Source: Rhodobacter calidifons
Lineage (GTDB): Bacteria; Pseudomonadota; Alphaproteobacteria; Rhodobacterales; Rhodobacteraceae
NCBI RefSeq assembly: GCF_011174775.1
Contig: NZ_JAANHS010000014.1
Location: 1-64,000 of the forward strand
Reading direction: 5' to 3'
DNA: 64,000 bases
Of this stretch, positions 1 to 64,000 are shown piece after piece (the first letter of the stretch is position 1; every line of letters starts with the position of its first letter). The position numbers were made by a program, and so were the translations under genes. The notes under the pieces are model-generated. The model made no database searches. It was not told the origin of the DNA and saw only the letters and a program-made list of their open reading frames with translations.

Positions 1-307
1 GCCGATATGCTGCGATTAGACGCCGATGCGCGTCAGACCGCCCGCATATCCCTTCATTCATCACCTTTTCAAAGAGCGAGGACACAAAGCACGCAGCACA
101 CCAGTTTCCTGGCGTAACTGCCACCTTGCATCCAGAAGATTTCGCGGCGTTTCACCCCGCTTCCGATCCCTTCCGGCTTCGTTTCCGCCGCCGTTCCGTT
201 TCGGTGAGGGCGTGTTTAGGCCCTGACTTCGGGGCCCGCAAGCGGAAAATGACAGGATGATGACGATTTTTCTCGGACCCCGCATTTTCCTAATCAAAAT
301 CAGTGTG
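1..307. other. Unassigned 5' edge region, no supported gene
   Basis: About 300 bases with no reading frame that I recognise on either strand. The short open frames here have no family resemblance and no convincing ribosome binding site. A weak GC hairpin (GGCCC near 220, GGGCC near 233) lies close to 3' of the stop of the minus-strand amidohydrolase and might act in termination, but it has no T-run. The segment could be the downstream flank of a gene lying before the window. Confidence 0.4.
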
Positions 308-1969
308 TTAGTCCAGTCCGCCCGCCATGGAGAGCGGGTCGTGCGTCACCCTGCCCCCGGCGATCGTCAGCGCGATTGCGGTCTTGCCCAGCCGCTCGGG
401 CGGAATCGCCTCGATATCGCCGTCGATCAGCACCAGATCGGCCGCCATCCCCGCCTTCAGCACCCCCGTCAGCCCCTCCATATGTGCTGCCCAGGCCCCG
501 CCCGCCGTATAGGCGCGCAAGACCTCCATCAGGCCGACGCGTTCATCCTGACAACCCTCGTAAGGCTGCCGCGTCAGCGCCGCCTGGATGCCGCGCATGA
601 CGCTGACATCCGTCACCGGCCAGTCGCTGGCAAAGGCCAGGTGCGCGCCGTGGTCGGCCAGGGTCTTCGTCAGATAGGCATCCCGCCAACGATCCCGGTG
701 GAAGACGTGCTCCATCGTGGACATCGGGAAGTCCATCGCTCCCGGCGGATGCGGCGGCTGGACGCTGGCCGTGATCCCAAGCGCCCCCAGCCGCGGCACA
801 TCGGCCCGGTCGATCAGCTCGATATGCTCGATCCGATGCCGCAGGTCGGGCCGGTCCGCCGCCTCATAGCCGTCGATCGTCTGCCGCACCGCCCCGTCGC
901 CGATGGCATGGACCGCGATCTGCAAATCGCGGGCCGAAATCGCGCGGCAGATCTCCTTGAACCGCTCGGCCTCGAAAAGGGGCGCCCCGCGCTCGGTCGT
1001 TCCCGGATAGGGATGCAGCATGTAGGCGGTGCGGCTGTCCACCACGCCGTCCATGAACATCTTGACGAAGCCCGAGGTCACCCATTCGCCCTGGAACTCC
1101 GCCGCCATCGCACTGGCCCGGTCCAGTTCGGCCAGCTCCATATGCGGCTTGAAGTGGAACGGCACCTTCACCCGGGCTGTCAGCCGCCCCTCCTCTTCCA
1201 TCTCCTTCAGCAGCACGCAGGTATAGCGGTTGCCGTCCATGTTCACCATGCTGGTGATCCCATGCATCGCGCAATGCGCCAGCCCCGCGGCCACCTTCTC
1301 CTTGTCCTTCGCGCGCTGTGCGGCATCGGGCCAGGGCTCCGGCTCCCCCCCCGTCGCGATCCCCAGCTGCAAGTGCAGATCGCCGGTCAGCGCCAGCACA
1401 GGCGAGAACGCCTCGAACTCCAGCAGCTCCCCCGTCGCCGTGCCGTCCGCGCCCATCACCACCACATGCCCCGGCGGCATCGTCGCCCCATGCAATAGCC
1501 CCGCTGCCTTCAACGCCGCCGTGTTCGCCCAGACCGTGTGGTGATCCGGCGCCATCATCGCGATCGGGCGGTCGGCGATCACCGCGTCCAGATCATGCCG
1601 CGTGACCGGATGGTCGAGGATCTCGTACGCCGCCCCCTGCGCCATCACCAGGGGCAGCCCGGGGTGCTTCGCCGCATAATCCCGGAACAGCCGCGCCAGC
1701 TCCTCGAACCCCGCCACCCCGCCCAGCTGCAACTGCGACAGCTCATTGCCCCCCAGCACCAGATGCAGATGGCTCTCCACGAACCCCGGCAGCAGCGTCC
1801 GCCCCCCTGCATCCACGACCCGTGTCCCCGGCCCCGCCAAGGCCTCCACCTCGGCCCGCCCCCCGACCGCCAGAATGCGCCCGCCCGCGAAGGCCACCGC
1901 CTCGGCCCGGGGCCGCGCCTCGTCCATCGTCAGGACCCTTGCATTGGTGATGATCGTCTCAGGCCGCAT
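308..1969 (-). CDS. Metal-dependent amidohydrolase (YtcJ/amidohydrolase_3 type)
   Basis: A 553-residue hydrolase of the amidohydrolase superfamily. Visible features are the N-terminal beta-sandwich half, the first metal-binding HxH (GFVESHLHL, His67 and His69), a later HRIEHIE segment, and the metal-binding Asp in FASDWPV, followed by the closing beta-sandwich strand. Length and motif order fit the YtcJ-like group, which includes N-substituted formamide deformylases and many enzymes of unknown substrate. No signal peptide is seen, so it is probably cytoplasmic. It lies 69 bp downstream of the ureohydrolase in the same direction, with a dispersed intergenic repeat between them. Both could act on C-N bonds of small nitrogen compounds, but the exact substrate cannot be told from sequence. 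Confidence 0.85.
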   Translation of the reverse strand: MRPETIITNARVLTMDEARPRAEAVAFAGGRILAVGGRAEVEALAGPGTRVVDAGGRTLLPGFVESHLHLVLGGNELSQLQLGGVAGFEELARLFRDYAAKHPGLPLVMAQGAAYEILDHPVTRHDLDAVIADRPIAMMAPDHHTVWANTAALKAAGLLHGATMPPGHVVVMGADGTATGELLEFEAFSPVLALTGDLHLQLGIATGGEPEPWPDAAQRAKDKEKVAAGLAHCAMHGITSMVNMDGNRYTCVLLKEMEEEGRLTARVKVPFHFKPHMELAELDRASAMAAEFQGEWVTSGFVKMFMDGVVDSRTAYMLHPYPGTTERGAPLFEAERFKEICRAISARDLQIAVHAIGDGAVRQTIDGYEAADRPDLRHRIEHIELIDRADVPRLGALGITASVQPPHPPGAMDFPMSTMEHVFHRDRWRDAYLTKTLADHGAHLAFASDWPVTDVSVMRGIQAALTRQPYEGCQDERVGLMEVLRAYTAGGAWAAHMEGLTGVLKAGMAADLVLIDGDIEAIPPERLGKTAIALTIAGGRVTHDPLSMAGGLD

Positions 1970-1978
1970 TCCCCACCC

Positions 1979-2036
1979 TTTTCATCTGTCTCCAAATATC
2001 CCACGGGGGTCCGGGGGTGTGAAACCCCCGGTCCGC
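1979..2036 (+). repeat. Dispersed intergenic repeat, AAATATCC family (copy 1)
   Basis: Begins with a CATCTGTC-TCCAAATATCCC core and continues into a GC-rich inverted repeat (GGGGGTCCGGGGG with CCCCCGGTCC). Almost the same sequence occurs in reverse orientation at 15858-15915, and variants occur at 39643, 53390, 54539, 59157 and 63713. All copies are intergenic. The inverted repeat could form an RNA hairpin between speB and the amidohydrolase gene. Confidence 0.75.
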
Positions 2037-2038
2037 CC

Positions 2039-3004
2039 TCAGCCCCGCGCGACCCGCTCGGCCATCACGCACAGCATCTCGAACATCAGCGAAACCCCCA
2101 GCCAGGCCGTCCCGCCTGACTGGTCAAACGGAGGCGACACCTCCACCAGGTCCGCCCCCACCACATCCAGCCCCCGCAGCCCCTGCGCCACCTGCACGGC
2201 CTGCCAACTGGTCGGCCCGCCCACCTCCGGCGTCCCCGTCCCCGGCGCAAATGCCGGGTCCACGAAGTCGATGTCATAACTCACATAGACCGGCCCCGCG
2301 CCCACGATCTCCCGCGCCTCGGCCATCACATCCTCGGGCCCTCGGGCGTGGAACTCGGCGATGGGGATGATCCTGATCCCGTTGGCCTCGGCAAAGTCCC
2401 GGTCCTCGCGCCCGTAAGCCGTGCCCCTTATGCCGATCAGCACATAGCGCGAAGGCTCGATCAACCCCTCCTCCACCGCCCGGCGGAACGGTGTCCCGTG
2501 ATTATACCGCGAGGTGCCGAAATAGACGTCGTTCAGGTCGGTATGGCTGTCGAACTGGATCAGCCCCACGGGCCGAGCCTTCGCCACCGCCCGCAGGATC
2601 GGCAAGCTGCACAGATGATCCCCGCCCCCCGTCAGCGGCCTGATCCCCGCCGCCACCACCCGCGCATAGAACGCCTCCATCCGCGCCATCGACTCCATCA
2701 GGTCGCCCGGATTGGGCGCCACGTCCCCCAGGTCCGCACAGCGCGCCAGGTCGAACGGAGCCACCCAGGTCGCCCCGTTCACCGCCCGGATCATCGTGGA
2801 CAGGTCGCGCAACTGCCGCGGGCCGTGCCGCGGCCCCGGCCGGTTCGTCGTGCCCCCGTCCCAGGGCGCACCGATCAGCCCGATCTGCACCTCGCCAAAC
2901 CTCGGATGATCGAAGGGCACATGCGGCAGCCGCATGAAGGTCGGCACCCCGGCAAAGCGCGGCAGGTCAAAGCCCGAGACCGGCCGAAAGAAGCTGTCCG
3001 ACAT
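2039..3004 (-). CDS. speB: Agmatinase/guanidino-acid ureohydrolase
   Basis: A 321-residue member of the arginase/agmatinase/ureohydrolase family, which hydrolyses guanidino compounds to urea and an amine with a dinuclear Mn centre. Metal ligands are visible in GGGDHLCSLP (His130), FDSHTD (Asp152, His154, Asp156) and SYDIDFVDP (Asp244, Asp246), followed by the family signature APGTGTPEVGG. The DSHTD form instead of DAHTD is seen in some guanidinobutyrase/guanidinopropionase-like enzymes, so the substrate could be agmatine or another guanidino acid. The ATG at 3004 is chosen because AGGAGG stands 7 bases before it; the frame remains open upstream without a better site. It is divergent from the bactofilin gene. 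Confidence 0.85.
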   Translation of the reverse strand: MSDSFFRPVSGFDLPRFAGVPTFMRLPHVPFDHPRFGEVQIGLIGAPWDGGTTNRPGPRHGPRQLRDLSTMIRAVNGATWVAPFDLARCADLGDVAPNPGDLMESMARMEAFYARVVAAGIRPLTGGGDHLCSLPILRAVAKARPVGLIQFDSHTDLNDVYFGTSRYNHGTPFRRAVEEGLIEPSRYVLIGIRGTAYGREDRDFAEANGIRIIPIAEFHARGPEDVMAEAREIVGAGPVYVSYDIDFVDPAFAPGTGTPEVGGPTSWQAVQVAQGLRGLDVVGADLVEVSPPFDQSGGTAWLGVSLMFEMLCVMAERVARG

Positions 3005-3108
3005 GCATCCCTCCTGATTCCCGGCCATCTGACCAGACCGGCCCCGCCTTGTCAGTGCCGATTGCGACATCCGGCCCGGGGAAACCTGCCACAGGACCAA
3101 CGCAGCCC

Positions 3109-3140
3109 TTGACCCGACTTGCGCCTTCCTTCCTTATCAG
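3109..3140 (+). promoter_or_regulatory. Possible promoter of bactofilin gene
   Basis: A clear TTGACC -35-like hexamer at 3109-3114 in the divergent region, about 55 bases before the bactofilin ATG. The downstream -10 is weak (CCTTAT at spacing 17 or TTATCA at spacing 19), so this is only a candidate. Confidence 0.25.
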
Positions 3141-3168
3141 CCCAACCCCTTTCCCAAGGAAGCCGCGC

Positions 3169-3558
3169 ATGTTCTCCAAGACCTCCGATCCGACCTCCGC
3201 CCCGGCCACGCCCAGCCCGCCGCGTCCCTCGGCCTCGGGATCGAACTCGGCCCGCTCGGTTCTCGGGGCCGACCTGCGCATCACCGGAGAGATCACCTCC
3301 ACCGGCTCGGTCGAGGTGCTGGGCGAGATCGACGGCAACATCACCGCGAACGGCCTGATCATCGGCCAGGAAGGCCGCGTCACAGGCTCGGTCAACGCCC
3401 ATACGGTCGAGGTGAAGGGCAGGTTCGACGGCAAGGTCGCCTGCGAAAGCTTCACGCTCCGCGCCTCGTCGCAGGTCAAGGCCGACGTGACCACCGCCGC
3501 CCTCGTCATCGAAAGCGGCGCGCAGATCGAAGGCCGCTTCCTGAAACCCAAGGCCTGA
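3169..3558 (+). CDS. Bactofilin family cytoskeletal protein
   Basis: A 129-residue protein. About 35 proline/serine-rich residues precede a repetitive beta-helix domain with the spaced pattern VLGADLRITGEI, GSVEVLGEIDGNI and EGRVTGSVNAHTVEVKGRFDGKV, typical of bactofilins. These polymerise without nucleotides and act as membrane-associated scaffolds in cell shape or envelope organisation. The start at 3169 (MFSKTSD) gives a standard bactofilin N-terminus; the frame extends upstream but those residues have no family character. No peptidase M23 gene, a common bactofilin partner, is adjacent. The gene is followed after one base by the enoyl-CoA hydratase gene and is probably cotranscribed with it. 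Confidence 0.88.
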   Translation: MFSKTSDPTSAPATPSPPRPSASGSNSARSVLGADLRITGEITSTGSVEVLGEIDGNITANGLIIGQEGRVTGSVNAHTVEVKGRFDGKVACESFTLRASSQVKADVTTAALVIESGAQIEGRFLKPKA

Positions 3559-3559
3559 G

Positions 3560-4330
3560 GTGAACGCCCGCCTGACCAGAACCGACGCGGAAGGCATCGC
3601 CACGGTCACGCTGGCCTCGCCCGGCACGCTGAACGCGCTGTCCACCGCGATGCTTCAGGATCTTGCCGCGACCTTCGGCCGGATCGCAGCCGATGACAGC
3701 GTCCGCGTGGTGATCCTTGCCGCCGAGGGCAAGGCCTTCTCCGCCGGGCATGACCTGAAAGAGATGCAGTCCTACCGCTCGGCCCCCGATGGCGGCCGCG
3801 CGCAGTTCCAGGCGCTGTTCGACCGCTGCTCGGCCCTGATGCAGCAGATCAGTGCCCTGTCCCAGCCGGTCATCGCCCGGGTCCAGGGCGTCGCCGCCGC
3901 CGCCGGTTGCCAGCTCGCCTGCACCTGCGACCTGATCGTGGCGTCCGAGACCACCCGCTTCGGCGTCAATGGCATCAACCTCGGCCTGTTCTGCTCCACT
4001 CCTGCCGTGGCGCTCTCCCGCCGCCTCGCCCCCGGCGCGGCGTTCGAGCTTCTGACCACGGGCGATTTCCTCTCTGCCCCCCGCGCCCATGCGCTGGGTG
4101 TGGTGAACCGCCTCTCCCCGCCCGACCGGCTGGCCGAGGACACGCGCGCCCTCGCCGCGCAGATCGCCGCCAAGGACCCCGCCGCGATCCGGCTGGGCAA
4201 GCGCGCCTTTCAGGCCCAGCTTGGCCTGCCGCTTGACCAGGCCTACCGCGTCGCGGGCGAAGCCAGCGTCGAAAACGCCCTCCGCCCCGACACGGCCGCG
4301 GGCATTGCCGCCTTCCTCGACCGCCGGTAG
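3560..4330 (+). CDS. Enoyl-CoA hydratase/isomerase family protein
   Basis: A 256-residue crotonase-fold enzyme. The oxyanion-hole segment AFSAGHDLKEM and the second oxyanion region around GVAAAAGCQLACTCDL are evident. The central SETTRFGVNGINLGLFCSTP stretch resembles the ECHDC3-like subgroup more than fatty-acid FadB hydratases. It starts with GTG one base after the bactofilin stop, implying translational coupling. Proposed role is cytoplasmic hydration or isomerisation of an acyl-CoA; the substrate is unknown. It converges with the degenerate transporter that ends at 4339. Confidence 0.85.
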   Translation: MNARLTRTDAEGIATVTLASPGTLNALSTAMLQDLAATFGRIAADDSVRVVILAAEGKAFSAGHDLKEMQSYRSAPDGGRAQFQALFDRCSALMQQISALSQPVIARVQGVAAAAGCQLACTCDLIVASETTRFGVNGINLGLFCSTPAVALSRRLAPGAAFELLTTGDFLSAPRAHALGVVNRLSPPDRLAEDTRALAAQIAAKDPAAIRLGKRAFQAQLGLPLDQAYRVAGEASVENALRPDTAAGIAAFLDRR

Positions 4331-4338
4331 AGGCTGCC

Positions 4339-5128
4339 TCAGACCCCGTCCCTTCGGCGCAGAAGGACCAGCATCAATCCCAGCCCGGTCGCCGCCAGCA
4401 CCAGCACATGGGTCAGCAGCACTCCGGTGTTCAGATAGACCGCCGTGAACCCGCCCGCGATGATCCAGAACGCGGGCTTCCGCAGCGCCGCTTGCAGCCT
4501 TCCCGGCGGGGCCGAAGGCAGGACCATTCCCGCCCGCTCCCGCCGCCGCAACTGCCGCACCGCAACCCGGTTCAGCGGAATGACCAGCACCATCAGCCCG
4601 GCAAAGGCGACCAGCGCCCCCTGCCCGCCCAGGACCTGCCCCAGCCAGTGGCCCAGCGGAAAGGCCAGCGTCCCGGCAAAGCCCGCCACCAGCGTCACCC
4701 GCGTGATCGCCGCCCGCGCGCGATGTCCCAAACGGCGGGTCAGGAAGGCGAAACAGGTCTCATAGAGGCTCCCCGCCTGCGTGACCCCGATGACCGCCCA
4801 CAGGGCAAGCCAACCGGCCAGGCTGTCAACCAGCCCCAGCCCCGCCACCGCCAGCGCCATCACCCCCCGGCAACCCTGTCAGCATCTCGCCGCCCAGGCC
4901 CCGGTCGACCAGCCGCCCGGTGAACGGCGTCAGCCCTGCCATGACAAGGAAGGCGAGCGTCGGCCCCAGTGCCAGAGTTCCCTTCGACCAGCCGGTCGCC
5001 GCCTCAAGATCCGGCAGCAACGCCGGAAAGGAATAATAGCTGCCCGCATAGATCAGCGTCTGCCCGACCGCGAGCAGCCAGACCGCCGCCCCGCCCTTTT
5101 CCGTCGCGCCTGCCACTCCGCCCCCCAT
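4339..5128 (-). pseudogene. Degenerate MFS transporter, frameshifted and internally deleted
   Basis: Two reading frames together resemble an MFS permease. The N-terminal part (from ATG at 5128) has TM1 (WLLAVGQTLIYAGSYYSFPALL), the loop ATGWSKGTLALGP and the motif-A-like GRLVDRGLGGEMLTG. The second frame continues with VMALAVAGLGLV. The frames are separated by one extra G in a run of six (plus-strand C-run at 4863-4868); five would restore one frame. Even when joined, the product is only about 260 residues: after TM7 (FWIIAGGFTAVYLNTGVLL) the sequence passes directly to a terminal hydrophobic stretch and RRRDGV stop, so roughly four helices are missing. I read this as a pseudogene; the frameshift alone could be a sequencing error, the deletion could not. 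Confidence 0.75.
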
Positions 5129-5207
5129 TCGACTTCGTCTCCCCGTCGAAAGGCCGCCTCGCACGGAGGGGAAAGCTCGCCGACAGGCTCGAAGCATCAC
5201 GTCTGTG

Positions 5208-5253
5208 GTTAAGATTTCCTGAACGCCCACGGCCAAGCCATTGAAATCAAAGG
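5208..5253 (+). repeat. AAGCCATTGA intergenic element (copy 1)
   Basis: GGTTAA, then CTGAACGCCCACGGC-CAAGCCATTGAAAT. It matches 39833-39875 and more loosely 63854-63895. In copies 1 and 2 it is followed about 15-25 bases on by an identical 16-base GC palindrome. Confidence 0.6.
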
Positions 5254-5254
5254 C

Positions 5255-5286
5255 TTGGAAAAAGCGCCGCGCGCGGCGCGCGGGCC
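5255..5286 (-). terminator. Rho-independent terminator of the carboxypeptidase gene
   Basis: A perfect 16-base palindrome (GCGCCGCG/CGCGGCGC, 5264-5279) lies 8 bases after the carboxypeptidase stop. On the minus strand it is followed by TTTTT, giving the classical GC hairpin plus U-tract. The same palindrome occurs at 39891-39906 after gph. Confidence 0.7.
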
Positions 5287-5287
5287 C

Positions 5288-6753
5288 TCAGACCCCGTAG
5301 ATCGCCCCGAACTTGGCCTCCAGATAGTCCAGGAGCGGCCCCTCCGACGGCTCGAACCCGCAGGCGCGCCGCACGACATCCCGGGGCTCATAAAGGCCCC
5401 CATGCCGCTGCACCCGCTCCCGCAGCCACCCCGTCGCCGCCGACACGTCCCCGCGCTCCATCTGGCCGTCCAGCCCCGGAATGTCCGCCCGCAGGGCCTT
5501 GACCAGACAGCCCGCATAGACGTTGCCCAGCGTGTAGGTCGGGAAATAGCCGAACAGCCCGCAGGACCAGTGCACGTCCTGCAACATCCCGTTCGAGGGC
5601 CGGTCCACCGCCACCCCGAAATCCGCCCGGAAACGGTCGTTCCAGGCCGCCTCCAGATCCTCGACCTGCAACTCGCCCCGGATCAGCGCCCGTTCCAGAT
5701 CGAAGCGCATCATCACATGCAGGTTGTAGTGGACCTCATCCGCCTCGGTGCGGATATAGCCCGGATGCACCCGGTTCACCGCCTTGTAGAAGGCATCCGC
5801 ATCCGCGATCCCGAAGTCTCCGAAGACCTCGCGCATCCGCCCGAACAGCCATCCGGTGAAGGCGCTGCTGCGGCCCAGCTGGTTCTCGTAGGACCGGCTC
5901 TGGCTCTCATGCACCCCCATGGACACGCCCTGCCCGATCGGCGTCAGCGCATAGCCTGCGTCGATGCCCTGTTCATAGGCCGCGTGGCCGACCTCGTGGA
6001 TCGTGGAATAGAAGCAGTTGAACGGGTCCGTCTCATTCACCCGCGTGGTGATCCGCACGTCGTGGCCCGACCCCGAACTGAACGGATGCACCGCCAGATC
6101 GATCCTCCCCCGCGACCAGTCATAACCGAAGACCGTCGCCAGCTCGCGGCTCAGCGCCAGCTGCGCCTCCTGCGGGAACACCCCCACGACGCCTTTCGGA
6201 GCCTCGGCGCCCAGCACCTTCTCGCGCAAGGCGACCAGCCGGGGCCGCATCGCATCGAACATCGCCGCAATCGCCGCCCCGGTCATCCCCGGCTCATAGT
6301 CGTCGACCAGAGCATCATAGGGATCGCCCCCCGCAGCCAGCGCCGCGCCCTCGGCCCGCTTCAGGTCCACCACCTTGCGCAGGGTCGGCAGAAATCCCGC
6401 CACATCCTCGCGCGACCGGCACTCGGCCCAGACGCCCTGCGCCAGCGACATCGTCGCCGCGATCTCTTCGGCCAGCTTCGCCGGAACCTTCATCGTCCGC
6501 GCATAGGACCGCCGGATCAGCCGCAACTGCGCCTCGCCCACCGCATCGGGGGCCTGCGCCGCCTCCAGCCAGCCCGCGATCCGCGGATCCGTGCGGCGGG
6601 CGTGCAGCACCCCTTCCAGCGCCCCGATCTCCTCGGCCCGCTGCGCTGCGGAGCCCTCAGGCATCACCGTCTCCTGATCCCAGCCGAGCCTGCCTGCGAC
6701 CTGCGCCAGGGCCTCGGTCTGGCGCTGGAACGCCATCAGTTCCTCAAAAGCGC

Positions 6754-6757
<4 letters not shown>
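5288..6757 (-). CDS. Carboxypeptidase M32 (Taq-type metallocarboxypeptidase)
   Basis: A 489-residue zinc metallopeptidase that removes C-terminal residues from peptides. The zinc motif HEVGH lies at residues 254-258 (His254, Glu255, His258), preceded by the family-typical HPFSSGSGHDVRIT segment and followed by AAYEQGID and GVHESQSR, which supplies the third ligand region. The length of about 490 residues is normal and there is no signal peptide, so it is cytoplasmic. The GTG start at 6757 overlaps the ctaA stop by four bases (GTGA), so the two genes are translationally coupled although functionally unrelated. It ends in a strong terminator hairpin. Confidence 0.92.
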
Positions 6758-10210
<3,453 letters not shown>

Positions 10211-10219
10211 GGCGGGCCC

Positions 10220-10263
10220 AAATTCCTTCGAAGGAATTTGCAAAAGTTTTCGAAAACTTTTGC
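10220..10263 (+). repeat. Paired TTCGAA palindromes (copy 1), between proB and proA
   Basis: Two adjacent perfect palindromes: 20 bases at 10220-10239 (core CCTTCGAAGG) and 24 bases at 10240-10263 (core GTTTTCGAAAAC). They start 9 bases after the proB stop and are followed by GCCCC. The same two-palindrome design follows glmS (43828-43875) and moaA (60874-60919). Confidence 0.85.
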
Positions 10264-10288
10264 GCCCCAGTTGAGACGGAGCGAGACG

Positions 10289-11548
10289 ATGGACGGCCAA
10301 TTCACCGACCTGATGACCGAGATCGGCACCAAGGCCCGCGCGGCCGCTGCCGAGCTGGCCTGCGCCTCCTCCGAACGCAAGGCCGCCGCCCTGATCGCCG
10401 CCGCCGATGCCGTCTGGCGCCGCCGTCAGGAAATCTTCGACGCCAATACCCTCGACCTCGACGCCGCCGACCAGCGCGGCATCACGCCCGCGATGCGCGA
10501 CCGGCTGCGGCTGGACGACAGCCGCCTGCGCGGGATCGTCGATGCGCTGCGCCAGATCGCCGAACAGAAGGACCCGGTGGGCCGCATCCTGGCCGAATGG
10601 GACCGCCCGAACGGCCTGCACATCCAGCGCGTCGCCACGCCCCTGGGCGTCGTCGGCGTGATCTACGAATCCCGCCCGAACGTCACCGCCGACGCAGGCG
10701 CGCTCTGCCTCAAATCCGGCAACGTCGTCATCCTGCGCGGTGGGTCGGAAAGTTTCGAGACGTCAGAGGCGATCCATTCCTGCATGCTCGACGGGTTGAA
10801 ATCCGCCAATCTTCCGCCTGCCGCGATCCAGTTCGTCCCCACCCGCGACCGCGAGATGGTGACGGCCATGCTCCAGGCCACGCAATGGATCGACGTGATC
10901 GTCCCCCGGGGCGGCAAGGGCCTTGTCGGCCTTGTGCAGCGCGAGGCGCGCGTCCCGGTCTTTGCGCATCTCGAAGGCATCTGCCACGTCTATGCCGACC
11001 GCGACGCCGACCTGGAAAAGGCCCGCCGCGTGGTGCTGAACGCCAAGACCCGCCGCACCGGCATCTGCGGCGCGGCCGAGTGCCTGCTGATCGACTGGCA
11101 GTTCTATACAAAGCACGGTGGCGTGCTGATCGAGGACCTGCTGAAAGCCGGCGTCGAAGTCCGCACCGAAGGCGAGCTGCTGAAGATTCCCGGCACGAAA
11201 CGCGCCGCGCCGGATGATTTCGGACGCGAATTCCTTGACATGATCATCGCCGCGAAACTGGTGGACGGGGTGGACGAGGCCATCGCCCATATCCGCAGAT
11301 ACGGCAGCCAGCACACCGAGGCGATCCTGACTGAGAACGACGCCACCGCGCAGCGTTTCTTCGACCGGCTGGACAGCGCCATCCTGATGCGCAACGCCTC
11401 GACCCAGTTCGCCGACGGGGGCGAGTTCGGCATGGGCGCGGAAATCGGCATCGCCACCGGCAAAATGCACGCCCGCGGACCCGTGGGGGCCGAACAGCTG
11501 TGCAGCTTCAAGTATCTGGTGACGGGCGACGGGACGATCCGGTCCTGA
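10289..11548 (+). CDS. proA: Gamma-glutamyl phosphate reductase
   Basis: A 419-residue NADPH-dependent enzyme for the second proline step, reducing glutamyl 5-phosphate to glutamate semialdehyde. The aldehyde-dehydrogenase-like fold is evident from [32 protein letters not shown] and the catalytic cysteine region [13 protein letters not shown]. The start at MDGQFTDL (10289) is chosen because an in-frame upstream ATG would place the palindromic repeat inside the coding region and lacks a good ribosome binding site. Third gene of obgE-proB-proA. Confidence 0.95.
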
Positions 11549-11585
11549 GCCCCGCTGCCCCCCGCGCCCCGGGAAGGTCCCCGAC

Positions 11586-11614
11586 TTGACCCGGCCGGCA
11601 ATTTCCGCTATGCG
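11586..11614 (+). promoter_or_regulatory. Candidate sigma-70 promoter of the RNA helicase gene
   Basis: TTGACC (11586-11591), 17-base spacer, TATGCG (11609-11614), about 95 bases before the helicase ATG. This leaves a 5' leader of nearly 90 bases, a common feature of cold- or autoregulated helicase mRNAs. Confidence 0.45.
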
Positions 11615-11707
11615 CCCTGTGCGGCCGTATCAGGCCGAGACGCCGGGGCGCCCGGAAACTTGCGTCCCATCACCCATGCGGTCCGATGCCGCATCCATAG
11701 GACGCTG

Positions 11708-13309
11708 ATGACCAGATTTTCCGACCTCGCGCTGGACCCGCGCGTGCTGCAAGCCGTCTCCGAAGCCGGCTATGAGACCCCCACTCCGATCCAGGCCCAG
11801 GCCATTCCGGAAGCGTTGAAAGGCCGCGACGTGCTGGGCATCGCCCAGACCGGCACCGGCAAGACCGCCAGCTTCACGCTGCCGATGATCACGCTGCTGG
11901 GCCAGGGCCGTGCCCGCGCCCGGATGCCGCGCAGCCTGGTGCTGGCGCCCACTCGGGAACTGGCCGCCCAGGTGGCCGAGAACTTCGACATCTACGCCAG
12001 GCACACCAAGCTGACCAAGGCGCTTCTGATCGGCGGCGTCGCCTTCGGCGAACAGGACAAGCTGATCGACCGCGGCGTCGATGTGCTGATCGCCACGCCC
12101 GGCCGGCTCCTCGACCATTTCGAACGCGGCAAGCTTCTGCTGACCGGCGTGCAGATCATGGTGGTGGACGAGGCCGACCGGATGCTCGACATGGGCTTCA
12201 TCCCGGACATCGAACGCATCTTCCAGCTGACCCCGCCGAAACGCCAGACGATGTTCTACAGCGCCACCATGGCGCCGGAAATCGAGCGGATCACCAGGAC
12301 CTTCCTGAAGGACCCCGCCAAGATCGAGGTGGCGCGTCAGGCAACGACCTCGCTGACGATCACGCAGTCGCTGATCGAGGTGAAGCCGGCGCGCAAGGAC
12401 CGCAGCTTCGCCGACAAGCGGGCCTGCCTGCGGGCGCTGATCCGCGCCGAGGGTGCGGCCTGCACCAATGCGATCATCTTCTGCAACCGGAAGATGGATG
12501 TGGACGTGGTGGCGAAGTCCTTGAAAGCGCACGGGTTCAACGCCGCGCCGATCCATGGCGACCTTGCGCAGTCCGAGCGGATGAAGACGCTGGACGCCTT
12601 CCGCGACGGGACGCTGCACCTGCTGGTCGCCTCGGACGTGGCCGCGCGCGGTCTGGACATTCCGGCGGTGAGCCATGTGTTCAACTTCGACGTCCCCTCG
12701 CACCCCGAGGATTATGTCCACCGCATCGGCCGGACAGGCCGCGCGGGGCGACTGGGCAAGGCCTTCACCATTTCGGTGCCGTCGGACGAAAAGTATCTGA
12801 AGGCCATCGAAAACCTTATCAAGACGGAAATCCCGCGCGGCGCCTTGCCCGAGGGCTTCGAGCCCGACACCAGTGAAGGCAAGCCGGATCGCGCCCCGCG
12901 CGAAGACCGCAAGGGCCGCGATCGTGGCGGCCGTAGCCGCGACCGCGAACGTCCGGTCAAGCCGCATGACGAGGCCGCGCCGATGGAGCCGCTGGTCGTC
13001 GTGGCCCGCGCCGAGCCCGCCGAGGACACACCGCGCGAAGAGCGCCCGGCGACCCAGAAAGAGCCGCGCGGCGCCGAGCGGTCAGGCGATCGCCGTCGCG
13101 AAGCCCGCAGCGAAGCCCGCAGCGAAGCCCGCAGCGACCGGCGCGAACCGCGCGAGGACCGTCGCGACCATCGCCGTGACCGCGATCTCGGTCCCTCGGT
13201 GATCGGCATGGGCGACCATGTGCCGGACTTCATCCTGCGCAGCTTTGCCCTGACCCCGGCCCGGACCGAAGAGGCCGAAGACCTGGCAGCCACCGGCACC
13301 GAGGGCTGA
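11708..13309 (+). CDS. DEAD-box ATP-dependent RNA helicase (RhlE-like)
   Basis: A 533-residue RNA helicase with a standard two-RecA-domain core and a long basic tail. Motifs in order are the Q motif (TPTPIQAQAIPEAL), I (AQTGTGKTAS), Ia (PTRELA), II (VDEADRMLD), III (SATMA), V (ASDVAARGLDIP) and VI (HRIGRTGRAG). From about residue 395 the protein becomes a disordered Arg/Asp/Glu-rich extension, useful for RNA binding or degradosome contacts, including three tandem SEAR units. The start at MTRFSDLALD is supported by the family N-terminus. Probable roles are ribosome assembly or RNA decay; RNase J is encoded convergently next door. It ends at a symmetrical hairpin shared with that gene. Confidence 0.92.
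   Translation: MTRFSDLALDPRVLQAVSEAGYETPTPIQAQAIPEALKGRDVLGIAQTGTGKTASFTLPMITLLGQGRARARMPRSLVLAPTRELAAQVAENFDIYARHTKLTKALLIGGVAFGEQDKLIDRGVDVLIATPGRLLDHFERGKLLLTGVQIMVVDEADRMLDMGFIPDIERIFQLTPPKRQTMFYSATMAPEIERITRTFLKDPAKIEVARQATTSLTITQSLIEVKPARKDRSFADKRACLRALIRAEGAACTNAIIFCNRKMDVDVVAKSLKAHGFNAAPIHGDLAQSERMKTLDAFRDGTLHLLVASDVAARGLDIPAVSHVFNFDVPSHPEDYVHRIGRTGRAGRLGKAFTISVPSDEKYLKAIENLIKTEIPRGALPEGFEPDTSEGKPDRAPREDRKGRDRGGRSRDRERPVKPHDEAAPMEPLVVVARAEPAEDTPREERPATQKEPRGAERSGDRRREARSEARSEARSDRREPREDRRDHRRDRDLGPSVIGMGDHVPDFILRSFALTPARTEEAEDLAATGTEG
13107..13142 (+). repeat. 12-base tandem repeat inside the helicase gene
   Basis: Three head-to-tail copies of a 12-base unit (GAAGCCCGCAGC) encode repeated Ser-Glu-Ala-Arg in the disordered tail. 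Such units change copy number by slippage without shifting the frame. Confidence 0.8.
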
Positions 13310-13324
13310 CGCGCCTCCTCGCGC

Positions 13325-13371
13325 GACTTCGTCGTCTCGTCGGGCGCTGACCGGCGAGGAGCGACGAAGTC
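13325..13371. terminator. Bidirectional hairpin between helicase and RNase J genes
   Basis: GACTTCGTCG at 13325-13334 pairs perfectly with CGACGAAGTC at 13362-13371, with a second inner stem (CTCG/CGAG). It lies 15 bases after the helicase stop and 25 bases after the RNase J stop, so it can serve both converging transcripts. No clear T-run. Confidence 0.6.
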
Positions 13372-13396
13372 GGCGGCGAGCCTGCCTGGGGCGGGA

Positions 13397-15067
13397 CTAT
13401 TCCGCCACCAGGCGGCTGATGACCACGGTCACCTCCGGCTTCTTGCCGATCTCCTCCATCGCGACCTGCCGCACGACCTTGCGGATCTCCTCTTCAAGCT
13501 TGTCGTCGTCGGCCAGAACCTTGCGGCCCAGGCGTCCGATCACCTCGTCAAGGTCGGCCTCCATCGTCTCGGACAGCGACCGTTCCCCGCGCCCCGTGGG
13601 CGGCAGGCCCATGAGTTCCACCCAGGGCTCGCCCATCGGGGTATCGGTCTCGTCCAGGATCAGGGTGACCGTGACGACGCCGTTCAGCGCCATGCGGATC
13701 CGGTCGCGCACCACCCCGTCCAGCGCGCCGATCATCGAGGTGCCGTCCATGTACAGCCGCCCGGTTTCCACATATTCCGCGACTTCCGGCACATCGCCCG
13801 TGAGGTCCAGCATCGTCCCGTTCGGCGCCACGGCAGCCGCGATGCCGCTTTCCGTGGCGATGCGGGCATGTTCGGTCAGGTGCCGGTGCTCGCCATGCAT
13901 CGGGATCAGCATGTCGGGCAGGATCAGCCGGTGGACGTGTTCAAGGTCCGGGCGGTTGGCATGGCCCGAGACGTGGTACTTGCCGTTCTGGTCATCGATC
14001 ACCTGCACGCCCATTTCGGAAAACGCATTCCAGACCCGCAGCACGTCGCGTTCGTTGCCGGGGATGGTCTTGGACGAGAACAGGAAGGTGTCGCCTTCCT
14101 TCATCTCGATCCCCAGATACTTGCCGCGCGACAGCTGCGCGCTGGCCGCCCGCCGCTCGCCCTGGCTGCCGGTCACCAGCAGCATCAGGTTGCGGCGCGG
14201 CACCTCCAGCGCCTCTTCCGGGCTGACGGTCTTCGGAAAACCCGACAGCACCGCCGCCTCTTCCGCCGCCGAAAGCATCCGTTTCATCGACCGGCCCAGG
14301 ACGCAGATCGTCCGGTCGGCGGCCCGCGCCGCCTCGGCCAGGGTCTTCAGCCGCGCCACGTTCGATCCGAAGGTCGTGGCCACCACCATGCCGCTACGGC
14401 TGCGGATCAGCTCGGTCAGCGGTTCGGCCAGCGTCGCCTCAGATCGGCCGGGATGGGTGGAAAAGACATTGGTCGAATCGCAGGCCATCACCTTCACCGG
14501 CCGTTCGGCGGCGATCTCGGAGAAGCGCGCGTCGTCCCAGCCTTCGCCCACCACCGGCGTATGGTCGATCTTGAAATCGGCGGAATGGAAGATGCGGCCC
14601 GCGGGCGTGTCGATCACCAGGGCCGAGGATTCCGGGATCGAATGGCTGACAGGCACGAACTGCACCTTGAACGGCCCGACCTCGACGGTCGCGGGGCGGG
14701 GTTCGACCGTCACGATCTGGTCGACGGGCAGGCCCGCCTCCTCGAACTTCAGCCGCCCGATGGTCGCGGTGAAGCGGCGGCAGTAGACCTTCTTCTCCAG
14801 CCCCGGCCAGAGATGCGGCAGCGCGCCGATGTGGTCCTCATGCGCATGAGTGATGAAGATCGCCTCCAGCCGGTCCAGCTTGTCGTGCAGCCAGCCGACA
14901 TCGGGCAGGATCAGGTCCACGCCGGGCGAGGCATCCATGTCCGGGAAGGCCACGCCCAGATCGACGAGGATCAGACGCTCTTTCCCCTTCGGCCCATAGC
15001 CGTAGACATAGGCGTTCATGCCGATCTCGCCGGCGCCGCCGAGGGGAAGATAGATAAGGCGGTTCAT
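13397..15067 (-). CDS. rnj: Ribonuclease J
   Basis: A 556-residue metallo-beta-lactamase/beta-CASP ribonuclease with combined endo- and 5'-exonuclease activity in mRNA decay and rRNA maturation. The zinc motif HAHEDH spans residues 74-79, followed by the VSHSIPESSALVI and FHSADFKID ligand regions and the beta-CASP insert. A C-terminal domain ends in EVTVVISRLVAE. The length of about 555 residues is standard. The ATG at 15067 overlaps the coaX stop by four bases (ATGA), and the preceding frame extension has no family similarity. It is the last gene of the run that starts with nuoA. Confidence 0.94.
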   Translation of the reverse strand: MNRLIYLPLGGAGEIGMNAYVYGYGPKGKERLILVDLGVAFPDMDASPGVDLILPDVGWLHDKLDRLEAIFITHAHEDHIGALPHLWPGLEKKVYCRRFTATIGRLKFEEAGLPVDQIVTVEPRPATVEVGPFKVQFVPVSHSIPESSALVIDTPAGRIFHSADFKIDHTPVVGEGWDDARFSEIAAERPVKVMACDSTNVFSTHPGRSEATLAEPLTELIRSRSGMVVATTFGSNVARLKTLAEAARAADRTICVLGRSMKRMLSAAEEAAVLSGFPKTVSPEEALEVPRRNLMLLVTGSQGERRAASAQLSRGKYLGIEMKEGDTFLFSSKTIPGNERDVLRVWNAFSEMGVQVIDDQNGKYHVSGHANRPDLEHVHRLILPDMLIPMHGEHRHLTEHARIATESGIAAAVAPNGTMLDLTGDVPEVAEYVETGRLYMDGTSMIGALDGVVRDRIRMALNGVVTVTLILDETDTPMGEPWVELMGLPPTGRGERSLSETMEADLDEVIGRLGRKVLADDDKLEEEIRKVVRQVAMEEIGKKPEVTVVISRLVAE

Positions 15068-15837
15068 GCAGTTTCCTTGTTGTGGTCGTGGATCAGGACG
15101 AGGCCATGCATGGTCAGATCGTCCTCGATGGACTGAAATAGCGCGGTCCCTTGCGCGAACAGCGAGGCAAGGCCCCCTGTCGCGATGACTTTCATCGGCC
15201 GGTCGCGTTCGCGGCGCACTTCGCGCACGATGCCTTCGACCAGGCCGATGTAGCCCCAATACACGCCCGACTGCATGCAGGCCACCGTATTCGTGCCGAT
15301 GGCCTTCAGGGGTTTGGCGACATCGACATGCGGCAGGGCGGCGGCGGCCATGTGCAGGGCTTCAAGCGACAGGTTCACGCCCGGCGCGATCACCCCGCCG
15401 ATATAGGCGCCGTCGGTATCGACCACGTCGAAGGTCGTGGCCGTGCCGAAATCGACGATGACAAGGTCGCCCCCGTGCCGGGCGTGCCCCGCGACGGTAT
15501 TGACCAGCCTGTCCGGGCCGACCGTGGTGCCCTGATCGACGCGTGGCGGGACGGGCAGGCGGCAGTCGGGCTTGCCCACCACCAGCGGGCGGCAGCCGAA
15601 ATAGCGGTCGCACAGGACGCGCAGGTTGAACACGACACGCGGCACGGTCGAGGAGATGATCGCCTCGGTGATGGTGGCTTCGGTGCGGGTCAGCGACATC
15701 AGGGAGGAGAGCCAGACGAAATATTCGTCCGCCGTCCGCTTGTGGTCGGTGGCGATGCGCCAGGTGGCGATGAAACGCGACCCGTCCCAGATCGAAAAGA
15801 CGGTGTTGGTGTTGCCGCAGTCGATGGCCAGAAGCAT
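15064..15837 (-). CDS. coaX: Type III pantothenate kinase
   Basis: A 257-residue ASKHA-fold kinase that phosphorylates pantothenate in the first step of coenzyme A synthesis. The N-terminal phosphate loop DCGNTN (residues 6-11), the VDFGTATTFDVV motif, GGVIAPGVNLSLEAL and IATGGLASLF are all family signatures. It lies between birA and rnj, a grouping commonly found downstream of nuoN in Rhodobacterales. A 4-base overlap with rnj indicates coupling. An 88-base gap to birA contains a dispersed repeat with hairpin potential that may modulate readthrough from the nuo operon. Confidence 0.95.
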   Translation of the reverse strand: MLLAIDCGNTNTVFSIWDGSRFIATWRIATDHKRTADEYFVWLSSLMSLTRTEATITEAIISSTVPRVVFNLRVLCDRYFGCRPLVVGKPDCRLPVPPRVDQGTTVGPDRLVNTVAGHARHGGDLVIVDFGTATTFDVVDTDGAYIGGVIAPGVNLSLEALHMAAAALPHVDVAKPLKAIGTNTVACMQSGVYWGYIGLVEGIVREVRRERDRPMKVIATGGLASLFAQGTALFQSIEDDLTMHGLVLIHDHNKETA

Positions 15838-15857
15838 GGGCGGTGGTCCCGGGTTGA

Positions 15858-15915
15858 GGCGGCGGACCGGGGGTTTCACACCCCCGGACCCCCGTGGGAT
15901 ATTTGTGGACAGATG
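15858..15915 (-). repeat. Dispersed intergenic repeat, AAATATCC family (copy 2, inverted)
   Basis: Read on the minus strand it is nearly identical to 1979-2036, including CAAATATCCC and the GGGGGTCCGGGGG inverted repeat. It sits between birA and coaX inside the long minus-strand transcript. Confidence 0.8.
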
Positions 15916-15925
15916 AATGCCGGGC

Positions 15926-16672
15926 TCAGAAGAACACCTCGGCAGCGGGGATGGCAAGGGTTCCGGCCGGAGTGCGGAGGACCAGGTTGCCTTGCGGGTC
16001 GATGGTTTCGAACGTGCCCTCGCGCGTCTGGCTTCCGGTGCGGGCGCGGATCGGCTGGCCAAGGCGGGCGGCATGGGCGAGCCAGGCGGCGCGCAGGGGG
16101 GCGAAGCCTTCGCGGCGGAAGGTGGCCTCCCATCGGTCACAGGCGGGGGCGAGGGCGTCGAGGAAGGCCTCGGGAGTGATGCGGAGGCCGGTTTCCGAAA
16201 GGAGCGAGACGGGCGGAACCGCCCCGGCTTCGATCTGGGCGGCATCGGGGGCGGCGATCAGGTTGACGCCGATGCCGATGCAGAGCGTCGCGTCCGGGGT
16301 GTTGAGGCCCTGGGATTCCAGCAGGATCCCCGCGATCTTGCCGCCGTTGCACAGGACGTCGTTCGGCCATTTCAGGGTGAAGCTGCTGGGAAAGCCGGTC
16401 ATCTGGACGAAGGCGTCGCGCAGGGCGAGGGCGGCGGCGAAGGAGCGGAGCGCCACCGTCTCGGGCGGTTCGGTGGGTTTCAGGACCAGCGTGCCGTGGA
16501 AGTTGCCCGGGGGGCTGGACCAGGGCCTGGCGCGGCGGCCCCGGCCGGCGGTCTGGACGCCGGCCAGGATCCAGGTGGGACCGGCGAGCGTCTGGGCGCG
16601 CCGGAACCCCTCGGCGTTGGTCGAGTCGATCTCGGGCAGGGTGATGTGCCCTGCCCTGCCGTTACCGGACAA
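15926..16672 (-). CDS. birA: Biotin-[acetyl-CoA-carboxylase] ligase
   Basis: A 248-residue biotin protein ligase that makes biotinyl-AMP and transfers biotin to the biotin carboxyl carrier protein. The start of the catalytic domain ([10 protein letters not shown]), the biotin/ATP loop [24 protein letters not shown] and the GIGVNL segment are present. A small C-terminal SH3-like domain ends the protein. It lacks the N-terminal DNA-binding winged helix of the E. coli repressor form, so it is a monofunctional ligase. The ATG at 16672 overlaps the nuoN stop by 11 bases, tying it to the nuo operon. Confidence 0.95.
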
Positions 16673-18098
16673 GTGCCTGGGCGGCCAGCGCCGCGGGGCC
16701 TTCGATCCCGAAGAGGTTCACGATGCCCAGAAGCATGATCGCGGCCACTGCGACCAGCATCCCCCATTGCACCGGGGCCATGCGGCTGTCGACGGGGTCC
16801 TGCTCGGCCCCGAAATACATGAAGTAGACGAGGCGCAGGTAGTAGAAAGCCCCGATGACCGAGGCGACGGCCCCCGCCACGGCCAGCCAGACCCAGCCTG
16901 CGTCCACGGCCGCCTTCAGGACATAGAACTTGCCGAAGAAGCCGACCATCGGCGGCACGCCCGCCAGCGAGAACAGCAACACCAGCATGGCCAGGGCCTT
17001 CAGCGGTTCCTTCCTGGCGAACTGGTTCAGCCCGGCGATGTCCGACACCGGGCGGCCGTCGCGCTCCATCGACAGGATGAAGGCGAAGGTGCCGACGTTC
17101 ATCGTGACGTAGATCGCCATGTAGATCATCGTCGCCTGCACCCCATAGGCCGTGCCGACGCAAAGCCCGATCAGCGCATAGCCCATATGGGCGATCGAGG
17201 AATAGGCCATCAGCCGCTTGATGTCGCGCTGCCCGATCGCGGCCACGGCGCCGAGGAACATCGAGGCCACCGCCAGCGCCGCCAGCACCTGGCCCCATTG
17301 GCCGGGGATGCCTCCGAACGCGTCCTGGACCAGCCGGGCGATCAGGGCCATGGCCGCGACCTTGGGCGCGGTGGCGAAGAAGGCGGTGACGGGCGTGGGC
17401 GAGCCTTCGTAGACGTCGGGCGTCCACATGTGGAAGGGCGCGGCCGAGACCTTGAAGGCCAGACCCGCCAGCATGAAGACCAGCCCGAACAGCAGACCCA
17501 GCGGCACGCCGGCCTGCACGGTCGTCAGGATGCCCGCGAACTGCGTCGTGCCCGCATAGCCATAGACCAGCGAGGCGCCATAGAGCAGCAGCCCCGAGGA
17601 CAGCGCGCCGAGGACGAAGTATTTCAGGCCCGCTTCCGAGGACTTGGCACTGTCACGGCGGATCGAGGCCACGACGTACAGCGACAGGGATTGCAGCTCC
17701 AGCCCCATGTAGAGCGTGATGAGGTCGGCGGAGGAGACCATGACCATCATCCCGACCACGGCCAGCGTGACCAGGATCGGGTATTCGAACCGCAGCAGGT
17801 CGCGGCGGTACATGTAGTCCTGGCTCATCACCAGGACGGCGGCGGCGGACAGAAGGATCGTCACCTTGGCAAAGCGGGCGAAGGGGTCATCGACGAAGAG
17901 ACCGTTGAACACGGTCCGCTCGCCCACCCCCGCCGCGCCAATGTACAGCGCCAGCGCCACGAACAGCCCCGCCGTGGCCCAGACCAGCGTCGCGGCCAGC
18001 TTGTCCCTGGTGGTGTAGACCGCGGCCATCAGCGCGGCCATGGCATAGCCCGACAGCAGGATCTCGGGCAGAAGGATGCGGAAATCTGCAGAGGTCAT
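16662..18098 (-). CDS. nuoN: NADH-quinone oxidoreductase subunit N
   Basis: A 478-residue antiporter-like membrane subunit of complex I, one of the three large proton-pumping subunits. About fourteen hydrophobic helices are visible, with the pump-motif helices around [17 protein letters not shown] and the conserved lysines in the broken-helix regions ([16 protein letters not shown]). The length is normal. It follows nuoM after ten bases and is the last complex I gene. The stop region overlaps birA. Confidence 0.97.
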
Positions 18099-18108
18099 GT
18101 CAGCTGTC

Positions 18109-19647
18109 CTAGTGCATGGCCAGCGCCGCCGGATCGGCAGGCAGCGCGGCGTGATAGTCGGAAACGAGCGCCGAAACCGAGGGGCCGATGATATCGGTGA
18201 CGAGACTCGGGTAGACGCCCAGGATCAGGGTCATGGCGATCAGGGGGGCGAAGATCGCCTTCTCGCGGCGGTCCATGTCGGTGATCGACTTCAGCGCCTC
18301 CTTGATGAGGTCGCCGAACACGACCCGGCGGTAGAGCCACAGGGCATAGGCCGCCGAGAGGATCACCCCCGTCGCAGCGACGGCAGCGACCCAGGTATTG
18401 ACCTGGAAGATGCCGATCAGCGTCAGGAACTCGCCCACGAAGCCCGAGGTGCCCGGCAGGCCCACGTTGGCCATGGTGAAGAACATGAAGACCAGCGCAT
18501 AGGCCGGCATCCGGTTCACAAGGCCGCCGTAGGCGTCGATCTCACGCGTGTGCATCCGGTCGTAGATCACGCCCACGCAAAGGAACAGGGCGCCCGAGAT
18601 GAAGCCGTGCGACAGCATCTGGAAGATCGCCCCGTCCACGCCCTGCTGGTTCGCGGCGAAGATGCCCATGGTGACATAGCCCATGTGCGCGACCGAGGAA
18701 TAGGCGATCAGCTTCTTCATGTCGGTCTGCGCCAGCGCCACCAGCGAGGTATAGACGATGGCGATGGCCGAGAGCCACAGGACCAGCGGCGCCATCACGT
18801 CCGACCCAACCGGGAACATCGGCAGGCTGAAGCGCAGGAAGCCGTAACCACCCATCTTCAAGAGGATCGCCGCCAGCACCACCGACCCCGCCGTGGGTGC
18901 CTGGACGTGGGCATCGGGCAACCAGGTGTGCACCGGCCACATCGGCATCTTCACCGCGAAGCTGGCGAAGAAGGCGAGGAACAGCATGGTCTGCAAGCCG
19001 CCCACGACCTGGAAGCCCAGCAGGTTGAAGGTCTCGGACCCGAAGTTGTGCGCGAGAAGCTTCACGATGTCCGTGGTCCCCGCATCCAGATACATCGCGA
19101 TCATCGCGACCAGCATCAGGACCGACCCAAGGAAGGTGTAGAGGAAGAACTTGAACGCCGCGTAGATGCGGTCCTTGCCGCCCCAGATGCCGATGATCAG
19201 GAACATCGGGATCAGGCCCGCCTCGAAGAACAGATAGAACAGCACCAGGTCCAGCGCCATGAAGACGCCCAGCATCAGCGTCTCCAGCACCAGGAAGGCG
19301 ATCATGTATTCCTTCACCCGGTGCTCCACCCCCCAGCACGACCAGATGGTGATCGGCATCAGGAAGGTGGTCAGCATCACGAACAGGATCGAGATGCCAT
19401 CCACGCCCATCTTGTAGGTCAGGCCCAGGATCCACTGGCGCTCCTCGACGAACTGGAAGCCGGTGTTCGAGGGGTCAAAACGGAACAGCACGAACAGCGA
19501 GATGACGAAGGTCGCGCTGGTGGTGAAAAGGGCAAGCCACTTCGCCCCCTGCCGCGCTGCCGCGTCGTCGCCGCGCATGAACAGCGCAAGGATCAGCGCC
19601 GCGACCAGCGGCAGGAAGGTGATGATCGAAAGCAGTTGGTTTTCCAT
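18109..19647 (-). CDS. nuoM: NADH-quinone oxidoreductase subunit M
   Basis: A 512-residue antiporter-like proton-pumping subunit of complex I in the inner membrane. The signature stretches [23 protein letters not shown] and [18 protein letters not shown] are clear, and the functionally important Glu near the [14 protein letters not shown] helix is retained. It lies between nuoL and nuoN with very short spacers, as in the canonical order. Confidence 0.97.
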
Positions 19648-19660
19648 TGATCCGCGCCCC

Positions 19661-21904
19661 TTACTTCGCGCCGCCGAACAGCGTCATCCAGGTGACGAGG
19701 GCAACGATCCCCAGCACCATCGCGAAGGCGTAGTGGAACAGGTAGCCGGACTGCGCGCGGCCTGCGAGGCGGGTCAGCATCGGGACGATCCCCATCGCCA
19801 CCCCGTTGATCGACCCGTCGATGACCGCGCCGTCGCCGCGCTTCCACAGGAAGCCCCCCAGCCACCGGGCGGGACGGACGAAGATCACGTCATAGAGTTC
19901 GTCGAAATACCACTTGTTCAGAAGGAACAGGTAGAGCGGGCGCTGCTGCTGGGCCAGACGGCGCGGCAGGCTGGGGTCCTTGATGTAGAACAGCCAGGCC
20001 ACGGCGAAACCGATCAGCATGGCGATGAAGGGCGCGACCTTGACCCAGGTCGGTACCAGATGCGCCGCGTTGATGATCGTGGTCGGCGGATGTTCGGCCT
20101 TGGCGACCTTCGCCGCGTCAAGCCGCGTGTCCACCACGGCCTGTTCCTCGGGCGTGAAGGGCAGCATCAGCAGCGCGCCCTTCGGGGCGACGCCGGTGGC
20201 ATGGCCTTCGGCGGCATGGCCCTCGGCCGGGGCGGCTTCGGCGGTGACGGTCTCGCCCTCGCTGTTCACCGCAGCAACCGCGCCGTGATCCGCGCCATGC
20301 GCCTCTCCGTGGGCCACCTGTTCCATCCCGAACCAGTCGCGGACCGCCGTCTCTTCCCCGAAGAAGACCTTGTACCAGATCATCCCCGAGAACACCGCCC
20401 CCAGCGCCAGCACCCCGAGCGGGATCAGCATGACCATCGGGCTTTCGTGCGGCTCGTGGTGGCCGTGGCCATGATCGTCGTGGCCATGTGCATCATGCAC
20501 CGCACCGTTGTGGTCGTCGTGGCCGTGGCCGCCATGCGCGCGGCTTTCCCCGAAGAAGGTCATGAACATCAGCCGCCAGGAATAGAAGCTGGTGAAACAG
20601 GCTGCCACGACCAGCAGCCAGAAGGCGAAGCCCGATCCGACCCAGGCGCTCTCGATCACCGCGTCCTTCGACAGGAAGCCGGCGAAACCGTAATGGGTCA
20701 GCGGGATGCCGACCCCGGTGATGGCCAGCGTGCCGATCAGCATCGCCCAGAAGGTCAGCGGGATCTGCTTCCGCAGGCCGCCGTAGTTGCGCATGTCCTG
20801 TTCGTGGTGCGTCGCGTGGATCACCGAGCCCGCGCCCAGGAACAGCATCGCCTTGAAGAAGGCATGGGTGAACAGGTGGAACATCGCCACCGGATAGACG
20901 CCCACGCCCGCAGCCACGAACATGTAGCCCAGCTGCGACATGGTCGAATAGGCGATCACGCGCTTGATGTCGTTCTGCACCAGACCGATGGTCGCCGCGA
21001 CAAAGGCCGTGCAGGCGCCCAGCACCGTGATGAAGGCCAGAGCCTGCGGCGCGTATTCATAAAGCGGCGACATCCGGCAGACGAGGAACACCCCCGCCGT
21101 CACCATGGTCGCGGCATGGATCAGCGCCGAGACAGGCGTCGGGCCCTCCATCGCGTCCGGCAGCCAGGTGTGCAGGAACAGCTGCGCCGATTTCCCCATC
21201 GCGCCGATGAAGAGAAGGACACCCACGAGGTTCGCCGCGTTCCATTCGCCCCAGAGGAAGGTGAGGTTCGTCTCGGCCAGCGCGGGGGCTGCGGCAAAGA
21301 CGTCGTCAAAGCGGATGCTGTCGGTCAGATAGAACAGCGCGAAGATGCCCAGCGCAAAGCCGAAGTCGCCGACGCGGTTGACGATGAAGGCCTTCATCGC
21401 GGCCGCGTTGGCACTGGCCTTGCGGTAGTAGAAGCCGATCAGCAGGTAGGAGGCGACCCCCACACCCTCCCAGCCGAAGAACATCTGGACCAGGTTGTCG
21501 GACGTCACCAGCATCAGCATCGAGAAGGTGAAGAACGACAGGTACGCGAAGAAGCGCGCCTTGTAATGCTCGCCCTCGCGCCAGTTGTCGTCATGCGCCA
21601 TGTAGCCGAAGCTGTAGAGGTGGACGAGCGCCGAGACCGAGGTCACCACGACCAGCATGATCGCGGTCAGCCGGTCCAGCCGGATCGCCCATTCGCTGCC
21701 CATCGTGCCGCTTTCGATCCAGCGCATCAGGACGATCTGCTGCGTGGTGCCGTCGAAGGTCAGGAAGATCCACCAGGACAGCGCGGCGGCCAGGAACACC
21801 AGCGAGGTGGTGATGACCTGACCCGCGCGCTCGCCGATCAGTCGCCAGCCGAAGCCGCAGATGATGGCCCCGATCAGGGGAGCGAAAAGGATGATCGTTG
21901 CCAT
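19661..21904 (-). CDS. nuoL: NADH-quinone oxidoreductase subunit L, with His-rich insert
   Basis: A 747-residue terminal proton-pumping subunit of complex I, containing the long lateral helix in its C-terminal region. Conserved segments include [46 protein letters not shown] and [16 protein letters not shown]. It is longer than the common 610-700 residues. One insertion after [12 protein letters not shown] is a histidine/aspartate-rich loop (encoded at 20440-20555); a further soluble loop (around 20100-20330) is Ala/Glu/Gly-rich. These loops lie in the region between the antiporter core and the lateral helix and may bind metal. Confidence 0.97.
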
Positions 21905-21909
21905 CTGGG

Positions 21910-22215
21910 TCAGCCCTTCATCACGTTGACGTCTTCCACCTCGATCGTCCCGCGGTTGCGGAAGAAGACGACCAGGATGGCCAGACCGATGGCAGCCTCT
22001 GCGGCGGCCACGGTCAGGACGAACATGGTGAAGACCTGCCCCACCAGATCGCCCGAGAAGCTGGAGAAGGCGACAAGGTTGATGTTGACCGCCAGAAGCA
22101 TCAGCTCGATCGACATCAGGATGACGATCACGTTCTTCCGGTTCAGGAAGATCCCGAAGATCCCGATGACGAACAGCGCCGCGGCTACCGTCAGGTAATG
22201 TTCAAGTCCCACCAT
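21910..22215 (-). CDS. nuoK: NADH-quinone oxidoreductase subunit K
   Basis: A 101-residue three-helix membrane subunit of complex I. The conserved acidic residue in helix 2 ([19 protein letters not shown]) and the terminal helix ([19 protein letters not shown]) match the family. It is homologous to MrpC-type antiporter subunits. It is separated from nuoJ by about 120 bases holding a large inverted repeat, the only sizeable gap in this part of the operon. Confidence 0.97.
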
Positions 22216-22266
22216 CTCTCGTTCCCTCTTGGGCGTCTTGCGGCCCGTTCGTTCCGTCGTCGCGCG

Positions 22267-22324
22267 CCCCGGGCCTGACCCGGGGCCTCTTTCTGCAACC
22301 CGAGGCCCCGGATCAGGTCCGGGG
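22267..22324. repeat. REP-like inverted repeat between nuoJ and nuoK
   Basis: Left arm 22267-22289 (CCCCGGGCCTGACCCGGGGCCTC type) and right arm 22302-22324 (GAGGCCCCGGATCAGG...) pair over about 23 bases with a 12-base loop. This pattern is common in intergenic repeats of alphaproteobacteria. It lies inside the nuo transcript, where it could stabilise or attenuate RNA. Confidence 0.7.
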
Positions 22325-22337
22325 CGGGGTCACGCCG

Positions 22338-22946
22338 TTACAACCCCTGCCCCGGCTTGACGTCCTTCAGCTCCATCGCCTTGGCCGGATCGCGCCACAT
22401 CTGGGCCAGCACGTTCTGCCGCTTGATGTCCTTCCTGTGCCGCAGCGTCAGCAGGATCGCCCCGATCATCGCCACCAGCAGGATCAGGCCCGCAAGCTGG
22501 AACAGAAGGAAATAGCGGTCGTAAAGCAGCAACCCCAGCGCCCGGGTATTCTCGATCTCGGTCGGTGCCACCGCCTGCCGCAGGCCCTCTGCCCCGTCAG
22601 CCACCTGCCAGACGCCGACGCCGATCGCCACCTGCATCAGAAGGACCACGCCGATCAGCAGGCCCAGCGGCATGTAGCGCGCCAGCTCCCCCTTCAGCGC
22701 GGCAAAGTCGATGTCCAGCATCATCACGACGAACAGGAACAGCACCGCCACCGCGCCGACATAGACGATGACCAGCAGCATCGCCACGAACTCGGCGCCC
22801 AGCATCACGAACAACCCCGAGGTCGACAGGAACGCAAGGATCAGCCACAGCACCGAATGGACCGGGTTCCGCGACAGCGTGACCATCAGGCCCGACGCCA
22901 CCGTGATGACGGCGAACATGTAGAAGGCAAATTCGAAGACGGTCAT
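22338..22946 (-). CDS. nuoJ: NADH-quinone oxidoreductase subunit J
   Basis: A 202-residue five-helix membrane subunit of complex I. The conserved third helix ([26 protein letters not shown]), which carries the glycine-rich pi-bulge important for coupling, is intact. A cytoplasmic tail rich in charged residues follows. The ATG at 22946 overlaps the stop of the carboxymuconolactone decarboxylase-like gene by four bases (ATGA). Confidence 0.96.
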
Positions 22947-23356
22947 GCGTCTTTCTCCTCAGGCATCTCGGCGAAGACGGACTGGGCCACTTCCAGCGCC
23001 TTCTGCATGGCGGGCAGACCGCCGAACATGGACATCTGCCAGATCACTTCCGCGATCTCGCGCTTGGTGGCCCCGGCCGCAAGGCCATTCTTGATCGTCA
23101 TCCGCAGTTGCGGCTCGCCCACCGGCCCCAGCACCGTCAGCGCCGCGATGGTCACCAGAAACCGGGTGCGGGCATCGAGACCCTCGGGGTTGAAGGTCTT
23201 GCCGAACCACATCTCCAGAAGCTCTTTCGGCATCGGCGGAAAGAACTTTTCCATCGCCTTCGCGTCGAAATTCTCCATACCCGGCATGAAGGCGCTGGCC
23301 ATCTTCTGGCCCTGCTCCATCCAGGCGGAAAACATCTTGGCGAAATCGTCGGTCAC
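22943..23356 (-). CDS. Carboxymuconolactone decarboxylase-like (AhpD-fold) protein within nuo operon
   Basis: A 137-residue protein. The C-terminal 75 residues resemble the carboxymuconolactone decarboxylase/AhpD-like fold ([17 protein letters not shown], followed by [33 protein letters not shown]). The N-terminal 60 residues are Met/Phe-rich and amphipathic. The CxxC redox pair of AhpD is absent, so a peroxidase role is unlikely; gamma-carboxymuconolactone decarboxylation is possible but there is no aromatic pathway nearby. It overlaps nuoJ and the 70-residue coiled-coil gene by four bases on each side, which argues for coordinated expression with complex I. Function unknown. Confidence 0.8.
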
Positions 23357-23565
23357 TTGCGGCTCTCTTCCAGCTTTTCCACCCGCTCTTCGACGTGGTG
23401 CACATGTCCGGCCAGAAGCGCGAGCATGACGGTCAGCCCATCAACCTTCTGATCGACCTGACTCATGTCCGTCTTGATTGCAGCGATATCGGCGCGCATG
23501 GCCGAAAGCTCGCCGCGCATCTCGCGAAGCTGAGTCAGGATCAGGTTCTCGCCGTTCTCGGTCAT
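23353..23565 (-). CDS. Small coiled-coil protein B (nuo operon, paralogue of 24063-24263)
   Basis: A 70-residue protein that begins MTENGENLILTQLREMRGEL and continues with heptad-like leucine, isoleucine and valine spacing to [15 protein letters not shown], predicting one long coiled coil with a mildly hydrophobic centre (VDGLTVMLALLAGHV). It has no signal peptide. It shares start, length and pattern with the 66-residue protein on the other side of nuoI, so the two arose by duplication. It overlaps the following gene by four bases. I do not recognise a named family; an assembly or regulatory partner for NuoI is one guess. Confidence 0.75.
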   Translation of the reverse strand: MTENGENLILTQLREMRGELSAMRADIAAIKTDMSQVDQKVDGLTVMLALLAGHVHHVEERVEKLEESRK

Positions 23566-23571
23566 GGGACC

Positions 23572-24066
23572 TCACCGGTACGGAGCGTCGATTTCAAGGT
23601 TGCGGGCGATCTCGGCCTCCCAGCGGGCGCCGTTCTCCAGAAGCTTTTCCTTGGTGTAGAACAGCTCTTCCCGCGTCTCGGTCGAGAATTCGAAGTTCGG
23701 GCCTTCGACGATGGCATCCACGGGGCAGGCTTCCTGACAGAAGCCGCAGTAGATGCACTTGGTCATGTCGATGTCATAGCGGGTGGTCCGCCGCGACCCG
23801 TCTTCGCGAGGCTCCGCGTCGATGGTGATGGCCTGCGCCGGGCAGACCGCCTCGCACAGCTTGCAGGCGATGCAGCGTTCCTCGCCGTTGGGATAGCGGC
23901 GCAGCGCGTGCTCGCCGCGGAAGCGGGGCGACAGCGGCCCCTTCTCGTGCGGGTAGTTCACCGTCGTCTTCGGCGCGAAGAAGTATTTCATCCCCAGGCC
24001 GAAGCCCTTGATGAAATCCATCAAGAGGAAATAGCGCGTCGCACGGGTCCAGTCGATGTTGCTCAC
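23572..24066 (-). CDS. nuoI: NADH-quinone oxidoreductase subunit I
   Basis: A 164-residue ferredoxin-like peripheral-arm subunit that carries two [4Fe-4S] clusters. The binding motifs [12 protein letters not shown] and [12 protein letters not shown] are intact, each followed by the fourth cysteine-proline. The N-terminal amphipathic part ([13 protein letters not shown]) anchors it to the membrane arm. It is flanked on both sides by the small paralogous coiled-coil genes, with a four-base overlap to the upstream one. Confidence 0.97.
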
Positions 24067-24263
24067 TGTTCGATCCCCAGCTTTTCTTCGATATGCTCCA
24101 CGCGCTCATCAATGGCCCGGATGTAGCCGCCAAGCCCGATCAGGATGCCAGTGACGCTCTGCTGCCCGGTCTTCACGTCATCCAGACCGGCTTCGATCTT
24201 GCCCAGCCGCTCTCGGATCTCCCGAAGTTGAGCAAGGATCAGATTCTCGACGTTTTCCGTCAT
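24063..24263 (-). CDS. Small coiled-coil protein A (nuo operon)
   Basis: A 66-residue protein starting [20 protein letters not shown], very close to the start of the 70-residue protein at 23353-23565. It is predicted to be a helical coiled coil with a glycine-containing hydrophobic middle ([11 protein letters not shown]) and an acidic/basic C-terminal helix ([15 protein letters not shown]). It lies three bases after nuoH and overlaps nuoI by four bases, so translation is likely coupled to both. No known function; the duplicate arrangement around nuoI suggests a role connected with that subunit. Confidence 0.75.
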
Positions 24264-24266
24264 GGA

Positions 24267-25304
24267 TCAGCCCCCCACGGCCCAGCGGGCCCAGAAGCCG
24301 CCGAGCACTTCGAATTTCGCCAGGAACGCCACGATCACCACCCAGGCCAGCGACAGCGGCAGGAAGACCTTCCAGCCGATCCGCATCAGCTGGTCATAGC
24401 GGTAGCGGGGGACGATCGCCTTCACCATGGCGAACATGAAGAAGAAGAGCCACATCTTGGCGACCATCCACCACCAGCCATCGGCCAGCCCCGGGATCGG
24501 CGACAGCCAGCCACCGAAGAACAAGAGGCTGATCAGCGCGCACATCAGGAAGATCGCGATGTATTCGCCGGCCATGAACAGAAGGTAGGGGGTGGACGAA
24601 TATTCCACCATGAACCCGGCGACGAGTTCCGACTCCGCCTCGGGCAGGTCGAAGGGCGGGCGGTTGGTCTCGGCCAGCGCGCTGATGAAGAACAGCACCA
24701 CCATCGGCAGGTGCGGCAGCCAGTACCAGTTGAACAGGCCGTAAGGCCCGTCCTGTGCGGCCACGATGGCGCCGAAGTTCATCGCACCCGTCGAGATGAT
24801 GACCCCGATGATGATCAGGCCCAGCGACACCTCGTAAGAGATCATCTGCGCCGCCGACCGCAGCGACCCGAGGAAGGCGTATTTCGAGTTCGAGGCCCAG
24901 CCGCCCATGATCACGCCGTAGACCTCCAGCGAGGACACGGCAAAGACGAACAGGATCGCCACGTTGATGTTGGCCAGAACCCAGCCGTCATCGAAGGGGA
25001 TCACCGCCCAGGCTAGGATCGCCAGGACAAAGGACAGCATCGGCGCCAGGAAGAACACCGGACGGTCCACGCCCGCCGGGATCACGATTTCCTTGACCAC
25101 ATACTTCAGCGCATCGGCCACCGATTGCAGCAGGCCGAACGGCCCCACCACGTTCGGTCCCCGCCGCATCTGCACCGCCGCCCAGACCTTGCGGTCGGCA
25201 TAGACGAGGAACAGCAGGCTCAGCATCACGAAGGCCACGATCAGAAGCGACTGCGCCGCGATCAGCACCGCCGTCCCAAAGCCCGTGGCAAGAAACCCGT
25301 CCAT
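24267..25304 (-). CDS. nuoH: NADH-quinone oxidoreductase subunit H
   Basis: A 345-residue membrane subunit that forms much of the quinone chamber at the junction of the two arms of complex I. The conserved region [24 protein letters not shown] and the nearby loop [15 protein letters not shown] are diagnostic. About eight transmembrane helices. It follows the lipoprotein gene at 25349 and precedes the first coiled-coil gene. Confidence 0.97.
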
Positions 25305-25348
25305 GTCAGTCCCTCATCCTCAATTCGTCCGTCTCACCGGCCCCAGTC

Positions 25349-25756
25349 CTACCGGCCCGGTATGCCAAGTTCCGCACACTCGGACGCCATCGCCTCGGCG
25401 TCCATCGCCCGCAGACCCTGCGGCAGGCTGGAGGAGATCAGATAGACCGCATCCCCGTACCACGTCCGGCCCTTCTTCGTCACGATGGTCCGCACGTGCC
25501 GCGCGAAGCCAAACCCTTGATCCAGCGCATATTGCGCGGCAGCACAGCGGCCATAGGCCTCGACATCCGCCCGGTCCTTCGCCCCCGTCATGGCGAGGTT
25601 GAAGCCGACCAGGTCCCTGTCGAGAAGGATCGTCGAGACCCCCTGATAGACCGCCGTCTGCCCGCGCTCCTCTGGCACCTCTCCCGCCGGGGTGCAAGCC
25701 CCCAGCGCCGCTGTCGCGGTGCCAAGGGTCGCCAGAAGGGAAAGGCGCTGCGCCAT
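25349..25756 (-). CDS. Small lipoprotein between nuoG and nuoH
   Basis: A 135-residue putative lipoprotein. The signal peptide MAQRLSLLATLGTATAALGAC ends in the lipobox LGAC, so the mature protein would start with an acylated cysteine at residue 21. The mature part is about 115 residues without recognisable motifs (FNLAMTGAKDRADVEAYGRC, HVRTIVTKKGRTWYGDAVYLIS), possibly a small alpha/beta domain. The ATG at 25756 begins one base from the nuoG stop. Unknown function; its position suggests coexpression with complex I. Confidence 0.7.
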   Translation of the reverse strand: MAQRLSLLATLGTATAALGACTPAGEVPEERGQTAVYQGVSTILLDRDLVGFNLAMTGAKDRADVEAYGRCAAAQYALDQGFGFARHVRTIVTKKGRTWYGDAVYLISSSLPQGLRAMDAEAMASECAELGIPGR

Positions 25757-25757
25757 C

Positions 25758-27779
25758 TTACTCTGCCGCAATCGGGGTCGCCGCACGGGCCTTGGCCATG
25801 GCGGAAAGCTCTGCCATCACCGAAGACGCCCGCGCGATCGGGTTGGTCAGGTAGAAATCCCTGATCGCATTGCGGAAGGTCGCCTTGGCCGGGGCCTTCA
25901 CCGGCAGGGGCTGCCAATCGTTCTCCGGCACCTCGTCGATGCGGCCCAGATGCGGATGTGCAGCGACCAGCGCCGACCGCAGGCCCGCCAGCGAATCCCA
26001 CGGCAGCTGCGCGCCCAGTTCCGCCGACAAGGCCCGCAGGATCGCCCAGTTCTCCTTTGCCTCACCGGGGGCAAAGCCGGCGCGGAAGGCCAGCTGCGGA
26101 CGCCCTTCGGTATTGACGAACAGCCCGTTCTCTTCCGTGTAGGCCGCGCCCGGCAGGATGATGTCGGCCCGGTTCGCGCCCCGGTCGCCGTGCGAGCCCT
26201 GATAGATCACGAAGGGCGCATCCGCCCCGTCCCGGCTGATCTCGACCTCGTCCGCGCCAAGGTTGTAGACCACCTGCGCGCCTTGCGTCGCCATCGCCAG
26301 CCCGCCTTCGGTCACCGCACCCACATCCATCGCGCCGACGCGCCCCGCCGCCGTGTGCAGCACCAGGAACTTCGCCCCCGCGCCGGTGGCATAGGCCATC
26401 GCCTGGGACAGGACCGCCTCGCCGTCGGCCTCGTTGATCGCGCCCTGACCGATGATGACCAGCGTGTTCTCTTTCGGCGTCACCCGGCCCACCAGATCGA
26501 CCAGGGCCGCGCGGTCGCTGCCCATGTGCTTGTAATCATAGGTCAGATCGACCTTCTCGCCGATCAGCCCCACCATCGCGCCATTGGCCCAGGCCTTGCG
26601 GATGCGCGCGTTCAGGACCGGAGCCTCGACCCGCGGGTTGGTCCCGATCAAGAGGATCACCCTGGCCGTGTCGATGTCCTCGATCTTCGCGGTGCCCACA
26701 TACCCTGAGCGGTTGCCGATCGGCAGCCGCGCGCCATCGGTGCGGCACTCCACATGGCCGCCGATCGATTCCACCAGCGTTTTCAGGGAATAGGCCGCCT
26801 CGACCGGCACCAGATCGCCGACAAGGCCTGCAACCTTCTTCCCCTTCATCGCCTCGGCCGCCTTGGTCAGCGCCTCGCCCCACGACGCCTTCCGTAGCTT
26901 GCCGTTCTCGCGGACATAAGGCACGTCCAGCCGCTGCCGGCGCAACCCGTCCCAGACGAAACGGGTCTTGTCGCTGATCCACTCCTCGTTCACGCCGTCA
27001 TGGTTGCGCGGCAGGATGCGCATGACTTCGCGGCCCTTGGTGTCGACGCGGATGTTCGACCCCAGGGCGTCCATCACGTCGATGGATTCCGTCTTGGTCA
27101 GCTCCCAGGGCCGCGCCGTGAAGGCATAGGGCTTCGAGGTCAGCGCGCCGACCGGGCAAAGGTCGATGATGTTGCCCTGAAGGTTCGAATCCAGCGTCAT
27201 GTTCAGGTAGGACGTGATCTCGGCATCCTCGCCCCGGCCCGTCTGGCCCATCTGGGTGATCCCTGCAACCTCGGTCGTGAACCGGACGCAACGGGTGCAG
27301 GAAATGCAGCGCGTCATCTTGGTTGCGACCAGCGGCCCGAGGTCCAGATCCTCGGACGCCCGCTTCGGCTCGCGGTAGCGGCTGAAATCGACGCCATAGG
27401 CCATCGCCTGATCCTGAAGGTCGCATTCGCCGCCCTGGTCGCAGATCGGGCAGTCCAGGGGATGGTTGATGAGCAGGAACTCCATCACCCCTTCGCGGGC
27501 CTTCTTCACCATCGGCGACTTGGTCTTGACGACCGGCGCCTCGCCATTCGGGCCGGGCCGCAGGTCGCGCACCTGCATCGCGCAGCTTGCCGCAGGCTTC
27601 GGAGGCCCTCCGACCACCTCGACCAGGCACATCCGGCAGTTGCCGGCGATCGACAGCCGCTCATGATAGCAGAAGCGCGGGATTTCCACCCCGGCGACCT
27701 CGGCCGCCTGGATGATGGTCATCGCGCCATCGACCTCGACCTCGATCCCGTCGATGTTGATTTTCCTGAGATTGGTCAT
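25758..27779 (-). CDS. nuoG: NADH-quinone oxidoreductase subunit G
   Basis: A 673-residue peripheral-arm subunit with several iron-sulfur clusters and a molybdopterin-oxidoreductase-like C-terminal domain without cofactor. The N-terminal [2Fe-2S] ligands ([15 protein letters not shown]), the His-containing [15 protein letters not shown] ligand set and the CISCTRC [4Fe-4S] motif are present. The start at [11 protein letters not shown] is chosen from family N-termini. The length fits alphaproteobacterial NuoG (about 670-690), shorter than E. coli NuoG. Confidence 0.96.
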
Positions 27780-27783
27780 GGCC

Positions 27784-28209
27784 TTACTCCGCCGCCCCTT
27801 GCGCGCGACCATGGGTCTTCCATGCCTGCGCTTCCTTCAGATATTTCCAGCCGAACGCATGGAGGCTGTCACCATGCGCTTCCCGATGCTTCAGCCGCAC
27901 CTGCCCCTCGTCGAGGCTGGGCTTATGCCCCGCAGGCAACCGCCACATGACGAACTGCTCCAGCGTCCCGACGCTTTCCCGGACCGTCAGGTTCGACACG
28001 GCCTGCGGGGCGCCCCCGATCTTGGTTTCCGTATTCCCGGTGCCCGGCTCGCCCGAACCTTCCATCATCCAGACGAACCCCGGCATCCGCTTGCCCAGCC
28101 CGTTCACCCGGTCGAGCGCCGCCATGAACTCGGCCACGCGCGGGGCGTCGGTGGGGGCCGGAAGGCGCCCCACGTTCAGCTCGGCCAGGTGCATGCCGGA
28201 CGGTGTCAT
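27784..28209 (-). CDS. DUF3291-like protein within nuo operon
   Basis: A 141-residue protein. The sequence [22 protein letters not shown], the [17 protein letters not shown] segment and [16 protein letters not shown] resemble the DUF3291 family, which has an ABM/dimeric alpha-beta-barrel-like fold. No enzymatic role is established. The ATG at 28209 overlaps the upstream DUF5333-like gene stop by four bases, and nuoG follows closely, so it is an integral part of the operon. No signal peptide. Confidence 0.7.
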
Positions 28210-28604
28210 TTCGTGGACCTCAGCAGCGATCCGGCCGGGGTGCCCTTGGCGATCTCTTCTTCGCCGATCTTGCAATAGGCGGCCGTGTTGCCCGGCTCGG
28301 CGCCCTTTGCCTTCAGCCATTCGGCGGCCTCGGCCTTGAACCTGGCCTTCTCCTCTTTCGAGCGGACGAAGTCGCGCACGACAGAGGCCTCATAGCCCTG
28401 CGCCAGAGCAAAGTCGCGCAGCTTGTTCAGCTCGCCCAGCGCCTTCAGCTTGCGCGCCTCGATCGTGGGGCAGTTGTCGGCGATGGCGTCGCCGATGAAG
28501 CCCTGCAACAGCTTCTCGCGGATTTCCGGGTTCTCGCTGATCGGCACCAGCGCCAGCACAGGCGTGGCGGCAAGGGTCAGGGACAGGATGAGGGTGCGAA
28601 GCAT
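28206..28604 (-). CDS. DUF5333-like exported protein within nuo operon
   Basis: A 132-residue protein with a signal peptide (MLRTLILSLTLAATPVLA) followed by a helical periplasmic domain containing a conserved Cys pair (IADNCPTIEARKL and AAYCKIGEEEIAKG). The pattern resembles the Rhodobacterales-specific family DUF5333. The start at 28604 is chosen for the signal peptide; the frame is open upstream. Function unknown. Placed between the small lipoprotein and DUF3291-like genes, suggesting an accessory role of the envelope side of complex I. Confidence 0.7.
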   Translation of the reverse strand: MLRTLILSLTLAATPVLALVPISENPEIREKLLQGFIGDAIADNCPTIEARKLKALGELNKLRDFALAQGYEASVVRDFVRSKEEKARFKAEAAEWLKAKGAEPGNTAAYCKIGEEEIAKGTPAGSLLRSTK

Positions 28605-28735
28605 GTTGTTCTCCTTGGCTGCTCGGGCCCGTCGAGGATCGACTGCGCCTGCGCCGGAGATGGGGGCAAACGCCCCTGATATGCCATGACAAACCGGGGT
28701 TATCAGGCCATCGTGACCGGAAACGAGGGCAGACG

Positions 28736-28984
28736 TCATGCGCAGCCCCCCGGATAGACCCAGGCACCGGCAGCGGGGTCATAGCGGTCGTAGATCGTGA
28801 CGCGCACGCCCCTCGGCCCGCACTGGGCATCCGCCGCCTTCCGTGCTGCCGCGCCCTCCCACATCTGGAACGGCTGGCCGCCGTTGGTGACGCGCACGGG
28901 CTCACGCGATGCGGGAACGGTCGCAACCGTCCCCACACAGGCCGCCTGGGCCAGTGTCACCGAAAGGGCCAGCGCCACCCGCAT
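28736..28984 (-). CDS. Small lipoprotein after nuoF
   Basis: An 82-residue protein with a short signal sequence [16 protein letters not shown]; the cysteine follows an AQAAC lipobox-like site. The mature part has GGQPFQMWEGAAARKAADAQC and an RVTIYDRYDPAAGAWVYPGGC ending with a second and third cysteine. The ATG shares a base with the nuoF stop (TGATG). The family is not recognised; the product is probably a periplasm-facing lipoprotein of about 67 residues. Confidence 0.65.
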   Translation of the reverse strand: MRVALALSVTLAQAACVGTVATVPASREPVRVTNGGQPFQMWEGAAARKAADAQCGPRGVRVTIYDRYDPAAGAWVYPGGCA

Positions 28985-30279
28985 CACTCCGCCGCGACCG
29001 CGCTTATCCGACCGGTGCGCCGGGCCTTGATCCGGTCCTCGATCTCGTCGCGGAAGGCGCGGATCAGGCCCTGGATCGGCCAGGCCGCCGCATCGCCGAG
29101 CGCACAGATGGTGTGGCCCTCGACCTGCTTGGTCACGGACAGCAGCATGTCGATCTCCTCGATCTCTGCCTCGCCGCGCACCAGACGGTCCATCACGCGC
29201 ATCATCCAGCCGGTGCCTTCCCGGCAAGGGGTGCACTGGCCGCAGGACTCGTGCTTGTAGAACTTCGACAGCCGCCAGATCGCCTTGATGACGTCGGTGG
29301 ACTTGTCCATCACGATCACCGCCGCCGTGCCCAGACCCGACCGCTGCTCGCGCAGCCAGTCGAAATCCATGATCGCGTCGTCGCACTGTTCCTTGGTCAG
29401 CAAAGGCACCGAGGACCCGCCGGGGATCACCGCCTTGATGTTGTCCCAGCCGCCCCGGACCCCGCCGCAATGGCGGTCCAGCAATTCCTTCAACGGAATC
29501 GACATCGCCTCTTCGACGACGCAGGGTTTCATCACATGGCCCGAGATGCCGAACAGCTTGGTCCCGGTGTTGTTCGGACGCCCGAAGCTGGCGAACCAGT
29601 CCGGCCCCCGGCGCAGGATCGTGGGCACCACGGCGATGCTCTCCACGTTGTTCACCGTGGTCGGGCAGCCGTAAAGGCCGCTTCCCGCCGGGAAGGGCGG
29701 CTTCATCCGGGGCATGCCCTTCTTGCCTTCCAGGCTTTCCAGAAGGGCGGTTTCCTCGCCGCAGATATAGGCCCCTGCCCCGTGGTGCAGATACAGGTCG
29801 AAGTCCCAGCCCGATTTCGCGGCGTTCTTGCCCAGCAGGCCCGCATCGTAACATTCGTCGATCGCGGCCTGCAACGCCTCGCGCTCGCGGATGTATTCGC
29901 CGCGGATGTAGATGTAGCAGGTGTTCGCCCCCATCGCGAAACTGGCGATCAGGCAGCCCTCGATCAGCGTGTGCGGATCATGGCGCATGATCTCGCGGTC
30001 CTTGCAGGTGCCGGGCTCGGATTCGTCGGCGTTCACCACCAGATAGGACGGCCGTCCGTCCGACTGTTTCGGCATGAACGACCACTTCAGCCCGGTCGGA
30101 AAGCCCGCGCCGCCCCGACCGCGCAGGCCCGAGGCCTTGACCTGCTCGATGATCGTGTCGCGCCCGCGCTTGATGATCTCGGCGGTGCCGTTCCAATGTC
30201 CGCGCTTCATCGCGCCCTTCAGGCTGCGGTCATGCATCCCGTAGAGATTGGTGAAAATGCGGTCCTGATCCTTGAGCAT
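28984..30279 (-). CDS. nuoF: NADH-quinone oxidoreductase subunit F
   Basis: A 431-residue peripheral-arm subunit that binds NADH and FMN and carries the N3 [4Fe-4S] cluster. The NADH/FMN loop [17 protein letters not shown], the FMN region [14 protein letters not shown] and the cluster motif [16 protein letters not shown] are all intact. Standard length. It is preceded by the DUF5337-like gene and followed by a small lipoprotein. Confidence 0.97.
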
Positions 30280-30288
30280 TTGGTCTTC

Positions 30289-30513
30289 CTAACCCTGGCG
30301 TCCGCGCCAGATCTGATACGTCACCACCAGGGCCCAGACAAAGCCCGCGATGGCCAGAAGGTCGAAGAGGAACACATAGCGCGCCTCCAACCCGAGTTGT
30401 CCGCCCAGCCACTGCGCCCCCATCCAGACAACCATCGTCCCGGCCAGGACAATCGCCACCAGCCGCGCCTGTCGCGCGCGCTGAAGCTCTGCCGGGTCGG
30501 GACGGGTCTGCAT
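30289..30513 (-). CDS. DUF5337-like small membrane protein
   Basis: A 74-residue protein with two predicted transmembrane helices (LVAIVLAGTMVVWMGAQWLG and YVFLFDLLAIAGFVWALVVTY) and a positively charged N-terminus. It resembles DUF5337, a small family found near nuoF in Rhodobacterales. It sits between the helix-hairpin-helix protein at 30535 and nuoF with gaps of 21 and 9 bases. Likely a membrane-embedded accessory of complex I, but this is only inferred from context. Confidence 0.7.
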   Translation of the reverse strand: MQTRPDPAELQRARQARLVAIVLAGTMVVWMGAQWLGGQLGLEARYVFLFDLLAIAGFVWALVVTYQIWRGRQG

Positions 30514-30534
30514 GGGGGTCAGCCTTCCGGGGTC

Positions 30535-31149
30535 TCAGTAGTTGTTGGTCTTGGCGCGTTCGCGGAACGCCTCAAGCCCTTCGGTCACGATGATCTTCGC
30601 CTGCGCCACCCATTTGTCGCGGGTCACGCGGCCCTTGAAGCCCTTGAGGTTGGCATCGACCCAGGCCACATCGTCCTCCGTCCAGCTCGCGATCTGCGCG
30701 AAGTGGTAGAAGCCAAGTTCGTTAACCAGCTTTTCCAACGCCGGGCCGATGCCCTCGATCTCCTTCAGGTCGTCAGCCTTGCCGCCGCGCGGCGCCGAAA
30801 GCCGTTCCGGCCCGGCATGCGCCTCGGCCGGCATCGCGGCGAAGGCGGCCGGGGTTGCCGGCGCGGCAGCGGGGCCTTGTGCCGCAACGGGTGCCGCGGG
30901 CACCGGTGCCGCAGCCGCAGCCGCAGCCGCCGCGCCCGAAGCTTGCGCCACCGGGCCAGAGGGTCCCGCGCCCCAGGGCATCCCGAGGATCATACCGGCC
31001 AGCAGCGCCACCACGATCCCGATGGCCGCGGCCGGCGTGTAATCGAACTTGCCGATGATGATCAGCGCGGCAAAGGCCACCAGCCCCGCCGCCGCCCCGA
31101 TGATCCAGCCGCCCAGCCAGGGGGCATTCAGGTTCTCTGCACTGCGCAT
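30535..31149 (-). CDS. Membrane-anchored helix-hairpin-helix protein, paralogue of NuoE C-terminal domain
   Basis: A 204-residue protein with two transmembrane segments (residues 11-33 and 40-58), an Ala/Pro linker (65-110) and a C-terminal domain (121-187) beginning RGGKADDLKEIEGIGPALEKL. The GIGP turn is a helix-hairpin-helix signature. The same domain ends the next protein upstream (31212-32303) and NuoE (32368-33447). Such domains are usually labelled as predicted 5' DNA nuclease or L21-like domains, but nuclease residues are not evident. A protein-protein role next to complex I is more plausible from context. Confidence 0.75.
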   Translation of the reverse strand: MRSAENLNAPWLGGWIIGAAAGLVAFAALIIIGKFDYTPAAAIGIVVALLAGMILGMPWGAGPSGPVAQASGAAAAAAAAAPVPAAPVAAQGPAAAPATPAAFAAMPAEAHAGPERLSAPRGGKADDLKEIEGIGPALEKLVNELGFYHFAQIASWTEDDVAWVDANLKGFKGRVTRDKWVAQAKIIVTEGLEAFRERAKTNNY

Positions 31150-31211
31150 TCCATGTCACTCCCGTTCGGGCGGGCCGGCGATCCCGGTTTCCGCGTTGCT
31201 TCCTCTGGCCG

Positions 31212-32303
31212 TCACGCCTTTGCGGCTGCGGCGGCCGCCTCTTCCACAGTTCCTCCTTCGGCCAGGATCTTCGCCTGGATCACCCATTTGTCCCGCGTCA
31301 CGCGGCCCTTGAACGACTTCAGCTCGGCATCGACCAGCGCCACATCGGCATCGGTCCAGGCGGCGATCTGGTCGAAATGATAGAAGCCCAGACTGTTGAC
31401 CAGCCGCTCCAGCGCCGGGCCCACTCCGTCGATCAGCTTCAGATCGTCGGCCTTGCCCCCGCGCGGCGCGGTCAGCCGGACCAGACCCGAAGCCGGGGCC
31501 TTCGCGGCCTTCGCCCGGGGCGAGGCCTTCGGCTTCGCCGCCTTGGTCCTGGGCGCAGCCACAGGCGCCGCATCGGTGACCGGCACCGCCTTTGCCCCAG
31601 GCGCGGCCGCGGCCTCCGCCTTGAGTTCGGCCTTGCCCTTGAACCCGGCCGCCGGCTTTGCCGCCGGCGCGGCGGCCTTTGCGGCCCTTGCGGAGGTTCC
31701 GGCAGCGGTCTTGCCGCCGGCTGCCGCCTTGGTGCCAGACTTCGGTTCGGCCTTCGGTTTCGCGGCAGGTTGCTTTGCAGCGGGTGCAGGCGGCAACGGG
31801 GGGAGTTCCTCCGCCGCCGGGGCAGCCTGGTCCGGGACGGACGGGGCCTGTTGCACCGGCCGGGCGGCGGCCGGCGGCACCGGCTCGACCGGGCGCGGGA
31901 GGATGATCGGGGCGGCATCAAGCTTGGCAAGCGGCGTCACCGTCGCAGCCGGGCGCTGCGAAGCCGGCGAAGCCGCCTCGGGGCGCACCGGCACCGCCAC
32001 CACGGGCGAGGCCTGCGCGCCTTCGATGCCGCTGACGCGGGTCGTGCCTTCCGACAGGGCCGAGGCCGGGACAATCCGGCGCACCTGCCGCGCGGCCTCG
32101 GCGGCATCGTACCGGTTCACCGCGACCGCCAGCCGGTGAAGGACCAGAAGCACGATCAGCGCGATGGCCAGGGCAAAGGCAAGCGACGGGAACAGCATGT
32201 AGTCCAAGACAAAGCGCAGGACGACAAAGAAGATGAGGCCCGAGGCCACAACCAGCCCCCAGCCGCCCCTTCCGATCGTCGTGTCGTCGTCCTCTTCCCG
32301 CAT
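31212..32303 (-). CDS. Long membrane-anchored helix-hairpin-helix protein, second paralogue
   Basis: A 363-residue protein. An acidic N-terminus precedes two hydrophobic helices (about 15-37 and 38-62), then a 210-residue Ala/Pro/Lys-rich disordered region, then the same C-terminal domain (281-350, RGGKADDLKLIDGVGPALERL ... FKGRVTRDKWVIQAKIL) as the neighbouring 204-residue protein and NuoE. The Lys/Ala-rich linker (KAAAPAAKPAAG type) is reminiscent of histone H1-like tails, but the anchor argues for a membrane tether. The start at 32303 is chosen as the first Met with a consistent N-terminus. Confidence 0.75.
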   Translation of the reverse strand: MREEDDDTTIGRGGWGLVVASGLIFFVVLRFVLDYMLFPSLAFALAIALIVLLVLHRLAVAVNRYDAAEAARQVRRIVPASALSEGTTRVSGIEGAQASPVVAVPVRPEAASPASQRPAATVTPLAKLDAAPIILPRPVEPVPPAAARPVQQAPSVPDQAAPAAEELPPLPPAPAAKQPAAKPKAEPKSGTKAAAGGKTAAGTSARAAKAAAPAAKPAAGFKGKAELKAEAAAAPGAKAVPVTDAAPVAAPRTKAAKPKASPRAKAAKAPASGLVRLTAPRGGKADDLKLIDGVGPALERLVNSLGFYHFDQIAAWTDADVALVDAELKSFKGRVTRDKWVIQAKILAEGGTVEEAAAAAAKA

Positions 32304-32367
32304 CCGCCTACCCCATGTCACCCGTCCGGCCCGACCTTGGCCGGACCCGGGCACTCACAAGACACCT

Positions 32368-33447
32368 TCAGCCGCGCGCTGCCGCCTCGGCCTCTTCGAC
32401 ACTGCCGCCCGCCGCAAGGATCCTGGCCTGGGCCACCCAACGGTCGCGGCTGACCCGGCCCTTGAAGCCTTCCAGATTCTCGTCGACCCAGGCGATCTCC
32501 TCCTCAGTCCAGGCGGCGATCTGGTCGAAATGGAAGAAACCCAGCTTGTGGCACAGCTGTTCCAGCTTGGGCCCGATCCCGAGGATCAGCTTCAGGTCAT
32601 CCGGCTTGCCCTTGCGCGCGGCCTTCAGAGCCCTGGGCTTCTTTCCCACCGTTGCCGCAGGCGCAGGCGCCGTTTCGGCCTTCGGCTTCGGCGCGGGCTT
32701 GGCCGCAGGCATGGGCTCGGCCTTGACCGGCTTTGCCGCCCCGCCCAGCCAAGGCGTCCGCAGCGGCACTTCGGTCCCGTCGATCCGCTTGACCGTATCC
32801 TTCAGCTCCACCGCCGCCTGCACGCTGGCGTTATGGGGGTTCCGGCCCGCCTCGTATTCCTTCAGGCTGGTCAGCCCGCCCAGGGGCTCCGAGGCATAGC
32901 GCCCGTTCTGCGGCCCCGGCACCGGGACCTCGCCGTTGCGGAACCGCCCGATCAGAGCGCGCAGCTTCTCGGCCGTCAGGTCCTCGTAATAGTCCTTGCC
33001 GATCTGGGCCATCGGCGCGTTGGCACAGGCCCCCATGCACTCGACCTCTTCCCACGAGAACTTGCCGTCGGCCGACAGCGTATGCGGCGTCGGCGCGATC
33101 AGCTCTTTCGCCACCGCCACCAGCTCCTCGGCGCCGCAGATCATGCAGGAGGTCGTGCCGCAGATCTGCACATGCGCGACCGAGCCCACGGGCTGCAACT
33201 GGAACATGAAGTAGAAGGTCGCCACCTCCAGCGCGCGAATATAGGGCATCCCCAGCATGTCGGCGACATATTCGATCGCGGGGCGGCTAAGCCACCCCTC
33301 CTGCTCCTGCGCGCGCCACAACAGCGGGATGATCGCGCTCGCCTGTCGGCCCTCGGGATATTTGGTGATCTGGGCCTTGGCCCACTCCAGATTCGCCGGG
33401 GTGAAGGCGAAACTCTCGGGCTGGTCCTTGTGAAGACGGCGCAGCAT
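32368..33447 (-). CDS. nuoE: NADH-quinone oxidoreductase subunit E with C-terminal helix-hairpin-helix extension
   Basis: A 359-residue peripheral-arm subunit, about twice the usual 160-220 residues. The thioredoxin-like domain carries the N1a [2Fe-2S] ligands in [10 protein letters not shown] and [10 protein letters not shown]. After about residue 200 comes a linker rich in Ala, Pro and Lys, then a C-terminal domain ([18 protein letters not shown] ... [17 protein letters not shown]) shared with the two proteins encoded immediately downstream. An extended NuoE is known in Rhodobacter. A good ribosome binding site (GAGGA) for the ATG at 33447 lies inside the end of the 52-residue gene. Confidence 0.95.
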
Positions 33448-33450
33448 GGC

Positions 33451-33609
33451 TCAGAAATATCCTCTGGCGAAAGTCAGGACCACGGCAGCCACGGCGCCCG
33501 AGACGGCGCCCATGACCAGCTTGTGGCCATAGCGGGACCCAACGACCCCGGCCAGGCCCGCAGCCGCGCCCAGGATCAGGGTCCACAGATTGATCGTGAC
33601 GTCCGGCAT
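33451..33609 (-). CDS. 52-residue membrane peptide between nuoD and nuoE
   Basis: A short gene missed by length filters. The predicted product starts [21 protein letters not shown] and ends VLTFARGYF. Two glycine/alanine-rich hydrophobic segments (LWTLILGAAAGLAGVVG and LVMGAVSGAVAAVVLTF) flank a short basic turn (SRYGHK), predicting a two-helix hairpin in the membrane. The ATG shares a base with the nuoD stop (TGATG), and the stop is three bases before the nuoE ATG, so the reading frame fills the gap exactly. Such tight packing supports a real gene. Function unknown, possibly a complex I accessory. Confidence 0.75.
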   Translation of the reverse strand: MPDVTINLWTLILGAAAGLAGVVGSRYGHKLVMGAVSGAVAAVVLTFARGYF

Positions 33610-34844
33610 CAGCGGTCGATCTCCCCGAACACGACATCCATCGTGCCGATGATGGCGCTGACGTCGGCCAACTGGTGGCCCTTGCAGATCCAGTCCATCG
33701 ACTGAAGATGCAGATAGCCCGGCGCGCGGATCTTGGCCCGATAGGGCCGGTTGGTCCCGTCGGCCACCAGATAGACCCCGAACTCGCCCTTCGGCGCCTC
33801 GACCGCGGCATAGACCTCGCCCGCAGGCACATGGAACCCTTCGGTGTAGAGCTTGAAGTGGTGGATCAAGGCCTCCATCGAGGTCTTCATCTCGGCCCGC
33901 TTCGGCGGGGTGATCTTGCCGCGCGCCAGCACGTCGCCCTTCTCCACCCGCAGCTTGGCGCAGGCCTGGCGGATGATGCTGGTCGATTCCCGCATCTCGG
34001 CCATGCGGCAGAGATAGCGGTCATAGCAGTCGCCGTTCTTGCCGACCGGAATCTTGAAGTCGAATTCGTCGTAGCACTCATAGGGCTGGGCGCGGCGCAG
34101 GTCCCAGGCCAGACCCGACCCGCGCACCATCACGCCGGAATAGCCCCAGGCCAGCGCATCCGCTTCGGTCACCACGCCGATATCGGCATTGCGCTGCTTG
34201 AAGATGCGGTTCTCGGTCAGAAGCCCGTCGATATCGTCCAGCACCTTGGGGAAAGCCTCGGCCCAGGCGTCGATGTCGTCGATCAGCTGCGGCGTCAGGT
34301 CCTGATGCACCCCGCCGGGGCGGAAATAGGCCGCGTGAAGCCGCGCCCCGCAGGCGCGCTCGTAGAAGACCATCAGCTTCTCGCGTTCCTCGAAGCCCCA
34401 GAGCGGCGGGGTCAGCGCGCCCACGTCCATCGCCTGCGTGGTCACGTTCAGAAGGTGGTTCAGCACCCGCCCGATCTCGCAGAACAGCACCCGGATCAGG
34501 CTGGCGCGGCGCGGCACGACCGTCCCGGTCAGCCGCTCGATCGCCAGACACCAGGCGTGCTCCTGATTCATCGGCGCCACATAGTCCAGCCGGTCGAAAT
34601 AGGGCAGGTTCTGAAGATAGGTGCGGCTTTCCATCAGCTTCTCGGTGCCGCGATGCAAGAGGCCGATATGCGGGTCGCAGCGTTCGACGATCTCGCCGTC
34701 CAGCTCCAGCACCAGCCGCAGCACACCATGCGCCGCCGGGTGCTGGGGCCCGAAGTTGATGTTGAAATTGCGGATGCGCTGTTCGCCGGTCTCCAGGTCC
34801 ACCGACCCGTCATCATAGCTGTTGCGCCGGATGTCGCCGTCCAT
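33609..34844 (-). CDS. nuoD: NADH-quinone oxidoreductase subunit D
   Basis: A 411-residue peripheral-arm subunit related to the large subunit of NiFe hydrogenases but without the metal ligands. It forms the quinone site with NuoB. Diagnostic segments are [15 protein letters not shown], the [15 protein letters not shown] region, and the terminal [12 protein letters not shown]. Normal length for a separate NuoD (not fused with NuoC). Confidence 0.97.
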
Positions 34845-34872
34845 CAGTTTGCTCCCCTGCGGTCGCGGGCCA

Positions 34873-35478
34873 TCACTTGGCCTCCGCCTTCTGGTCTCCC
34901 GGAAGGATATAGTCCGCCCCTTCCCAGGGGCTCATGAAATCGAACTGCCGGTATTCCTGCACCAGCTTCACCGGCTCGTAGACGACGCGCTTCAGCGCCT
35001 CGTCATAGCGCACCTCGGTGTAGCCGGTGGTCGGAAAGTCCTTGCGCAGCGGATAGCCCCGGAAACCATAGTCGGTCAGGATGCGCCGCAGGTCCGGGTG
35101 GCCCGAGAACAGGATGCCGAACATGTCGAACACCTCCCGCTCGAACCAGTTGGCGCTGGGGTGCAGGTCGGTGATCGACGGCACCATCTCTTCCTCGCGC
35201 ACGGCGACCTTCACGCGGATGCGGTGGTTCCGGTACATCGACAGGAAGTGATAGACCACGTCGAACCGCTGCGGCCGTTCAGGGTGATCGACCGCCGTGA
35301 TGTCCACCAGAGTGGAGAACCGGCAAGAGGCATCGTCGCGCAGGAACTCCACCAGCGCCTCAAGGTTCGCCAGATTCGCCACCACGGTCAATTCGCCGAA
35401 GGCGATGGTGGTCGAGACGACAGCCTCGGGCTGCTTCAGCTCGATATAGCCGGCAAGTTCGGTCAGGGCTTCGGACAT
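34873..35478 (-). CDS. nuoC: NADH-quinone oxidoreductase subunit C
   Basis: A 201-residue peripheral-arm subunit of the 30-kDa class. The signature [24 protein letters not shown] is present, followed by GYPLRKDFP. It is encoded separately from nuoD, as usual in alphaproteobacteria and mitochondria. A 28-base gap precedes nuoD. Confidence 0.97.
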
Positions 35479-35483
35479 GGGGC

Positions 35484-36373
<890 letters not shown>

Positions 36374-36443
36374 GAGGGGCTCCTTGATGGCTTGCGGCGC
36401 GCTTGCAAGGCAGACCGTCTCCGGCCCGCTTCGTCTCCCCGCC

Positions 36444-36472
36444 CGTTTACTCTGCGGCCCTGCCGGGGTCAA
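36444..36472 (-). promoter_or_regulatory. Candidate promoter of the nuo operon
   Basis: On the minus strand: TTGACC (36472-36467), 17-base spacer, TAAACG (36449-36444), about 70 bases ahead of the nuoA GTG, within the 183-base gap between the nuclease-like gene and nuoA. The -35 is good, the -10 weak. Confidence 0.4.
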
Positions 36473-36556
36473 CCGAAGCCGGGGCAGATTCCCGGCCCTG
36501 CGGGTGCAGAAAATCCAGCAAACCAAGTGTTTTGGTCGGAAATTCCGCCCTGCCCC

Positions 36557-37072
36557 TCAGCACCAGGTTCCCCGCAACCCGCCGCCGTACTGGCGCCCGT
36601 GGCCTGCCCGGATCATCGCGCGGGCGACGTCAACCCCGTCCAGCTCCAGCCGCACCAGCATCCGGCCGTACGGGTCCGTGCCCTGCCGCTTTAGCGACAG
36701 CCGGTCCGCCTTCTGGATCAGCGTCCGCAGCGCCCAGGCAGCCTTCTCGGCCGCGATGAACTCGGCCAGGCATTTCGGCGCGAACTTCTCGGGCGTGTCG
36801 AAGCCCAGAAGCCGCGCGCTGACCATGCCGTCCTCGGGGCAGATCAGCGACAGGGTATCCCCGTCCACCACCCGCAGGATCCGGCAATCGCCCTGGGCAC
36901 TGGCCACCGTCTTCATGCCCGCATTCACCAGGTCGGCAACGGTCGGCACCAGCACCAGCCCGCCCAGACCCAGCACGATCACCGACTTGAGATAGAAGCG
37001 CGGATCGGCCAGCCGCCGCAGCCCGCGCACCAGCGGTCCTGCCGGCCGGGCCGGACGGAAAAGCCAGCCCAT
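36557..37072 (-). CDS. Membrane-anchored staphylococcal nuclease-like (SNase/thermonuclease) protein
   Basis: A 171-residue protein with one N-terminal transmembrane segment (about 30-48) and a compact SNase domain: CRILRVVDGDTLSLI, ARLLGFDTPE and DPYGRMLVRLELDGVDVARAMI. These contain the Asp, Arg and Glu positions around the calcium and phosphate site of staphylococcal nuclease. It would act at the outer face of the inner membrane or periplasm on nucleic acids. The gene abuts the aminotransferase gene and ends the three-gene minus-strand run starting with the MFS transporter at 39560. Confidence 0.8.
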   Translation of the reverse strand: MGWLFRPARPAGPLVRGLRRLADPRFYLKSVIVLGLGGLVLVPTVADLVNAGMKTVASAQGDCRILRVVDGDTLSLICPEDGMVSARLLGFDTPEKFAPKCLAEFIAAEKAAWALRTLIQKADRLSLKRQGTDPYGRMLVRLELDGVDVARAMIRAGHGRQYGGGLRGTWC

Positions 37073-38304
37073 CAGTCCGCGACCGGAGCCGCCACCGGGG
37101 CCAGAGCCTTGGCCGCCAAGGCCCGCGCCGCCTCCTCCGCGATGATCCGGGCGATCTGGTCCACGTCATCGGTGGCGAAGGTCAACGGCAGCCGCATGTC
37201 GATCAGCCCGGCCAGCACCCGGTCGGTCTGCGGCAGCGGCTCCGGCGCGGCATAGTGCCAATGCGCATAGCGGCTGGTGAAGCCCGCCGGTTCCGCTGCC
37301 CCGAACCACTTCAGCTCCACCCCCCGCGCCGCTGCCCCCGCGACGAAACCCGCCACCCGAGCCGCTTCCCATCCCGGCAGCAGGAACTGAAAGCTTGACC
37401 CCATGTAGTCCTCATGCTGCGGCCTTGGGATCAGCCGGACACCCGGCGCGCCCGCCAGGCCCCGCTCCATCCCCTCATAAAGCGCCCGCCACCGCGCCCG
37501 CCTCTCATCCAGCATCGCCACCTGAGGCCGCAGGATCGCCGCGCGCAGGTTGTCCATCCGGGAGGAGACGTTCGGCACCTCCAGCCTCAGCCGCTCGAAC
37601 ACCTCCGGCGGGGGCGCCGCGCGGTGCCGGGCATACAGCATGTAGGACCCCGACAAGAGCACCGCCCGCGCGGCAAGCTCGGCGTCATCGGTCACCAGAA
37701 ACCCGCCCTCGCCGCTGTTCATATGCTTGTAGGTCTGCGTCGAATAGCAGCCGATCGCCCCGTGCCGCCCCGAGGGCACGCCCTTCCACCTGGCCCCCAT
37801 CGTATGCGCGCAATCCTCGATCACCTGCACACCCAGCCGGTCGCACAGGGCCATCAGCGCCTCCATGTCGCAGACATGCCCGCGCATGTGCGACAGCAGC
37901 AGCACCCGCGCGCCCGAGGCCTTCGCCTGCGCCTCCAGATGCGCAAGGTCGATGGTCAGATCCTCCGTCACCTCGACAAGCACCGGCCTTGCCCCCAGCG
38001 AGGCAATCGCCCCCGGCACCGGGGCCAGCGTGAAGGCGTTGGACAGGACCGGCTCGCCCGGTTTCACCTGCAAGGCCCGCAGGGCACAGGCCATCGCCGC
38101 CCCGCCGGACGCCAGCCCAAGGCAGTATTTCGCGCCCAGATAGGCCGCGAACTCCTCCTCAAGCAAAGCCGTTTCCGCGATTTCACCGGGCGCCGTGTTG
38201 TAACGGTGCAGCCGCCCGTGCCGCAGCACCGCCAGCGCGGCCTCGATCCCGGCCTCGGGGATCGGCTCCTGCTGGGTGAAACTGCCGGTGAAACGCTCGG
38301 TCAT
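37072..38304 (-). CDS. DegT/DnrJ/EryC1/StrS-type PLP aminotransferase
   Basis: A 410-residue PLP-dependent enzyme of the sugar-aminotransferase family. The PLP-binding Asp164 (VIEDCAHTMGARWKG), Ser/Thr-rich phosphate loop region and Schiff-base Lys193 (YSTQTYKHMNSGEGGFLVT) are visible. Family members convert keto-sugars to amino-sugars for surface polysaccharides or antibiotics, but no nucleotide-sugar genes are adjacent. The N-terminus and the acceptor specificity region (RYNTAPGE) do not match a named enzyme that I can recall. It overlaps the MFS gene stop by four bases. Confidence 0.82.
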   Translation of the reverse strand: MTERFTGSFTQQEPIPEAGIEAALAVLRHGRLHRYNTAPGEIAETALLEEEFAAYLGAKYCLGLASGGAAMACALRALQVKPGEPVLSNAFTLAPVPGAIASLGARPVLVEVTEDLTIDLAHLEAQAKASGARVLLLSHMRGHVCDMEALMALCDRLGVQVIEDCAHTMGARWKGVPSGRHGAIGCYSTQTYKHMNSGEGGFLVTDDAELAARAVLLSGSYMLYARHRAAPPPEVFERLRLEVPNVSSRMDNLRAAILRPQVAMLDERRARWRALYEGMERGLAGAPGVRLIPRPQHEDYMGSSFQFLLPGWEAARVAGFVAGAAARGVELKWFGAAEPAGFTSRYAHWHYAAPEPLPQTDRVLAGLIDMRLPLTFATDDVDQIARIIAEEAARALAAKALAPVAAPVAD

Positions 38305-39560
38305 GCCTTTTCGGACCTCTTGAGGATCAGGAACAGCACGGTGGTCAGCGCCAGGAACCCCGCCGCCACCCAGAAGGCCACATCCGTCGACCGCCAGGCG
38401 CGGCCCTCCGCCCAGAAATGCCCGAAGACGAAGGCAAAGAAAACGGTGCCGAACAGCATCGCCACATTGGTCACGGCCGAAATCCCGCCCTGCAACTCGC
38501 CCTGCGCATCCTCGGGCACGCGCCTGGTCAGCAGCGTCGTCATCAACGGATGCACAAAGCCTTCCGGCCCGTGCAGGATCATCAACGCGATCACCGCGCC
38601 CAGCGAGCCTACAAAGCCATAGCCCAGCACCACCAGCGTGGCACAGACCAGCCCGAACAGCGCCACGGTCCACTCGCCGAACCGCTTGGTCGCAGGGCCG
38701 GTCAGCAGCCCCTGGAAGCCCCCTGCGATCAGCCCGAAGACCGCCAGCGTCGCCCCCACCATCGCCTCGGACCAGCCGAACTTGGCGATCCCCCAGAAGG
38801 CCCAGATCGCCGGATAGACGCTGGTGGAAAAGAAGAACAGGCCCATGACCAGCACCATCGGCAGGACGCCCCTGTAGGTCGCAAAGACCCGGAAGGCGCC
38901 GAAGGGATTGGCCCGCCACAGCTCGAACGGGCGGCGGTTCCCGGGGGCCAGCGATTCCGGCAGCACGAACCAGCCGTAGACGAAATTAAGCAGGGAAATG
39001 CCCGCCGCCACCCAGAACGGCACGCGCGGCCCCAGCTCTCCCAGAAGCCCGCCGATCGCGGGGCCGATCACGAAGCCCACGCCAAAGGCCGCGCCCATGT
39101 AGCCGTAAGCCTTGGCGCGGTCGTCGGGCGCGGTGACATCGGCGATGTAGGCGCTGGCGATGATCCAGCTTGCGCCGCAGACCCCGGCGATGACCCGTCC
39201 TGCGAACAGCCATTCCAGCGAGGGCGCCAGCGCCATCAGGATGAAGTCCATCCCCAGCCCGAAGATCGCAAGCAGCAAGAGCGGGCGGCGCCCGAAGCGA
39301 TCCGACAGGTTGCCCATCAGCGGCGCAAAGAGGAACTGGGCCAGCGAAAACGCCGCGAACATCCAGCCGCCGATCACCGCCGCCCGGGCGATATCGACAT
39401 GGCCCACATCCTCGATCAGCTTCGGCAGGACCGGCATGATGAGGCCAAAGCCCACCATGTCCAGAAAGACCGTGATCAGCACGAAGGTCACCGCATGGCG
39501 GCTGACCGCCCTAGGCGCCTCCGGCGCCGGATCGGCAGGGATGTCGGAGGCCTCGGTCAT
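38301..39560 (-). CDS. MFS transporter, TetA-like (DHA1 family)
   Basis: A 419-residue twelve-helix major facilitator. Motif A in loop 2-3 ([16 protein letters not shown]), the [17 protein letters not shown] and [21 protein letters not shown] helix 4-5 antiporter motif are typical of proton-driven drug efflux pumps of the TetA type. The cytoplasmic N-terminus has a short Pro-rich extension. The start at 39560 is chosen over a long upstream extension with no family features. First gene of a probable operon with the aminotransferase and nuclease-like genes. Confidence 0.85.
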
Positions 39561-39642
39561 GGCCGCGACCCTATGGGTCGGCGCAGCGACTGTCAAAGGG
39601 GCGCGGGGCGACGTCCCACTCTTCGCCGCCCCTTCCCTTCGC

Positions 39643-39727
39643 CGAATATCCCCGCCTGAGGCACGGCCCGAGCCGGTTGGCCAAAGGCCAGAGGCGAGAC
39701 AAGGGCTTGCGCCGTCAGGCGCTCGAT
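39643..39727 (+). repeat. AAATATCC-family repeat (copy 3)
   Basis: GAATATCCCCGCCTGAGGCAC followed by CCGAGCCGGTTGGCC, AGGCCAGAGGCGAGACAA and TTGCGCC-AGGCGCTC. Over about 85 bases it is nearly identical to 54550-54640. Confidence 0.8.
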
Positions 39728-39832
39728 CCGACAGCCTCTGCACCCGGAACCGTCCTGTCAGCCCCCGGACCATGTCGCGTATGGTGGGCCGTTCTGCGCC
39801 CCTTCGGCGCAGGCCGACCCACCGCCCGAAAA

Positions 39833-39875
39833 GGTTAACCAGACCTGAATGCCCGCAGACAAGCCATTGATTTTC
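39833..39875 (+). repeat. AAGCCATTGA intergenic element (copy 2)
   Basis: GGTTAA, CTGAATGCCCGCAGA-CAAGCCATTGATTTT. Close match to 5208-5253. Confidence 0.65.
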
Positions 39876-39888
39876 CGTGCACGGTAAC

Positions 39889-39908
39889 AGGCGCCGCGCG
39901 CGGCGCGG
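39889..39908 (-). terminator. GC palindrome downstream of gph
   Basis: The same 16-base palindrome as at 5264-5279 (here 39891-39906), two bases after the gph stop on the minus strand. Here it lacks the T-run, so termination is less certain. Confidence 0.4.
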
Positions 39909-40559
39909 TCACGTCAGCAGCCGCCCCGCCAGCCCCGGCAGGTCCTCGAACCGGTCCAGCAGCGCCGCCGGCCGGAACCGGGAAACGCCCGCCCCCTCCG
40001 GCCCGAAGGTAACAAGGACCACCGGCACCCCCGCCGCCACCCCGGTCTTCGCGTCCGTCTCGGTATCCCCCACCAGCATCGACCGCCCCACGACCCCCCC
40101 GGCCCGCTCCACCGCCGCCCGGTAAGGGACGGGATCGGGCTTCCGGACCGGAAAGGTATCCGCCCCGACCAGAGCCCCGAAGGCCCCCCGCACCCCAAGC
40201 TCGGCCAGCAGAAGCTCTGCCAATGCCTCCGGCTTGTTCGTGCAGACCGACACCGCGAAGCCCCCCGCCTTCAAGGCCTCCACCGCCTCCATCGCGCCGG
40301 GATAGAGCCGGGTATGCGTGGCGATCCCCGCCCGGTAGGCCTCCAGCAGCACCGGATAGCCCGCATCCACATCCGCCTCGGACCAGTCCATCCCCAGCCG
40401 GGTGAACCCCAGCCGCAGCATCGCCCGCCCGCCATGGAACGCTGTCAGGGCATCCTGCGGCCCCAGCACCGCCCGTGGCAACGCCGCATTCGCCGCCGCC
40501 AGCAGATCCAGCGAGGTGTCCGCCAAAGTTCCGTCCAGATCGAATACGACACAGCGCAT
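39909..40559 (-). CDS. gph: Phosphoglycolate phosphatase (HAD superfamily)
   Basis: A 216-residue HAD hydrolase. Motif I FDLDGTLADTS (nucleophile Asp), motif II region VCTNK, and motifs III/IV in KPDPVPY and MLVGDTETDAKTG are all intact, with an alpha-helical cap after motif I (residues 17-90). Length and motif spacing fit phosphoglycolate phosphatases. It removes phosphate from 2-phosphoglycolate formed by Rubisco oxygenation or DNA repair, but related HAD enzymes cannot be excluded. It is divergent from glmU. Confidence 0.85.
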   Translation of the reverse strand: MRCVVFDLDGTLADTSLDLLAAANAALPRAVLGPQDALTAFHGGRAMLRLGFTRLGMDWSEADVDAGYPVLLEAYRAGIATHTRLYPGAMEAVEALKAGGFAVSVCTNKPEALAELLLAELGVRGAFGALVGADTFPVRKPDPVPYRAAVERAGGVVGRSMLVGDTETDAKTGVAAGVPVVLVTFGPEGAGVSRFRPAALLDRFEDLPGLAGRLLT

Positions 40560-40597
40560 GTTTGGCAGTCCTGTAACCTGTCGTGAAGCGCGGCCCC

Positions 40598-40625
40598 TTG
40601 CCACCCTTCGCCACGGGGGTAAAAC
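40598..40625 (+). promoter_or_regulatory. Candidate promoter of glmU-glmS
   Basis: TTGCCA (40598-40603), 16-base spacer, TAAAAC (40620-40625), about 28 bases before the glmU ATG in the gph/glmU divergent region. Confidence 0.35.
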
Positions 40626-40652
40626 GGGCGCCGACACATTGGAAGGGCAAGA

Positions 40653-42005
40653 ATGCAGGTTTCAGTCATCGTTTTGGCCGCCGGACAAGGCACCCGGATG
40701 AATTCCGACCTGCCCAAGGTCCTGCACCAGGTCGCCGCCGCCCCCCTCCTCCATCACGCGCTGGCGACGGCCCACCGGCTGGACCCTTCCCGCATCGTGG
40801 TCGTGACCGGCCACGGGGCCGAGGCCGTCGCGGCCTCTGCCACCGCCTTTTCCGAAGCCGTCGAGACCGTCGTCCAGGACCCCCAGCTCGGCACCGCCCA
40901 TGCGGTGGCCCAGGCCGCCCCCCTGCTTGCCGACGCGCCGGGCGAGGCGATCGTCCTCTACGCCGATACCCCCCTCATCCGCGAGGAGACCCTGCGCGCC
41001 ATGCTCGACGCCCGGGCGCGCCACGCGGTCGTCATCCTCGGCTTCCACGCGCGGGACCCCGGCCGCTACGGCCGCCTGCTGACCCGGGGCGACGAACTCC
41101 TTGCCATCCGCGAATTCAAGGACGCCACACCCCAAGAACGCGCCGTCACCCTGTGCAACTCCGGCGTCGTCTGCGCCGAAGCAAGAACCCTCTTCTCCCT
41201 CATCGCCGAGGTGAAGAACGACAACGCGGCGGGCGAATACTACCTGACCGACATCGTGGAACTGGCCCGCAGCCGCGGCCTGAGCGCCGGGGTCGTCCTC
41301 TGTGACGAGGCCGAAACCCTGGGCGTAAACACAAGGCAACAGCTGGCCGAGGCCGAAGCCGCCTTCCAGGCCCGCGCCCGGGCCGAGGCGCTGGAGAACG
41401 GCGTCACCCTCACAGCGCCCGAAACCGTGTTCTTCGCGCTGGATACCCATATCGGCCGCGACGCGATCATCGGCCCGAACGTCCTGTTCGGTCCCGGCGT
41501 CACCGTGGAATCCGGGGCCGAGATCAAGGGCTTCTGCCATCTGGAAGGCTGCCACATCAGCCGCGGCGCCACCGTCGGCCCCTTCGCCCGCCTCCGCCCC
41601 GGCGCGGAACTGGCCGAGGATGTGCATGTCGGCAACTTCGTCGAGATCAAGAACGCCATCCTCGACGAAGGCGTGAAGGTCGGCCATCTGACCTATATCG
41701 GCGACGCGGACATCGGCGAACACACCAACATCGGCGCGGGCACCGTGACCTGCAACTACGACGGCGTGAGGAAGCACCGCACCGTGATCGGCAAGCGGGC
41801 CTTCATCGGATCGGACACGATGCTGGTGGCCCCGGTCACGGTGGGCGACGGGGCGCTGACGGCCTCGGGGTCGGTCATCACCGAGGACGTGCCCGCCGAA
41901 GCGGTGGCCATCGGGCGCGCAAGGCAGGTCATCAAACCCGGTCTTGCGACCAGGATGTTCGAAAAGTTGAAATCCATAAAGGCTACGAAGGCAAAGGGGC
42001 ATTAG
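40653..42005 (+). CDS. glmU: Bifunctional GlcNAc-1-phosphate uridylyltransferase / GlcN-1-phosphate acetyltransferase
   Basis: A 450-residue enzyme for the last two steps of UDP-GlcNAc synthesis. The N-terminal pyrophosphorylase domain shows LAAGQGTRMNSDLPK and the QLGTAHAV loop. From about residue 250 the left-handed beta-helix acetyltransferase domain is recognised by hexapeptide repeats (IGRDAIIGPNVLFGPGVTV, GAGTVTCNYDGV and IGSDTMLVAPVTVGDGA). Its product feeds peptidoglycan and lipid A. It is separated from glmS by two bases. Confidence 0.97.
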   Translation: MQVSVIVLAAGQGTRMNSDLPKVLHQVAAAPLLHHALATAHRLDPSRIVVVTGHGAEAVAASATAFSEAVETVVQDPQLGTAHAVAQAAPLLADAPGEAIVLYADTPLIREETLRAMLDARARHAVVILGFHARDPGRYGRLLTRGDELLAIREFKDATPQERAVTLCNSGVVCAEARTLFSLIAEVKNDNAAGEYYLTDIVELARSRGLSAGVVLCDEAETLGVNTRQQLAEAEAAFQARARAEALENGVTLTAPETVFFALDTHIGRDAIIGPNVLFGPGVTVESGAEIKGFCHLEGCHISRGATVGPFARLRPGAELAEDVHVGNFVEIKNAILDEGVKVGHLTYIGDADIGEHTNIGAGTVTCNYDGVRKHRTVIGKRAFIGSDTMLVAPVTVGDGALTASGSVITEDVPAEAVAIGRARQVIKPGLATRMFEKLKSIKATKAKGH

Positions 42006-42007
42006 AA

Positions 42008-43825
<1,818 letters not shown>

Positions 43826-43827
43826 GG

Positions 43828-43875
43828 GCCGATTTCTTCGAAGAAATCGGCGCGGAGTTTTCGAAAACTCCGCGC
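43828..43875 (+). repeat. Paired TTCGAA palindromes (copy 2), after glmS
   Basis: Two abutting perfect palindromes: 24 bases at 43828-43851 (core TTCTTCGAAGAA) and 26 bases at 43850-43875 (core GTTTTCGAAAAC with GCGCGGA/TCCGCGC arms). They begin three bases after the glmS stop and end in GCCCC as in copy 1. Confidence 0.85.
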
Positions 43876-43925
43876 CCCTGATCCAGCCCTGCGCGGCCTT
43901 CGTATCCTGAGAAACGGAGCCCGGC

Positions 43926-44459
43926 ATGCAGCGCAGAACCCTTCTTCTCGGCCTCGCCGCCCTGCCCCTGGCGGCCTGTGCCGCAACACCGGCCCCGCCG
44001 GCGGGCCCCACCCGGCCGCTCACCCTGGTCTCGGCCTTTGAGGGGCGCAGCACCGGCCGGGGGCATTTCCGGGTCTGGCTGACCGGGGACGAACGCCGCT
44101 TTTCCGCGCGGCTGAACGGGCGCGTCACGGGCCGGGCAGGCGCGCGGGTCCTGACCGTGGTCGAGGATTTCCTCTACGACGACGGCCAGAGCGACCGCCT
44201 GACCTGGGTCTTCCGTGAAACCGGCCCGGGCCGCTGGACCGGCAGGCGCGAGGATACCGTGGGCGAGGCGCGCGTGACCGAGGAAGAAGGCCTGATCCGG
44301 CTGTCCTACACCGCGGATTTCCGATCACCTTCGGGCGTCAATCGTCTGGGATTTCAGGACATCATCTACGGTCTGCCCGACGGGACGATTGTCAACGACG
44401 CCGTGGTCACCCGCGCCGGACTGGCCGTGGCTTCGGTCCGCTTCGTGATCCGTCGCTGA
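43926..44459 (+). CDS. DUF3833-like lipoprotein
   Basis: A 177-residue protein with a basic/hydrophobic signal MQRRTLLLGLAALPLAAC ending in a lipobox (LAAC). The mature part has the succession FEGRSTGRGHFRVW, RVLTVVEDFLYDDGQSDRLTWVF, WTGRREDTVGEA, typical of DUF3833, a lipocalin-like family of uncharacterised lipoproteins. It would be anchored in an inner- or outer-membrane leaflet facing the periplasm. The ATG at 43926 stands after GGAG. The DNA-alkylation repair-like gene follows after about 50 bases. Confidence 0.75.
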   Translation: MQRRTLLLGLAALPLAACAATPAPPAGPTRPLTLVSAFEGRSTGRGHFRVWLTGDERRFSARLNGRVTGRAGARVLTVVEDFLYDDGQSDRLTWVFRETGPGRWTGRREDTVGEARVTEEEGLIRLSYTADFRSPSGVNRLGFQDIIYGLPDGTIVNDAVVTRAGLAVASVRFVIRR

Positions 44460-44509
44460 CTTGCCCTCGGGCCGCAAGGCTGGCAGGTAAGGGCGGAATG
44501 GAGGCTCCT

Positions 44510-45181
44510 ATGACCGCGCTTGCCGAGCTTGAGGCGCTGACCCACCCTGCAAAGGCGGCCGAGATGGCGGCCTATCACAAGGTCTCGCGCCGCTATCTGG
44601 GCGTCCCGATGCCGCAGATCGAAGACCTGACCGACCGCTGGCGGGCGGAGCTTTCGCTGGACGACCGGATCGCCCTTGCCGCTGATCTCTGGCGCACGAA
44701 CATCCATGAGGCCCGAGTGGCGGGCGCGAAACTGCTGACCCAGGCGCGCATCCGGCCCGACCAGGCGGCATGGGACCTGATCGTCTCATGGGTGCCCGAT
44801 TTCGACGGCTGGGCGCTGGCCGATCACGCCTCCATCGCCGGGCAGAAACGGCTGGTCGCCGATCCGGCCCGGATCGACACGGTCGAGACCTGGATCGCCA
44901 GCCCGCACATGTGGACCCGCCGCGCCGCCCTGGTGATGACCCTGCCCTGGACCAAGCAGAACTTTCCCAAGGACCGGGATCTTGCCATCCGCGCCCGCGT
45001 GCTGGGATGGTGCGAGACGCTGGCCTCGGATCACGACTGGTTCATCCAGAAGGCTGTCGCCTGGTGGCTGCGGGATCTGTCGAAGCACGACGCCGAGGCG
45101 ACGCGGGCCTTCCTGACCGCGCAGGGGCCCAAACTGAAGCCCTTCGCCCGCAAGGAAGCCGCGCGGCATCTGACCGACTGA
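44510..45181 (+). CDS. DNA alkylation repair protein (AlkD-like HEAT-repeat)
   Basis: A 223-residue all-helical protein resembling the AlkC/AlkD DNA glycosylase family. It begins TALAELEALTHPAKAAEMAAYHK and shows repeated helical pairs (LWRTNIHEARVAGAKLLTQA, WTRRAALVMTLPWTK, WFIQKAVAWWLRDLSKHDAE) that match the HEAT-like units that hold alkylated DNA. The ATG at 44510 is chosen because GGAGG is five bases upstream; an in-frame ATG exists four codons before and would carry the ribosome binding site itself. It converges with the hexosaminidase gene. Confidence 0.8.
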   Translation: MTALAELEALTHPAKAAEMAAYHKVSRRYLGVPMPQIEDLTDRWRAELSLDDRIALAADLWRTNIHEARVAGAKLLTQARIRPDQAAWDLIVSWVPDFDGWALADHASIAGQKRLVADPARIDTVETWIASPHMWTRRAALVMTLPWTKQNFPKDRDLAIRARVLGWCETLASDHDWFIQKAVAWWLRDLSKHDAEATRAFLTAQGPKLKPFARKEAARHLTD

Positions 45182-45247
45182 CGGCGCCTCGATCGACTGC
45201 GTCTCCTCGCCGCGCAGGGCGGGTCGTCGTCACCTGCGCGCCACGGC

Positions 45248-47083
45248 TCAGGCCCCGCGATGCCGCCGCCAGCCGATCCGGTCGAACAGCGGACCATAGA
45301 CCCCGGCCAGCGCGCGCAGGGCGGCCCCGCCGGTACGGCCCTTCGGCTCCCAGCTCTTGGTTGCGACGCCGAGGATGCGGGGCGCGATCATGGCCTCGGC
45401 CTGATCGTCCTGCACGATGACCTCACCCCAGAGGCACGCCTGGACCCCGGCGACCCGGGGCGCGATGTCCTCGGCCCCCGCAGGGACCGGGTCCCAGTCC
45501 ACGGTCCGTTCCAGAGACACGAACCCCGCCCATGCCGCACCCCAGTCATCAGGATCACCGCTGTGCGCCAGGTCGAAATAGACGTTCTGCGCCGGGCACA
45601 TCACCACCTCATGCCCGCGCCGGGCGGCTGCGACCCCCGGTCCCTGCCCGGTCCAGCTGAACAGCAGCGCCCCGTTCCCGATCCCGCCCTGACAGCCTTT
45701 GGCAGCCTCTTCCCAGGCCGCCACGCGCACTCCGTCTTCCCCCAACGCTGCGGCAAGCCTCGCCAGCATCCAGCCCTGCACATCCTCTGACGTGGCCAGC
45801 CCCTCGCGCGCCTTCAGCGCCGCCACGGCGGGCGAGCCGTCCCAGGCCCCGGGCGGCGCCTCGTCCGCGCCCAGATGCAGCATGCCCAGCGGGAACAGCC
45901 CCGCGACCTCGCGCGCCAGCGGCAGCAGAAGGTCCCAGGTCGCCGGCATGGCCGGGTTGACGATGTTGTCCATATAGCCCTGGACCGAGACTTCCTCGCC
46001 ATTGTCGCCGGGGTCGCGCAGTCCGGGGACCGCCCGGATCATCGCATGGGAATGGGCGGGCACCTCGATTTCCGGCAGCACCTCGATCTGCAAGGCCCGC
46101 GCCCGCGCAAGGATCCTTGCCACAGCAGCCCTGGAATAGCTGCCCCCCGCTCGGATGCCACCGCCAAAGACGCCGGGGACCAGCTCGCCCTCGCCCCGGA
46201 ACGCCGTGCGCTGCCAGAGCAGCGGCTGCGTTTCCACTTCCAGCCGGAACGCCTCGTCATCGGCGAAATGCCAGTGGAAGCGGTTCAGCTTCAACAGCGC
46301 CATCACGTCCAGAAGCCGCAGGATGAACTCCACCCCGAAGAAATGCCGCGCGCAATCAAGGTGTTGCCCGCGCCAGCCGAAGCGCGGCCTGTCGGTGATG
46401 ACCCCGCAGGGCAGCGCACCGCCACAGGTCTCGCGCAGGGTCAGAAGCGTGATTCCGGCGTAGTGCAGGCCCGCAGGCCCGCCAACCGCCACCGCAAGCC
46501 CCCCGTCGGCGATCGTCAACCGGTAGCCATCGGGCGGCAGATCGGCGCTTTCGCTCACCGCCAGCGCCCGCCCGCCCGCGCCGACCAGCGGGGCCAGCCC
46601 CAGGCGCAGGGCCAGATCGGCAACCCCCTCCAGCCCCGCAACCGGAGCGACCGTGGCGAACTCCACCACCCCGCCGGACGGCGCCCAGTCCGTCGGCTGC
46701 GGCACCAGGGGCAACCGGTCCGGCGCCAGCGGCGGGGCCGCCGGAGCTTCGCCCGGGCGCACTCCAAGCTCGGCACCGGGCGGCAGGGGCAGACAGTCAC
46801 GCCCGACCCGCAGATAGGCGCCCAGCGGCAGCCAGGCGCGGTTGCGCGGGGCGTAGTCGGGATTGGCATATTCCAGCACCACCTCGTGCAGCTGCCCCGG
46901 CAGAAGGTCCGGCAGGGACACCTCGGCATAGCCCGCCACCCGCCGGATCAGCGCTCCGCCCGACACCACCTTCGGCGCGGCCATCAGCGAAAAGCAGAAG
47001 ACCGGGGCGGCAAGCGGACGATCGGCGCCGATCGCGCAGTGGATCTGGCGCCCGTCGATGCGGGCGCGGAAGGTCAGGCTCAT
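45248..47083 (-). CDS. Beta-N-acetylhexosaminidase (glycoside hydrolase family 20)
   Basis: A 611-residue hydrolase that releases terminal GlcNAc or GalNAc from oligosaccharides. The catalytic pair Asp407-Glu408 is in MLHLGADEAPPGAWDG; GQHLDCARHFF and FHWHFADDEAFRLEV mark the active-site barrel. An N-terminal GH20b-like domain of about 220 residues precedes it. No signal peptide is seen, so it appears to be cytoplasmic, cleaving imported chitobiose-like or GalNAc-containing oligomers. The ATG overlaps the GntR stop by four bases; the frame is open far upstream but there it lies across the regulator gene. Confidence 0.9.
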   Translation of the reverse strand: MSLTFRARIDGRQIHCAIGADRPLAAPVFCFSLMAAPKVVSGGALIRRVAGYAEVSLPDLLPGQLHEVVLEYANPDYAPRNRAWLPLGAYLRVGRDCLPLPPGAELGVRPGEAPAAPPLAPDRLPLVPQPTDWAPSGGVVEFATVAPVAGLEGVADLALRLGLAPLVGAGGRALAVSESADLPPDGYRLTIADGGLAVAVGGPAGLHYAGITLLTLRETCGGALPCGVITDRPRFGWRGQHLDCARHFFGVEFILRLLDVMALLKLNRFHWHFADDEAFRLEVETQPLLWQRTAFRGEGELVPGVFGGGIRAGGSYSRAAVARILARARALQIEVLPEIEVPAHSHAMIRAVPGLRDPGDNGEEVSVQGYMDNIVNPAMPATWDLLLPLAREVAGLFPLGMLHLGADEAPPGAWDGSPAVAALKAREGLATSEDVQGWMLARLAAALGEDGVRVAAWEEAAKGCQGGIGNGALLFSWTGQGPGVAAARRGHEVVMCPAQNVYFDLAHSGDPDDWGAAWAGFVSLERTVDWDPVPAGAEDIAPRVAGVQACLWGEVIVQDDQAEAMIAPRILGVATKSWEPKGRTGGAALRALAGVYGPLFDRIGWRRHRGA

Positions 47084-47841
47084 GATGGGTCCAGTCTCAG
47101 TTCCGCGATGAAATCGTAGATGTCGCTGCGATAGAGGCCGCGGGTGAACTCGATGGGCCGCCCCGTGGGCAGATAGGCCGTCCGGTCGATCCGCAGCACC
47201 GCCGCCCCGTCGGGCAGCATCAGAAGCCGCGCATCCACCGCGTTCAGGTTCACCGCCGAGATCCGCTGCACCGCCCGCGTCGGGGCCTTCCCGCGGGCGC
47301 GGAGCACATCGTAAAGCGAGGTCTCCACCACTTCCGGGTCCGGCAGGACATCGGTCGGCAGCGAGGACCATTCCAGCGCAAGCGGCGTGTCGTCGGCAAA
47401 GCGCAGCCGCTCGACCCGGGCCACGCCCTCGCCCGTCGGCAGGCCCAGGGCCACCTGTTCGTCGGGGTTGGGCAGGAAGATCCCCCGCCGCAGGATGCGG
47501 CTGGAGGAGGTCTTGCCGCGCTGGCGCATGTAGTCGGTGAAGGACAGAAGCGAGGACAGCGACTGTTCGATCCTCGCCCGCGCGGGCCGGACGAAGGTGC
47601 CTGCGCCACGCCGCTGTTCCAGCACGCCATCCTCGACCAGCCGGCTGACGGCCTTACGCACGGTGACGCGGCTGACGTCGGCAATCAGCGCCAGTTCGCG
47701 TTCGGGGGGAAGCTGCGTCTCGGGCGCAAGCTCGCCCGACCCGATACTCGCCGACAGGTGACGGTAAAGCTGTTCGTAGCGCGGCCCACGGCCCGCGCGA
47801 TACCAGGCCTCGGGGCGGAAAAGCGCAAGATCGTCGTCCAA
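47080..47841 (-). CDS. GntR/UTRA-family transcriptional regulator of the amino-sugar locus
   Basis: A 253-residue regulator with an N-terminal winged helix (about 15-80: YEQLYRHLSASIGSGELAPETQLPPERELA, VSRVTVRKAVSRLVEDGVLEQRRGAGTFV) and a C-terminal UTRA ligand-binding domain (VERLRFADDTPLALEWSSLPTD, IEFTRGLYRSDIYDF). This is the HutC/NagR type, whose members sense GlcN-6-P, GlcNAc-6-P or similar. The start is a TTG at 47841 preceded by AGGGGG at good spacing; no ATG lies closer. It is cotranscribed with the hexosaminidase gene and divergent from the ABC transporter operon. Confidence 0.88.
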   Translation of the reverse strand: MDDDLALFRPEAWYRAGRGPRYEQLYRHLSASIGSGELAPETQLPPERELALIADVSRVTVRKAVSRLVEDGVLEQRRGAGTFVRPARARIEQSLSSLLSFTDYMRQRGKTSSSRILRRGIFLPNPDEQVALGLPTGEGVARVERLRFADDTPLALEWSSLPTDVLPDPEVVETSLYDVLRARGKAPTRAVQRISAVNLNAVDARLLMLPDGAAVLRIDRTAYLPTGRPIEFTRGLYRSDIYDFIAELRLDPS

Positions 47842-47854
47842 TGTCGCCCCCTGA

Positions 47855-48000
47855 TTGGTATTATTTCCATGGAACCAAGACGGCCCGCACCCGAAAGGTT
47901 GAGCGTAAAAATCCGCAAAAAACAAGCCCAAAATGCACAAATAGCTTATCTTCGTCGCTTTTGGTATTATTTTGGTAGCTTTTCGAGATTTTTTTGGTAT
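47855..48000 (+). promoter_or_regulatory. Phased TTGGTA repeats, probable operators of the GntR regulator
   Basis: TTGGTA occurs at 47961, 47972 and 47994, i.e. at intervals of 11 and 22 bases, all on the same face of the helix. A further copy is at 47855, 14 bases upstream of the regulator start, followed by an AACCAA inverted copy at 47873-47878. The second and third TTGGTA are 16 bases apart edge to edge and could themselves form part of the promoter (TTGGTA-17-TGGTAT). The region is strikingly AT-rich for this window. TTGGTA-type half sites resemble sites described for NagR/DasR-like regulators. Confidence 0.6.
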
Positions 48001-48055
48001 GGTCAGCCCATCCAGTCGATTCGCCACATGGCCGAACCACCGCGGGGGGAGACGC

Positions 48056-48985
48056 ATGACCTTGGTCGCCGACGGCACCGCAGCACCGCAAAGAACGCGT
48101 CGCAAGGCGCTTTCGGACCGCGCCTTCGCCTGGATCCTGATCGCGCCGGCCGTCCTGTTCATTGTCGCCATCGTCGCCTGGCCGCTGGTCGAGACGATCC
48201 GGCTGTCCTTCACCAATGCCTCGCTGGCGGGCGAGGACTATGTCGGCCTTGCCAACTACGAAAAACTGTTCCAGGGCGGCAAGTTCACCGAGATCATCGT
48301 GCGGACCTTCGTCTGGATGTTCTTCTCGGTCAGCCTGAAGCTGATCCTCGGCCTGATCGGCGCCAGCCTGCTGATGGCGGCGGTTCCCGGGCAGGCGCTG
48401 TTCCGCATCCTGATCATGCCGCCCTGGGTCATCCCGATCGCCATGGGCTGCCTGGGCTGGCTGTGGCTGTTCAACGGCGATTTCGGCATCATCTCCGGGG
48501 TGGCCCAGGCCATCGGCCTCACCGACGGGCCCTTCGCCTTCCTCGCCTACCGCAACTCGGCCTTCTGGGCGGCCATCGTCACCGACGCCTGGGTCGGCAC
48601 GCCCATGGTGACCCTGTTCTTCCTGGCCGCGATGCAGGGCGTCAGCCGCGACCTCTACGAGGCCGCCTGGGTCGATGGCGCGAGCCGCTGGTATCGTTTC
48701 CGTCGGATCACCATTCCCCAGATCATGCCCGTCATCGTTTCCATGGCCCTGATGTCGGCGATCTGGACCTTCAACAGCTTCGAGATCATCTGGATCCTCA
48801 CCCAGGGCGGCCCCCGCGGCGGCACCACCACGATGATCATCGACACCTACAAGGTCGCCATTGCCAACCTGCAATTCGGCGAGGGCGCGGCGCGCGCGGT
48901 CATCATCGTGATCATGCTCGCCCTTTTCAGCCTGCTCTACCTCTGGGTGCTGGGCCGCGTGAACCGCAAGTACGGGGTGAAGTGA
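48056..48985 (+). CDS. Sugar ABC transporter permease (CUT1, UgpA/LacF type)
   Basis: A 309-residue inner-membrane permease with about six helices. The EAA loop that contacts the ATPase is at YEAAWVDGASRWYRFRRITIPQI. The N-terminal basic cytoplasmic stretch and FIVAIVAWPLVETIRLSF begin the family pattern. The start at 48056 (MTLVADG) has a GGGGGAG binding site. First gene of the operon; the second permease follows after one base. By context it imports N-acetylhexosamine or its oligomers. Confidence 0.92.
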   Translation: MTLVADGTAAPQRTRRKALSDRAFAWILIAPAVLFIVAIVAWPLVETIRLSFTNASLAGEDYVGLANYEKLFQGGKFTEIIVRTFVWMFFSVSLKLILGLIGASLLMAAVPGQALFRILIMPPWVIPIAMGCLGWLWLFNGDFGIISGVAQAIGLTDGPFAFLAYRNSAFWAAIVTDAWVGTPMVTLFFLAAMQGVSRDLYEAAWVDGASRWYRFRRITIPQIMPVIVSMALMSAIWTFNSFEIIWILTQGGPRGGTTTMIIDTYKVAIANLQFGEGAARAVIIVIMLALFSLLYLWVLGRVNRKYGVK

Positions 48986-48986
48986 C

Positions 48987-49829
48987 ATGATGGACCGCTA
49001 CACCCTCTGGCAGAGGATCGGCATCTATGCGGGGATCGGGGTCTTCCTGACCTTCATCCTGCTGCCCTTCTTCGAGATGTTCATGACCTCGCTGAAGCCG
49101 CTCAATCACATCTTCCGCTCGCCCTACCAGTTCTGGTCCGACGACTTCAGCTTCGACGCCTATACCCGGATGTGGGAGCGCGTGCCGAACCTTGGCCGCT
49201 ACATCTGGAACTCGATCTTCATCGCGACCTCGGTGACGATCCTGGCGATGATCGTGATCGTGCCCGCCGCCTATGCCTATGCGCGGCTGGACTTCCCGTT
49301 CAAGACGCAGTCGCTGGGCCTGTTCCTGTCGGTCAACATGTTCGCCGGTGCGGTGCTGCTGATCCCGCTTTACAAGCTGATGCGGCAGCTCGGGCTGCTC
49401 AACACCTACTGGGCGATGATCATTCCGGGCGTGGCCTTCCTGATCCCGACCGGCATCTGGCTTCTGCGCGGCTATTTCGAGAAGATCCCGAAGGAAATGG
49501 AGGAAGCCGCCTACATGGACGGTGCCTCGCGGCTTTACACGCTGCGCCGGGTGATCCTGCCCCTCGCCGGTCCGGGCCTTGTGGTGGTGGCGACCACCGT
49601 CTTCATCACCGCCTACGCCCAGCAATACCTGTTTGCCGTCACCTTCAACAGCGACGGCAAGCTGCACCCGCTGCCGGTCGGCCTCCTCCAGTTCATCGGC
49701 TACCAGAACGTGGAGTGGAACATGATGATGGCCGCCGCCCTGACCGGGATCACGCCCGTGCTTCTCGTGTTCCTCTTCCTGCAACGCTACCTCGTCGCCG
49801 GTCTGACGGCGGGGGCGGTCAAAGAATGA
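48987..49829 (+). CDS. Sugar ABC transporter permease (CUT1, UgpE/LacG type)
   Basis: A 280-residue inner-membrane permease, partner of the first one. Its EAA loop is MEEAAYMDGASRLYTLRRVILPLAG. The N-terminus is IGVFLTFILLPFFEMFMTSLKP, and six helices are seen. MM start: the first ATG is at 48987; the second codon is also ATG. 26 bases separate it from the binding-protein gene. Confidence 0.92.
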   Translation: MMDRYTLWQRIGIYAGIGVFLTFILLPFFEMFMTSLKPLNHIFRSPYQFWSDDFSFDAYTRMWERVPNLGRYIWNSIFIATSVTILAMIVIVPAAYAYARLDFPFKTQSLGLFLSVNMFAGAVLLIPLYKLMRQLGLLNTYWAMIIPGVAFLIPTGIWLLRGYFEKIPKEMEEAAYMDGASRLYTLRRVILPLAGPGLVVVATTVFITAYAQQYLFAVTFNSDGKLHPLPVGLLQFIGYQNVEWNMMMAAALTGITPVLLVFLFLQRYLVAGLTAGAVKE

Positions 49830-49855
49830 CAGACCGATCAACAAGGAGGCTACGA

Positions 49856-51058
49856 ATGACCCTGAACAAACTGGCGCTTGCCACTGTCCTGATGGGCGCT
49901 ACCGCCCTTCCGGCGCTGGCAAAGGATGTCCACTACATCATGTGCGGCGACGAACGGCAGGCCGAGAAGGACTCGGTCGCCGCCTTCGAGGCCGCCAACC
50001 CCGGCATCAAGGTCAACCTGGAATTCCTGCCCTGGGGCACCTGTTCCGAAAAGGCCATGCAGATGGCGGCGGCAGGCGACCCGCCGGCGCTGGCCTACAT
50101 CGGCTCGCGCTTCCTGAAACAGCTGTCCAAGGCCGACCAGATCCTGCCGATCACGCTGACGCCGGAACAGGAAGCCGCCTACCAGCCCGGCATCCTGTCC
50201 ACGGTCGAGGACGGCGGCAAGCGCTGGGGCTTCCCGCACGCGTTTTCCAACAAGGCGATGTTCGTGAACTGCGACCTGTTCGAACAGGCGGGCCTGGACT
50301 GCAAGGTGCCCGAGACCTGGGACGAGATGAAGGCCGCCGCCGCCACCATCAAGGAAAAGACCGGCGTCGCGGGCATCGGCATCGCGGGCAAGGATTTCGA
50401 CAACACGATGCACATGTTCCTGGACTTCCTGTACTCGAACGGCGGCACCGTGATCGATACCGTCACCGGCGAGGTCAAGTTCGATGACGTCCCGGCGCGC
50501 GAGACGCTGCAACTTTATGCCGACCTGGTGCCGGTGATGGCCGAGGGCGCCACCGCGCTGGAGCGCGGCAACCTTCAGGCGCTGTTCGAGGACAACAAGA
50601 TCGGCATGTATGTCACCGGCCCCTGGGGCATGGGCCAGCACGCCGCCAAGAACTACAAGGCCGGTCCGGTCCCGCACGGGCCCTCGGGCGGTTCGGGCTC
50701 GATCCTGATCACCGACTCGATCGCCGTCTTCAAGGGCTCGGGCGTCGAGGAAGAGGCCATGAAGCTGGCCGCGCACCTGACCTCGGGCGCCTCGCAATAC
50801 AGCCTGGACGCGGAATGGGGCCTGCCGCCGATCCAGAAATACGAGGAAATGGGCATGACCGACCTCTACTACCAGAAGCCCGAATGGGCGCTGTTCCTGG
50901 CCACCACGCCCACCGGCAAGCCCGAGCCGATGGTCTACAACTTCGCCTCGCTTCAGGCGGTGTTCACCGACATGATCCAGGGCGTGATCCTGGGCGAGAT
51001 CACCGACATCGACGCCGCCGTCACCGAAGCGGCGGAAGGCATCAAGGCGATCCAGTAA
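49856..51058 (+). CDS. Sugar ABC transporter substrate-binding protein
   Basis: A 400-residue periplasmic binding protein of the CUT1 class (family 1 extracellular solute-binding). A signal peptide MTLNKLALATVLMGATALPALA is followed by mature KDVHYIMCGDERQ. The fold pattern is normal (PPALAYIGSRFLKQL, WDEMKAAAATIKEKTGVAGIGI, KIGMYVTGPWGMGQHAAKN). It has a strong AAGGAGG ribosome binding site. The cysteines in CGDERQ and GTCSEK are unusual but could form a disulfide. Presumed ligand is GlcNAc, GalNAc or a short amino-sugar oligomer. Confidence 0.92.
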   Translation: MTLNKLALATVLMGATALPALAKDVHYIMCGDERQAEKDSVAAFEAANPGIKVNLEFLPWGTCSEKAMQMAAAGDPPALAYIGSRFLKQLSKADQILPITLTPEQEAAYQPGILSTVEDGGKRWGFPHAFSNKAMFVNCDLFEQAGLDCKVPETWDEMKAAAATIKEKTGVAGIGIAGKDFDNTMHMFLDFLYSNGGTVIDTVTGEVKFDDVPARETLQLYADLVPVMAEGATALERGNLQALFEDNKIGMYVTGPWGMGQHAAKNYKAGPVPHGPSGGSGSILITDSIAVFKGSGVEEEAMKLAAHLTSGASQYSLDAEWGLPPIQKYEEMGMTDLYYQKPEWALFLATTPTGKPEPMVYNFASLQAVFTDMIQGVILGEITDIDAAVTEAAEGIKAIQ

Positions 51059-51123
51059 ACGCCACCGCGGCGGGCCGCCCCGGCGGCGGCCCGCCCTTCT
51101 CCTCCAGCCCGACGGATCCTGCC

Positions 51124-52221
51124 ATGGCCACGCTTGAACTTGCCTCGATCACCAAGGACTTCGGCGCCCACAAGGTGCTGTCCGGCATCGATCTTGCGAT
51201 CCGCGACCGGGAATTCGTGGTCTTCGTCGGCCCCTCGGGCTGCGGCAAGTCCACGCTTCTGCGCATCATCGCCGGGCTCGAGGCCGCGACCTCCGGCCGC
51301 ATCCTGATCGACGGGCAGGATGTCTCGGACGCCGCGCCGGTGGACCGGGGCATCTCGATGGTCTTCCAGTCCTATGCGCTCTATCCCCACCTGTCGATCT
51401 TCGAGAACATCGCCTTCCCTCTGCGCGTCGCCCGCCTGCCGGAGGCCGAGGTCAAGGCAAAGGTCGCCCGCGCCGCCGACATCCTGCAACTGACCGACAA
51501 GCTGGCGCTGAAACCCGGCCAGCTATCCGGCGGCCAACGCCAGCGCGTGGCCATCGGACGGTCCATCGTCCGCAATCCCAAGGTCTTTCTCTTCGACGAG
51601 CCGCTGTCGAACCTTGACGCCGCGCTGCGCGGCGAGATGCGGGTGGAACTTTCCGCCCTCCAGCGCGACCTCGACGCCACCATGGTCTATGTCACCCATG
51701 ACCAGATCGAGGCGATGACCATGGCGCACCGGATCGTGGTGCTGAACAAGGGCCGGATCGAACAGTTCGGCAGCCCGATGGAGCTGTATCACCACCCCGC
51801 GACCCGGTTCGTCGCCACCTTCATCGGCCAACCGAACATGAACCTGATCCCGGCCACCGTGGCGGGCACCGGGGCCGAGGGGCTGACGGTGGACTTCCAT
51901 GACGGCACCCGGATGACCCTGCCGGTCGATCCCGCTGGCGCCCACCCCGGCGACCGCGTCGAAGTCGGTGTCCGCCCCGAGAACCTGCGCCTCGGCCAGG
52001 GCCTGGCCATGCGCCTGCGCGTCCTGGAACGCCTGGGCGGCACGACCATCGCCTACGGGATGCTCGCCGACGGGCTGAAGCTCTGCGCGGCGCTTCCCGG
52101 CGACACCACCGTCCACGAAGGCGAGGATGTCGGCCTGACCTTCACCCCCGCCGATGCCCATGTCTTCGACGCCCAGGGCCGCGTGATGCGGCGGCGGCAG
52201 GCCCCCGCCCTCGCCGCCTGA
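51124..52221 (+). CDS. Sugar ABC transporter ATP-binding protein (MalK/UgpC type)
   Basis: A 365-residue ATPase. Walker A VGPSGCGKST, Q loop SYALYPHLS, signature LSGGQRQRVAIGRS, Walker B VFLFDEPLSNLD and the switch VTHDQ are complete. A C-terminal TOBE/OB regulatory domain of about 120 residues follows (VGVRPENLRLG), as in MalK, indicating a shared-type CUT1 energiser. 65 bases follow the binding-protein gene. Confidence 0.94.
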   Translation: MATLELASITKDFGAHKVLSGIDLAIRDREFVVFVGPSGCGKSTLLRIIAGLEAATSGRILIDGQDVSDAAPVDRGISMVFQSYALYPHLSIFENIAFPLRVARLPEAEVKAKVARAADILQLTDKLALKPGQLSGGQRQRVAIGRSIVRNPKVFLFDEPLSNLDAALRGEMRVELSALQRDLDATMVYVTHDQIEAMTMAHRIVVLNKGRIEQFGSPMELYHHPATRFVATFIGQPNMNLIPATVAGTGAEGLTVDFHDGTRMTLPVDPAGAHPGDRVEVGVRPENLRLGQGLAMRLRVLERLGGTTIAYGMLADGLKLCAALPGDTTVHEGEDVGLTFTPADAHVFDAQGRVMRRRQAPALAA

Positions 52222-52235
52222 AGAAGGAGAGACCC

Positions 52236-53378
52236 ATGCGCATCGTCACCTCGGGCATCGGCCTGCGGGCCGGTCACGTCCTCACCACGCTGAAACAGGA
52301 AATGCCGGAAGCCCGGATCGTCGGCTACTACGACCCCCAGCCGACCCACCTTGAGATGATCGGCACCGACACCCCCCGCTACCCCTCCATCGAGGCGATG
52401 CTGTCGGACGCGCGCCCCGACCTTTACTGCGTCTTCTCGCCGAACGTCTTCCACCTCGACCAGATCCGCCTGGGGCTGGAGGCCGGCGTCCAGGTCTTCA
52501 CCGAAAAGCCCGTGGTGGTCAGCATCGAGGAAACCCTCGACCTTGCCCAACTTCTGGCGAAGCATGGCGGAGTGAACCGCGCGATGGTCGGCCTCGTCCT
52601 GCGCTATTCGCAGCACATGGTGGACCTTCGCGCCGCCCTGGCGCAAGGCTGGCTGGGAGAGATCACCTCGCTTGAGGCGAACGAACACATCGCCCCCTAT
52701 CACGGCGCCTTCTTCATGCGCGACTGGCGGCGGCGCACCGATCTTGCCGGCGGCTTCATGCTGGAGAAATGCTGCCACGACCTCGACATCTACAACATGG
52801 TCACCGCCTCGCGCCCCCGGCGCGTCGCCAGCTTCGGCGGCCGCAAATCCTTTGTCCCCGCGAACGCGCCCAAGTCGAATGCCGAGGCCGAGATCTTCCA
52901 CGTCAAGAAATCCGTCTGGGAATCCACCGACGATCCCTTCACCTCCGACGGCGACATCATCGACTTCCAGACCGCGATCCTCGAATACGAGACCGGCGCC
53001 AGCCTCGCCTTCCACACCAATCTGAACGTCCCCGACGAACACCGCCGCTTCTGCGTGATCGGCACCCACGGCATGGCCGAAGGCGACTTCGTGCGCGGCT
53101 TCCTGCGCGTCACCGCCCGCGACGGCCGCACCCTGGCCCAACACGACTACACCAAGGGCATCGCGATGAAGGGCGCCCACTACGGCGCCGACCAACTGAT
53201 GTGCCGCGACATCACCGCCTACCTGCGCGGGGAAAGCGCCAGCCTCCCCGTCTCCATCCTCGACGCGATGGAGGCCGGCATCACCGCCATCGCCCTCGAC
53301 CGGGCCCGCGTGACCGGCCAGGTCGTGGACCTCACCGACACCTGGGCCGAGCTCGACAGCCAAGGCCTGCGCCAATGA
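52236..53378 (+). CDS. Gfo/Idh/MocA-family oxidoreductase
   Basis: A 380-residue NAD(P)-dependent oxidoreductase. The Rossmann domain lies in the N-terminal 120 residues (MRIVTSGIGLRAGHVLTTL, DPQPTHLEM), and the catalytic EKP is in VQVFTEKPVVVSIEETLD. The C-terminal domain shows RYSQHMVDLRAALAQGWLG, EANEHIAPYHGAFFMRDW and KCCHDLDIYNM, with His-Asp residues of the active site. The usual GxGxxG is altered to a degenerate form (TSGIGLRAG), so cofactor binding should be viewed with care. It may oxidise an N-acetylhexosamine or act on a glycoside. Confidence 0.85.
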   Translation: MRIVTSGIGLRAGHVLTTLKQEMPEARIVGYYDPQPTHLEMIGTDTPRYPSIEAMLSDARPDLYCVFSPNVFHLDQIRLGLEAGVQVFTEKPVVVSIEETLDLAQLLAKHGGVNRAMVGLVLRYSQHMVDLRAALAQGWLGEITSLEANEHIAPYHGAFFMRDWRRRTDLAGGFMLEKCCHDLDIYNMVTASRPRRVASFGGRKSFVPANAPKSNAEAEIFHVKKSVWESTDDPFTSDGDIIDFQTAILEYETGASLAFHTNLNVPDEHRRFCVIGTHGMAEGDFVRGFLRVTARDGRTLAQHDYTKGIAMKGAHYGADQLMCRDITAYLRGESASLPVSILDAMEAGITAIALDRARVTGQVVDLTDTWAELDSQGLRQ

Positions 53379-53389
53379 CCCCCTTCGCC

Positions 53390-53470
53390 CATTCATCTGT
53401 CCCCAAATATCCCCGCCGGAGGCACCCCGAGCCGCATTGCGCCCCCGGCGCAAGGCGGCGAGACCAAAGG
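53390..53470 (+). repeat. AAATATCC-family repeat (copy 4)
   Basis: CATCTGTCCCCAAATATCCCC, GCCGGAGGCACC, then a GC-rich inverted part with CGAGACCAAAGG. It lies between the oxidoreductase and the first SIS gene. Confidence 0.75.
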
Positions 53471-53514
53471 AACGCGCGGAACGCGCTCATCATGACAGCC
53501 GACCGGACCCAACC

Positions 53515-54522
53515 ATGACCGACCTCTCCCCCGACGCCGGACAGCACATGGCGCGCGAAATCACGCAAGCCCCCCAGGTCTTCGCCGCCGCTGTCGCGCA
53601 ACCCGTGACCCTGCCCGACCTCACGAACCTCCGCGCGATCTACACCGTCGCCCGCGGCTCCTCCGACGCCGCCGCCAATATCCTCGCTTACGAACTGATG
53701 CGGGAAACCCGCCACCCCGTCACCTCGCTCCCCCCCTCGATCTTCTCGCTGGGCGAGGGCGTCCGCCTTACCGACTCCGCCGTTCTCGTCGTCAGCCAGT
53801 CCGGAGCTTCTCCCGACCTCGTCCGCTCCGCCCAAGGCGCAAGGGCGATGGGCGCAACCGTCCTCGCCCTCACCAACGCCCCCCAGAGCCCCGTCGAAGC
53901 CGAAGCCGACCTAACACTTGGCATCAACGCAGGCCCGGAACTTGCTGTTCCTGCGACCAAATCCGTTGTCGGCGCCATCGGTGCCGGCATGGCCCTCCTC
54001 TCTGCTCTCGCCCCCGCCTACGCCCCCCGCGCGCAGGCCTCTGCCGAGGCCATCGCAGCCCTCAGCGGCAAGCACCTCCCCCAGCAGAAAGCCCTCCTCG
54101 CCGCCCTCCTCCGCGCCAGCCACGTCTATGTCATCGGCCGCGACACCGGCTTCGGCGCGGCGCAGGAACTGGCGCTGAAACTCAAGGAATGCTGTGCCCT
54201 CCACGCCGAGGCCCATTCCTCCTCCGAGGTCCTCCACGGCCCCCTGCAACTGGTCACCAACCCCCTTCTGATCCTGATCCTTGACACCGAACAGGCGGAC
54301 GTCCAACCCAGCCTCGACACCGCCGAAGCCCGCTTCAAAGCCGCCGGCGGCACCACCTTCCGCCTCCGCCCCTCCGACGCAGGCGCGCGCGATCTGACCC
54401 CCGCCGCCGCCGCCGCCGCCCTCCTGATCCTCACCTACCCCCTCGCGCTCCAGACCGCCCTCGCCCTCGGCCACGACCCCGACCGCCCCGCCACCCTCTC
54501 CAAGGTCACCCAGACCCGATGA
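53515..54522 (+). CDS. SIS-domain sugar-phosphate deaminase/isomerase (GlmS-like, NagB-II type)
   Basis: A 335-residue protein with two SIS domains and no glutaminase domain, so it is not GlmS. Segments include IYTVARGSSDAAANILAYEL, VVSQSGASPDLVRSAQGAR and KECCALHAEAHSSSEVLHGP, resembling the isomerase half of GlmS. Such stand-alone enzymes have been described as glucosamine-6-phosphate deaminases (NagB-II). The second glucosamine branch starts here in the pathway, giving fructose-6-phosphate. The start MTDLSPDAG (53515) is preferred over an upstream extension within repeat sequence. Confidence 0.85.
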   Translation: MTDLSPDAGQHMAREITQAPQVFAAAVAQPVTLPDLTNLRAIYTVARGSSDAAANILAYELMRETRHPVTSLPPSIFSLGEGVRLTDSAVLVVSQSGASPDLVRSAQGARAMGATVLALTNAPQSPVEAEADLTLGINAGPELAVPATKSVVGAIGAGMALLSALAPAYAPRAQASAEAIAALSGKHLPQQKALLAALLRASHVYVIGRDTGFGAAQELALKLKECCALHAEAHSSSEVLHGPLQLVTNPLLILILDTEQADVQPSLDTAEARFKAAGGTTFRLRPSDAGARDLTPAAAAAALLILTYPLALQTALALGHDPDRPATLSKVTQTR

Positions 54523-54538
54523 CCCACCCCCTGCCCTT

Positions 54539-54645
54539 CATCTGTCCGCAAATATCCCCGCCGGAGGCACTTCGCCCGAGCCGGTTGGCCGCAGGCCAGA
54601 GGCGAGACAAAAGGCTTGCGCCGCAGGCGCTCAATCTGAAAACCG
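54539..54645 (+). repeat. AAATATCC-family repeat (copy 5)
   Basis: TCATCTGTCCGCAAATATCCCC, GCCGGAGGCACTTCG, CCGAGCCGGTTGGCC and the AGGCGAGACAAAAGGCTTGCGCC tail. Near-identical to copy 3 at 39643. It occupies most of the 244-base gap between the two SIS genes. Confidence 0.8.
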
Positions 54646-54766
54646 CCCGCAGCCGAACACCCTCCCGCTACCCGCGGCTCACGACGCCAGCCCCGGGCGC
54701 CGCCCCTCTCCCCCGTGCGGAAGGGCCGGGGGTGGGGGGCACCCCGCCAGACCAGGAAGTACCGCA

Positions 54767-55825
54767 ATGACCGGCCTCACCCGCCACGCCACCTTCCGCG
54801 AGATCCTTGCCCAGCCCGCCATCTGGTCCGCCTGGGGCGCCCAACTCTCCGTGGCCGACCTTCGCGCATGGGTCACCGCCACCGGCACCGATGAAGTCTG
54901 GTTCTGCGGCGCAGGCACCTCCGCCTATATCGGCGACATCCTGGCCGCCGGCCTTGAAGGCCAACCCGGCCCCCGCTTCCGCGCCATCCCCACCACCGAC
55001 ATCGTCGCCCGCCCCCACGCCTACCTGCGCGGCAGCCCGAAACTCATCGTCAGCTTCGGCCGCTCAGGCAAGTCCGCCGAATCCATCGGCCTCGTCGTCG
55101 CGCTGGACGCCCTCGCCCCCACATGGCCGCGCCTCAACATCACCTGCAACGCCGCCTCTGCCCTTGGCCGCGACCCGAAAGCCCGCGTCATCACCCTCCC
55201 CGAGGCTACCCACGACCAGGGCTTCGCGATGACCTCCAGCTTCTCCACAATGCTGTTGACCGCCGCCGCCCTCTTTGACGCATCCCTGCCGGAGCAGGAC
55301 AGTCCCCGCCGTTTCGCCACCCTTGCCGACACGCTGCAAACCCTCCTCCCCGACTTCACTGATGCCGCCAGAGCCGCCCGCTTGCCCCAACGCGCCGTCT
55401 TCCTCGGCTCCGGCCCCCTCGCCTTCGCCGCCCGCGAGGCCGCGCTAAAGGTCATGGAGCTTGCCGCAGGCCGGATCCCAGCCCTCTGGGATAGCACCCT
55501 CGGCTTCCGCCACGGCCCCAAAAGCTTCACCGTGGAAAAGACCGACCTCTGGCTCTTCCGCTCCGCCGACCCCCACACCCGCGCCTATGACGAGGACCTC
55601 CTGGCCGAGCTTCGCACCCAGTTCCCGCAGTCCAAAGTCACCGCCCCCGCTATCCCCCACCACTTCCCGGACCTCTGGTCCGCCCCCCTCTACGTCGCCC
55701 TCGCCCAACTCCTCGCCATCCACTGGTCCGACGCGCTCGGCCTGAACGTCGACGACCCTTTCGCGGGCCAGGGCACCCTCACCCGTGTCGTCTCCGGCGT
55801 GCGCCTGCACCCGGTGACGCCATGA
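54767..55825 (+). CDS. agaS: SIS-domain deaminase/isomerase (AgaS family)
   Basis: A 352-residue SIS protein with two domains: VWFCGAGTSAYIGDIL, IVSFGRSGKSAESIGLVV, and AVFLGSGPLAFAAREAALKVMELAAGRIPALWDSTLGFRHGPK. The last segment is typical of AgaS, described as galactosamine-6-phosphate deaminase/isomerase producing tagatose-6-phosphate. The gene is immediately followed by ROK kinase, GatZ-like and NagA genes with short overlaps, which fits an N-acetylgalactosamine catabolic route. Cytoplasmic. Assignment of sugar specificity (Gal versus Glc) is inferred from the family. Confidence 0.85.
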   Translation: MTGLTRHATFREILAQPAIWSAWGAQLSVADLRAWVTATGTDEVWFCGAGTSAYIGDILAAGLEGQPGPRFRAIPTTDIVARPHAYLRGSPKLIVSFGRSGKSAESIGLVVALDALAPTWPRLNITCNAASALGRDPKARVITLPEATHDQGFAMTSSFSTMLLTAAALFDASLPEQDSPRRFATLADTLQTLLPDFTDAARAARLPQRAVFLGSGPLAFAAREAALKVMELAAGRIPALWDSTLGFRHGPKSFTVEKTDLWLFRSADPHTRAYDEDLLAELRTQFPQSKVTAPAIPHHFPDLWSAPLYVALAQLLAIHWSDALGLNVDDPFAGQGTLTRVVSGVRLHPVTP

Positions 55826-56739
55826 CCGCGGCCCCGATCGCCTCTGGCATCGACCTCGGCGGCACCAAGATCGAGGCGCAGGTCTTCGCCCCGGACTGGA
55901 CGCTCCTCGCCCGCAACCGCTGGCCCACGCCGAAGGACTACCCCGCCCTCGTCGCCGCCATGGCCGAGGCGATCCGCTGGGTTGAGACCCACGGCCCCGC
56001 CCCCATCGGCGTCTCTGCCGCCGGCCTCGTCAACCCCGCGACCGGCCTCGCCCTCACCTCGAACCTCCCCGCCACCGGCCAGCCCTTCCCCGCAGACATC
56101 GCCGCCGCCGCGGGCCGCCCCATCGCCTGGATCAACGACTGCCGCGCGCTGACCCTCTCCGAAGCCACGCTGGGAGCTGCCAGAGGCGCCGACCCCGCCG
56201 TCGGGCTCATCCTCGGCACCGGCGTCGCGGGCGGCGTCGTCTCCGGCGGCCGTCTCCTCCCCTCGCCCGCCGCCACGGGAGGCGAGTTCGGCCACTTCCC
56301 GCTCGCCGCCGCACCCGTCATCGCCCACAACCTCCCCATCCTTCCCTGCGGCTGCGGCCGTCAAGGCTGCACCGAGACCTACCTCTCCGCCCCTGGCCTG
56401 TCCCGCATCGCCGCCCACCTCACCGGCACTGAAAACACCCCCGAAACCATCGTCGCGGGCCGCGCCACCACCCCCGCCTTTGCCATGGCCTGGGAGATCT
56501 GGCTCGACCTCGCGACCGAGTTCCTGATGACCCTCTGCCTCACCATCGACCCCCAGGTGATCGTCCTCGGCGGCGGCCTCTCCCGGGCCCCCGGCCTCAC
56601 CGACGACCTCACCCGCCGCCTGACCCGGGCCACCCTGAAAGGCTTCCCTGTCCCCGCCATCCGTCTTGCCGAAGGCGGCGACGCCAGCGGCGCAAGGGGC
56701 GCCGCCCTCCACGCCCTGAACGAGGCCCGCGATGCCTGA
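55822..56739 (+). CDS. ROK-family N-acetylhexosamine kinase
   Basis: A 305-residue sugar kinase that presumably phosphorylates incoming GlcNAc or GalNAc at C6. The ATP motif GIDLGGTKIEAQVF (about residues 9-22), catalytic Asp region NDCRALTLSEA, ILGTGVAGGVV and the zinc motif CGCGRQGCTETYLS are present. The ATG overlaps the AgaS stop by four bases and the next gene start by eight, so all are coupled. Since the cluster has an ABC transporter and no PTS, a kinase is required before NagA, which fits. Confidence 0.92.
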   Translation: MTAAPIASGIDLGGTKIEAQVFAPDWTLLARNRWPTPKDYPALVAAMAEAIRWVETHGPAPIGVSAAGLVNPATGLALTSNLPATGQPFPADIAAAAGRPIAWINDCRALTLSEATLGAARGADPAVGLILGTGVAGGVVSGGRLLPSPAATGGEFGHFPLAAAPVIAHNLPILPCGCGRQGCTETYLSAPGLSRIAAHLTGTENTPETIVAGRATTPAFAMAWEIWLDLATEFLMTLCLTIDPQVIVLGGGLSRAPGLTDDLTRRLTRATLKGFPVPAIRLAEGGDASGARGAALHALNEARDA

Positions 56740-57991
56740 CCTCCGCGCCATCATCGCCCGCAACCGCGCCGGAGAGGCCATCGCCATCCCCTCGGTCTGC
56801 ACCGCCCACCCGGACGCGCTCGAGGCCTCGCTCACCCTGGCCGAGACCCTCGACCAGCCCATCGTCATCGAGGCGACCTCGAACCAGGTCAACCAGGACG
56901 GCGGCTACACCGGCCTGAAACCCGCCAACTTCATACGCTTCGTCAAGGAAATAGCCGCCAGATCTCATGTAACGCATGAACGCATCCGCTTCGGCGGCGA
57001 CCACCTCGGCCCCCAGGCCTGGCGCAAGCTCCCCGCCGATCAGGCCATGGAAAAAGCCCACCGCATGGTCGCCGACTACGCCGCTGCGGGCTTCACCAAG
57101 CTCCACCTCGACTGCTCCGAAGGCTGCGCCGGGGAACCCGCCCAGCTTCCCGACGAAATCACTGCCACCCGCTCCGCCGTCCTCGCCGCGACCGCGCTGA
57201 AACACGCCCCCGACCCCGGCAGACTCCTGTTCGTCATCGGCACCGAAGTCCCGCCCCCCGGCGGCGCCAGAACCGACGACCACGGAGACATCCCCCCGAC
57301 GACCCCCGATAGCGCAAAGGCCACCCTCGCCGCTCACCGCGACGCCTTCACCGCCGCGCGCGTCCCCCTCGACCTCATCGGTGGCCTTGTAGTCCAGCCC
57401 GGCGTCGAGTTCAGCCCGATGGAGGTCCACCACCTCCCCCTCGCCCGCGACCCCGGCCTCCGCGCCGCCCTGACGGACTGGCCGCAGACCTGCCTGGAGG
57501 CCCATTCCACCGACTACCAGCACGCCGCCGCCTACCCCCGCCTCGCCGAACTCGGTTTCGCCTTCCAGAAGGTCGGCCCCGCCCTCACCTTCGCCTGGCG
57601 CGAGGCGCTCTACGCCCTCGACACCATCCGCGCGCAGACCGGCTGGGCCACCGGCCCAAGCCTCCCCGACAGGATGGAGGCGGTGATGCTCGCCGATCCC
57701 GCCCACTGGCAGGCCCATATCCACGGCCCCGACCGGCGCCTGCAACGCCACTTCGGCCTGGCCGACCGCATCCGCTACTACTGGCCCGCCCCGCAGGCGC
57801 AGGAAGCCGTCCAGCGCCTGCTGACCGACCTTGCCGACAAACGCCTCCCCGACCCGCTCCTTTCCGCACATTTCCGCGCCGACGAGATTGCCAGCGCCCG
57901 CGCCAGCCACTATCCCCTGCCCCGCGCTCTGGCGCTCGCCCGGGTGCAAACCGCGCTGCGCCCCTATTTCTTCACGGGACCAAGGACATGA
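56732..57991 (+). CDS. agaZ: GatZ/AgaZ-family protein (tagatose-bisphosphate aldolase-associated or tagatose-6-phosphate kinase)
   Basis: A 419-residue TIM-barrel protein. N-terminal AIPSVCTAHPDALEASLTLAE, VIEATSNQVNQDGGYTGL, FGGDHLGPQAWRKLP, and TKLHLDCSEGC are family hallmarks. In enterobacteria it is the non-catalytic GatZ/KbaZ subunit of tagatose-bisphosphate aldolase; in other proteobacteria AgaZ has been assigned tagatose-6-phosphate kinase activity. No GatY/KbaY aldolase lies in the window, so a kinase role or an aldolase elsewhere is possible. It overlaps both neighbours. Confidence 0.85.
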   Translation: MPDLRAIIARNRAGEAIAIPSVCTAHPDALEASLTLAETLDQPIVIEATSNQVNQDGGYTGLKPANFIRFVKEIAARSHVTHERIRFGGDHLGPQAWRKLPADQAMEKAHRMVADYAAAGFTKLHLDCSEGCAGEPAQLPDEITATRSAVLAATALKHAPDPGRLLFVIGTEVPPPGGARTDDHGDIPPTTPDSAKATLAAHRDAFTAARVPLDLIGGLVVQPGVEFSPMEVHHLPLARDPGLRAALTDWPQTCLEAHSTDYQHAAAYPRLAELGFAFQKVGPALTFAWREALYALDTIRAQTGWATGPSLPDRMEAVMLADPAHWQAHIHGPDRRLQRHFGLADRIRYYWPAPQAQEAVQRLLTDLADKRLPDPLLSAHFRADEIASARASHYPLPRALALARVQTALRPYFFTGPRT

Positions 57992-59139
57992 GCGCCAAAC
58001 CCGACCTCTGGCTGATCCCCGACGCGATCTTCGACGGCCAGTCCTTGCGCCCCGGCGCGGCCCTCGCCCTCGCGGGCAACCGCAGCCTGCACATCGGCAC
58101 GCCCCCCGCCGATGCCCCCACGCGCCGCGTGACCGGCATCCTCACGCCCGGCTTCCTCGATCTCCAGGTCAACGGCGGCGGCGACGCGCTGCTGAACAAC
58201 GACCCGTCGCCGCAGGCGCTGCACACCATGGCGGCCGCGCACCGCCGCTTCGGCACCGTCGGCATCCTGCCCACCGTCATCACCGACGCGCCCGAGGTCC
58301 TCGCCCGCGCGGTCGAGGCCACCCTTGCCGTCCATGCCGAACCGAACCCCGACCGCAGCCTCCTCGGCCTGCACATCGAGGGCCCGCACCTCTCGATCCC
58401 GCGCCGGGGCACCCATGCCGCCGACTACATCCGCCCCTTCGACGCGACGACACTCTCCCATGTCCGGCGCCTGCGGGCCGCCGACATCTTCGTCAAGATC
58501 ACCGTCGCACCGGAAAGCACCACCCCGCAGGACGTGGCCCGCCTCGCGGCCCTCGGAGCGATCGTCTCCATCGGCCATTCCGATGCCACCGCCGAGGACG
58601 TGCGCGCCCTCCTCGACGCGGGCGCCAGCTGTTTCACCCATCTCTTCAACGCCATGTCGCCGATGCTGAACCGCGCGCCGGGCGTGACCGGGGCCTGCAT
58701 CAACTCCACCGCCTACGCGGGCATCATCTGCGACGGCATCCATGTCGCCGACGAGATGGTGGGCCTTGCCATCCGCGCGCGCCCTGTTCCCGGCCGCATG
58801 GTCCTTGTCTCCGATGCCATGTGCACCGTGGGCGGCTCCGGCCACTTCCGCCTCTACGGCCGGGACATCTGGCTGAAGGACGGCCGCCTGGTGAACGCCG
58901 AAGGCTCGCTTGCCGGCGCGCATGTGACCATGGCCGAGGGCCTCCGCCGCCTCATCACCCAGGTCGGCACCGCGCCCGAAACCGCGCTCGACATGGCCGT
59001 GGCGGCGCCGGCGCGCCTCCTGTCCCGCCCCGACCTCGCCACACCGGAAGGCCGCGACCTCGCCGACCTTCTCCTGCTCGACGCCGGCTGGCAGGTGATC
59101 GGAACCGTGGCAGACCATCTCGTCAGCCAGCCCGCCTGA
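57988..59139 (+). CDS. nagA: N-acetylglucosamine/galactosamine-6-phosphate deacetylase
   Basis: A 383-residue amidohydrolase that removes acetate from GlcNAc-6-P or GalNAc-6-P. Motifs are GFLDLQVNGGGDAL, LHIEGPHLS (metal Glu), IGHSDATAEDV, THLFNAMSPM and VSDAMCTVGG (catalytic Asp). The ATG overlaps the upstream gene stop by four bases. It is the last gene of the long catabolic run and connects both GlcN-6-P and GalN-6-P branches. The substrate may be either sugar. Confidence 0.92.
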   Translation: MSAKPDLWLIPDAIFDGQSLRPGAALALAGNRSLHIGTPPADAPTRRVTGILTPGFLDLQVNGGGDALLNNDPSPQALHTMAAAHRRFGTVGILPTVITDAPEVLARAVEATLAVHAEPNPDRSLLGLHIEGPHLSIPRRGTHAADYIRPFDATTLSHVRRLRAADIFVKITVAPESTTPQDVARLAALGAIVSIGHSDATAEDVRALLDAGASCFTHLFNAMSPMLNRAPGVTGACINSTAYAGIICDGIHVADEMVGLAIRARPVPGRMVLVSDAMCTVGGSGHFRLYGRDIWLKDGRLVNAEGSLAGAHVTMAEGLRRLITQVGTAPETALDMAVAAPARLLSRPDLATPEGRDLADLLLLDAGWQVIGTVADHLVSQPA

Positions 59140-59156
59140 CCTGCGCGGGCTTGCCC

Positions 59157-59275
59157 ATGTCCCAAATACTCTCTGGGGGTCCGGGGGGCGAAGCGCCCCC
59201 GGCACCCGAGGAGGAGGCGCAGGCCGACGACGAGACAAAGGACTTGCGCGTCAGCGCTCGATTCGAAAATCGCCC
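59157..59275 (+). repeat. AAATATCC-family repeat, AAATACTC variant (copy 6)
   Basis: ATGTCCCAAATACTCTC, then GGGGTCCGGGGGG-CGAAG-CGCCCCCGG hairpin, GAGGAGGAGGCG, CGAGACAAAGGACTTGCGC and CGCTCGATTCG. A near copy lies at 63713-63830. Confidence 0.75.
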
Positions 59276-59304
59276 CGCCCGAAAACCGCCGCGCGCGTTC
59301 CGCG

Positions 59305-59781
59305 CTACGGCCCGTAGACCGTGACCTCCGGCAGCGCGGTCAGGCTCAGCCCCAGCGCCTGGAACGCCGCCAGCGACAAGAGCGCCCCGCCCGTGCCGGG
59401 CCGCAACTCCACCGCCAGGGACTTGCCCGCCGCCGTCACGATCCGGCCCTGCGCCCTCTCCTTCACCAGCGCCGAGGACAGCCAGATCCCCTGCTCGGCC
59501 GGCGGCCCCAGAGCGACCACCACCTTCCCCAACTCCCGCTCGCCCCCCTTGGCCGGGGCGGCCAGCGCCGCCGCCTTCTCGGCCGCCGTGGTCTTGTCCA
59601 GCGCCTCGGCACGCACCGCCCGCGCGCCCATAGTCGTGGTCGCAACTGCCGGGGCGACTTCCGTCACGGGCGCCGGCTCGGCCGGGCCGGGGATCGACCT
59701 CGGCCCGCCCGCCTGTTTCTCGAACAGGGCACAGCCCGACAGGGCCAGGGCAAGCACGGGGATCAGAACAAGCTGTCTCAT
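59305..59781 (-). CDS. Small lipoprotein, unknown function
   Basis: A 158-residue putative lipoprotein with signal MRQLVLIPVLALALSGCALF (lipobox LSGC). The middle is Ala/Pro-rich; the C-terminal 60 residues (GIWLSSALVKERAQGRIVTAAGKSLAVEL ... LPEVTVYGP) form a short conserved beta-rich domain seen in Rhodobacterales lipoproteins sometimes mislabelled as galactarate dehydratase. The start at 59781 is chosen for the signal peptide. It is divergent from moaA. Confidence 0.7.
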   Translation of the reverse strand: MRQLVLIPVLALALSGCALFEKQAGGPRSIPGPAEPAPVTEVAPAVATTTMGARAVRAEALDKTTAAEKAAALAAPAKGGERELGKVVVALGPPAEQGIWLSSALVKERAQGRIVTAAGKSLAVELRPGTGGALLSLAAFQALGLSLTALPEVTVYGP

Positions 59782-59867
59782 GCCCGTCAGCCTATCCCGC
59801 CGCCCCCCGCCCCGCAATCGTCGCTCTCGGACTTGTGCGAAGCTTCGCCCCCGCATAGGCTGTCGCC

Positions 59868-60869
59868 ATGACGCCGCTCATCGACCCCTTCGCCCGCGCG
59901 ATCAGCTACCTGCGCGTCTCGGTCACCGACCGCTGCGATTTCCGCTGCACCTATTGCATGTCGGAACACATGACCTTCCTGCCCAAGGCCGACCTCCTCA
60001 GCCTCGAGGAACTCGACCGGCTCTGCTCCACCTTCGTCCGCATGGGCGTGCGGAAACTCCGCATCACCGGGGGCGAGCCGCTGGTGCGCAAGGGCATCCT
60101 CACCTTCTTCCAGGCGATGTCCCGCCACCTCGCCACCGGCGCGCTCAAGGAACTGACGCTCACCACCAACGGCAGCCAGCTGGCGAAATTCGCCCAACCG
60201 CTGGCCGACCTCGGCGTCCGCCGGATCAACGTCAGCCTCGACACGCTCGACCCCGACAAGTTCGCCCGGATCACCCGCTGGGGCCGCCTGCCGCAGGTTC
60301 TGGAAGGCATCGAGGCCGCCAAGGCCGCGGGCCTGCGGGTCAAGATCAACGCCGTCGCCCTCAAGGGCTTCAACGAGGACGAGCTCTTCCCCCTCCTCGA
60401 CTGGTGCGCCGTCAACGACCATGACCTCACCTTCATCGAGGTCATGCCGATGGGCGAGGACATGTCCCCCCTCCGCCTCGACCAGTACTGGCCGCTGAAG
60501 GACCTGCGCGCGCGCCTCGCCGACCGCTTCACCCTCACCGACCTCGCCGAGCGGACCGGCGGCCCCGCCCGTTATGTCCGCGTCGAGGAAACCGGCCAGA
60601 AGGTCGGCTTCATCACGCCGCTCACGCACAATTTCTGCGAAAGCTGCAACCGCGTGCGGCTGACCTGCACCGGGGAACTCTACATGTGCCTCGGCCAGGA
60701 GGACATGGCCGACCTCCGCGCCCCCCTGCGCGCCAGCCCCGACGATGCGGAGCTGGAACAGGCCATCCGCGCCGCCATCGCGCGGAAGCCCAGGGGCCAC
60801 GACTTCGACTATTCCCGCCAGAAGGTCGCGGGGCAAATGACCCGCCACATGAGCCACACCGGCGGCTGA
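59868..60869 (+). CDS. moaA: GTP 3',8-cyclase (molybdenum cofactor biosynthesis protein A)
   Basis: A 333-residue radical SAM enzyme that rearranges GTP in the first step of molybdopterin synthesis. The N-terminal cluster motif CDFRCTYC (Cys23, Cys27, Cys30), [11 protein letters not shown], and the C-terminal second cluster [13 protein letters not shown] are complete. It ends HTGG with the essential C-terminal double Gly. No other mo genes are in the window. A paired palindrome follows three bases beyond the stop. Confidence 0.96.
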
Positions 60870-60873
60870 GAGC

Positions 60874-60919
60874 GCAAATCTTTTCGAAAAGATTTGCAAA
60901 ATCCTTCTAAGGATTTTGC
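60874..60919 (+). repeat. Paired TTCGAA palindromes (copy 3), after moaA
   Basis: A perfect 24-base palindrome at 60874-60897 (core TTTTCGAAAA) and a near-perfect one at 60896-60919 (core CCTTCTAAGG, one base from TTCGAA). They end in GCCCC. Same layout as copies 1 and 2, between moaA and hemP. Confidence 0.85.
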
Positions 60920-60939
60920 CCCGGCCCCATCGAAGCGCC

Positions 60940-61098
60940 CTATTTCGTCAGGATCAGCTTCCCCGCCCGGGTGATCCGCAAGGAATAGACCTGCCCGTCC
61001 AGCACGATCCGCGCCAGCGAGCCGCCCTCGGTCAGGACCCGCGCGTCATGCACCGGGGTCGCGTCCGTCGTCAGCCAGACATCCACCTGAGCGTTCAT
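60940..61098 (-). CDS. hemP: Hemin uptake protein HemP family
   Basis: A 52-residue protein, MNAQVDVWLTTDATPVHDAR to the family-diagnostic end YSLRITRAGKLILTK. HemP proteins (about 50-80 residues) are small basic regulators or accessories of heme/iron uptake in proteobacteria. Its ATG overlaps the stop of the micro-ORF upstream by four bases (ATGA). No heme transport genes adjoin, so this is a solitary copy; an iron-responsive site lies upstream. Confidence 0.85.
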   Translation of the reverse strand: MNAQVDVWLTTDATPVHDARVLTEGGSLARIVLDGQVYSLRITRAGKLILTK

Positions 61099-61217
61099 CG
61101 CCGATCCTCCAGCCGCGCGATCAGCGCCTCCAGGACCGGCCCCGGGAACAACCCCGTCACCGCCTGGCTGAACAGATCCAGAAAACCGACCCCCCGGGCC
61201 GCATCATGTCGAGACAT
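61095..61217 (-). CDS. 40-residue micro-ORF coupled to hemP
   Basis: MSRHDAARGVGFLDLFSQAV ... LIARLEDRR, preceded by an excellent GGAGG ribosome binding site (seven bases before the ATG) and overlapping hemP by four bases. It predicts one amphipathic/hydrophobic helix (FLDLFSQAVTGLFPGPVLEALIARL). Not a known family to me. It could be a leader peptide or a small functional partner of HemP. Confidence 0.65.
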   Translation of the reverse strand: MSRHDAARGVGFLDLFSQAVTGLFPGPVLEALIARLEDRR

Positions 61218-61280
61218 GGGAAACCTCCGCCAAGTTGACTGACACCGGGCGCGCCCCGACAGGGCTGGCTGGGCTTGCCC

Positions 61281-61306
61281 CTATATCCTGACTAAATCAC
61301 TCACCA
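61281..61306 (-). promoter_or_regulatory. IscR/RirA-like iron-responsive site upstream of hemP
   Basis: CTATATCCTGACTAAATCACTC contains GACTAAATCACTC (61290-61302), which matches the type-1 IscR half-site arrangement GACT-RWWWY-AGTC with one mismatch. It is 64 bases before the micro-ORF start in a gap shared with the divergent kinase gene. In Rhodobacterales IscR-type regulators are predicted iron sensors. Confidence 0.5.
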
Positions 61307-61371
61307 ATGTCAACGCACATTCCGCTGGTCCCCGGCGCGGCAACGGCTATCCTGCGCCCGGACCCAGACCC

Positions 61372-62394
61372 ATGACCCAAGACCCCGCCGGCAGCCTCCT
61401 CTCGCTCCCCCCGCCCTGCCTCCCGGTCCAGGCGCTTGCCGGACTGGCAAGGTCGCATTGGCAGCGCGCCGGCACGCTGCACCCCCTCACCTCGGAGCGC
61501 GACCAGAACCACCGCCTCGACACGGGCCGGGGCAGCTTCACCCTGAAACTCGCCAACCCCGCCGAACCCGCCGCGCTGACCGAATTCCAGACCCTGGCGC
61601 TCTTGCACACCGCCCACCACGCGCCCGACCTGCCCACCCCGCGCGTCGTCCCGGCCCAGGACGGCCGCGCCATCGTCCCCACGCCAGAGGGCGCCCTTCG
61701 CCTCCTCACCTGGCTCCCCGGCACGCCGCTTGCGCATCTGCCCCGCAGCCCGGCCCTTGCCGCCGCGATCGGCAGCGCGCTCGGCCGCCTCGACGCCACG
61801 CTGGCGACCTTCCACCACCCGGCGGCGGACCATCACCTCCTCTGGGACATCCGCAACGCCGCCGACCTCGCCCCCCTGACCGGCGCCCTGCCGGACGACC
61901 TGAAGCCGAGGATCGCCGCCTTCCTCACCCACTTCACCACCCACATCACCCCGGCCCTCGCCCAACTCCCCCGCCAGGTGATCCACGGCGACTTCAACCC
62001 CCACAACCTCCTCGCCGACCCCGCCGATCCGACCAGCCTCAGCGGCATCCTCGACTTCGGCGACATGACCCTGTCGCACCGCATCTGCGACCTCGCCGTT
62101 GCCGCCTCCTACCTGATCGACCCCGGCGATCCGCCCGCGCTCCTGATCCCCTTGACGCAGGCCTACCACCGCGCCAACCCCCTCAGCGCAAACGAGATCC
62201 GGCTCCTCCCCGACCTCATCACCGCCCGCCTGGTGACGACCCTCACCATCTCCGCCTGGCGCGCGGCCCGCTATCCCGACAACGCCGCCTATATCCTGCG
62301 CAACGCCCCCGCCTCCCGCGCGGGCCTCGACGCCCTGACCGATCCCGCCGCCCTCGCCCCCCGCCTCCTCACCGCCTGCGGAAGCCCGTCATGA
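61372..62394 (+). CDS. APH-family small-molecule kinase
   Basis: A 340-residue kinase of the aminoglycoside/choline kinase superfamily. The nucleotide-binding N-lobe (TSERDQNHRLDTGRGSFTLKL) and the catalytic loop VIHGDFNPHNLL followed by the Mg-binding LDFGDMTLSHRICDLA are clear. The family includes choline, homoserine, methylthioribose and hydroxylysine kinases. It overlaps the downstream phospho-lyase-like gene by four bases (ATGA), which strongly suggests it makes the phosphate ester that the partner eliminates. Candidates are phosphoethanolamine or phosphohydroxylysine. No signal or membrane segment. Confidence 0.8.
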   Translation: MTQDPAGSLLSLPPPCLPVQALAGLARSHWQRAGTLHPLTSERDQNHRLDTGRGSFTLKLANPAEPAALTEFQTLALLHTAHHAPDLPTPRVVPAQDGRAIVPTPEGALRLLTWLPGTPLAHLPRSPALAAAIGSALGRLDATLATFHHPAADHHLLWDIRNAADLAPLTGALPDDLKPRIAAFLTHFTTHITPALAQLPRQVIHGDFNPHNLLADPADPTSLSGILDFGDMTLSHRICDLAVAASYLIDPGDPPALLIPLTQAYHRANPLSANEIRLLPDLITARLVTTLTISAWRAARYPDNAAYILRNAPASRAGLDALTDPAALAPRLLTACGSPS

Positions 62395-63704
62395 CCCGCC
62401 AGACCACCATGCTGAACGCCTACACCCCCGGCGCCGGGCACCTCTCGCCCGCCGACGAGGCGCTCGCCCGACGCCGCGCCAAGGCCCTCGGCCCCGCCTA
62501 CCGCCTCTTCTACGAAACCCCCGTCCACCTCGTGCGCGGCGCAGGCGTCCACCTCTACGCCCCCGACGGCACCGCCTATCTCGACTGCTACAACAACGTC
62601 GCTTCCGTCGGCCATTGCCACCCCCGCGTGGTCGAGGCCCTCAACCGACAGGCCGCAACCCTCGCCACCCACACCCGCTACTTGCACGACGGCATCCTCG
62701 ACTGCGCGGAACGCCTTCTCGCCCTGTTTCCCGCCGAAATCTCCCACGTCATGTTCACCTGCACGGGGTCCGAGGCGAACGACCTCGCCCTGCGCATCGC
62801 CCGCGCCGCGACCGGCGGGACCGGAGTGATCGTCACCGACAACGCCTACCACGGCGTCACGCTGGCCACCGCCGAGATGTCGATGTCGATCGGCCCCGCC
62901 GTCGCCCCCGGCCCGACGGTGTTCCCGATCCCCGCGCCGTCAGCCGAAAACTACCCGCAGGGCATCGCCGCAGGTTTCGCGCAGGCCGTCACCGAAGCCT
63001 GCGACCGCATGGCCGCGCAGGGCGTCAGACCCGCGCTCCTGATCGTCGACACGATCTTCTCCTCGGACGGGGTCCATCCCGACCCCGCCGGCTTCCTCGC
63101 CCCCGCCGCCGCCGCGATCCGGGCGCGCGGAGGCCTCTTCCTCGCCGACGAAGTCCAGCCCGGCTTCGGCCGCACCGGCAGCCGGTTCTGGGGCTTCCAG
63201 CGCCACGGGCTGATCCCCGACATGGTGAGCATGGGCAAGCCGATGGGCAACGGCTACCCGCTCGCCGGCCTTGCGCTGAAACCCGAAACCATCGCCGAGT
63301 TCGGCCGGAAGGCGCGCTATTTCAACACCTTCGGAGGAAATGCCGTAGCCGCCGCCGTGGGCCTTGCCGTCCTCGACGTGATCCGCGACGAAGCCCTGCA
63401 AGACAACGCCGCCACCGTCGGCGCCGCCTTCATGCAGGGCCTGAAGTCCCTCGCGCAACGCCATGAGTCCCTGGGCGAAACCCGCGGCGCCGGTCTCTTC
63501 ATCGGCCAGACCATCCTGACCGATGGCCGGCCCGACCCCGCCCGCACCGCGCGCCTCGTCAACGCGCTGCGCGAAAACCGCATCCTCATCAGCTCGACCG
63601 GCCCGAAAGGCGACAGCCTCAAGATCCGGCCGCCGCTCCCCTTCAGCCTGGCCAATGTCGATCAGGTTCTCACGACCCTGGACAGGATTCTGAAAACCCT
63701 CTGA
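62391..63704 (+). CDS. Class III PLP enzyme, phospho-lyase-like (AGXT2L group)
   Basis: A 437-residue fold-type I PLP enzyme. TCTGSEANDLALRIAR, IVDTIFSSDGVHP, the PLP-contact Asp253 in LADEVQPGFGRTG and Lys283 in SMGKPMGNGYPLAG are visible. The MGKPMGNG-P pattern is characteristic of the AGXT2L1/AGXT2L2 subgroup, which act as phosphate lyases on phosphoethanolamine or phosphohydroxylysine rather than as transaminases. The adjacent coupled kinase supports this. It could still be an omega-transaminase. It is followed by an AAATACTC-type repeat. Confidence 0.85.
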   Translation: MTRQTTMLNAYTPGAGHLSPADEALARRRAKALGPAYRLFYETPVHLVRGAGVHLYAPDGTAYLDCYNNVASVGHCHPRVVEALNRQAATLATHTRYLHDGILDCAERLLALFPAEISHVMFTCTGSEANDLALRIARAATGGTGVIVTDNAYHGVTLATAEMSMSIGPAVAPGPTVFPIPAPSAENYPQGIAAGFAQAVTEACDRMAAQGVRPALLIVDTIFSSDGVHPDPAGFLAPAAAAIRARGGLFLADEVQPGFGRTGSRFWGFQRHGLIPDMVSMGKPMGNGYPLAGLALKPETIAEFGRKARYFNTFGGNAVAAAVGLAVLDVIRDEALQDNAATVGAAFMQGLKSLAQRHESLGETRGAGLFIGQTILTDGRPDPARTARLVNALRENRILISSTGPKGDSLKIRPPLPFSLANVDQVLTTLDRILKTL

Positions 63705-63712
63705 TCTTGCCC

Positions 63713-63830
63713 ATGTTGCAAATACTCTCGGGGGGCTTGGGGGGCGAAGCGCCCCCAACGACCGAGGAGGAGGCGAAGCCCGACGACGAGACAAAAGACT
63801 TGCGCCGCAAGGCGCTCGATTCAGCCGCCG
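63713..63830 (+). repeat. AAATATCC-family repeat, AAATACTC variant (copy 7)
   Basis: ATGTTGCAAATACTC, a GGGGGGCTTGGGGGG-CGAAG-CGCCCCC hairpin, GAGGAGGAGGCGAAG, CGACGAGACAAAAGACTTGCGCC and GGCGCTCGATTC. Highly similar to 59157-59275 in size and order. Confidence 0.75.
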
Positions 63831-63853
63831 CCCCGACCCGCGCCGCCGCGAAC

Positions 63854-63895
63854 AGGTTAGAATCGCTTAACGCCCGCAACCAGGCCCTTGATTTC
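63854..63895 (+). repeat. AAGCCATTGA intergenic element (copy 3, divergent)
   Basis: GGTTAGAATCG-CTTAACGCCCGCAACCAGGCCCTTGATTTCC, aligned with the elements at 5208 and 39833. It lies just downstream of the response regulator 3' end. Confidence 0.45.
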
Positions 63896-63927
63896 CAAAA
63901 GATACGAAACCTGCCCGCGCCTGGGCA

Positions 63928-64000
63928 CTATCCCAGGGAATAACCCGCGCCCCGCACCGTCCGCACCGGATCGCTGCCGCCGTGGCTCATCAGGCTCTTC
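63928..64000 (-). CDS. OmpR/PhoB-type response regulator, C-terminal end only
   Basis: The window cuts a minus-strand gene whose last 23 residues (KSLMSHGGSDPVRTVRGAGY plus SLG) match the end of the winged-helix DNA-binding domain of OmpR-type response regulators (usual RTVRGxGYxL). The TAG stop is at 63928-63930. The receiver domain lies outside the window, so the partner kinase cannot be identified. Confidence 0.8.
   Translation of the reverse strand, partial: KSLMSHGGSDPVRTVRGAGYSLG

Follow-up and report, generated by a model that had tools for sequence, protein, structure and literature searches.

In the genome of Rhodobacter calidifons, the gene coding for the complex I subunit NuoE is followed by two genes coding for membrane-anchored proteins that end in the same kind of domain as NuoE itself, and the question that arises is what a respiratory subunit and two small membrane proteins could have in common. 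The window analysed here is the whole stretch of 64,000 nucleotides (positions 1 to 64,000 of contig NZ_JAANHS010000014.1), in which the following features are of interest:

33609..34844, minus strand: NuoD (49-kDa subunit), upstream neighbour of nuoE; Pfam PF00346, 2.8e-118
32368..33447, minus strand: NuoE, 359 aa, thioredoxin-like [2Fe-2S] complex I subunit with a C-terminal extension
32371..32640, minus strand: shared domain on NuoE (aa 270-359), from alignment and AF2; PDB 8yy9_O, 8.2e-37
31212..32303, minus strand: anchored protein A, with N-terminal hairpin, long Ala/Pro/Lys-rich linker and shared domain; 363 aa counted from the chosen start ATG at 32303, a longer GTG frame also existing
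32139..32261, minus strand: transmembrane hairpin of A (about aa 15-55), from hydropathy and sequence; no Cys
31215..31484, minus strand: shared domain of A; 9wqv_a, 1.5e-29; 8yy9_O, 8.9e-26
30535..31149, minus strand: anchored protein B, 204 aa, with N-terminal hairpin, Ala/Pro linker and shared domain
30982..31116, minus strand: transmembrane hairpin of B (aa 12-56), from sequence, AF2 and Foldseek; no Cys
30538..30819, minus strand: shared domain of B (aa 111-204), from AF2 and Foldseek; fold weakly resembling NusA AR2
30289..30513, minus strand: DUF5337 protein, 74 aa, between B and nuoF, absent from the genes listed in the first-pass annotation; Pfam PF17272, 5.8e-33
28984..30279, minus strand: NuoF, next gene of the same run; Pfam Complex1_51K, 3e-50

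NuoE is recognised by Pfam PF01257 (1.7e-51) and by NCBIfam PRK12373 (6.9e-169), a NuoE model of 400 positions that reaches into the shared domain, and upstream of nuoD there are genes coding for the 30-kDa, 20-kDa and chain-3 subunits. The first-pass annotation of this DNA had placed NuoE, A and B at the correct coordinates and in the correct reading frames. Its central observation, three consecutive proteins with a common C-terminal domain, is borne out by alignment, BLAST and the DNA repeats described below, and its picture of one copy fused to a subunit and two tethered to the membrane is supported as well. It had also taken the extension of Rhodobacter NuoE as established, and a published statement to that effect was not found in a cursory literature search. 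In a scan for promoters and terminators, one site resembled a promoter, against 0.3 expected, and two resembled terminators, against 2.1 expected.

The shared domain spans about 75 residues at the C-terminal end of the three proteins. The domains of A and B are 61-66% identical to that of NuoE (around 64% for A and 61% for B) and 77% identical to each other, and at the DNA level the three copies are direct repeats of 251 nt that make up a single family, with two copies 71% identical to the third. In BLAST searches within the genome, the matches were B itself (2e-56) and the other two copies (7e-35 and 2e-30), no fourth copy being detected by BLAST, by a 3-row profile or by a 36-row profile; the likeness is therefore far beyond chance. 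Positions D10, G17, G19, Q36, R58, R61, W64 and Q67 of the alignment are strongly conserved across hosts. No dedicated Pfam or NCBIfam family for the domain appeared in the model searches. The models PRK12373 (NuoE), PRK12278 (L21), PRK12311 (S2) and PhaH (phasin), which cover whole proteins and contain the shared domain in their C-terminal parts, are each matched by the full sample of 36 domains. In the domain tree, A and B fall in one clade of 12 sequences (support 0.86), outside which the NuoE domain of the window groups with the NuoE domains of close relatives, and the deeper parts of the tree mix hosts. The tandem duplication proposed at first thus stands in part: from this tree it is plausible that A and B arose by duplication of one another, and the separation of their domain from that of NuoE looks older than that event.

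Two strong N-terminal helices are detected by hydropathy in A and in B, in agreement with the two helices per anchored protein of the earlier reading, and the AF2 model of B places them at residues 12-31 and 37-56 (block mean pLDDT 82-96), followed by a disordered Ala/Pro linker and a confident domain. In the model of NuoE, a disordered linker precedes aa 271-359 (block mean pLDDT 88-97), and the helices predicted for this domain, as well as their succession, are those of the B domain. The best fold matches of the domain by Foldseek are with NusA AR2, where AR stands for acidic repeat. These matches (1WCN and 6IB8) have TM-scores by target of 0.66-0.70, probabilities of 0.82-0.84, identities of 23-24% and poor E-values (0.86-1.1). 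NusA AR2 is a helix-hairpin-helix (HhH) fold that binds a protein, the title of 6IB8 being that of a complex of SuhB and the NusA AR2 domain. Weak matches of the domain were obtained with HHH_5, DNA polymerase IV and RadA, and the F-x-GR-x-x-R-D-x-W-x-x-Q-A half of the shared domain is absent from the weak HhH matches listed. With Pfam HHH_5, B reaches 15.6 bits, below the gathering cut-off of 27, whole NuoE and A do not appear among the matches listed, and the phasin of locus L204 passes the cut-off with 28.9 bits.

Judging from their sequences, A and B belong to the protein-O family, and both genes lie between nuoE and nuoF, which is the gene position of that family. According to the accessible sections of PMC12079452, protein-O was seen by cryo-EM inside the RC-LH1 photocomplex of Dinoroseobacter shibae, where its hairpin lies between RC and LH1 and only residues 8-59 are visible in the map; its gene is located between nuoE and nuoF, and the domain common to protein-O and NuoE was already noted there. 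D. shibae protein-O (8YY9 chain O) resembles A and B in gene position, N-terminal hairpin, flexible linker and C-terminal domain. It differs from them in the Cys pair (disulfide) that flanks its hairpin, A and B having no Cys in theirs, and in that two anchored copies are present here. Besides, the D. shibae complex includes a tri-heme cytochrome subunit (same sections), whereas the genome of the window has pufLM, in what by eye looks like a pufQBALMX operon that ends in pufX and lacks pufC. The best Foldseek matches of the B hairpin are 8yy9_O (0.9 Å over 45 columns) and 9wqv_a (1.5 Å over 49); this superposition concerns B, the hairpin of A being assigned by hydropathy only. The domain of B is likewise homologous to that of 8yy9_O (E 9e-33). 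Chain a of 9WQV, an LH1-RC of Rhodovulum sulfidophilum, has a hairpin and a C-terminal domain homologous to those of A and B, a comparison that relies on entry title, chain name, sequence match and fold match; no paper containing the entry code was found in the literature search. The idea of a coupling between complex I and another structure, advanced in the first-pass annotation, fits these data, as the closest relatives of known structure belong to photosynthetic RC-LH1 complexes. Related to this, protein-U / protein-Y of the Rhodobacter sphaeroides RC-LH1 also forms a hairpin of two helices that sits between RC and LH1, close to the QB site (accessible sections of PMC10214105 and PMC12079452), with a primary sequence that the latter describes as quite distinct from that of protein-O; protein-O is not named in the accessible part of PMC12654162.

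In a survey of 131 nuo loci (64 with pufLM and 67 without), the anchored gene was found in the nuo run of 85, that is, in 48 of the 64 pufLM+ loci and 37 of the 67 pufLM- loci; among pufLM- loci from genomes at least 90% complete it is present in 35/64. Photosynthesis therefore cannot be the sole job of this gene, a role restricted to the photosystem is ruled out, and its presence without pufLM implies a second role. That the anchored gene is not restricted to phototrophs is an addition to the published work on protein-O, as are the results given below on the hairpin and phototrophy and on the charge, fold and hosts of the domain. The hairpin Cys pair is no more frequent in phototrophs (25 of 48 pufLM+ hairpins vs 27 of 37 pufLM- ones), which rules out the disulfide as a mark of phototrophy; the pair is a trait of D. 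shibae protein-O rather than of the whole family. Both the NuoE domain and an anchored copy occur in 75 loci, the NuoE domain only in 33, the anchored copy only in 10 and neither in 13, so that the two co-occur weakly (p = 0.029, 131 loci). A single domain copy was found in 28 of 198 family genomes, drafts included, and no match in 17. The interaction of the three domains with one another, which the first reading had suggested, does not hold as a general rule, and an obligatory interaction is ruled out as a rule by the single-copy genomes and by the loci with only one of the two hosts.

The association with phototrophy is far stronger for the hairpin than for NuoD/E/F or for the C-terminal domains. 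In 70 genomes, the hairpin tree requires 13 pufLM changes vs 23.4 for shuffled data (0/500 as low), and the NuoD+E+F, NuoE-domain and protein-O-domain trees require 23 each; in a version with 76 genomes the values are 13 vs 22, 22 and 24. The nearest neighbour predicts pufLM correctly in 55-57 of 70 cases with the hairpin and in 34-44 with the other sequences. In a paired test, where closeness within pairs was only moderate (median core distance 0.123 vs 0.146 for all pairs), the hairpin follows pufLM in 30 of 33 pairs, and the domains also carry signal (NuoE 19/33, p 0.012; protein-O 23/33, p 0.034). The signal in NuoD+E+F distances is weak (r = 0.054, 5/2000 shuffles as high). Two motifs are typical of phototroph hairpins, Pro-Leu/Met-[PSTH] close to the end of helix 2 or past it (17/52 phototroph hairpins vs 0/38 others) and Gln-[AGS] in mid-hairpin (17/52 vs 1/38). 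Neither is present in A or B (alignment for B, printed sequences for both), whose hairpins are distant from all others sampled, except that of A from its congener's. Since the hairpin follows phototrophy across the family, protein-O would be a real component of RC-LH1 and not a chance contaminant.

The domains of NuoE and protein-O also co-vary: within one genome their likeness is 0.690 vs 0.660 across nearest genomes with the NuoE core as control (10/2000 shuffles reach the observed value), and 0.690 vs 0.651 when NuoF is added to the core (0/2000). This control is weak because the distances between cores were essentially uncorrelated with those between domains (Spearman 0.00 and 0.07), and gene conversion could produce the same within-genome likeness.

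From all the above we infer that the N-terminal transmembrane hairpin may serve as an exchangeable plug for docking a membrane complex. In phototrophs this complex would be the RC-LH1 core, with the hairpin seated, as in D. shibae, in the gap that separates the reaction centre from the antenna ring, close to the quinone path. The C-terminal domain would lie in the cytoplasm on its flexible linker, as an acidic HhH module of NusA AR2 type binding a protein partner instead of DNA. As NuoE carries the same module on a linker of its own, complex I and RC-LH1 could be gathered by one partner, or by each other, and this would keep the quinone-reducing photosystem near complex I. In the present organism B would be the likelier RC-LH1 plug and A a duplicate with an unusual hairpin. 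Taken as a whole, docking of the hairpin in RC-LH1 and binding of the C-terminal domain to a partner common to complex I is the best explanation, and we give it even chances of being right. The data thus contain hints of a physical link between respiration and photosynthesis via A/B and NuoE. If this is right, the photosynthetic core and complex I each have a subunit with the same docking domain, the two genes lie side by side, and the arrangement of both chains in one membrane, which is an old question, becomes testable by the deletion of one domain.

It is also conceivable, even if rather unlikely, that A and B are part of complex I in all these bacteria, as assembly factors or as a clamp of the membrane arm, their presence in RC-LH1 being a side effect or a late co-option. 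The position of the gene within the nuo run whether or not the bacterium is phototrophic (the 85 loci mentioned above), its weak association with the NuoE domain and the occurrence of the hairpin Cys pair in non-phototrophs agree with this. On the other hand, the hairpin follows pufLM much more closely than the other parts do, and the 239-aa NuoE of the complex I entries 8qby (Paracoccus denitrificans) and 9g83, which have the same chain sequence, matches the NuoE studied here only to residue 235 (NuoE chain compared).

DNA binding, described in the first-pass annotation as usual for the HhH fold, would turn these domains into tethers that, by binding DNA or RNA, fasten complex I and the membrane to the nucleoid or to polysomes. 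The GxGP motif, the weak matches described above, the presence of the domain on ribosomal proteins and the predicted DNA-binding extensions that PHA synthase variants can carry (accessible part of PMC8686332) speak for such tethers. Nevertheless, the domain is acidic in most host classes, with a mean net charge of -0.9 to -2.5 on NuoE, protein-O, L21, S2 and single-helix hosts and of -7 on the one S1, though of +3 on the phasin and on PhaZ (one copy of each), and its best fold match is NusA AR2; DNA binding as a common function is thus unsupported, the DNA tether was downgraded, and nucleic-acid tethering appears improbable. Something similar can be said of passive, freely moving extensions, that is, a mobile C-terminal module spread by duplication and with little function in each host: its patchy presence and loss, absent from 13/131 loci and 17/198 genomes, would be expected, but the positions conserved across hosts and the co-variation of the NuoE and protein-O domains make this quite improbable too.

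The range of hosts of the domain points to a mode of gathering large cell assemblies, of which no description was found in the literature search. A wider proposal, tenable at present as a doubtful possibility, is that the acidic HhH module could be a general alphaproteobacterial docking tag, one partner joining complex I (through NuoE), the photosynthetic core (through the anchored hairpins, which vary with phototrophy), ribosomes, PHB granules and plain membrane anchors, so that in phototrophic Rhodobacteraceae it would link the quinone exit of RC-LH1 to complex I, by means of genes of the nuo operon. A soluble copy before nuoF (9 of 131 loci) seemed phasin-like by eye; it was kept as a plain soluble protein because the three tested gave no Pfam phasin match. 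The domain is also carried by ribosomal L21 (10 loci named by eye, one of them, L177, confirmed), S2 (two loci by eye, L181 confirmed) and by S1, a PHB depolymerase (PhaZ) and a phasin, with one confirmed case each.

The minus-strand gene order in the nuo cluster is nuoD, nuoE, A, B, a small DUF5337 gene and nuoF, with spacings of 64, 62, 21 and 9 bases from nuoE through nuoF. The features considered here are:

32368-33447, minus strand: NuoE, 359 aa, ending in the shared domain
31212-32303, minus strand: A, anchored protein, 363 aa, ending in the shared domain
30535-31149, minus strand: B, anchored protein, 204 aa, ending in the shared domain
28206-28739, minus strand: frame of a DUF5333 protein downstream of nuoF (Pfam 6.2e-32)

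A short frame also lies between nuoF and the DUF5333 frame, and several short extra genes are found in the cluster.

The first-pass annotation had described three consecutive proteins with a common C-terminal domain, and this description is borne out; the domain spans about 75 residues. In the alignment of the three, the domains of A and B are 64% and 61% identical to the NuoE copy; over 75 model columns they share 65-66% with NuoE and 77% with each other. At the DNA level the copies make up three 251-nt direct repeats, two of which are 71% identical to the third. No fourth copy of the domain was found in the 3.62 Mb genome by BLAST, a 3-row profile or a 36-row profile. The tail of A (31212-31260) is NuoE-like (GGTVEEAAAA), as is that of A in the sampled locus L011 (L011:3-170); the A tails of three relatives (L009, L017, L068) and the B tail have a FRERA-x-x-N-x-Y ending. 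The A tail resembles what may result from gene conversion between tandem copies.

AlphaFold2 predictions were obtained for B (with 19 other sequences as input) and NuoE (with 25 others). The two N-terminal helices expected for the anchored proteins were seen in B at residues 12-31 and 37-56; residues 66-109 are predicted without structure (pLDDT mostly below 50) and are followed by a confidently predicted domain at 111-204. The NuoE core was poorly predicted, and its domain (270-359, confident) is preceded by a disordered linker. The same run of helices was predicted for the NuoE and B domains. In Foldseek searches of the PDB, the B hairpin matched chains 8yy9_O (0.9 A over 45 columns) and 9wqv_a (1.5 A over 49), and the B domain matched NusA AR2 (1wcn, 6ib8). 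No E-value among the 24 matches fell below 0.001; those of these four ranged from 0.69 to 2.5, values which can arise with short partial matches. Both 8yy9_O and 9wqv_a are also matched by the sequences of A and B (E 9e-33 to 9e-26).

Chain 8yy9_O comes from the RC-LH1 complex of Dinoroseobacter shibae and is named protein-O; it was identified by mass spectrometry and is encoded between nuoE and nuoF (PMC12079452). According to the same paper, residues 8-59 form the hairpin and the remainder is invisible in the structure; the hairpin contacts LH alpha subunits 11 and 12 as well as the L subunit, carries a Cys10-Cys59 disulfide and is likened to protein-U. A possible internal quinone path is mentioned, the function being given as unknown, and the C-terminal domain is likened to the C-termini of NuoE, 'ATP synthase subunit E' and an endonuclease (PMC12079452). 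The domain common to NuoE and protein-O, and the gene position, are thus already published for D. shibae. Entry 9wqv is titled as LH1-RC from Rhodovulum sulfidophilum; a literature search by that entry code found no paper bearing it. The window genome contains pufL and pufM, flanked by genes that by eye resemble pufQ, pufB, pufA and pufX. Given these genes and the matches to both chains, A and B are members of the protein-O family, and their host is probably a phototroph.

The spread of these genes was followed in 198 Rhodobacteraceae genomes from 197 genera, the window's included; the shared domain occurs in 181 and pufLM, scored as a PF00124 match in genomes of which some are draft, in 84. 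Of 135 regions lying upstream of nuoF, 131 could be used (the window itself is excluded from these counts, and a hydropathy threshold defined the helices). An anchored copy was found in 48/64 pufLM+ vs 37/67 pufLM- genomes (p = 0.028), with a similar result in genomes at least 90% complete (43/57 vs 35/64, p = 0.022), and a NuoE domain in 48/64 vs 60/67 (p = 0.038). Like the window, 2 of the 131 loci (G068, G065) carry a pair of anchored copies, the second copy of G065 having one weak helix only by hydropathy. At nine loci a soluble domain-bearing protein directly precedes nuoF (e.g. L105:3910-4740, L134:3690-4739, L163:3877-4740); its N-terminal part is phasin-like by eye, and no Pfam phasin match was obtained in the three tested.

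It is the hairpin that follows phototrophy. In 70 genomes in which NuoD and a NuoE domain accompany an anchored copy (the window's B included), the hairpin tree requires 13 changes of pufLM status vs 23.4 with shuffled labels (0/500 shuffles as low), whereas the trees of NuoD+E+F (712 columns), of the NuoE domain and of the O domain, i.e. the shared domain on the anchored copy, each require 23, the shuffle level. When NuoD was left out (76 genomes), the hairpin required 13 changes vs 22, 22 and 24 for the others (shuffled mean about 25), and all 90 hairpins gave 18 vs 29.2 shuffled. Leave-one-out neighbours predicted pufLM in 55-57/70 cases with the hairpin and 34-44/70 with the other three. 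In partial Mantel tests given NuoD+E+F, r was 0.137 for the hairpin (0/2000 shuffles as high), 0.030 for the NuoE domain (67/2000) and 0.023 for the O domain (150/2000). NuoD+E+F distance itself correlates with pufLM (r = 0.054, 5/2000), so some background signal exists. A greedy choice by core distance gave 33 disjoint pufLM+/- pairs that are only moderately close (median 0.123 vs 0.146 over all pairs). The hairpin separated 30 of them, the NuoE domain 19 (p = 0.012) and the O domain 23 (p = 0.034); when the 16 closest pairs were taken, the numbers were 14, 9 and 11.

Two motifs accompany this pattern: Pro-Leu/Met followed by P/S/T/H, located close to or beyond the end of helix 2 (17/52 pufLM+ vs 0/38 pufLM- hairpins), and mid-hairpin Gln-[AGS] (17/52 vs 1/38). 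The Leu of the former reached 5.7e-6 against a threshold of 5.7e-4, set by 200 label shuffles that take no account of relatedness. In D. shibae-type O the Gln is present and the Pro-Leu motif absent; the G035 hairpin equals the 8yy9_O stretch, from which we infer that this genome comes from Dinoroseobacter or from something very closely related. Neither motif was present in the aligned hairpins of A and B. The five nearest neighbours of B on the hairpin tree are all pufLM+ and distant (0.98-1.48), and A is close (0.24) to its congener only. With NuoD+E+F as baseline rather than a whole-genome species tree, the family-wide pattern is evidence that the hairpin would be fitted to RC-LH1 where RC-LH1 exists; for the A and B hairpins themselves such a fit is more weakly indicated.

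The reading favoured here is that the hairpin docks in RC-LH1 as a plug and the shared domain would act as a hook, binding a partner common to complex I. NuoE and O domains resemble each other more within a genome (0.690) than across nearest genomes (0.651), the same genome being better in 46/72 cases, and they co-vary (partial rank correlation 0.24, 0/2000 shuffles). This likeness would fit a shared partner and equally gene conversion, of which the A tail is possibly an example. Three points lower the weight of docking with a shared partner, which we place at about an even chance, and slightly raise that of its rivals: the NuoD+E+F background signal, pairs that are only moderately close, and the absence of both motifs from A and B.

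Judged by its hosts, the shared domain is a mobile module. It is rare across the class (22/240 genomes, three of them Rhodobacteraceae) and occurs on NuoE, single-helix membrane proteins, ribosomal L21 (assigned by eye at 10 loci and confirmed at one), ribosomal S2 (assigned by eye at two and confirmed at one), S1, a phasin and a PHB depolymerase (one each). It is also present in records whose titles name Leucothrix pacifica, a Campylobacterales MAG and two Larkinella species. Mean net charge is -1.4 on NuoE, -0.9 on nuo O, -1.7 on single-helix proteins and -2.5 on both L21 and S2; the single-protein hosts give -7 (S1), +3 (phasin) and +3 (PhaZ). The domain is presumably covered by COG3743. 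A COG3743 match ('predicted 5' DNA nuclease with H3TH domain') is stated for a Halomonas PhaC2, as data not shown, in PMC8686332. In Leucothrix, a single 1123-aa membrane protein (L046:4468-7836) bears six copies, and in Larkinella (L050, L052, about 5716-6866) an adjacent pair of single-helix membrane genes has one copy each. NCBIfam holds another S2 accessory-domain variant ('sunset domain variant', seen at L181), a possible parallel for domains appended to ribosomal proteins. A conserved linker motif, roughly KPSxxLxGQxELAxRKGxWKYE, is absent from NuoE, A and B of the window and occurs in 7/144 NuoE frames and in 28/124 nuo O frames, counting those of soluble proteins, e.g. L087, L126 and L161.
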